A stretch of DNA of 32,700 bases from Bacteroidales bacterium (lineage in GTDB: Bacteria; Bacteroidota; Bacteroidia; Bacteroidales; JAADGE01), in assembly GCA_029934515.1 (NCBI GenBank), contig JAOZMB010000024.1, positions 1 to 32,700 on the forward strand. Direction: 5' to 3'. The notes below the pieces were generated by a model that saw nothing but the letters and a program-made list of their open reading frames with translations, was not told where the DNA came from and did no database searches. Positions 1 through 32,700 of the stretch are shown here, in pieces. The position numbers were made by a program, and so were the translations under genes. Numbering within the stretch: the first letter of the stretch is position 1; each line of letters opens with the position of its first letter.

Positions 1-2
1 AA

Positions 3-155
3 ATTAATCAATCAGCAGAGAAAGCGATAGAACAGATAAAAAATAAAAAATATGCACTTAGGTACAGCGATGATAGTCGTCCTATTTATTTGTTAGGAAT
101 TAATTTTAATACATACAAAAAAGAAATAGAAGATTGGAAGTTGGAAAAGTATTAA
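3..155 (+). CDS. C-terminal end of a PD-(D/E)XK nuclease-type AAA-ATPase-like protein (partial)
   Basis: An open frame enters from the left edge of the window and stops with TAA at 153-155, giving the last 50 residues of a protein. The tail carries an AIEQIKNKKYA segment, then a YLLGINFN strand and an IEDWKLEKY end. This resembles the C-terminal PD-(D/E)XK nuclease domain (DUF1703 type) that follows an AAA-ATPase-like domain in many Bacteroidota proteins, a family usually present in many copies and of uncertain function. Only the last strand and helix are visible, so catalytic residues cannot be checked. The family call rests on recognising this tail pattern and is an inference. Confidence 0.6.
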   Translation: MNQSAEKAIEQIKNKKYALRYSDDSRPIYLLGINFNTYKKEIEDWKLEKY

Positions 156-327
156 TTTTTTCTCTTTATAATTTTACAAATAAAATAAAATAAAACAATA
201 AAAATTTATATTCTGCGCTTATGCTGTTTTTTCACCGCACCTATTTGTGTTTGTAATGTGTTTTCACTTGACACATTAATATAACAACTTTGTCTGTTTC
301 ATGTGAAAACAACTGCCAAGCACAGTT

Positions 328-360
328 GCTGAAAATCAAAGAATTACTATTTTCAAAATA
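328..360 (+). repeat. Dispersed repeat family B, partial copy 1
   Basis: The stretch from gctgaaaatcaaag to ttttcaaaata matches the core of the repeat at 16202-16257, and the reverse complement of the repeats at 17466-17525 and 25141-25188. The shared core is (c/t)TGAAAATCAAGGAATTACTATTTT. The part with the ACGCATCAAA end motif is missing here. Confidence 0.6.
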
Positions 361-477
361 ATGACTGGTCTGAAATCTGGAAGTTCAACAAGAAAAATGC
401 TTAAGCAATGGATTATTCACAGTATGAATAATGTTGGAGAAGAATATGTGATTAATTTCAGTAAAAGATTTAAATAA
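361..477 (+). pseudogene. Short open frame, possible gene remnant
   Basis: ATG at 361 opens a 38-residue frame ending at TAA 475-477, with a basic C-terminus (INFSKRFK). The frame is open upstream to 307 and runs through the partial repeat B copy without a stop. It has protein-like composition (KQWIIHSMNNVGEE) but matches no family I can name. It could be the C-terminal remnant of a larger gene disrupted by the repeat, or chance. No function is assigned. Confidence 0.2.
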
Positions 478-499
478 AATGTGAAAAAACTTTTGTAAG

Positions 500-594
500 T
501 AATAATTAAAAAATAACTTATGATTTGTTCTTTTGTAAAATATTTATTCTCAGTTGTAAACCAATTCGTAGTTCATAATTTATAATTCGTAATT
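500..594 (-). repeat. Dispersed repeat family A, copy 1 (inverted)
   Basis: Read on the minus strand, this matches the copies at 9166-9250, 22367-22469 and 27571-27664. The order is: aattacgaattataaatt-like start, the shared GAATTGGTTTACA block, a TTTTACAAAA(A/G)-like block, then AAGTTATTTTTTAA. This copy lies upstream of pnuC and is the only one in reverse orientation. Confidence 0.75.
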
Positions 595-631
595 AACTAA
601 AGCTATTTATACTTAATAATTATTTTAATAA

Positions 632-1219
632 ATGTTACAAACTATATACGATTGGATTTTTCAAAATTATATCGAATTGGCAGCAGTTATCTCTGGTTTT
701 ATTTACATATACCTATCTGTAAGGCAAAATATTTGGCTTTGGTTTTTCGGAATAATAACTTCAGTATTGTATATATATGTATATTTTGTATCGAAATTTT
801 ACGCTGATATGTCTTTACAATTTTATTATGTTTTTATAAGTATATATGGTTGGTTTGCATGGTATAACGGAAAAAAAAATAATCCAGATAAAAAATTCTC
901 GGTAACAAGAACAAATTTTAAAACTGCATCAATATTATTTTTTATTACGGTATTATTATTTTTGTTTTATATATTAATACTAAAACAAACAGATACAACA
1001 ATTCCGTTTGGAGATGCATTTACAACATCGGTATCAATAACAGCAACATGGATGCTAACAAGAAAAAAAATTGAACATTGGATACTTTGGATAATTGTTA
1101 ATATTATATCTATAGGATTGTATTTTCACAAAGAATTGTACCCAACAGTTATATTGTTTTGTGTTTACACAATAATTGCCGTAATAGGATATTTGGAATG
1201 GAAAAAAGAAATTCGATAA
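632..1219 (+). CDS. pnuC: PnuC-family nicotinamide riboside/mononucleotide transporter
   Basis: This is an integral membrane protein of 195 residues, the usual size for PnuC. Hydrophobic segments run along most of its length, beginning with an amphipathic YDWIFQNYIE start. The LAAVISGFIYIYLSVRQN segment and the YYVFISIYGWFAWY segment are typical of the family. PnuC proteins carry nicotinamide riboside across the inner membrane by facilitated diffusion, and uptake is driven by phosphorylation in the cytoplasm. The next gene overlaps the end of this one by 22 bases and encodes a NadR-type kinase that would do this trapping step, which strongly supports the call. The exact substrate, riboside or mononucleotide, cannot be read from the sequence. 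It is separate from thiamine-type PnuT mainly by context. Confidence 0.88.
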   Translation: MLQTIYDWIFQNYIELAAVISGFIYIYLSVRQNIWLWFFGIITSVLYIYVYFVSKFYADMSLQFYYVFISIYGWFAWYNGKKNNPDKKFSVTRTNFKTASILFFITVLLFLFYILILKQTDTTIPFGDAFTTSVSITATWMLTRKKIEHWILWIIVNIISIGLYFHKELYPTVILFCVYTIIAVIGYLEWKKEIR

Positions 1220-1743
1220 AAAAAATAATATTAACAGGACCAGAATCAACTGGCAAATCATTTTTGTGTAAAAAACTTGCAAAATATTACAAAACAGTTT
1301 GCGTGGAAGAATATTCAAGAAAATATATTGAAAACCTGAAAAGAAAATATACATTCGATGATATTATACATATTGCAAGAAAACAAATAAAACAACAAAA
1401 CGAATATAATAAGAAAGGAAATAAATTTATTTTTTTTGATACTAATTTAATTATTACAAAAATATGGTTGGAACAAGTTTATGGAAAGGTGCCAGGATTT
1501 ATTAGTAAATTTATTGGTGATAGAAAAAACTTTGACCTATTTTTGCTATGTTATCCAGATATAAAATGGATAAAAGATAATGTTAGAGAAAATGGAGGAG
1601 AAAAAAGAAAATATTTATTTGACATATACGAAAATGAATTGAAAATAAACAAGTTAAATTATAAAATTATTAAAGGAACTGGCGAAAAAAGATTTCTTAA
1701 AGCACAAAAAACAATTGAATTATTTTTTAATAAAAAAAATTAG
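1198..1743 (+). CDS. NadR-like ribosylnicotinamide kinase (AAA ATPase)
   Basis: This 181-residue cytoplasmic P-loop kinase has Walker A GPESTGKS near residues 12-19, followed by the EEYSRKYIE stretch and an FFDTNLIITKIW segment, all typical of the kinase half of NadR. It should phosphorylate nicotinamide riboside to NMN. It lacks the N-terminal DNA-binding and NMN adenylyltransferase domains of enterobacterial NadR, so it corresponds only to the kinase domain, a form common in Bacteroidota. The frame is open back to an ATG at 1159, but the ATG at 1198 is preferred. It leaves only a short lead before the first strand, and the extra 13 residues of the longer form (CLHNNCRNR) look non-coding. 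It overlaps pnuC by 22 bases, so the two are probably one transcription and translation unit. Confidence 0.85.
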   Translation: MEKRNSIKKIILTGPESTGKSFLCKKLAKYYKTVCVEEYSRKYIENLKRKYTFDDIIHIARKQIKQQNEYNKKGNKFIFFDTNLIITKIWLEQVYGKVPGFISKFIGDRKNFDLFLLCYPDIKWIKDNVRENGGEKRKYLFDIYENELKINKLNYKIIKGTGEKRFLKAQKTIELFFNKKN

Positions 1744-1821
1744 ACAAAATAATTAAAATATACATAATGAAATATATTTTTTTGCGTTTTTAAATTAGTT
1801 TATTAACAAGAAATAAAAAAA

Positions 1822-2400
1822 ATGAAAACAACCATTAGAGTTATAATTTTATTTGTCTTTGCAAGTATATTGATTTTTGGAAAACTTGCCGCACAAAGTG
1901 ACGACGGAGAATCAGGAAAAAACAGAACTGTTTATTGGTTTTATATCAATATTAGAGTACACGAAGATCCCAGAACGGGTTATATCAGTCAAAGAGTAAG
2001 AAGTCTTGGGTCGCGTATTTATCATGATAAACTGGTAGAATACGACCGTATTTTGTGGAAACATCTTAGCACAGGAAAAAGATTTGCAGTCGGACCGTTT
2101 TATGAATATGAAGAAGCAAGACAAGCCGTTAAATTTTACGGATATAAAAAAGAAGAAATGGAACTTGACACAACATACGATGAATCTCGTAATCTACATT
2201 GGTTTATGTTAAAAGTTGAAAGACGACAGCGTTCTCAGTCTTATTTACTTAAAAGAATTCCAGGAGCGATAGGAGAAGGAACTTATGAAAGATTTTTTGA
2301 TAATTACAAAGCTGGATTGGTAAATAGAATACTACCGATAGGCCCTTTTTGGAGTTCGGAAGAAGCAGAAGAAGCAAAAAGAAGGTATCGTTTACATTAG
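1822..2400 (+). CDS. Secreted protein with two SPOR-like repeats
   Basis: The 192-residue product begins with a signal peptide (basic start, hydrophobic core to about residue 20, ending LAAQ) and should be exported. The mature part consists of two similar halves. Each starts with an aromatic-rich strand (VYWFYINIRV near residue 36 and LHWFMLKVER near 133) and ends with a glycine-proline-phenylalanine turn followed by an acidic helix (VGPFYEYEEARQA near 90 and IGPFWSSEEAEEA near 173). This GPF-x(n)-EEA pattern is that of SPOR-like domains, which bind peptidoglycan in known cases. The conserved order suggests tandem degenerate SPOR domains and a cell-envelope role. This is inferred from pattern only. 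It lies 43 bases ahead of mnmA in the same direction, with no obvious functional link. Confidence 0.65.
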   Translation: MKTTIRVIILFVFASILIFGKLAAQSDDGESGKNRTVYWFYINIRVHEDPRTGYISQRVRSLGSRIYHDKLVEYDRILWKHLSTGKRFAVGPFYEYEEARQAVKFYGYKKEEMELDTTYDESRNLHWFMLKVERRQRSQSYLLKRIPGAIGEGTYERFFDNYKAGLVNRILPIGPFWSSEEAEEAKRRYRLH

Positions 2401-2443
2401 TATTTGAAGTTCCATATAAAACATTTTATTTGTTTGTTATATT

Positions 2444-3640
2444 ATGAAAAAAGTTATTGTTGGTCTTTCTGGAGGTGTTGATTCAAGTGTTGCTGCTTAT
2501 TTGTTAAAAAGTGCTGGTTATGATGTTCACGGTTTGTATATGATTAATTGGCACGATACTGCTGGTGTTATAAAAGGCACTTGTCCAGATGAAGATGATA
2601 TACTCGTTGCCGGGCTTGTTGCAAGAAAATTGAAAATACCTTTTTTTACTGTTGATTTTAGTAAAATTTATTATAAAAGGGTTGTTGATTATATGTTTTC
2701 TGAATATCAATCAGGCAGGACTCCTAACCCAGATGTGCTGTGCAACAGGGAAATAAAATTTGATGTCTTTATGAAAAAAGCAATAGAGCTTGGTGCTGAT
2801 TATGTCGCAACAGGACATTATTGTCGTAAAGAAAGTATTGTGAAAAATGAAAAGATAATTTATAGGTTGCTCGCAGGTAAAGACAAAAATAAAGACCAAA
2901 GTTATTTTCTTTGTCAGCTTTCCCAAGAACAGCTATCTAAATCATTGTTTCCGATTGGAGAATTGGAAAAAAAAGAAGTTCGCAAAATTGCCCACGACAT
3001 GAAACTTGCAAGCGCTTCAAAAAAAGATTCTCAGGGAATATGTTTTGTTGGTAAAGTTGATTTGCCAACATTCCTTCAACAAAAATTAAAAACAAAGAAA
3101 GGAAATATAATAAAAATTCCTAAAAATTTTGATGGCTTTACAGTAAGTTATAATCATAATAATATGAAACTTAACAAGTCTGAGGAATTAAGAAGATTGT
3201 CAAAATCGTATAAATATATGCCAGAAGATGGAGCAGAAGTTGGCAAACACAATGGCGCTCATTTTTTTACAATCGGACAACGCAAAGGACTTGGAATAGG
3301 AGGATTAAAAGAACCACCTTTTGTTATTGGCACAGATATAAACAGAAATATTGTATATATAGGCGAAGGAAAAACTCACGCTGGATTATTCCGCAAAGCT
3401 CTGTTTATTAAAAATAATGAAATTCATTGGATACGCAATGATTTAGAATTGGAAAATAACAAAAATATATCGGTTCTTGTTAGAATACGTTATAGACAAA
3501 CACTCCAGAAAGCAAAAATATATCGACAAGATGAAGGATTTTATATTGTGTTTGATAACAAACAAAGAGGAATAACATCTGGACAATTTGCTGCAATATA
3601 TATTGATGACGAATTAATTGCCTCAGGAGTTATAGAATAA
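2444..3640 (+). CDS. mnmA: tRNA-specific 2-thiouridylase MnmA
   Basis: The enzyme puts sulfur on C2 of the wobble uridine 34 in tRNA for Lys, Glu and Gln, using ATP to adenylate the base. The 398-residue protein has the PP-loop SGGVDSS at residues 9-15, the NPDVLCN motif with catalytic Cys100, the ATGHY motif near 122-126, and the second catalytic Cys200 in GICFVG. The TIGQRKGLG motif of the central domain lies near 275-285, and the C-terminal beta-barrel follows. About 40 residues between the second cysteine region and TIGQRKG (ending in [10 protein letters not shown]) form the insertion usual in Bacteroidota MnmA. All key residues are intact. Its length is slightly above the roughly 370 of enteric MnmA because of this insertion. 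Confidence 0.96.
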
Positions 3641-3756
3641 TCATTTGTTTTTTTTGATAAAATTTTGCTAAATTCTTTTCTATTTTCTTATATATCCAGA
3701 CTTTCCTTTTTATACACTAAACACAAGGTTGAACAATAAATTATAAATAAATTACT

Positions 3757-3783
3757 GTCGAAGTGGCTTAAAACCACTCCGAC
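3757..3783. terminator. Hairpin, possible terminator after mnmA
   Basis: GTCGAAGTGG and CCACTCCGAC form a 10-bp stem with one mismatch around a 7-base CTTAAAA loop, followed by attttat. It lies 116 bases after the mnmA stop, and the ftsH promoter candidate comes after it. The T-run is weak, so it could equally be a dispersed hairpin repeat. Confidence 0.45.
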
Positions 3784-3853
3784 ATTTTATGTACAATTAA
3801 TTTTGTGCAATGTGAATATTTTACACGAGAATTTTTCAATTTTTGAAAAATTG

Positions 3854-3884
3854 TTTGTTGTTATAAATATTATTTGTACTTTTG
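3854..3884 (+). promoter_or_regulatory. Candidate Bacteroidota-type promoter for ftsH
   Basis: TTTG at 3854-3857, a 19-base gap, then TACTTTTG at 3877-3884. This fits the -33 TTTG and -7 TAnnTTTG consensus of the Bacteroidota housekeeping sigma factor. It lies 72 bases before the ftsH start codon in an otherwise empty 315-base space (3641-3955) that also contains the hairpin at 3757-3783. Confidence 0.5.
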
Positions 3885-3955
3885 TTTTTTTTATTCAAAC
3901 TTGTAGTTTGTGCAAAACTATATGCGTAAATAAATAATAATTAATAATAAATTTA

Positions 3956-6070
3956 ATGGCTGAAAAGAATAAAAATATTAATAAGAAAGAAGAGAAAAAA
4001 CCAGTAAATGATAACAGAAAAATGAATATTCCAAATAAAAAAAATAATAATATTATTTGGATTTTTGTAGCTGTTGCGGTGGGGTTTATTATCTTGCAAT
4101 TTTTTACGATGCAAAAGTCAATAAAAAAAATTAGCAGGGTTCGTTTTGAAAATAAAATGTTTCTAAAAAAAGATGTTGAAAGAATTGTTGTTATTAATAA
4201 AGAGAAAGCAGAAGTATATATAAAAGATAGCAGTATAGGAAAAGAAGAATATTCGGATTTACCAACAGAAAAAACAGATATTATGGGTGAAGTAAATGCT
4301 AATTATTACTTTACAATAGGTTCTGTTGAGAACTTCGAAAAAAGAATGGAAGACCTTCAAAAAGGATTCCCGCTGGAAGAAAGAGTTCCAATAAGTTTTG
4401 AAACAAGAACAGATATTTCACGAGAATTGTGGAACTGGATACTTCCTTTAGCAATAATTATACTTGTTTGGATTTTTATATTTAGACGCATGAGTGGAGG
4501 CACTGGCGGCGGAGCAGGAGGAATTTTTAATATCGGAAAATCAAGAGCAAAATTATTCGAACAAGAACAAACAGAAATTAAAATTGATTTCGGAAGTGTC
4601 GCTGGATTAGAAGAAGCAAAAATCGAAGTAGCAGAGATTGTTGATTTTCTTAAATCACCAGAAAAATATACAAAACTAGGAGGAAAAATACCAAAAGGAG
4701 CATTACTAATAGGACCCCCAGGAACAGGGAAAACATTGATTGCTAAGGCAGTCGCAGGTGAAGCGGCAGTACCATTCTTTTCGCTCTCAGGCTCAGATTT
4801 CGTAGAAATGTTTGTAGGAGTCGGAGCTTCAAGAGTGCGTGACCTTTTTGCACAAGCAAAACAAAAAGCACCTTGTATAATATTTATAGACGAAATAGAC
4901 GCAATAGGAAGAACAAGAAGCAGAGGACTAAATATGGGTTCTAACGATGAACGAGAAAGTACACTAAATCAATTGCTTACAGAGATGGACGGCTTTGATA
5001 CAAATACCGGTGTTATTATACTTGCAGCAACAAATAGAGCAGATGTATTAGACCCAGCATTGCTTCGAGCAGGTAGGTTCGACAGACAAATACATGTAGA
5101 ACTTCCTGATTTAACAGAAAGAGAAGAAATTTTTGCTGTTCATATAAAACCATTGAAAATAGATGAAAACATGAATATTACAGAACTTGCAAAACAAACT
5201 CCCGGATTCTCTGGTGCCGATATAGCAAATGTTTGTAATGAATCGGCGCTTATTGCAGCTAGAAAAGGTAAAGAAAATGTTGGAAAATCTGATTTCTTAG
5301 ATGCTGTCGATAGAATTGTCGGAGGATTAGAAAAAAGAAGTAAAATTATTACAAAAACTGAGAAAAAAACAATAGCATATCACGAATCAGGACACGCAAC
5401 AGTAAGCTGGATATTAGAACACGCGCACCCTCTTGTAAAAGTTACAATCGTTCCACGTGGACAAGCACTCGGAGCTGCATGGTACCAACCACAAGAACGC
5501 CAAATCACAACAAAAGAACAACTGCTTGATGATATGTGTGCAACACTGGGAGGAAGAGCATCAGAAGAAATAAACTTTGGGAGAATATCTACAGGAGCAC
5601 TAAACGACTTAGAAAGAGTAACAAAACAAGCATATTCAATGATAGCATTCCTTGGAATGAGCGATAAAATCGGAAACATTAGCTTCTTTGATTCTTCTGG
5701 AAGAAATGAATATTCATTCTTGAAACCATATAGCGAAAAAACAAGCGAAACAATAGACCAAGAAGTTAAAAAACTTGTAGACGAACAATACGAAAGAGCT
5801 AAGAAAGTTATTATTGAAAATAGAGAAAAATCAGTCGAACTGGCTGAACTATTATTGAAAAATGAAGTCATCTTTGGAAACGACCTTGAAAAAATATTTG
5901 GAAAAAGAACTTTTGATGATGAATATGAAGCAGAAGTTAGAATTATAAGAAAGAAAAATATAGACAGACTAAGAAAAAGAGAAGAAGCAAAAAAAAAAAA
6001 AATGAAGAAAAAAAAGCAGAAAACGATAAAAAAGAAAAATTATAACTTTAAAGAAACTGCTATTTTGTGA
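3956..6070 (+). CDS. ftsH: ATP-dependent zinc metalloprotease FtsH, C-terminal frame probably shifted
   Basis: FtsH is a membrane-anchored hexameric AAA+ protease that degrades damaged membrane proteins and some soluble regulators. The order of parts is: a lysine/asparagine-rich cytoplasmic start; a membrane span at about 32-52; a periplasmic domain; a second span at about 161-178; a glycine-rich linker; the AAA domain with Walker A GPPGTGKT (253-260) and Walker B acidic pair D312-E313; the second-region-of-homology arginines; then the peptidase domain with zinc motif HESGH (476-480). Everything through the peptidase domain is intact. The end is odd. After a run of 14 A at 5989-6002 the frame encodes an extremely basic tail (about 18 Lys in the last 34 residues). 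One frame over, the same DNA encodes an acidic-basic tail ([14 protein letters not shown]) that stops at 6045 and looks like the normal family end. Confidence 0.95.
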
Positions 6071-6113
6071 AAATCAATATCTATTCTATCTTATATTTAA
6101 CACAATAACAAAA

Positions 6114-6145
6114 GAAGTTTCGGGTTATACAAAACACGAAACTTC
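6114..6145 (+). terminator. Hairpin terminator after ftsH
   Basis: GAAGTTTCG at 6114-6122 and CGAAACTTC at 6137-6145 form a perfect 9-bp stem, extendable by one A-T pair, around a 14-base loop. It sits 44 bases after the ftsH stop. The downstream sequence is AT-rich (tatataattatt) rather than a pure T-run. Confidence 0.55.
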
Positions 6146-6226
6146 TATATAATTATTACTATTTTGTTTTAATTTGGCAGAGTTATAATTCGAATGTTTC
6201 ATACGTGAAACAACAAAAATTAAACC

Positions 6227-7054
6227 ATGACAAACATTAAAAATATTTTATTTTTTATTTTATTTTACTTCTTTTGTTCTAATAATTTTGCACAAACAGC
6301 TTACTTCGAATGCGATAAAGAACCAAACAATTATTGCATGAATGATACAGTGAAATTTATAAATAATTCAACAGGAAATATTATTAATCAAATATGGTCT
6401 TTTGGGGACGGATACGAAACTTATGCCGAAAATCCGATGCACATATATCAAAACAATGGAACATTTACTGTCTCACTTACTGTATTTGACAATATTGGAA
6501 ATTCGGATATATATGAAGAAAATATTACTGTAAATTTGTTGCCAGAACTTAATATTAACCCAAATAATGATACAATAATTATTTCAGGACAAACATTAAC
6601 AATAACAGCATCTGGTAATTATGACGAAATTTTATGGTCGTCTGGTGAAACAGAAAATGAAATTATTGTAATATCAGAAAACGTATATTCGGCTTATGTA
6701 AGCGATAACACAACAAGCTGTACAAACACAGATTCTATTAATGTAAAGGTAACTTCTACAAATAATAACAACAGTAATGACTTTGAAATAAAGACGTTAA
6801 ATAATATAATCACTCCAAATAATGACGGGATAAATGATTATCTTCTAATAAATAATTTAGATAAATTCGAAACTCCATGCGAAATATTTATATATGATAT
6901 CTCAGGAAGATTAATTTATCATGAACAAAATTATAAAAATAATTGGAACGGTACATCAACAAATAATAAACGTATTGAAACAGGAACTTATTATTATATC
7001 CTGAAAACAAAAAATAAAATAGGAGGAACTGGTTTTATAGATATAATTTTTTGA
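6227..7054 (+). CDS. Secreted PKD-domain protein with T9SS type B (CHU_C) sorting domain
   Basis: The 275-residue protein starts with a signal peptide (hydrophobic run to about residue 20, ending NNFAQ). A PKD domain follows at about residues 27-100, recognisable by WSFGDG and the later PMHIYQNNGTFTVSLTV pattern, and then an Ig-like stretch with a WSSGETE turn. The last roughly 80 residues are the C-terminal sorting domain of the gliding-motility-associated or CHU_C type: ITPNNDGINDY near residue 195, FIYDISGRLIYH near 221, WNGTSTNNK, and GTYYYILKTKN near the end. Such proteins are carried across the outer membrane by the T9SS and attached to or released from the surface. No enzyme domain is present, so an adhesive or structural role is inferred. 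It has its own transcription start region after the ftsH hairpin. Confidence 0.85.
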   Translation: MTNIKNILFFILFYFFCSNNFAQTAYFECDKEPNNYCMNDTVKFINNSTGNIINQIWSFGDGYETYAENPMHIYQNNGTFTVSLTVFDNIGNSDIYEENITVNLLPELNINPNNDTIIISGQTLTITASGNYDEILWSSGETENEIIVISENVYSAYVSDNTTSCTNTDSINVKVTSTNNNNSNDFEIKTLNNIITPNNDGINDYLLINNLDKFETPCEIFIYDISGRLIYHEQNYKNNWNGTSTNNKRIETGTYYYILKTKNKIGGTGFIDIIF

Positions 7055-7126
7055 TTGAATTTTTTTATATATAATTCATTTTTATATCTTATATTAATTA
7101 ATATTATAGTTTGTTAATACAAAAAA

Positions 7127-9154
7127 ATGAAAATCCTGCACGTTGTTATTCTAATATTTTTATTTTTAAATTTTTATAATACTTTTTCTCAAAATATTGA
7201 CAGTTTAGAAAATATATTAGAAAAATCTTCTGGAAAGAACAGGATATCTATACTAAGAAGTATGGCAAAATTATATACAGCAGACTACCCTCATAAAAGT
7301 GCTTCTCACTTAGGTGAACTTCTTTTTCTTTTGGAAAAATATCCAAACGACACAATAAAAGCTGAGGTTTACTCATTATCTGGTAAATCACAATATTATA
7401 TTGCAAATTATGACTCTGCATTATTGGCTTGGAAAACAGCATTGAAAATTTATAAAACTCTAAAATACGATAAAGGTATTGCTGAACAATACAATAACTT
7501 GGGAGTCTGGTACTATAAAAAAGCCGCTAATTACGAACTTGCATTAGATTTTTATCTAAAATCACTGCGACAGAGAGAAAAAATATATGATACAATAGGT
7601 ATAGCATATTCGCTAAATAATGTTGGTAATATTTATTTCAAACAAAAAAGAAGAAATAAAGCAATCAAGAGTTTTGAGAAAGCACTAAATTATGCCAAAA
7701 CAACAAAAGATAAGAAAATTATTTCGATATTATTGAACAACCTCGGAGCCGAATATGCCTTCAAAGGAGAATATGATAAATCACTTGAATATTATTTTAA
7801 ATCTGTAAAAATAAAAAAAGAACTAAATAATAAAACTGGAATTGCTCTTACATACGGAAGTATTGCTGGAACATACAGTATCCAAAAAAAATATAAAAAA
7901 GCTCTTGAATATTTTCATAAAGCAATTGATATATTCAAAAAAACTTCAAATAAATATAACCTCGCAATGATATTAAGCATCACAGCAGAGGTCTATGCTT
8001 ATCGTGAAATAGAAGATTATGAAAAAGCAATCAAATATCTTAAAAAATCAATGGCTATTGCAGAAGAAATAAATGCAAGAAGCCTGATGGAAAGTGATTA
8101 TTTAAAAATAAGTCATATATACAGTCTTCTGAAAAATTATGAACAAGCTTATTTGTTTCAAAAAAAATATATTGAAATACATGACAGTATATATACGCAA
8201 GAAAGTGATTTGAGAATGAAAGAAGCTGAAATAAAATATGAAACAGAAAAAAAAGAAAATGAAAACGAAATCCTGAAAAGAAAACAAGAAATAAACGAAC
8301 TTACAATTGAGAAAAATGCAAATAGACAATATTTTCTTATTGTTATTTCGATTATAATGCTTTTCTTTGCTGGAGTTATTTATAATCGTTATAGATATAA
8401 ACAAAAAATTAATAAAGAACTTGAATATACAAACAAAAAATTAACTGAATCAGAAGACAATTTAAAAGAACTTATCGCAACAAAAGATAAATTCTTTTCC
8501 ATAATTGCACACGATTTGAGAAGTCCGCTTAGTTCACTTACAATTGTGTCGGAGATGCTTGATGAAAATATTGAAAACATATCTTCAGAAAAATTAGTAT
8601 ATTACATAGGAAGCATTAGTAAGGCGACAAGTAGTTTGCTTAATCTTGTGGAAAACCTTCTGAACTGGGCAAGAACACAGACAAATAAAATAAAATATAA
8701 TCCAGAAAAAATTAATCTAACAGAAATTGTAGAACAAAATATATCCTTGCTAAAAATAAATGCAGATAAAAAAAATATTGTAATAAAAAATGGTATTCGT
8801 TCTGATATTTTTGTAACAGCTGATATTAATTTGCTGACCGCTGTTGTAAGAAATTTGCTTGCAAATGCTGTAAAATTTACGGAAAATAATGGCAAAATTA
8901 ATATCGATGTATCGGAAATTGTAACACACTATAAAATTGCAATAAAAGATACAGGAATAGGAATAACAAAAAATGACTTGGAAAAATTGTTTCGTATAGA
9001 TGTAGATACAAGAACAATAGGAACATCAACAGAAAAAGGAACAGGACTCGGACTAATATTGTGTAAAGAATTTGTAGAAAAAAATGGAGGCGAAATTTAT
9101 GTGGAAAGTAAACAAAAAATAGGAAGTACTTTTTATTTTACTGTTAGGAAGTAG
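7127..9154 (+). CDS. TPR-containing sensor histidine kinase
   Basis: The 675-residue protein has a signal sequence (to about residue 22), about seven tetratricopeptide repeats in the periplasm (roughly 60-350, for example the YNNLGVWYYKK and LNNLGAEYAFKGEYDKS helices), a coiled coil at about 360-400, and one membrane span (YFLIVISIIMLFFAGVIY, about 403-420). The kinase core follows: a HisKA domain with phospho-acceptor His462 in FFSIIAHDLRSP, and an ATPase domain with the N box (NLLANAVKF near 580), DTGIGI near 610 and GTGLGL near 640. All catalytic boxes are intact. It is followed by a NarL-type response regulator, its likely partner. The stimulus is unknown, and the TPR part suggests a protein or peptide ligand. 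The HisKA subtype is not the one usually paired with NarL-type regulators. Confidence 0.92.
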   Translation: MKILHVVILIFLFLNFYNTFSQNIDSLENILEKSSGKNRISILRSMAKLYTADYPHKSASHLGELLFLLEKYPNDTIKAEVYSLSGKSQYYIANYDSALLAWKTALKIYKTLKYDKGIAEQYNNLGVWYYKKAANYELALDFYLKSLRQREKIYDTIGIAYSLNNVGNIYFKQKRRNKAIKSFEKALNYAKTTKDKKIISILLNNLGAEYAFKGEYDKSLEYYFKSVKIKKELNNKTGIALTYGSIAGTYSIQKKYKKALEYFHKAIDIFKKTSNKYNLAMILSITAEVYAYREIEDYEKAIKYLKKSMAIAEEINARSLMESDYLKISHIYSLLKNYEQAYLFQKKYIEIHDSIYTQESDLRMKEAEIKYETEKKENENEILKRKQEINELTIEKNANRQYFLIVISIIMLFFAGVIYNRYRYKQKINKELEYTNKKLTESEDNLKELIATKDKFFSIIAHDLRSPLSSLTIVSEMLDENIENISSEKLVYYIGSISKATSSLLNLVENLLNWARTQTNKIKYNPEKINLTEIVEQNISLLKINADKKNIVIKNGIRSDIFVTADINLLTAVVRNLLANAVKFTENNGKINIDVSEIVTHYKIAIKDTGIGITKNDLEKLFRIDVDTRTIGTSTEKGTGLGLILCKEFVEKNGGEIYVESKQKIGSTFYFTVRK

Positions 9155-9165
9155 TATATTAAGTA

Positions 9166-9250
9166 AATTACGAATTACGAATTGGTTTACACCTGATAAT
9201 AAGAATTTTACAAAAAATAAATCAAAAAGTTATTTTTTAACGATTATTAA
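9166..9250 (+). repeat. Dispersed repeat family A, copy 2
   Basis: The copy runs aattacgaattacgaatt, GGTTTACACCTGATAATAAG, a TTTTACAAAAAATAAATCA block, then AAAAGTTATTTTTTAACGAT. It fills nearly the whole space between the sensor kinase and the response regulator, ending 10 bases before the regulator's start codon. It separates two genes that would be expected to be cotranscribed. Confidence 0.8.
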
Positions 9251-9260
9251 TTAACAAAAA

Positions 9261-9911
9261 ATGGACGTAATTATTGTAGATGACCACCAGATAGTGCGCG
9301 ATGGAATTTCATTGCTTTTGATGCGATATGTTGATATTAAAGTAATCGGCGAAGCATCAAATGGCGACGAATTGTTAATTTTGTTAAAAAAATTAGAACC
9401 AGATATTATAATTCTTGATATATCTATGCCAAAAATATCTGGAATAGAACTAACAGAAATTGTAAAAAAAAAATATCCTCATATTGAAATTATTATTTTT
9501 TCGTCACATTCAGAAGGTGAAAATGTTTTAAAATCGTTAGAAGCAGGAGCAAAAGGAATATTGCCAAAAAATACTATCAGAGAAGAACTTGTCGAAGCGT
9601 TGAGAGCAGTTTATAACAGAAAAGAATTTATAAGTAAATATATTCCTTACAGTACTTTTACTAATCATATTAAAAAAAATAAAAATAGAAAAAAAGGAAA
9701 TACAAAATTGAAAAAAAAACTAAGCTCTCGCGAAATTGAAATTATGAAACTTATTGTGGAAGGAAAGACAAATAAAAAAATTGCTGATATGTTGTTTATT
9801 AGTCAAAGGACAGTAGAAAAACATAAAAGTAATATACTGAAAAAATTAGATATCGCATCTATTGTTGGTCTCGTAAAATATGCAATTAAAAATAATATTA
9901 TTGAAATTTGA
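9261..9911 (+). CDS. NarL/LuxR-family response regulator
   Basis: This 216-residue cytoplasmic regulator has an N-terminal receiver domain: acidic pair D7-D8 (IVDDHQ), phospho-acceptor D53 in IILDISMP, switch Ser near FSSHS and the conserved Lys in LPKNT. A lysine-rich linker at about 135-150 leads to a C-terminal LuxR-type helix-turn-helix (LSSREIEIMKLIVEGKTNKKIA, then FISQRTVEKHKSNILKKL). Phosphorylation, presumably by the adjacent TPR sensor kinase, should promote DNA binding. The target genes are unknown. The gene begins only 10 bases after repeat A copy 2, so its 5' untranslated region and possibly its promoter lie in the repeat. Confidence 0.93.
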   Translation: MDVIIVDDHQIVRDGISLLLMRYVDIKVIGEASNGDELLILLKKLEPDIIILDISMPKISGIELTEIVKKKYPHIEIIIFSSHSEGENVLKSLEAGAKGILPKNTIREELVEALRAVYNRKEFISKYIPYSTFTNHIKKNKNRKKGNTKLKKKLSSREIEIMKLIVEGKTNKKIADMLFISQRTVEKHKSNILKKLDIASIVGLVKYAIKNNIIEI

Positions 9912-9940
9912 GATTCTTAAAAATATAACTATTAATTATT

Positions 9941-10645
9941 ATGGATATACAAAAAAAAACAGAACTTGCCCAGAAATATATTGCTGGAGAAGTTATATTT
10001 ATTGATAAATATTTAGAATGGACTTCATTTGATGTAGTAAACAAAATTAGAAGTTTATTAAAATATAAACTCGGAATAAAAAAAATAAAAGTAGGACATG
10101 CTGGAACATTAGACCCGCTTGCAACTGGTCTGGTAATATTATGTACAGGAAAAAAAACAAAAACAATCCAACAATATCAGGATTATGAAAAAGAATATAT
10201 TGCTACAATAAAATTAGGTATTACGACTCCTTCTTTTGATTTTGAAACTGAACAGGATAATGAATATCCAATTTCTCATATCACAGAAATAATTTTTCGT
10301 AAAGGAATAAAAAAATTTTTAGGAAAACAAGAACAAATACCACCGATTTTTTCGGCTAAAAGAGTAAACGGTAAAAGAGCATATAAAAAAGCCAGAAGAG
10401 GTGAAAAATTTGAACTAAAACCATCTAATATAGAAATATTTGAAATAGAACTTCTAAATTTCGAACTTCCTTATGCAGAAATAAGAATCGTTTGTAGCAA
10501 AGGAACATATATAAGAGCATTGGCACGAGACATTGGCACAACTTTTGAAAGTGGTGCAGTATTAAGTAAACTCGTTAGAACAAGAATAGGTGATTTTTTA
10601 TTAAAAAATGCTATTTCTGTTGATATATTTGAAAAAAATATATAA
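9941..10645 (+). CDS. truB: tRNA pseudouridine(55) synthase TruB
   Basis: TruB converts uridine 55 of the T-loop of most tRNAs to pseudouridine. The 234-residue protein carries the catalytic motif GHAGTLDPLATGL with Asp58 as nucleophile, the PPIFSAKRVNGKRAYKKAR stretch, and the CSKGTYIRALARDIG motif, all intact. It has the length of the short TruB form common in Bacteroidota, without an obvious extra C-terminal PUA domain. It is followed 83 bases later by queA in the same direction, a gene pair often seen in this phylum. Confidence 0.95.
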   Translation: MDIQKKTELAQKYIAGEVIFIDKYLEWTSFDVVNKIRSLLKYKLGIKKIKVGHAGTLDPLATGLVILCTGKKTKTIQQYQDYEKEYIATIKLGITTPSFDFETEQDNEYPISHITEIIFRKGIKKFLGKQEQIPPIFSAKRVNGKRAYKKARRGEKFELKPSNIEIFEIELLNFELPYAEIRIVCSKGTYIRALARDIGTTFESGAVLSKLVRTRIGDFLLKNAISVDIFEKNI

Positions 10646-10650
10646 TTTTG
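10620..10650 (+). promoter_or_regulatory. Candidate Bacteroidota-type promoter for queA
   Basis: TTG at 10620-10622, a 20-base gap, then TAATTTTG at 10643-10650, overlapping the truB stop codon. It lies 78 bases ahead of the queA start. It fits the -33/-7 pattern loosely and could give queA a start of its own besides readthrough from truB. Confidence 0.35.
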
Positions 10651-10728
10651 CAGGTTTACTTTTTGATTTCATTTATTTGATTTATAAATATAATAGATTA
10701 AAATTATTTTAAAATATTTTTTTCGCTT

Positions 10729-11787
10729 ATGCATAAAATAAAACTTTCTCAATTCGGGTTCAATTTGCCCGAAGAACTAATTACTAAATATCCTCCCGAA
10801 AATAGAGGTGATGCTCGTTTGCTTGTATTACACAAAAAAACTGGGAAAATAGAACACAAATTATTTAAAAATGTTATTGATTATTTTAAAGAAGACGATG
10901 TTTTTGTTTTTAACAATACTCGTGTTTTCCCAGCCCATTTGAGCGGTTATAAAGAAAAAACAGGTGCTGATATTCAGGTTTTTTTATTAAGAGAACTGAG
11001 CAAAGAGCAACGTCTTTGGGATGTCTTGGTAAACCCAGCAAGAAAGATAAGAATTGGAAACAAACTTGTCTTTGGTAAAAAAGAACAACTTATTGCAGAA
11101 GTTATTGATAATACAACTTCGCGCGGAAGAACATTAAGATTCCTTCACGAAGGAGCTTACAGCGAATTTAAAAGAATAATAACAAAAATCGGCGAAACAC
11201 CTTTGCCTGCAATGATAAGACGAAAACCAGAACCAAATGATGTTAAACGTTATCAAACAATATTTGCTAAAAATGAAGGAGCAGTTGCAGCCCCAACAGC
11301 TGGAATGCACTTTAGTAAGATATTGCTTAAACGTTTTGAGTTGTGTGGAATAAAAACTGCTGAAGTTACGCTACATCTTGGACTTGGTAATTTCAGGTCA
11401 ATAGATGTCGAAGACCTAACAAAACATAAAATAGACTCCGAGCAAATATTTATAGAAGACGAGCCAGTCGAAATTATAAATAATGCAAAAATTAATAAAA
11501 AAGCAATATGTGCAGTCGGAACAACAGTCGTTAGAACACTCGAAAGCTCTGTATCTGTTGACGGATTCCTAAAACCTTTTGAAGGATGGACAAATAAGTT
11601 CGTATTCCCTCCTTATAAATTTAGAATCCAATCAAGTATGATTACAAATTTTCATTTGCCATACTCGATTCCATTAATCTCTGCCGTTGCATTCGGTGGA
11701 TTCAGATTGACATTAAAAACTTATGAAGTTGCAATAAAAAATGGTTATAAATTCGGAACCTACGGTGATGCAATGTTAATATTGTAA
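10729..11787 (+). CDS. queA: S-adenosylmethionine:tRNA ribosyltransferase-isomerase QueA
   Basis: QueA moves the ribosyl part of SAM onto 7-aminomethyl-7-deazaguanine at position 34 of tRNA, making epoxyqueuosine. The 352-residue protein has the usual length and the family blocks: [20 protein letters not shown] at the start, [11 protein letters not shown] near 60-70, the APTAGMHFS motif near 187-195, the [11 protein letters not shown] stretch near 215-225, the [12 protein letters not shown] stretch and a MITNFHLP motif near 305. No key block is missing. The QueA step acts after tRNA-guanine transglycosylase, whose gene is not in this window. Confidence 0.96.
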
Positions 11788-11853
11788 ATTGTGTTTTGAA
11801 TCTTTGGAACTATAAAATAGATATTAAAAGTATAAATGACTGGAAAATTACAA

Positions 11854-12951
11854 TTAATAATTACGTTTTGATACTGAAAATTTATAGTCTTCATTATGTC
11901 TTTTTATGCTGTCAATGATTTCTTTATTGAAACTATCTGATTCTTTGTTTAAAATCAAAGGTTCTATCGGAATATAAAACATTCTGTTTTTCAGACTGTT
12001 ATCAGGTATATTTATGTTAAGCAACCGCATTGCGTCTTTTTCTGTCGTAATAATTAGTTTCATATCAGATTCTATTTTATTAAAAGAATCTGATATTTTT
12101 TTTATATCATTATCTTTAAATTGATAATGGTCTGAATATTTTAATAATATAATTTTATCGCTCAATGTTTTTATATATTCAATAAAAGGCTCTGGATTAG
12201 CTATTCCAGTAATAATTAATAGTTCGTAATTTTTTATAAGTTCTTTATCGATTAAATAATTATTCAACGGAAAAACAGGTTCTAATTTACCATAGTTCAA
12301 ACTTGTAAAATATAATTTTTGATAAGCCTTAAGCTCCAAGTTCTTAGCAATTATTCGCATATCAATAGGTTTAATATTGACAGATGTTTTAGAAACAATT
12401 ATAATATCGGCTCTGTTTCTTTGCAAAGGGTCTTCTCTTAGGCGACCGTATGGTAGATAATAATCATTCAAAAATGGACGTTTATAATCAATCATAAGTA
12501 TTGTCAAATCAGATTTTATATAACGATGTTGAAAAGCATCGTCAAGAATAATTAGCTCTATTTTATCATCAAAATCAAGTAATTTTTTTACACCCTTAAC
12601 ACGGTTTTCTGAAACGGCTACCGTTATATTAGGGAATTTTTGTTTTATCTGTCTTGCCTCATCTCCTATCTCACTAACAGTAGAACTTATTTGTGCAATT
12701 AAAAAACCTTTTGTCTTTCTTTTGTATCCTCTACTCATAACTGCAATCCTATAATCTTTCTCAATTAATGAAACTATATATTCAACATGTGGAGTCTTTC
12801 CTGTACCGCCAACAGAAATGTTTCCTACACATATTACTGGAATATTAAAACCAGTAGTTCTTAGTATTTTTATATCAAAAAGAAAATTTCTGATATTTAC
12901 TATTAAACCGTATATTAATGAAAGCGGAAATAAAAAAAAAGCTCTTAACAT
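11854..12951 (-). CDS. lpxK: Tetraacyldisaccharide 4'-kinase LpxK
   Basis: LpxK phosphorylates the 4'-position of the lipid A disaccharide precursor at the inner face of the cytoplasmic membrane. The 365-residue protein begins with a hydrophobic N-terminal helix that anchors it to the membrane. The P-loop VGGTGKTPH is at about 47-55, the MSRGYKRKTKG stretch follows near 80, and the DDAFQHRYIKSDLTI stretch (catalytic Asp and His) near 143-157. All features match. It converges with queA and lies 154 bases downstream of pssA, so two envelope lipid genes sit together. The presence of lpxK shows that the organism makes a lipid A-based outer membrane. Confidence 0.95.
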   Translation of the reverse strand: MLRAFFLFPLSLIYGLIVNIRNFLFDIKILRTTGFNIPVICVGNISVGGTGKTPHVEYIVSLIEKDYRIAVMSRGYKRKTKGFLIAQISSTVSEIGDEARQIKQKFPNITVAVSENRVKGVKKLLDFDDKIELIILDDAFQHRYIKSDLTILMIDYKRPFLNDYYLPYGRLREDPLQRNRADIIIVSKTSVNIKPIDMRIIAKNLELKAYQKLYFTSLNYGKLEPVFPLNNYLIDKELIKNYELLIITGIANPEPFIEYIKTLSDKIILLKYSDHYQFKDNDIKKISDSFNKIESDMKLIITTEKDAMRLLNINIPDNSLKNRMFYIPIEPLILNKESDSFNKEIIDSIKRHNEDYKFSVSKRNY

Positions 12952-13045
12952 TTTTGATTTTTTTAATTGTGTATTAAGTTAGTAAACTGTTGATAATTCA
13001 CTAAATTTGTATTTTTTAAAATAATATTCTTCGTTGCGACTATAT

Positions 13046-13091
13046 AAAATCTGTGAAAAATCCGTATAATCAGTGTTCTTCTGTGTTCCTA
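13046..13091. repeat. Possible short dispersed intergenic element
   Basis: The intergenic sequence here has a pattern of repeated CTGTG / ATCCGT / CAGTGTTC / CTGTGTTCC units that resembles short dispersed phrases commonly found between Bacteroidota genes. No second copy is seen in this window, so this is only a note. Confidence 0.2.
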
Positions 13092-13105
13092 TTATTATAT
13101 TCAAT

Positions 13106-13960
13106 TTATTTTATTTGCAATTTTTTATGATTAAGTTTTTTTTTGTTAATATATATTTTAATATCTTGCGCTATTGAAAGCAAAACATACAAAACTATTA
13201 TTATAGGGACAGCAAAAATCTGCATAAAAATAAACAATAAAAATGAAACGACAAGGAAAGAATATCTTATTCTATTAGCTTTAAAAGATAATTTTTTAAA
13301 TTTTAACGAAAACATTGGCAGTTCACTAATCATTAGACATGCAAAAATAAAGATAGCAAAAAGATAAAAATATACGTTCTCGAAGACAATAAAACTTAAA
13401 AGTACATATATTCCTGAGAGACTCATAGGTAATTCTATATCAAAAAAATAATAGAATACAAATATTTTAGAGAGTTCCAATTCCATTATCAAAGGTATAG
13501 AAGCAAAAAATATAGCTGTTGCTGGTGTAGGGAGTCCCAGGAAGCTACTTGTTTGTCTTTTGTCGATATTATATTTTGCCAAACGCAGAGCTGCAAAGAG
13601 AACAAGCAATAATGGTGATAATAAAACAAGAGTTTTTACTATTGATAAATTAAAAGAAAAAACATCAACATTTAAGGCATCTTTTAAGATATGAAATATT
13701 ATTGAAGCTGGAGCTAATCCAAAACTAACAAGGTCGGCAAGAGAGTCTAATTGTTTGCCAAGTTCGGAAGTAGAACGTAGAAGCCTTGCCGCAAATCCAT
13801 CAAGAAAATCAAAAACTGCGGCAATTACAATAAAGATAGCTGCATAATATAATCGATTTGGATATTCAAAAGTATAATAAACAGCAAGAATACCGAGCAA
13901 GAGATTTAATAAAGTTAAGATGTTCGGAACAGAGAAATACTTATATTTATAAACAGTCAT
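13106..13960 (-). CDS. pssA: CDP-diacylglycerol-serine O-phosphatidyltransferase
   Basis: This is an integral membrane CDP-alcohol phosphatidyltransferase that makes phosphatidylserine, the precursor of phosphatidylethanolamine. The 284-residue protein shows the full catalytic signature D51-x2-D54-G-x2-A58-R59-x8-G68-x3-D72-x3-D76, followed by LVSFGLAPA, which is typical of the serine-using branch. Several hydrophobic spans follow, ending in a lysine-rich C-terminus. It lies upstream of lpxK on the same strand and diverges from the PorV/PorQ-like gene. Phosphatidylglycerophosphate synthase has the same core motif, but the SFGLAPA block favours serine as substrate. Confidence 0.9.
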   Translation of the reverse strand: MTVYKYKYFSVPNILTLLNLLLGILAVYYTFEYPNRLYYAAIFIVIAAVFDFLDGFAARLLRSTSELGKQLDSLADLVSFGLAPASIIFHILKDALNVDVFSFNLSIVKTLVLLSPLLLVLFAALRLAKYNIDKRQTSSFLGLPTPATAIFFASIPLIMELELSKIFVFYYFFDIELPMSLSGIYVLLSFIVFENVYFYLFAIFIFACLMISELPMFSLKFKKLSFKANRIRYSFLVVSFLLFIFMQIFAVPIIIVLYVLLSIAQDIKIYINKKKLNHKKLQIK

Positions 13961-13967
13961 AATAAAA

Positions 13968-13983
13968 TATATTTGTAAATTTG
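13968..13983 (+). promoter_or_regulatory. Candidate -7 elements for the PorV/PorQ-like gene
   Basis: Two overlapping-phase TAnnTTTG boxes, TATATTTG at 13968-13975 and TAAATTTG at 13976-13983, lie 61-77 bases before the start codon at 14045, in the 84-base space shared with pssA. No clear -33 box was found. Confidence 0.3.
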
Positions 13984-13999
13984 TAGATTTAAAAAGTTA

Positions 14000-14007
14000 C
14001 AAATATA
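14000..14007 (-). promoter_or_regulatory. Candidate -7 element for pssA
   Basis: On the minus strand this reads TATATTTG, matching TAnnTTTG, 40 bases ahead of the pssA start codon. Together with the plus-strand boxes at 13968-13983 it makes the spacer a compact divergent promoter region. The -33 element is not evident. Confidence 0.35.
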
Positions 14008-14044
14008 AAATCGTTTTTTGATAATGTTAAATTAATTTTACAAA

Positions 14045-15133
14045 ATGAGAAAAATATTATTTATAGTTTTGATTTTGGCTTCAAAAATTTCTTTTTCGCA
14101 AGCCGTAATATACAGTAATGAGTTCCTTTCGGTAGGAATAGGTGCAAGAGCATTGGCGATGTCAAATTCTGTAACTGCCTCAGCAACAGATGTTACAGCT
14201 GGTTATTGGAATCCTGCGGGTTTAAGTTTGATAGATAAAAAATATGAAATAGGAATAATGCACTCAGAATTTTTTGCTGGTTTGACAAAATTTGATTATG
14301 CTGGTTTTGCTTATAAGATTTCTGATTCTAGTTCATTTGCTGTAACTTTATTGAGATATGGAACTGATGATATACAGAATACGCTCGAATTAGTTGACCA
14401 AGATGGTAATGTTGATTACAGTAAAATTAAAAAATTCTCGGTAGCCGATTATGCTTTTTTGCTTTCTTATTCAAAAAAAACAATCATAGATGGCTTGAGT
14501 ATAGGCGCAAATGCAAAAATAATCTATAGAAATATTGGAAGTTTTGCGAATGCCTATGGTTTTGGTTTTGACATCGGGGCTATTTACAACAAAAATAAAT
14601 GGCACACAGGAATTACAATCAGAGATGCATCATCTACATTCAATGCTTGGTTTTTTGACAACTCAGAACTCGAAGATGTATTTGCAATTACAGCTAACGA
14701 ACTACCAAAAAATGGGACAGAAATTACTTTGCCAAAAATGTTACTTGGTGTAGCAAGGGATTTTAAAATTAATAAAAAAATTGGATTACTTGCAGAAATT
14801 GATGTCGATTTGAGTTTTGATGGAGAAAAAAATACTTTATTATCTACAAAATATTTTAGTGCTGAACCTCATCTTGGAATAGAATTAAATTACAATAGTT
14901 TGATTTATCTTAGAGCTGGAGTAGGAAATTTTACAAAAATAATTGATTTCTCAGACAACTCGGATACGAACAGTATAGAACAAAATTTTACAGAAGAAAT
15001 TACATTTATGCCAAGTATAGGACTTGGGATTAAACTTTTGAACTTCTCGCTCGATTATGCACTGACAGATATTGGCGGAATATCTGTTGGTTTGTATTCG
15101 AATATTTTTTCGTTAAGCTACAGGTTTAAATAA
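14045..15133 (+). CDS. PorV/PorQ-family outer-membrane beta-barrel protein
   Basis: The 362-residue protein has a signal peptide (ending FSQA near residue 20), then a GIGARALAMSNS stretch, the ATDVTAGYWNPAGL motif near residues 48-61, alternating amphipathic strands to the end, and a C-terminal aromatic strand (FSLSYRFK). This is the pattern of the PorV/PorQ (UPF0164, FadL-like) barrels. In the T9SS, PorV shuttles cargo to the attachment complex, and PorQ-like and PorV2-like members act in related roles. The sequence fits a PorV2-like member best, but which member it is cannot be settled from sequence alone. The T9SS cargo at 6227-7054 agrees with a T9SS in this genome. Confidence 0.8.
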   Translation: MRKILFIVLILASKISFSQAVIYSNEFLSVGIGARALAMSNSVTASATDVTAGYWNPAGLSLIDKKYEIGIMHSEFFAGLTKFDYAGFAYKISDSSSFAVTLLRYGTDDIQNTLELVDQDGNVDYSKIKKFSVADYAFLLSYSKKTIIDGLSIGANAKIIYRNIGSFANAYGFGFDIGAIYNKNKWHTGITIRDASSTFNAWFFDNSELEDVFAITANELPKNGTEITLPKMLLGVARDFKINKKIGLLAEIDVDLSFDGEKNTLLSTKYFSAEPHLGIELNYNSLIYLRAGVGNFTKIIDFSDNSDTNSIEQNFTEEITFMPSIGLGIKLLNFSLDYALTDIGGISVGLYSNIFSLSYRFK

Positions 15134-15161
15134 AGAAAAAAAATTCTCCGATTTGTTGGGT

Positions 15162-15194
15162 AAACCTTCAAGGTTTTTGAAACCTTGAAGGTTT
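15162..15194. terminator. Perfect 15-bp hairpin, likely bidirectional terminator
   Basis: AAACCTTCAAGGTTT (15162-15176) and AAACCTTGAAGGTTT (15180-15194) are exact reverse complements around a TTG loop. The hairpin lies 28 bases after the stop of the PorV/PorQ-like gene and 73 bases beyond the rmlD stop, that is, between convergent genes. The absence of a long T-run on either side leaves open that it is a dispersed palindromic repeat used as a terminator. Confidence 0.6.
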
Positions 15195-15267
15195 GATATT
15201 TCTTCGCTTATTTTATGCCTGTCATGAGAAAACACCTGACGAGCGCAATGGTTCTCATTACAAATAT

Positions 15268-16155
15268 TTATGTTATTATTTCTGTTTCATCAAAACATTT
15301 TTCCATGCTTTTTCTCCAGTGTTTTATTTCGATATTAAATATTTTTTTGATTTTCGATTTATTCATAACACTAAAATGTGGTCTTTCAGCTGGCAATTTA
15401 TAATCTTTTGTTTCGATTGGATTTATTTGACACTTCAAGTTAGCTTTTCTAACTATTTCGTAAGCAAAATCGTACCAAGAGCATACTCCTTCATTTGAAT
15501 AATTGTAAGTTCCGAATTTAAAATCTGACTTTTCTGTTTTAAATGAATCTGAGTATTTTGTTGTAATTTTCATTATAACATTTGCTAAATCTCTGGCATA
15601 GGTTGGTGTTCCTATTTGGTCGAATATTACATTAATCATATTTTTCTTGGCTGCAAGTTTCATTATTGTCTTAAAGAAATTTTTTCCGTATGAAGAGTAC
15701 AGCCAAGATGTTCTAATAATAATGTGTTTTTCAATATTTTTGATTATTTTTTCGCCTCCGAGTTTTGTTTTTCCGTATGCAGATATTGGTTTTGTAATAT
15801 CTGTTTCAACATAAGGTCTTGCGTTTATTTTTCCGTCATAAACATAATCAGTTGATAAATGTATTATCGGACATTTATATTTTTCGGACATATCGGCAAG
15901 TATTTTTACTCCGGATATATTAATTTTTGAGGCAAGTTCGAAATTACTCTCGGCACCGTCAACATTTGTATATGCTGCACAATTAATAATAAAATCTATT
16001 ATATTATTATCAAAAAAAAATGAAACTGATTTTTTACAAGTTATATCTAAATTATTAATATCTGTAAATATAAATTTAAAATTTTTATAATTTGTTGATA
16101 TTTTTCTTATTTCTCTTCCTAATTGTCCGTTTGCTCCTGTTATGAGTATTTTCAT
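15268..16155 (-). CDS. rfbD: dTDP-4-dehydrorhamnose reductase
   Basis: RmlD (RfbD) does the last step of dTDP-L-rhamnose synthesis, reducing the 4-keto sugar with NAD(P)H. The 295-residue protein has the nucleotide-binding loop GANGQLG at residues 7-13, the INCAAYTNVDGAE stretch near 57-69, the STDYVYDG motif near 101-108, and the catalytic pair Y127-x3-K131 (AYGKTKLGGE). Length and motifs match the family. The other rhamnose genes (rmlA, B, C) are not in this window. It points to rhamnose or a related deoxysugar in the surface glycan made by the genes further right. It is followed at a distance of 151 bases by fbp on the same strand (upstream). Confidence 0.93.
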   Translation of the reverse strand: MKILITGANGQLGREIRKISTNYKNFKFIFTDINNLDITCKKSVSFFFDNNIIDFIINCAAYTNVDGAESNFELASKINISGVKILADMSEKYKCPIIHLSTDYVYDGKINARPYVETDITKPISAYGKTKLGGEKIIKNIEKHIIIRTSWLYSSYGKNFFKTIMKLAAKKNMINVIFDQIGTPTYARDLANVIMKITTKYSDSFKTEKSDFKFGTYNYSNEGVCSWYDFAYEIVRKANLKCQINPIETKDYKLPAERPHFSVMNKSKIKKIFNIEIKHWRKSMEKCFDETEIIT

Positions 16156-16201
16156 TTTAAGTATTTAATTTTTATATAGATTTATATTTTATTATTGCAT
16201 T

Positions 16202-16257
16202 GTAAACTCATCAAAATATTTAAGTATTGAAAATCAAGGAATTACTATTTTGAAAAC
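16202..16257 (+). repeat. Dispersed repeat family B, copy 2
   Basis: The sequence gtaaactcatcaaaatattt, then aagtattgaaaatcaagg, then aattactattttgaaaac matches the reverse complement of copies at 17466-17525 and 25141-25188. It lies in the rmlD-fbp space. Its start has a decayed GCAAACGCATCAAA end motif (gtaaactcatcaaa). Confidence 0.75.
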
Positions 16258-16306
16258 ATAACCACTAACAAATAGCCACCAAAAACTAAAAACTAACCAC
16301 TAACAA

Positions 16307-17314
16307 CTATCCTAATTTATTTTCAACAAATTCTTCTGCTTTCATTACCATATTCCGTGAACCAACAAAGAACGGAGACCTTTGATGTAACGATTTAGGT
16401 TTTAAGTCCATAATTCTTGTTCCGTTACCGTCTGTTGCCATACCTCCAGACTGTTCTACAATAAATGCCATTGGGTTACATTCGTATAAAAGTCTTAGTT
16501 TTCCGTTCTTGGCGCTTGCTGTTTTCGGATAAATAAATATTCCTCCTTTAAGCAGGTTACGATGGAAATCGGCTACTAGCGAACCTATATATCTCGATGT
16601 ATATGGTCTGTTTGTTTGCGGGTCGTTTTCCTGACAATATTTGATATATTTTTTTACTGCTTTTGGAAATTTAATGTAATTTCCCTCATTAATTGAGTAT
16701 ATATTACCAGAGACGGGAATTTTAATATTTTTGTGAGATAAACAAAACTCACCTATTGAGGGGTCTAATGTAAAACCGTTTACTCCACGTCCTGTTGTAT
16801 AAACCATCATCGTAGATGAGCCATAAATTATATATCCAGCAGCTACTTGTTTTGTTCCTTCTTGCAAGAAATCTTTATCTTCCGCTATGTGTCCGACCTG
16901 TGAGATACGTCTGTATATTGCAAAAATAGTTCCTATAGAAACATTAACATCAATGTTTGAAGAACCATCGAGAGGGTCTATGGCGACAACATATTTTCCA
17001 TTTTTAGCCATTTCACTTTTAAATTTTACAATATTTTGTTCCTCCTCAGAAGCTATTCCACAACATTCAGCACTTGATTTTAATGAATTTATAAATTTTT
17101 CATCAGCAAATACATCTAATTTTTTTTGTTGCTCTCCGTGAACATTATTAGTATCAGCAATTCCAAGTATATCAACAAGTCCGGCTTTGTTTACTTCCCT
17201 GTTTACTATTTTTGCTGCTATTCCTATATGATTTAATAATCTTGTCAATTCTCCTTTTGCATAAGGGAAATCTACCTGACGCTCAATTATAAACTCATTT
17301 AAAGTTATTATCAT
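16307..17314 (-). CDS. fbp: Class I fructose-1,6-bisphosphatase
   Basis: This gluconeogenic enzyme hydrolyses fructose 1,6-bisphosphate to fructose 6-phosphate with Mg2+. The 335-residue length is typical of class I. The metal-binding signature [11 protein letters not shown] lies at about 112-122 (D113, D116). The [14 protein letters not shown] stretch precedes it near 83-97, and [26 protein letters not shown] and [14 protein letters not shown] blocks follow. All expected regions are present. It is transcribed toward rmlD. The linkage to a sugar-nucleotide gene may simply be shared carbohydrate supply. The start codon at 17314 gives the standard N-terminus ([10 protein letters not shown]). 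Confidence 0.95.
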
Positions 17315-17679
17315 AACAAATATATTTATATTAAAAATAAGTTTGTAAAGTTATAAACTATAAATAGAATAGCTAATAAAATATAATAAAATGCAAATGC
17401 AAACGCATCAAAAATAAATTATTCTTCATTATCTCAATAATGTTATGTTTTTAAAGCCATTAAAAATCACTATTTTGAAAATAGTAATTCCTTGATTTTT
17501 CAGCACTTAAATATTTTGATGCATCTTCCTTTATCGTCTTTTAAAGAAATCTTTGATAATATATAATTTTCTCCACAAATTTAAATTAGAACCATTTCAA
17601 TGGAAGTACCAGTTATTTTACGTATTTTTTATAAAAATAAATTTATGTTTATGAGAAATTATCATATTCTATTACATTT
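17315..17679. other. 365-base intergenic space with a long family B element
   Basis: The space between the sulfotransferase and fbp contains a long variant of repeat B (17399-17525). No coding frame, RNA or clear promoter was recognised outside the repeat. It marks the boundary between the metabolic genes and the sulfotransferase operon. Confidence 0.5.
17399..17525. repeat. Dispersed repeat family B, copy 3, long variant with inverted ends
   Basis: The left end GCAAACGCATCAAAA (17399-17413) is partly repeated inverted at the right end (TTTTGATGCATC, 17514-17525). The right half (17466-17525) carries the family core, including a near palindrome CTATTTTGAAAATAG. The left half, about 65 bases, is unlike the other copies. 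The layout resembles a small non-autonomous mobile element (MITE). Confidence 0.65.
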
Positions 17680-18555
17680 TTATTTATACCAAATACTTAA
17701 ATTTTTATCAATCATTTTTTCTAAATTTAAAATACTTTGCTTGTAAATATCATTGATAAGATACGGTTTCAGTTTTTTTAACTTATTTTTTCGTATGTTC
17801 GTGTTCACATGTGAATTTTTTGTCAAAAATTGTTTTATCAAGGCTCTTGCTTTTCGACTTGGAATTATTTTTTTTGCGAATTGATTTATCGGATTTGCTG
17901 TATTTAATAATTTATCAAAATTTTTATTTGTTATTTTTACGCCAGGCATCATTCTGATATTTGTATCCAATTTTATTGGATTTACGTTCAGAAATTTCTG
18001 TATTTTATAATATGTTTGTTCAATATTTTTGTTAATATCGGTTTCATAAATAAGAAACAGCATATTTTTTTTGTCAAAAACGTTCAAATATTTCTGAAGT
18101 AATATGTCATAAAATCCTTTATGCACGTAGTTTGTATATAATATGTTTGTTATACCGCCTTGAATTTCTGTTTTAACGATTTCATTAAAAGTTCTTTTTT
18201 CTCTTAATTTTCTTGTCATCATTTTATAATGCGAAAATGCTCTTGTCGCAGGATTTCTGAAAATAAAAATCAATTTAATATTATTGCCGAGATGCTTTTG
18301 CAAATGTTCTGGATTTGCTTCAAATAAGTAAGTCGGTGCAATTTCTCCAATTATCCTTTCATTTTTTACATCTTCAAATAATTTTTTATAATGACTAATT
18401 CCTTTTTTATAATTTCTGCAAAAGAAAAAACTTTCTTTGATTTTATCATTTAAATATATTTCAGGATGTTGTTTCAGTATAAAATACATTGACGTAGTTC
18501 CTGTTTTAGATGTGCCTACACATAAGAAATTCGGAAGTTTAATGTTATTTTTCAT
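17680..18555 (-). CDS. PAPS-dependent sulfotransferase
   Basis: The 291-residue protein transfers sulfate from PAPS to an acceptor. The 5'-phosphosulfate loop GTSKTGTTSM is at residues 14-23, a KESFFF stretch follows near 40-45, and the 3'-phosphate binding motif RNPATRAFSHYKM is at 100-112. This is the arrangement of the carbohydrate-type (heparan sulfate/NDST-like) sulfotransferases. The start codon overlaps the stop of the upstream radical SAM gene in a TAATG junction, so translation is probably coupled. It is the last gene of a three-gene minus-strand operon whose first gene also carries a sulfotransferase domain. The acceptor is unknown, and a surface polysaccharide or glycolipid is the likeliest. 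Confidence 0.87.
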   Translation of the reverse strand: MKNNIKLPNFLCVGTSKTGTTSMYFILKQHPEIYLNDKIKESFFFCRNYKKGISHYKKLFEDVKNERIIGEIAPTYLFEANPEHLQKHLGNNIKLIFIFRNPATRAFSHYKMMTRKLREKRTFNEIVKTEIQGGITNILYTNYVHKGFYDILLQKYLNVFDKKNMLFLIYETDINKNIEQTYYKIQKFLNVNPIKLDTNIRMMPGVKITNKNFDKLLNTANPINQFAKKIIPSRKARALIKQFLTKNSHVNTNIRKNKLKKLKPYLINDIYKQSILNLEKMIDKNLSIWYK

Positions 18556-19427
18556 TATTGACTGTATTTGTTTAGTATTTTGACATTAATTAAATTTCGT
18601 CTCCACAAGTATAGTAATCCTCTGTTTTTTATTCTTCCATATCGTGTTGATTTATAAGAACTTGTGATATAACAACTACTGCAAAGTTTGTATTTTTTCC
18701 TACTATTTGGTTTTAAAAGCTTATTAAAAATTTCTGTATGTTTATTTGAATACCAAATATCACTGATAGAATTTGTAAAAACATTCCCAAGTTTAAATTC
18801 ACAACCGTCATCTTGACAACACAAAGATACTTCGCCATCGTATCTGATAAGGAATACTTTTAATCTGTTTTGCGGACAAGGTTCTGCGAGTATCTGGTCA
18901 TTTTTTTTTTGTTTATTGTAAATTTTTGAATTTTGGCGAATATTGGTATATTCGAGAGGTAATGAAAATTTTATTTTTGTTTTATTAAATCTTTTATTCC
19001 AAAATTTAATTTGTTCCTGTTTTTGTTTGTAATTTTTATAGTTGTATAATCCAATCGTGAGCGTATCAATACAACCGTCCAGTTCTTCGCAAAGTTCTTT
19101 ATTTTTTCGCAAAATATCACCGTTTGTATGTTCTTTGATTTTCATTCCTTTTGAAAAAGCATATTTTGCAAAATCTTTATATCTTTTGTCTATCAACGGC
19201 TCTGATAATCGGTGAAATCTTATTATCCCTTTGTAACCGTAATCAAAAAGCCAATCAATAATTGCATATACTTTTTCAGACGGCATTTTCTTTTTTACAG
19301 GTTTTCCGTTTTCATCTTTTCTAATGCCGGTTCTGTCATAATATCTTGGACAAAAACTGCATTTTCTGTTGCAAAAAGATTGTATTTCTATTTCAACTCT
19401 GTTCCATTGAGGAATTTTATTTTTCAT
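18555..19427 (-). CDS. Radical SAM protein with SPASM-type C-terminal domain
   Basis: The 290-residue protein has the radical SAM cluster motif C19-x3-C23-x2-C26 (CNRKCSFC) right after an IEIQSF strand, so it should bind a 4Fe-4S cluster and make a 5'-deoxyadenosyl radical. The C-terminal part has further cysteines (C184, C203, C204, C209, C249, C252) in the order seen in SPASM domains (EPCPQNR, then VSLCCQDDGC, then LCSSC), which bind one or two auxiliary clusters. SPASM enzymes act on peptides (RiPP maturation, sulfatase activation) and also occur, with unknown substrates, in polysaccharide loci. Here it sits between two sulfotransferase genes: 5 bases after the first and sharing a TAATG junction with the second. 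No precursor peptide gene was found nearby. The function is unknown. Confidence 0.85.
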   Translation of the reverse strand: MKNKIPQWNRVEIEIQSFCNRKCSFCPRYYDRTGIRKDENGKPVKKKMPSEKVYAIIDWLFDYGYKGIIRFHRLSEPLIDKRYKDFAKYAFSKGMKIKEHTNGDILRKNKELCEELDGCIDTLTIGLYNYKNYKQKQEQIKFWNKRFNKTKIKFSLPLEYTNIRQNSKIYNKQKKNDQILAEPCPQNRLKVFLIRYDGEVSLCCQDDGCEFKLGNVFTNSISDIWYSNKHTEIFNKLLKPNSRKKYKLCSSCYITSSYKSTRYGRIKNRGLLYLWRRNLINVKILNKYSQ

Positions 19428-19432
19428 TTTTT

Positions 19433-21202
19433 TTAATAATAATTATAACCGAATTTTTCGGCTGTTTTTTTACAAATATCTATAATTTTTTCTCGTTCTT
19501 CTTTATGTAAAACACTAATATCACTTCTAATTTCCGAGTTGTAAAAATCAAGTTTAAATTCAAATTGCGGATATTTTTCCTGTATTTTTTTTATTTCGTA
19601 ATTCGTATTTGTAACAAAATTTTCGTATTTCAAAACTACAATTTTTTCTTTATTTTCGTAAATTATTTGTGCAAGAAAATTCCAAAGTAAAGCTCTTTTT
19701 ATTTCAAAATCATTTTCATTTTTAATTTGTGTAATTTCTTGAATTTGTTTTTCCGAGAAGTTATTTTTATGATTAATATTAACAGGAAAGTTTTCAAATC
19801 TAACATATCGCAAATGTTGAAAATTTTTTTTCCATGATGCTATTGTATCCAAAGGATTTCTAATACACGCAATTATTGGCATTTCTGGATATTCGTTTAT
19901 TATTTGTGGCAGAGCAAATAAATAGGCAAGTGTATTTTTTGTTATCAGGCAAAAATCCCTGTTTTCTACCTTGTGAATTGAGTAAGTTCGCGTATCTGTT
20001 TTTGCAGTGTCTTCTATAATTTTACCGTTTTTTATTTTGTTATTAACAACTTTACCAGAATTAATTTTTTTTCTTAAAATGTTATACATTGATTTTAATC
20101 GCCAAAGTTTTTTATTTCTTGACACAATGGTACGAATATATTCTGGCTCGTTAATCACGACTGTGTTTTTACGTGAATGTAACAATTTACATAAATAACT
20201 TGTTCCGCTTCTTGGTATTCCAGTGATTATAGCATTTTTTAGTTGTTTTTTATTTTTGTTATAGTAAAACATAAAATATATATTTTCTAAAATATTTTTA
20301 ATTTTAAAATATGTTATGACAAGTATTTTTTTGATAAAAATTTTTGATTTTATAATCGGATACGGATAAAATAATCCTCTCCATTCGGGCAATATTTTAG
20401 CATATTTTTTCAAAAGAGGATATTTTTTAATTAAATATTCCATATATTTAAAAACATTTTTTTCTTGAAATATTTTATAACGATAATGATAATGACAAAA
20501 AAATGGAATTTCGGATTTAATCGGTACAAGTTCGTGTATAGGATAATTATATTTGTTATCTAAAATTTTACATTTTAGTTGTTTTTTTTTCACTACTATC
20601 GGTAATGCTATTTGGTCTAGCCATGGTCTTTTGTCTGTAATATTTTTTGCTTCATCAATAATTTTACAACATTTAATCCATTCTTCCGAAAATTTTATAT
20701 TGTTATCAACAACTATTAATCCAGCATTAAAGTAAGGAAGTATTTTTTTCTTGTCAATAGTTGTTTCAAATCTTTCTTTCGGATAAGGTATTTCAAACAA
20801 TTCATAAACATGTTTCCATTCGTTAAACCAATGTTTATCAACAGGTTTTGCACAGAATTGTTCGTTAAAATGTTCTTTCGGCAAAAAAGGTTTCATGCAA
20901 ATAATATCACTGTCGAGAAATATTATTTTATCAGCATTTGTTTTTACTTTGAAACAACTTACTTTATTTCCTATCGGATAGTTTATATCTACTTCATTTC
21001 TAATATTTTCAATACGAATGTCAAGTTGTTTTATCATTTTTTTTGTTACAGCAGATATTTCTCCCCATTTTGATTTTGGTTCTGGCACGGCAGCGACTAA
21101 TTCATAATCTCCTCTTATATTTTCACGAAGCGATGTCGCAAGCAACATTGATTTAAGTTCTAATTCGCCCTTTTGACAAATAAATACAAAACAAAATTTC
21201 AT
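19433..21202 (-). CDS. Glycosyltransferase-sulfotransferase fusion protein
   Basis: The 589-residue protein joins two domains. Residues 1 to about 290 resemble a GT8/GT-A-like sugar transferase: an N-terminal FVFICQKGELELKSMLLATSL strand-helix, a metal-binding FLDSD motif (D97 and D99), a YFNAGLIVVD motif near 175 and a WLDQIALP stretch near 217. Residues about 320-589 form a PAPS sulfotransferase: 5'-phosphosulfate loop TGIPRSGTSYL near 327 and 3'-phosphate motif CIRNPLDTIASW near 447. A short hydrophobic/basic linker lies between. The fusion suggests that the same glycan is extended and then sulfated. It heads the minus-strand operon with the radical SAM and second sulfotransferase genes. 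The sugar and acceptor cannot be predicted. The N-terminal family is less certain than the C-terminal one. Confidence 0.78.
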   Translation of the reverse strand: MKFCFVFICQKGELELKSMLLATSLRENIRGDYELVAAVPEPKSKWGEISAVTKKMIKQLDIRIENIRNEVDINYPIGNKVSCFKVKTNADKIIFLDSDIICMKPFLPKEHFNEQFCAKPVDKHWFNEWKHVYELFEIPYPKERFETTIDKKKILPYFNAGLIVVDNNIKFSEEWIKCCKIIDEAKNITDKRPWLDQIALPIVVKKKQLKCKILDNKYNYPIHELVPIKSEIPFFCHYHYRYKIFQEKNVFKYMEYLIKKYPLLKKYAKILPEWRGLFYPYPIIKSKIFIKKILVITYFKIKNILENIYFMFYYNKNKKQLKNAIITGIPRSGTSYLCKLLHSRKNTVVINEPEYIRTIVSRNKKLWRLKSMYNILRKKINSGKVVNNKIKNGKIIEDTAKTDTRTYSIHKVENRDFCLITKNTLAYLFALPQIINEYPEMPIIACIRNPLDTIASWKKNFQHLRYVRFENFPVNINHKNNFSEKQIQEITQIKNENDFEIKRALLWNFLAQIIYENKEKIVVLKYENFVTNTNYEIKKIQEKYPQFEFKLDFYNSEIRSDISVLHKEEREKIIDICKKTAEKFGYNYY

Positions 21203-21254
21203 AATAAATTGGACTAGTTCAGTTTAATTTTATTTTAATTTTTGTAATTTTTTT

Positions 21255-21270
21255 TATCTTTGCAAAGATA
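21255..21270. promoter_or_regulatory. Palindrome made of two divergent -7-like boxes
   Basis: TATCTTTGCAAAGATA is a perfect 16-base palindrome. Each half is a TAnnTTTG box: plus strand 21255-21262, minus strand 21263-21270. The minus-strand box lies 60 bases ahead of the GT-sulfotransferase start. The plus-strand box lies 204 bases ahead of the GT2 gene. No good -33 partner was seen on either side, so it could also be an operator. It lies in a 264-base divergent space with nothing else recognised. Confidence 0.4.
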
Positions 21271-21466
21271 TTTAAATTTTATTTATAATGAAAAAAAATA
21301 AAAATATTGTATATAAATACTAATAACACAATAAATTACGTTTAATAAAATTATTTATATTATTTAGCTAAGATATTTCTTTATATACAAATATTTATAT
21401 TATTATTCATTCTGAATCATCACATATTTTTTAATTTTAATTAGTCAAAAATAATAGAAAAAAAAA

Positions 21467-22342
21467 ATGAAAAATAAACTGGTCTCTATTTTAATGCCTG
21501 TTAAAAATGAAGAGCTATTCATAAAAGAGGCAATTAATAGTGTTTTGCAACAAACTTATCAAGATATTGAATTGATAATAGTAAATGATGGCTCAGATGA
21601 TAAAACAGAAGAGATTATATTGTCATTTAAAACAAAAAAAATAAAATTTATAAATACAAAAGGAATAGGTAAAAATGCTGCTTTTAATTTAGCTTTTTCC
21701 AACAGTAACGGAAATTATATTTGTTTTTTTGCTGGTGATGATATTCTAATGGAACGTTCTATAGAACTCAGAGTAAAACCGTTATTGGATAATAAAAATA
21801 CAGCATCACTTTCAAGACTTATAACTTTTTCGGAAGAAAAAAAATTTAATAATGTAATTATTCCCAAAAGCACAGATAAAGGGAACTTCTCTGGCGGTAC
21901 TATTATGTTCGACCGTTATTTATCAGAGAGGATATTTCCAATACCTGAAATACTTGCCAACGAAGATATGTGGACAGCACTTCATATTAAAAACTTCTCT
22001 AAAAATATTCATCATATTTCACATATTTTGTTAAAATACAGGATACACAAAAATAATTCAAATAGAAAAGATATTCCTTTCAAAGAAAAATCAATTTCCA
22101 TGCATAAAAGATTTATAGTTTATTCTGTTTTCCTTGAAAGATATAGAAATATTCTAAAATCTGATAATATTGAATATTTATCGTATATGTATGCTGCCGA
22201 AACACTAAGATACAGTAACAATACATTAGCAATATTATTACTAAAAAAAATTAGTATTTCAGAGAAGTTAAGATTTTTTGCATATTCAAGTAAACTGTTA
22301 TACAATATAAAAACAATATTTTTTAATTTATTAAGTTCTTAA
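21467..22342 (+). CDS. GT2-family glycosyltransferase
   Basis: This 291-residue GT-A fold transferase has the N-terminal family block VSILMPVKNEELFIKEAI (residues 5-22), the SVLQQTYQDIELIIVNDGSDD stretch with the first nucleotide-binding acidic group, and the FFAGDDILM metal-binding motif near 85-92. An acceptor-side ANEDMWTALHI segment (ED catalytic-type pair) follows near 165. The C-terminus lacks a membrane span. It should add a sugar to a lipid-linked or nascent glycan in the cytoplasm. It is followed by an O-antigen ligase-like gene and a beta-propeller gene in the same direction. Donor and linkage are not predictable. Confidence 0.9.
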   Translation: MKNKLVSILMPVKNEELFIKEAINSVLQQTYQDIELIIVNDGSDDKTEEIILSFKTKKIKFINTKGIGKNAAFNLAFSNSNGNYICFFAGDDILMERSIELRVKPLLDNKNTASLSRLITFSEEKKFNNVIIPKSTDKGNFSGGTIMFDRYLSERIFPIPEILANEDMWTALHIKNFSKNIHHISHILLKYRIHKNNSNRKDIPFKEKSISMHKRFIVYSVFLERYRNILKSDNIEYLSYMYAAETLRYSNNTLAILLLKKISISEKLRFFAYSSKLLYNIKTIFFNLLSS

Positions 22343-22366
22343 ACAATTGATAATATAAGATGATAT

Positions 22367-22469
22367 GGAAATTACGAATTATAAATTATGAATTACGAAT
22401 TGGTTTACACACATAGTAATAAGTATTTTATAAAAAATAAATCAGAAGTTATTTTTTAACAATTACTAT
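22367..22469 (+). repeat. Dispersed repeat family A, copy 3
   Basis: The copy begins ggaaattacgaattataaat, like copy 4, then GAATTACGAATTGGTTTACA, a TATTTTATAAAAAATAAATCA block and AAGTTATTTTTTAACAATTA. It occupies most of the space between the GT2 gene and the ligase-like gene and ends 32 bases before the latter's start. Confidence 0.8.
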
Positions 22470-22501
22470 ACTCAACAGAAAAAATCTGAATATTTAATAA
22501 T

Positions 22502-23776
22502 ATGGATTTAAAAATCAAAATTAAGAACAAAACGGCTCATATAAGTTATTTAATTTCTTTATTATATGCTTTTATTATTCCGTTAAGCATTGCTTTTATG
22601 AATATACTTATTGCTGGTTTTTGTATTTTATTAATTTTATTTCTTTTCGAAGATGGTAATCTTAAACATAAATTTTATGAAATTAATAATCGGCAAAAGC
22701 TTTTTATAGCAGTTGGGTTTCTTATTTTTGTTTTTTATTTGCTTGGTATCATAAAAAGCAACGACAAATTAAAAGCATTAGAAATAGCTGGAAGAATAAG
22801 CTCTTTTGTTATATTTCCGTTTTTTTATTTGTTCTATAAAGAAGAAATACAATCAAGAATCGAAAATATTTTAAAAGCATTTATATTAGGAAATCTTATT
22901 GCTGTTCTAATTTGTATGATAAATGCAATTTATTTATATAACACAGATTCAGATGCTGAACGAAGTGTTTTTTTTTATAGGAGTTTTTCATTTTTTAGAC
23001 ATCCGGGATATTTTTCAATTTATATTTCAACGGCATTTGTTTTTCTTTATCACATTTATATTAAAAGCTACTTGAAAAAAAATATAATCCCAAAATTAAT
23101 AATTTATTTAATTGCTACATTATTTATCGTATCTATATTTTTACTTTCTTCCAGAGCTGGTTTTTTAGCTTTTTTCATTGTTCTGGTATTAATAATTATT
23201 AATATTTTTTTACAATTATCAAAAATAAGGTCAAAAATATTTTTGTTAGCAATGCTTGTTATTTTTATTTCTTCTTGGATTTATAATCCTCGTTTTGAAA
23301 GGACAAAAAATAATGTAGAGAATATTTTTAATAAAGATGCTAAAACAATTAATAAGTTTCCAAGATTAATTTTGTGGAAAGCATCAATAGAAGTGATATC
23401 AGAAAATTTAATAACAGGTGTAGGAACAACAAATGTATCGACCAATTTATATAAGAAACATAAAATAGAAAAACGTAAAGGATTGCATTCACATAATCAA
23501 TTTCTTGAATTTTTTGCTGAATTCGGAATTTTTGCTTTTCTTACTATTATATTATTTTTTATTATTATTTTTATTGAAATATTTAGAAGAAGTTCTTTTT
23601 TGCTTCTAAATTTTACTGTAATAATAATTACAGCTTTTATGTTTGAGGTCTTTTTGGAAATAGTCTCAGGAGGTGCTTATTTCGTTCCTTTCTTTTTTTA
23701 TCTTTTTATGATTGCTTACGAAAAGAATAAAATTTATGACAGTCTGCACAAAAAACTTTACAGTAATGATACGTAA
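22502..23776 (+). CDS. O-antigen ligase / polymerase-family membrane protein
   Basis: The 424-residue protein is polytopic, with about ten to twelve hydrophobic spans. The family signature (Wzy_C/WaaL type) is seen in LSSRAGFLAFFIVL (near residue 215) and, in the large periplasmic loop, GVGTTNVSTNLYKKH and KGLHSHNQFLEFFAEFGIF (near 305-340), where the Arg and His residues are important in known ligases. Such proteins either ligate undecaprenyl-linked glycan to lipid A core, transfer glycan to proteins, or polymerise repeat units; these cannot be separated by sequence alone. Its place between a GT2 enzyme and a beta-propeller gene fits surface glycan assembly. Confidence 0.83.
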   Translation: MDLKIKIKNKTAHISYLISLLYAFIIPLSIAFMNILIAGFCILLILFLFEDGNLKHKFYEINNRQKLFIAVGFLIFVFYLLGIIKSNDKLKALEIAGRISSFVIFPFFYLFYKEEIQSRIENILKAFILGNLIAVLICMINAIYLYNTDSDAERSVFFYRSFSFFRHPGYFSIYISTAFVFLYHIYIKSYLKKNIIPKLIIYLIATLFIVSIFLLSSRAGFLAFFIVLVLIIINIFLQLSKIRSKIFLLAMLVIFISSWIYNPRFERTKNNVENIFNKDAKTINKFPRLILWKASIEVISENLITGVGTTNVSTNLYKKHKIEKRKGLHSHNQFLEFFAEFGIFAFLTIILFFIIIFIEIFRRSSFLLLNFTVIIITAFMFEVFLEIVSGGAYFVPFFFYLFMIAYEKNKIYDSLHKKLYSNDT

Positions 23777-23839
23777 ATACTTCATTAATAAATCAATAAC
23801 TAATTATCAATTGTTCATTAATTTAAATACTAACTATTT

Positions 23840-25093
23840 ATGAGCGAATATTCAAAAGCTGAAAAAAATATTGCCATATTACTAAATAAATTTCCAAGTA
23901 TAAAAGAAAAAATAAAAAAAAACTATCAAAGGATTAATTATTTATTTTATAAAAAAAAACATTTTTATAAAACAGACAAGAAATTGGTAGAAATTTCGGA
24001 AGGAGGAATAGAAACTTTTTTTGGATATTATGATAAATCACCAGTAAATTATACATCGGAATATATTATTTATCATGCAAGCGATTATCCAACATGCAAA
24101 TTACCGTCTGCCCAAAAAAATATATCTATAATACTTGCCGATTTTAATTCTGGAAAGATATTAAAAAAAATTAAAACAAAATCATATAATTGGCAACAGG
24201 GAGCCAAGCTAATGTGGATTGACGATTTTGAATTTATTTTTAATGATTTTGATACAGAAAAAAATAAATATATTTCAAAAATTATTGATGCAAAAACAGG
24301 TATGTTAATCAAAACGATTCCATATCCTATTTACGATGTTGATAGCGGTACTGCTTTGACATTAAATTTTGAACGTTTATCAATTCTTCGTCCCGATTAT
24401 GGATATAGAAATATTAAAATCAAGTTAAACAATTTGCCTGAGCCGAAGCGAGATGGAATATTCAAAATAGACCTAAAAACAGACAAAAAAATACTATTGA
24501 TAAGTTTGGAAAATTTAATCGAACTCAACCCAAATGTAAATATGAGTGATGCTTTGCACAAAGTAAATCATATTATGTTTTCGCCTGATGGTAATAATTT
24601 TATTTTTTTGCACAGATATTTTGTTGATGGTGTAAAATATGACCGTCTAATTCTTTCGGATATTAACAAAAAAAATATTAAAATAATATCTGACCACGAA
24701 ATGATTAGTCATTGTTATTGGATTGATAATTTGAATATTATTAGTTTTATGCGAAGATACAAAACAGGCGATAAATATTATGTAATAAATATAAAAACTG
24801 GAAAAATAAAAACAATAGGACATGGAGTTATTGATAAATTCGGAGACGGACATCCAAGTATTTTTGGTAATAAAATAATTTTTGATACATATCCTAATCG
24901 TTCTAGGATGAAAGAATTGTTTATTTATAATATTGAAGAAGAAAAATTAGAAAAACTCGGAGAGTTCTTTGAGCCTTTTAAGTATTATGGCGAAACACGA
25001 TGTGACCTACACCCGCGATGTTCTTCCGATGGAGAGTTTTTATTTTTTGATTCTGTTCATTCAGGTCTCAGAAAACTTTATTACATACATTAA
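23840..25093 (+). CDS. Predicted beta-propeller protein in the glycan locus
   Basis: The 417-residue protein has no clear signal peptide. After about 50 basic residues come repeated four-strand blades with turns of the type FSPDGNNFIFLH, HPSIFGNKIIFDTYP and SSDGEFLFFDSVHSGLRKLYYI, as in TolB/WD40-like or oligogalacturonate-lyase-like seven-bladed propellers. Conserved-looking histidines (ALHKVNH near 233, ISHCYW near 290, GDGHPS near 338, DLHPR near 392) recall the metal-binding histidines of oligogalacturonate lyases, but no lyase function should be assumed. The start has a FGYYDKSP motif seen in related proteins of surface polysaccharide loci. It follows the ligase-like gene by 63 bases. 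Its role may be enzymatic or scaffolding and is unknown. Confidence 0.6.
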   Translation: MSEYSKAEKNIAILLNKFPSIKEKIKKNYQRINYLFYKKKHFYKTDKKLVEISEGGIETFFGYYDKSPVNYTSEYIIYHASDYPTCKLPSAQKNISIILADFNSGKILKKIKTKSYNWQQGAKLMWIDDFEFIFNDFDTEKNKYISKIIDAKTGMLIKTIPYPIYDVDSGTALTLNFERLSILRPDYGYRNIKIKLNNLPEPKRDGIFKIDLKTDKKILLISLENLIELNPNVNMSDALHKVNHIMFSPDGNNFIFLHRYFVDGVKYDRLILSDINKKNIKIISDHEMISHCYWIDNLNIISFMRRYKTGDKYYVINIKTGKIKTIGHGVIDKFGDGHPSIFGNKIIFDTYPNRSRMKELFIYNIEEEKLEKLGEFFEPFKYYGETRCDLHPRCSSDGEFLFFDSVHSGLRKLYYIH

Positions 25094-25129
25094 GCAGTTC
25101 AAATTTTTTGATAATCTATACAAAACTAT

Positions 25130-25192
25130 GGCAAACGCATGAAAATAGTAATTTCTTGATTTTCAGTACTTAAATATTTTGATGCGTCAGCC
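25130..25192. repeat. Dispersed repeat family B, copy 4, MITE-like with inverted ends
   Basis: This 63-base element has GGCAAACGCATGAAAA at its left end and the reverse complement of GGCTGACGCATCAAAA at its right end (13 of 16 bases agree). Between them is the core TAGTAATTTCTTGATTTTCA and TACTTAAATATTTTGATG. The right end abuts the stop codon of the truncated Rpn-like gene at 25193, so insertion may have truncated that gene. Confidence 0.7.
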
Positions 25193-25363
25193 CTATATTT
25201 TTTCTTTAATCAGCGTTGATATGATAATTTTTGCACTTTGGTTATCTTCCATTAAATACTTGAAAACAACATCGTAAATTGGATTTGGAATTACAATGTA
25301 ATCTGATTCGTTGGTATTTTGTTCATCTATTATGTTTGTTCCTGATGTGTTAATATGTTTCAT
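25193..25363 (-). pseudogene. Truncated Rpn-type PD-(D/E)XK nuclease/transposase gene
   Basis: A 56-residue frame starting at the ATG at 25363 ends abruptly after NPIYDVVFKYLMEDNQSAKI and IISTLIKEKI. This block is the N-terminal signature of Rpn-like recombination-promoting nucleases (putative transposases) of Bacteroidota. The intact proteins usually continue for 200-300 residues with the catalytic D-E-K residues, all absent here. The stop lies exactly where the family B element begins, so the gene was probably cut by that element or by a deletion at it. An upstream extension of the frame to 25534 is open but overlaps the methyltransferase gene and has no family similarity. Confidence 0.65.
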
Positions 25364-25487
25364 AATATTACGTGTTTTTTGAAAAGTTAGAATAATTGTA
25401 AATAATAAAATGGTATTTATATTACCTTTCTTCTGTGCAGTATTTTTCAAGCCATTATAAATTTTGATAAATAATTGTGCGCAGAAC

Positions 25488-26384
25488 TTACAAACCTCTG
25501 ACATCCAGCACAATGTTATCTGCTTTGTTGTCATTTGTTCCTATTTCAAATAACGATGGCATCTCTGGTTTTTTTGATAAATTATTAGTTTCAATATTTT
25601 TATTTTTTATAAAATCTAAGCGATATTTGGCACTAATATTTCCATTATTTTTTAATCTATCTTGTATCATTTCATAATAATCAGGGTGTATTTCGCAACT
25701 TATAAAATTACGTTTTAAATCTTTACATAAAATTATTTCTGAGCCACTACCGCCAAAATGTATAAAAACGTCATCGTTTGGTTTCGTGCTGGCTTCTATA
25801 AATAATTCAATTAATGATAATGGTATTTGGCATGAATGAAATGTTTTATCTTTTGAAACATTTTTTACAAGATTGTAATTTAACCACGAATACGGCATCC
25901 TTCCTTTGTGTCCATCTGCAATACGTTGTTTTATTCTTTTATCTGTTGGATTTTTATATGGTTGAGCAACTTGTTCTTTATAAAAACTATTCTTTTTTGT
26001 TTTTGTAGCATGTAAAATTGAACGATGAGCATTTGTGAATTTTCTTGGGCTATGTCCTATATTTGTGTTATAAACCCAAACATAATCAAATACTTCATAA
26101 GCTGCTTTGTGTAAATATTTTACACTTAAATAGGCATTTTGTTTTGGATAATTTATTAAAAATAAATTCCCTGTTGGTTTTAAAACTCGCATGCTCTCTT
26201 TGGCAAGTTCAATATACCATTCAATATATTTATCCCATTTTTGAGTATAGTTTTTACCCGAATAATTTATTCCAACATTGTAATCAGGGTCTCCGTAAAC
26301 CATATCAATAGAATTCTCTGGTAATTCTTTTAATACTTCAATTACGTCTCTATTGAATACTGTATTTCTAAAATTAGTTATCAT
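25488..26384 (-). CDS. DNA methyltransferase, beta class (N6-adenine or N4-cytosine)
   Basis: The 298-residue enzyme should transfer a methyl group from SAM to a base in a specific DNA site. The catalytic motif IV is near the N-terminus: YGDPDYNVGINY, with D32-P-D-Y35 in place of the common DPPY. The SAM-binding motif I follows much later (IHFGGSGSEII, F210 to E216), which is the beta-class order. A HSCQIPLSLIELFI helix precedes motif I, where HPTQKP is usual, and FISCEIHPDYYEMI follows. Motif D-P-D-Y is a rare variant but keeps the essential D, P and Y. It is the last gene of an operon with a GNAT and a restriction-like nuclease, each overlapping by one base. The recognition site is unknown. 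Confidence 0.88.
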   Translation of the reverse strand: MITNFRNTVFNRDVIEVLKELPENSIDMVYGDPDYNVGINYSGKNYTQKWDKYIEWYIELAKESMRVLKPTGNLFLINYPKQNAYLSVKYLHKAAYEVFDYVWVYNTNIGHSPRKFTNAHRSILHATKTKKNSFYKEQVAQPYKNPTDKRIKQRIADGHKGRMPYSWLNYNLVKNVSKDKTFHSCQIPLSLIELFIEASTKPNDDVFIHFGGSGSEIILCKDLKRNFISCEIHPDYYEMIQDRLKNNGNISAKYRLDFIKNKNIETNNLSKKPEMPSLFEIGTNDNKADNIVLDVRGL

Positions 26385-26728
26385 TATTTTATAATTTTTT
26401 TCATTAAAATTATTGAATTCTGATCTATATCAAAAATATAATCAATATGAGCATCGGAGCTATTAATACATTCAATTATGTCTTTTTCTTTTTTATCAAT
26501 TGGCACAAAATTATTTTTTATCCAAAAAGAAATTGCTAACTTTGATTGATTAGCAGAAACAATAACTTCCTTAACTCCATTGTTTAAAAATATTTTTTCA
26601 GACTGTTTGAGTAATTTAGAGCCATATCCTTTTTGTCTGTATTTTTTTTTGATTTCAAGAAAAATAATATTTGCAATATTATTATCTATTATATATTCTA
26701 TGTATCCATATTTATTAATAAGTTTCAT
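26384..26728 (-). CDS. Small GNAT-family acetyltransferase inside a restriction-modification operon
   Basis: The 114-residue protein has the acetyl-CoA pyrophosphate-binding motif RQKGYGSKLLKQSEKIF (residues about 31-47, R/Q-x-x-G-x-G type), a strand VKEVIVSAN, and the ISFWIKNNFVP motif typical of GNAT folds. It is shorter than most members (about 140-170). The usual N-terminal strands are reduced, but motif A is intact, so it may be active. Both junctions are TAATG overlaps: its start overlaps the restriction-like gene, and its stop overlaps the methyltransferase start. The substrate is unknown. It could acetylate a small molecule, a protein of the system or, less likely, a DNA base in the manner of the GNAT-like Mom protein. 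Confidence 0.8.
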   Translation of the reverse strand: MKLINKYGYIEYIIDNNIANIIFLEIKKKYRQKGYGSKLLKQSEKIFLNNGVKEVIVSANQSKLAISFWIKNNFVPIDKKEKDIIECINSSDAHIDYIFDIDQNSIILMKKIIK

Positions 26729-27534
26729 TAGTTTTGTTTTATAAGTTTGTAAGTAGCAGATTTTAAAAGTTTTATTGTAGAAATATCATAAGGATTTGAA
26801 AACGTATATGCCCAAAGATTTAAATAATTAATATCTTCTTTTACAGTTCTTACAAGATATACACAAATAATCTTTTTCAATTTTTTATTTATATCGATAT
26901 CTTTTTTGGCTTTGTGATAATATAGAAACGGGTGGTATATTTGATAAACGGCAAAACTGTCTAGCTTTCCATTTTTAGCTTCAAAAATTCCGACAGTTCC
27001 ACTATATTCAATTGTTAAATCTATTTCAATTTGAATTTTTTCTAATTCAATTGTGATATTTTTGCCAATATTATAAGAGAAACTTGTTTTTGTTCTGTGA
27101 GGGAAGTATGTTTTTGGACGTTTAGAAATGTCAATATCATCAAATTCAGTATCTTTACCAAATAAAAAGTCGTGTAGTATTCTCTGATTATTTGCAACGG
27201 AAAGTATATTACTTTCACTTGTATTGTAAAGGTTTAACATACTTTTTTTGTATTTCCATTTTATCTCTTTTTTGATAGGTTCAAAATCGTGGTAAACATT
27301 TTTTATGCCTTTAACAAATTTATGATTTCCATTTCCAAGATGAATTATTGCATAATCATTTTCTTTTAAGATTGTAGGTAATTTAGCCTTATTATCAATT
27401 TTTGTTACATCAAAAGGATTACCAAAATTATATTTTTTTGAAATTTCTTTTACTAAATCATTGTGAAATACGTATTTTTTTCTTTTTTCACAGATTTTAA
27501 ATAATTCAGTAATTACTTGTTCTTTTTTGCTCAT
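26728..27534 (-). CDS. Type II restriction endonuclease-like PD-(D/E)XK protein
   Basis: The 268-residue protein starts with a helical region (residues 1-80, with NGNHKFVKG near 68-76) that may be a DNA-binding winged-helix part. The catalytic core shows E170-I-D172 in a strand, a 12-residue gap, then E185-A-K187 in GIFEAKNGKLD, which matches the D-x(n)-E-x-K nuclease motif. QIYHPFLYYHKAKK and IICVYLVRT follow as the next helix and strand of the fold. With a methyltransferase two genes downstream, a type II restriction enzyme is the best reading. I do not recognise its exact family or cut site. The adjacent GNAT gene begins at its stop codon. The upstream 339 bases contain repeat A copy 4. 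Confidence 0.75.
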   Translation of the reverse strand: MSKKEQVITELFKICEKRKKYVFHNDLVKEISKKYNFGNPFDVTKIDNKAKLPTILKENDYAIIHLGNGNHKFVKGIKNVYHDFEPIKKEIKWKYKKSMLNLYNTSESNILSVANNQRILHDFLFGKDTEFDDIDISKRPKTYFPHRTKTSFSYNIGKNITIELEKIQIEIDLTIEYSGTVGIFEAKNGKLDSFAVYQIYHPFLYYHKAKKDIDINKKLKKIICVYLVRTVKEDINYLNLWAYTFSNPYDISTIKLLKSATYKLIKQN

Positions 27535-27570
27535 TTTTAATTTTTTTTATTTTTATGTAAAGATAGCTAT

Positions 27571-27664
27571 GGAAATTACGAATTATAAATTATGAATTGG
27601 TTTACACCTGATAATAAATATTTTACAAAAAACAAATCATAAGTTATTTTTTAACGATTACTAT
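27571..27664 (+). repeat. Dispersed repeat family A, copy 4
   Basis: It starts ggaaattacgaattataaat with tatgaatt after it, then GGTTTACACCTGATAATAAA, a TATTTTACAAAAAACAAATCA block and AAGTTATTTTTTAACGATTA. The copy is closest to copies 1 and 3. It sits at the upstream boundary of the restriction-modification operon. Confidence 0.8.
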
Positions 27665-27785
27665 ATCTTTTTTCTTTACTTTCTATAAATAATTTTGACA
27701 AATATTATATTTTTTTCTTTAATAAAAAAAAGAAAAATGATTTTTTTTCAATTTATTAGATTAGAAAATATGATTTATCTTTTAT

Positions 27786-27793
27786 ACATTTGT
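27786..27793 (+). promoter_or_regulatory. Candidate -7 element for the giant ligase-GNAT gene
   Basis: TACATTTG fits TAnnTTTG and lies 80 bases before the start codon at 27874. A second fit, TAATTTTG, is at 27690-27697. Neither has a clear -33 box, so this is a weak candidate. Confidence 0.25.
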
Positions 27794-27873
27794 CATATAG
27801 AACAATACATAAAACTTGTAATTAAAATATTACAAAAACTATCAACATATAACAAAAATCAAAATTTTATATT

Positions 27874-30800
27874 ATGAAAAAAAATATTTTACTTGATATG
27901 TTTAATTTGTCTGAAAATGAATTTTTTTCAAAAAAAAATGCCTTAAAAATAATTATTGCAGCAGAAGAAAATATTAATTCAGATGAGTTGGGGAAAGAAT
28001 TTTGGCATAATTTTTTGGATATTACACGTAAATCTGATTTTTTACAGGCACTTGATAATAAAGAAAATACAAACAGATGGGCTGATATTGTTTTTAAAAT
28101 AATCAGATTGTCTGATTTTCGGCTATCTAATATGATAGAACAAAGAGTAAAATTGCACCCAGAAAGGATACTTTTTAATGACATGTCGGGAACGCACCCA
28201 GTAAGGTGGACGTATTCACAAATTGCAGTTCATATTAAAGAAATTGCAGCTTTTTTTTATAAACAAAAACCAAATAATCCACGTGTTGCATTGTTTTTAA
28301 AGAACAGTGTAGAAGGTGCAACGGTTGATTTGGCTTGTCTTTCATACGACATATTTAATACGCCGTTGAACATACATTTTAGTTCAAAAATTTTATCTTA
28401 TATTTTTGATATTCTTGATATTAATTTTGTTGTTACAGATACGCCAGAGAGAATTAAAATAGCAAAAAAGGCTATTGAAAATTTAGGAAAAGATATTAAA
28501 ATAATCACAACAAAAAGAAATGTCGGAAAAAATAAAAATTTTTATCTTATTAAAGAATGCAAAAAAATAACATCGGATGAGATAAAAAAAATACTCTCAC
28601 AAAGAAAACAAAAAAAACTAAACAGAACAGCAACAACAATGTTTACATCTGGAAGCACGGGAATGCCAAAAGGAGTATCTTTTTCGATATACAATATTGT
28701 AAGTAAGCGATTTGCGAGAGCTGCTGCTTTGCCTCAAACAGGAAAAAAAGAAAAATTTATTTGTTATCTTCCTCTTTTTCATACATTCGGAAGGTATCTC
28801 GAAATGACTGGCACTATTTTTTGGGGAGGAACTTATGTTATGGCTGGCAATCCATCGGCGGCAACACTGCTGTCATTGTTTCCGAAAGTAAACCCAACAG
28901 GTTTTATTAGTGTTCCAATAAGATGGGTGCAGTTGTATGAAAGCTGTATAAAAAAAATAGAAAATCATGACGATAAAATAGAAAAACAAAAAATAATACA
29001 AAGTGTTATTGGCAATAAACTTCATTGGGGACTCTCGGCTGCTGGTTACCTCGACCCCAAAATATTTAGATTTTTTCATAAAAACGGAGTCTCATTGAAC
29101 AGCGGATTTGGAATGACAGAAGCAACAGGAGGAATTACAATGACACCAAATTATGAATACAGAAAAAATTCAACGGGAATACCATTACCAGGTATCGAAA
29201 CAAGACTCAAAGAAAACAACGAACTCGAACTAAAAGGACATTATCTGGGAAGATATCTGGAAGATGCAGGACCAGAAGATATTATTCCTTATCCAGAAGA
29301 TGATAATTACAGAATGCCAACAGGAGATATTTTTAGAATTGACAAAGATAAACACCACGAAATTATTGACCGTGTTAAAGATATTTATAAAAATAATAAA
29401 GGTCAAACAGTGGCACCCGGAATGATTGAAAAAAAATTTGCAGGAGTTCCCGGAATAAAAAGAACTTTCCTTGTAGGAGACGGTAAACCTTACAATGTTC
29501 TTCTTATTGTTCCAGATAATAATGATTACTTATTGGTTTCGGCTAAAAACGAGGCAAATATTGAAGAATATTTTCATCAAATTGTTACTAGCGCAAACAA
29601 CGATTTAGCTCCATACGAAAGGATAATTAATTTTACTATTTTGGAAAATGACTTCTCTACAGAAAAAGGTGAACTAACTCCAAAAGGTTCTTTTAAAAGA
29701 AAAATTATTGAAAATAATTTCTCGGAATTGATAAAAAAATTATACAAAAGCAATCAAGTTTTTCTTAAAAAGAAAGATTACACGATAATTATACCAAGAT
29801 GGTTTTATAGGGATATTGGAGTTTTGGAAACAGATATTGAACTAAACGAAACTGGTTTATATAATAAAATAACAAAAACAAGATTGAGAATTAATGATTG
29901 CAAAGAAAAAGATATTTATTGTATCGGCGACCTTGCATATAAAATTTTAGATAAAAAAATCGATATTGGAAGAATTGTTAGACAGCCCAAATTATGGGTC
30001 GGCAATCCAGAGCTGATTAAATTTTCGCCATGTAAAGAAAGTTTTGATTTGCCATTGAAAAAAATCTCGCATCAATTGTCAATCCCCAAAAATAGAATAA
30101 TATACCAACCAGGAAAAATACCACAGGTGCAGAAAATTAATGATGCAAACCTTGTCTTTCTGAACAATATAATGAGTCTTACGCTACACACAGAACAAAA
30201 AACAGCATTGGAAAATCTTGCACTTATTGAACAATTGTTCTCTGTTTATGATAAAAATAAAATTGATATTATTCGTCGCCGTCTTGAAGCACTTGCCAGA
30301 CATCCAGAAAAAAAAATAAGAGTAGAAGCATACAGGATATTATTATCAAAAGACCCAGACCCAGACTTTTCGGAAATACTGCCAGCTTTTATTAATTCTG
30401 GAAAAACGTTTCTTGATGAAAGTTCAATAAATAAAATTGCAAATTCAAATTTTGATATACTGCATCTGGAATCGCTACGCAAAAGAATGCACGCATACCG
30501 CACAGGACTAAATTGGCCTGCAAACGAAGAAACACGCAATCAGTTTAATACAATTTTTAAAATGTTATTAAATTTCGGAATTAATCATCCACAATATTAC
30601 AAATCTATAAGAGCAGAATTTGCGAGTTGGATAATTCTTAAAAAAGAACCTATTTTGGCAGAAAAGGCATCAAAATATTTCTATAAATTATACGAAGGTT
30701 TTGAAAATTATATAACTAAAAATACTCCAATTTACAACATAGATGACTGGAATAAGCGTTTGATTTTCGATGTAGGAATAGGGAAAATTAGACAATTTGA

Positions 30801-32457
30801 GATAAAACAGAAACTTGCAGTAGGAAATTTCTTAAAACAATCGGTGCTTATGACTTATGATGAAACTAACTTTGACCTGAGAGATGTTCCTGATAACGGA
30901 ATTTGGATTTCGAGAGTAAGAAGTTACAGAAACACAAAACATTATAGAATGAGTATAAATACAAAAACAGGAAAACATTTTGATATTCATATTACTTTTG
31001 ACGACAATCTACCAACCACAAAAGGACTTGAAATGCTATACCGAAACATAGCACTATCCGGACACCCATACGACAGTCCTACAACTGCACAATTCGGCTG
31101 TAGTAACCCACTAAATAAAATTGTAACGGCGAGGTACCTGAGCGAGCTATCTGCATGGGAAAAAATAAGAGCACTTGCCGAGGTGCATACAGTTGGATTT
31201 CCAGAACATCCAAATACATGGCGAAAATTGTTTATTCGTTCTATGGGAGTATTCTTTAAAGCGTGGAACAACAGTAGCAGAGAAATTATGCCCGGATTTG
31301 TTTCGCCTAATAATGTTGTGGTTCCAGAAACAGATTTTTCAGATAATGTTAAAATAATTTCATTGTCAAACTGGAAAAAGATAGATACATTAATTCCTTT
31401 GGCAACGGCTATCTTACAAAATTTTTATTATAAGACAATTGCACATTATCCCTTGACAGCAAAATATCTGAAAAAAAGCTGGCTGTTTCATGCCTGTGCT
31501 GAGGCGCTTGGCATAAAAGAAACATTGAAAATTCTAAATCAATTAAAAACAGATTTGAAAAATAAACAAAAAATATCTGTTCTTGAAACAGAATTTTTGT
31601 TAGAAATTCAGAAGCACTTAAAACGATTTACAAAAAGATTTTACTTTCCGCTTGCTCTTTTTAATGCAATAGATAGATTTGCTGATTGGAAACGAAAAAA
31701 TCCATTGGCAGATACAAATGCAATTACTCACACAATTATTGAATTATACGAACTTTACGGACTAAAAAAATATCCCGAAATTGTAAGATATAAATTTTAC
31801 AGAGAAACATATTTTGTTAATAAAAGTAAAGAGATAAAAAAAATTTTTGATATTTTGATTAAAAAAATGACGAAAAATACAAACTCACTTCCACTTCAGT
31901 TTGTAGAACTATCTGATTTGCAATCAATAATAAAAAATAAAGAGGACAGGACAGTCTTTGGAAAAATGGTATTCCCAGATTTCGAGAACGAAAACGAAAG
32001 ATATATATTAAAAAAAGAAGACAAATCGGGAAAACAAATAACTGTACGTTCTATATTAAAAGATAAAAACGGAGTTCAATATCCAATGTGTGAACCAAAA
32101 AATCCAAGCGAAGTAGGAGCTTTATACAAACTGTTCTTTAAAGAACACTATCCTAAAAAAATATCCGAAATGGATAAACACTATGTTGTAACAGATTCAT
32201 ACGAACAAGTTATCGGCGGACTTTGTTATAAACAATTAGATAATGATATCGTTCTAATCGATGGAATGGCTGTTATTTCGCCACTGCATGGCAGAGGAAT
32301 AGGCTCAGGAATGATAAAAGATTTTATTTCGAGAATGAAATTACAAGGTGTAAAATTAATTAAAGCTCATTTCTTATTCGGAAATTATTATCTAAAACAT
32401 AATTTCAAGATAGACAACAAATGGGGTGCGCTGATTTATGACCTATCAGAAGAGTAA
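27874..32457 (+). CDS. Acyl-adenylate-forming ligase fused to an unknown region and a GNAT domain
   Basis: The 1527-residue cytoplasmic protein begins with about 80 helical residues, then an ANL-superfamily adenylating domain. Visible motifs are the P-loop MFTSGSTGMPKGVSF (about 257-271), LPLFHTFGRYLE (about 300-311), NSGFGMTEATGG (about 409-420), TGDIFRID (near 484) and the hinge/lysine region RVKDIYKNNKGQTV (about 500-513). These fit a fatty acyl-CoA or acyl-AMP ligase. From about 620 to 1390 the sequence is unrecognised. Part (about 790-830, LEALARHPEKKIRVEAYRIL) looks like HEAT-type helices, and a stretch near 1146 (SPNNVVVP, then KIISLSNW) weakly recalls a kinase-type loop. The last 130 residues form a GNAT domain with PLHGRGIGSGMI near 1468 and an ALIYDL end. 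No carrier-protein DSL motif was seen. Acyl activation followed by transfer to an amine is a reasonable but unproven reading. Confidence 0.85.
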   Translation: MKKNILLDMFNLSENEFFSKKNALKIIIAAEENINSDELGKEFWHNFLDITRKSDFLQALDNKENTNRWADIVFKIIRLSDFRLSNMIEQRVKLHPERILFNDMSGTHPVRWTYSQIAVHIKEIAAFFYKQKPNNPRVALFLKNSVEGATVDLACLSYDIFNTPLNIHFSSKILSYIFDILDINFVVTDTPERIKIAKKAIENLGKDIKIITTKRNVGKNKNFYLIKECKKITSDEIKKILSQRKQKKLNRTATTMFTSGSTGMPKGVSFSIYNIVSKRFARAAALPQTGKKEKFICYLPLFHTFGRYLEMTGTIFWGGTYVMAGNPSAATLLSLFPKVNPTGFISVPIRWVQLYESCIKKIENHDDKIEKQKIIQSVIGNKLHWGLSAAGYLDPKIFRFFHKNGVSLNSGFGMTEATGGITMTPNYEYRKNSTGIPLPGIETRLKENNELELKGHYLGRYLEDAGPEDIIPYPEDDNYRMPTGDIFRIDKDKHHEIIDRVKDIYKNNKGQTVAPGMIEKKFAGVPGIKRTFLVGDGKPYNVLLIVPDNNDYLLVSAKNEANIEEYFHQIVTSANNDLAPYERIINFTILENDFSTEKGELTPKGSFKRKIIENNFSELIKKLYKSNQVFLKKKDYTIIIPRWFYRDIGVLETDIELNETGLYNKITKTRLRINDCKEKDIYCIGDLAYKILDKKIDIGRIVRQPKLWVGNPELIKFSPCKESFDLPLKKISHQLSIPKNRIIYQPGKIPQVQKINDANLVFLNNIMSLTLHTEQKTALENLALIEQLFSVYDKNKIDIIRRRLEALARHPEKKIRVEAYRILLSKDPDPDFSEILPAFINSGKTFLDESSINKIANSNFDILHLESLRKRMHAYRTGLNWPANEETRNQFNTIFKMLLNFGINHPQYYKSIRAEFASWIILKKEPILAEKASKYFYKLYEGFENYITKNTPIYNIDDWNKRLIFDVGIGKIRQFEIKQKLAVGNFLKQSVLMTYDETNFDLRDVPDNGIWISRVRSYRNTKHYRMSINTKTGKHFDIHITFDDNLPTTKGLEMLYRNIALSGHPYDSPTTAQFGCSNPLNKIVTARYLSELSAWEKIRALAEVHTVGFPEHPNTWRKLFIRSMGVFFKAWNNSSREIMPGFVSPNNVVVPETDFSDNVKIISLSNWKKIDTLIPLATAILQNFYYKTIAHYPLTAKYLKKSWLFHACAEALGIKETLKILNQLKTDLKNKQKISVLETEFLLEIQKHLKRFTKRFYFPLALFNAIDRFADWKRKNPLADTNAITHTIIELYELYGLKKYPEIVRYKFYRETYFVNKSKEIKKIFDILIKKMTKNTNSLPLQFVELSDLQSIIKNKEDRTVFGKMVFPDFENENERYILKKEDKSGKQITVRSILKDKNGVQYPMCEPKNPSEVGALYKLFFKEHYPKKISEMDKHYVVTDSYEQVIGGLCYKQLDNDIVLIDGMAVISPLHGRGIGSGMIKDFISRMKLQGVKLIKAHFLFGNYYLKHNFKIDNKWGALIYDLSEE

Positions 32458-32498
32458 GAAAAAAACAGTACAGTATATCAAATCCAAAAAATTTAAAG

Positions 32499-32533
32499 GT
32501 CGATAAATATTAAATTTATTCGACATTTAATTT
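32499..32533 (+). terminator. Hairpin terminator after the giant ligase gene
   Basis: GTCGATAAAT (32499-32508) pairs with ATTTATTCGAC (32514-32524), with one bulged base, followed by attt and then a T-run (aatttttt). It lies 42 bases after the stop codon and fits an intrinsic terminator. Confidence 0.6.
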
Positions 32534-32626
32534 TTTATTCCAAAATTGAAAAATGTCATTATTGTGTTTCATCGCAAATCTAAGAAAAAATGGTTTAAAT
32601 AATAACAAAACAAAGCAAAGATAAGA

Positions 32627-32665
32627 GCAAACACATCAAATTTTATAGGGCAGACGCATCAAATT
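32627..32665 (+). repeat. Family B end motifs, two direct copies
   Basis: GCAAACACATCAAATT (32627-32642) and GCAGACGCATCAAATT (32650-32665) differ at 2 of 16 bases and lie 7 bases apart. Both match the end motif of family B. The sequence TATAGGGC(A/T)GACGCATCAAA here also matches the outer edge of copy 4, so these may be ends of two abutting elements. The core is not visible before the window ends. Confidence 0.45.
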
Positions 32666-32700
32666 CTGAGTATTTCTTTTATATAATTAGTATTCATAGC

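Follow-up and report, generated by a model that had tools for sequence, protein, structure and literature searches.

Three joined open reading frames on the minus strand of a contig from a Bacteroidales bacterium are predicted to encode a fusion of a GT-A-like glycosyltransferase with a sulfotransferase, a radical SAM protein and a further sulfotransferase. Together they are most likely a strain-specific operon for the tailoring of a surface glycan, and among the genomes examined the trio occurs only here. To the joint claim that the operon combines sulfation with a radical step of the BtrN type on a sugar of one surface glycan, we give an even chance; a role in a sulfated glycan stands on firmer ground than either the precise radical reaction or the action of all three proteins on a single molecule. 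The window referred to below is the whole stretch of DNA that was analysed (32,700 nucleotides).

The operon and its sulfotransferases

The preliminary description had read three tightly joined minus-strand genes, and ORF coordinates and domain matches bear this out (Table 1): a gap of 5 bases separates the fusion gene from the radical SAM gene, which overlaps the gene of the 291-aa sulfotransferase by one base (TAATG). Domains, motifs and gene order are read from the DNA itself and, since the complete domains carry intact motifs, the domain content is not due to chance. The RmlD gene lies on the same strand as the operon, with the fructose-bisphosphatase gene in between. A broken third sulfotransferase at ~17430-17660 was considered and rejected, as neither Pfam nor tblastn gave support for it.

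Table 1 Features of the operon and its surroundings in the window.
Feature	Position	Strand	Basis
Putative GT-A-like/sulfotransferase fusion, 589 aa	19433-21202	-	Pfam and homolog of the glycosyltransferase half
Putative glycosyltransferase half of the fusion, aa 1 to ~290, FLDSD at aa 95-99	20333-21202	-	27%-identical homolog
Sulfotransferase domain of the fusion	19577-20236	-	Pfam; TGIPRSGTSYL at 20192-20224, CIRNPLDTIASW at 19832-19867
Predicted BtrN-like radical SAM protein with twitch domain, 290 aa	18555-19427	-	Pfam, PDB profile search, AF2 model, fold searches, cysteine positions
Predicted stand-alone PAPS sulfotransferase, 291 aa	17680-18555	-	Pfam, PDB matches
Family-2 glycosyltransferase, divergent neighbour (context only)	21467-22342	+	Pfam 1e-27
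Wzy_C O-antigen ligase/polymerase-like protein, divergent neighbour (context only)	22502-23776	+	Pfam 1.5e-21
RmlD, dTDP-4-dehydrorhamnose reductase (context only)	15268-16155	-	TIGR01214 above cut-off
Fructose-bisphosphatase, between RmlD and operon	16307-17314

Residues 323-542 of the fusion match Sulfotransfer_3 (4.4e-11) and Sulfotransfer_1 above the curated cut-off of Pfam, and both the 5'-phosphosulfate loop (TGIPRSGTSYL, residues 327-337) and the 3'-phosphate motif (CIRNPLDTIASW) are intact. The same is true for the 291-aa protein, which matches Sulfotransfer_1 (1e-14) and Sulfotransfer_3 above the curated cut-off and has an intact loop (VGTSKTGTTSM, residues 13-23) and 3'-phosphate motif (FRNPATRAFSHY). 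In the PDB this protein finds the bacterial sulfotransferase 3RNL (8e-20) and heparan sulfate 3-O-sulfotransferases (1T8T and others, ~1e-14), with which it has the PAPS-binding motifs and sequence similarity in common, but at low identity; the latter enzymes act on a heparan chain. The motifs seen earlier in both proteins are thus not degenerate. Both proteins are divergent and no NCBIfam equivalog scores above cut-off for either, but with these motifs, the Pfam matches and a complete PAPS route in the genome it is very unlikely that the two are not active PAPS sulfotransferases.

The N-terminal half of the fusion has no Pfam match of its own. It is 27% identical to a 331-aa homolog from a genome of another class of the phylum (G304; L048:9127-10122) that matches PF03407 just above cut-off, and the DxD-type motif FLDSDI is common to the two; based on this homolog and motif, the half is probably a GT-A-like glycosyltransferase. 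In L048 the gene of the homolog overlaps a gene for a 243-aa sulfotransferase (Pfam) by 4 bases, so that the link between glycosyltransferase and sulfotransferase is seen twice, fused here and as neighbouring genes there. A second genome of the phylum (G560, locus L049) has tandem sulfotransferases in one glycan region together with a sulfotransferase-GT4 fusion, whose order is opposite to that of the fusion described here. L048 and L049 have no radical SAM gene between their glycosyltransferase and sulfotransferase genes, in contrast to our operon.

The PAPS route is genetically complete. The preliminary description had looked to PAPS-forming genes in the same genome, and they were indeed found, on other contigs and away from the operon: CysD (above cut-off, contig C145), whose neighbour reads by eye as a Wzx-like flippase, CysN (above cut-off, contig C101) and an APS kinase (contig C23) near a family-2 glycosyltransferase and a protein with a sub-threshold match to Wzz. 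CysH scores above cut-off with the APS-reductase model and, because sulfate assimilation with an enzyme of this type need not use PAPS, PAPS is probably made for sulfation. The genome encodes a third sulfotransferase on contig C22. In the phylum, Sulfotransfer_1 (Pfam) is present in 67 of 296 genomes, and loci with several sulfotransferases exist (L049). Sulfotransferases are a minority trait there, yet not unusual, and the earlier view that PAPS sulfotransferases are not usual in Bacteroidota surface loci is not supported.

The radical SAM protein and its relatives

The middle protein matches Radical_SAM and SPASM (PF13186), both above the curated cut-off of Pfam. The cysteines of its SAM-cluster motif CX3CX2C (CNRKCSFC, residues 19-26; C19, C23 and C26) are invariant in 68-70 relatives. 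Past residue 180 it has cysteines only at positions 184, 203, 204, 209, 249 and 252; C184, C203, C249 and C252 all align with cysteines of the BtrN twitch domain and are invariant or nearly so among the relatives. The seven-Cys SPASM motif is defined as CX9-15GX4C-gap-CX2CX5CX3C-gap-C (PMC6231123), and judged from the cysteine positions its CX2CX5CX3C part is absent from the protein. By this definition the cysteines fit a one-cluster twitch domain and not a two-cluster SPASM domain. Of the "radical SAM enzyme with SPASM-like cysteines" described before, the radical SAM assignment stands by motif and Pfam match, whereas the SPASM cysteines turned out to be the four of a twitch domain.

In a single-sequence search of the PDB, BtrN was the sole match at E values up to 1 (2.8e-13). 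BtrN is the 2-deoxy-scyllo-inosamine dehydrogenase of butirosin biosynthesis (PDB 4M7S/4M7T); it oxidises an alcohol of this aminocyclitol, and the second electron is believed to pass to the auxiliary cluster of the enzyme (PMC9012708). Scanning with the single radical SAM sequence gave no relatives, whereas an alignment scan of genome contigs yielded 252, of which 80 loci were kept. The family profile of these relatives matched BtrN in the PDB with 2.8e-69, and the next chain with 1.6e-9. An AF2 model built from 68 aligned sequences (pLDDT 80, pTM 0.80) was used, as the single-sequence model reached a pLDDT of 34. Its best match in Foldseek was again BtrN (3.5e-13) and, among the matches listed by VIA-align, BtrN had a Z of 22.7 (rmsd 2.3 over 207 residues) and the next one a Z of 15.1; absence from this list does not count against other radical SAM families. 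Sequence and model together place the radical SAM protein among the BtrN-like proteins, as a divergent member.

The two proteins are alike in size class, fold, the CX3CX2C motif and the equivalent places of the four auxiliary cysteines, and have the motifs EPL and TNGD in common, but they are only ~20-23% identical. In the tree, the branch leading to our protein is very long, at 3.5 changes per column, and the protein is at most ~33% identical to any relative. At least 90% of the relatives keep an NRxG segment with the arginine that is Arg152 in BtrN, which we take to be the substrate side. At this site our protein reads NIRQNSK, with the arginine one position off in the alignment, and the model has a pLDDT below 50 at residues 159-173. 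Since the segment is not clearly kept and the model is poor in this region, the substrate may well differ from that of BtrN; the long branch and this segment leave fold and chemistry class better supported than substrate. The genomic setting differs as well, an aminoglycoside cluster for BtrN and a sulfotransferase operon here. The twitch radical SAM dehydrogenase SpeY (PDB 7WZV) and BlsE (PDB 7VOB), a radical SAM enzyme acting on sugar- or cyclitol-derived substrates (PMC3715490), also combine substrates of the sugar/cyclitol type with a similar fold (Z ~13), but both are much less similar to our protein than BtrN and their pathways differ.

Among the immediate same-strand neighbours of the 80 relatives (n = 106) were 22 SDRs, 11 CMP-sugar cytidylyltransferases and ~10 methyltransferases; aminotransferases and glycosyltransferases were also among the commonest. 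A relative in Sodalis has an aminoglycoside-like setting, its gene being clustered with those of 2-deoxy-scyllo-inosose synthase and a PIG-L deacetylase, and in a genome of the same order as ours (L159) a relative directly follows a KDO-transferase-like gene (read by eye). These neighbours suggest that members of the BtrN-like family act on a sugar or cyclitol, in most cases in the making of surface glycans. With relatives encoded in surface-sugar loci, next to genes for SDRs, CMP-sugar synthetases and methyltransferases, a sugar is a likelier substrate than a peptide.

Modification of a peptide or protein, in RiPP biosynthesis or in sulfatase maturation as by anSME, is highly improbable. PF13186 and generic SPASM models do match and anSME is among the fold matches, but BtrN is far ahead of the peptide enzymes by both profile and fold. 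Moreover, the flanking intergenic gaps contain no precursor ORF, there is no such gap between the operon genes, no sulfatase was recognised among the window genes scanned, and the protein has about the length of BtrN, without an N-terminal extension of RRE size. We have rejected this role. The preliminary description had left the choice between an undescribed sulfated glycan and a peptide or aminosugar modified before sulfation; the sulfated glycan is plausible in view of the PAPS route and the intact motifs, and the peptide is unlikely.

Distribution of the trio

When 197 relatives were searched at E 1e-10, the radical SAM gene had no match, and the fusion gene is present in none of 246. The complete trio was found in 0 of ~395 genomes of the phylum, in which matches to the radical SAM protein are only distant or partial. 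Co-occurrence of the three genes in relatives had been put forward as the mark of a cassette, and the outcome speaks against it; a conserved cassette is rejected. That a radical SAM gene between two sulfotransferases is not a known cassette, as remarked earlier, agrees with our searches: no such glycosyltransferase-sulfotransferase/radical SAM/sulfotransferase arrangement is described in the literature or genomes searched, and nothing relevant was found in the literature on radical SAM enzymes with sulfotransferase or O-antigen loci.

A Pfam-confirmed sulfotransferase lies within ~8 kb of the radical SAM gene in 5 of the 80 loci (L081, L083, L109, L110 and L111), in the same direction or gene run but never adjacent, and the other 75 have none within this distance; this is a plain count from an HMM and motif sweep plus Pfam. 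Two of the five, L109 and L110, are near-identical in the tree. APS-kinase-like matches near L092, L101 and L121 may be other P-loop kinases and were not counted as evidence.

These data bear on a different reading of the operon, in which three unrelated glycan-tailoring genes were brought together by shuffling within a variable polysaccharide region without being parts of a single pathway. The uniqueness of the trio, the rarity of sulfotransferases near the relatives and the AT-richness of the three genes (25-28% GC versus 32-34% in the housekeeping genes of the window) would fit such a juxtaposition. However, the spacing is as tight as in an operon, and glycosyltransferase and sulfotransferase are independently paired in L048. 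We regard a chance assembly as possible but somewhat unlikely, and a tailoring operon remains the preferred reading.

A possible radical step on a sulfated glycan

We infer a common glycan, located at the surface, for all three proteins, and an oxidation rather than an epimerisation as the radical step. The operon would then serve to tailor a sulfated polysaccharide of the surface, of the O-antigen or capsule type. The glycosyltransferase half of the fusion would add a sugar, and the sulfotransferase half and the stand-alone enzyme would sulfate hydroxyl (or amino) groups of the glycan, with PAPS as the donor. The BtrN-like protein would use SAM and its [4Fe-4S] cluster to form a 5'-deoxyadenosyl radical that takes a hydrogen from a carbon of a sugar, either in this glycan or in its activated precursor. 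With the second electron passed to the single auxiliary cluster, a secondary alcohol would become a ketone, in a two-electron oxidation as in BtrN. In its full form, with a BtrN-type dehydrogenase that turns a sugar of a sulfated surface polysaccharide into the keto (or epimerised) form and with sulfation coupled to radical oxidation, this proposal is rather doubtful.

If the tailoring reading is right, it describes a route, open to testing, by which a sulfated surface glycan would acquire a sugar made by a radical SAM enzyme, and it would link BtrN, a dehydrogenase of an antibiotic pathway, to a large set of radical SAM proteins in bacterial and archaeal surface-polysaccharide loci. It is tempting to speculate that, if the coupled reading is true, the BtrN-like family (SAR11, archaea, Brachyspira and others) consists of surface-sugar enzymes and BtrN is one offshoot. 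For the window alone the weight is smaller, since the trio was seen once.

In the same sulfated glycan, the radical SAM protein could instead epimerise or otherwise edit a sugar carbon in a redox-neutral reaction, which we consider rather unlikely. Radical SAM epimerases belong to the same fold class (EpeE, Z 14.5), the SDRs beside the relatives could reduce an oxidised intermediate, and the substrate loop differs from that of BtrN. Against this, the nearest match in both sequence and fold is a dehydrogenase whose auxiliary cluster is fully ligated, and our protein keeps every one of the four ligands.

Radical SAM and sulfotransferase genes in other genomes

Two loci of radical SAM relatives (L081, L111) each contain a single co-directional run of glycan genes that encodes a BtrN-like radical SAM protein, a sulfotransferase and a P-loop protein resembling APS kinase. 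In G090, a genome of the same order, one polysaccharide gene run (L162) encodes both a sulfotransferase and a SPASM radical SAM protein, but the latter is not close to the radical SAM protein of the window. Tandem sulfotransferases, together with a sulfotransferase-GT4 fusion, are present in a glycan region of another Bacteroidota genome, G560 (L049).

Distribution of BtrN-like radical SAM genes

Taxa and neighbors were surveyed in 80 loci of relatives (L058-L136). In this sample, surface-sugar loci of Pelagibacteraceae frequently carry genes for BtrN-like twitch radical SAM proteins; archaea, Brachyspira, Patescibacteria and others have such genes too. Genes of this type often have SDR or CMP-sugar synthetase genes as neighbors.

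Further genes in the window and its genome

By eye, a stretch with a broken frame in the window (IIS.KHKFIFI...TGTSIE) resembles the start of another sulfotransferase, which was supported neither by Pfam nor by tblastn. On contig C22 of the same genome (L007), a radical SAM gene is directly followed by a putative polyprenyl glycosylphosphotransferase gene. The tightly ordered methyltransferase set of the window may be a restriction-modification unit.

Positions of the genes and gene runs discussed
Feature	Sequence	Position	Strand	Basis
Radical SAM/sulfotransferase/P-loop run	L081	402-4537		
Radical SAM/sulfotransferase/P-loop run	L111	7920-13392		
Polysaccharide run	L162	4637-9437		
Glycan region	L049	1984-10663		
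Broken frame	window	17430-17660	-	by eye
Third sulfotransferase	L007	38-796	-	
Radical SAM protein without SPASM match	L007	6599-7612	+	
Putative polyprenyl glycosylphosphotransferase	L007	7679-9097	+	
N6/N4 DNA methyltransferase, GNAT, DUF6996/DUF6997 protein	window	25488-27534	-	Pfam
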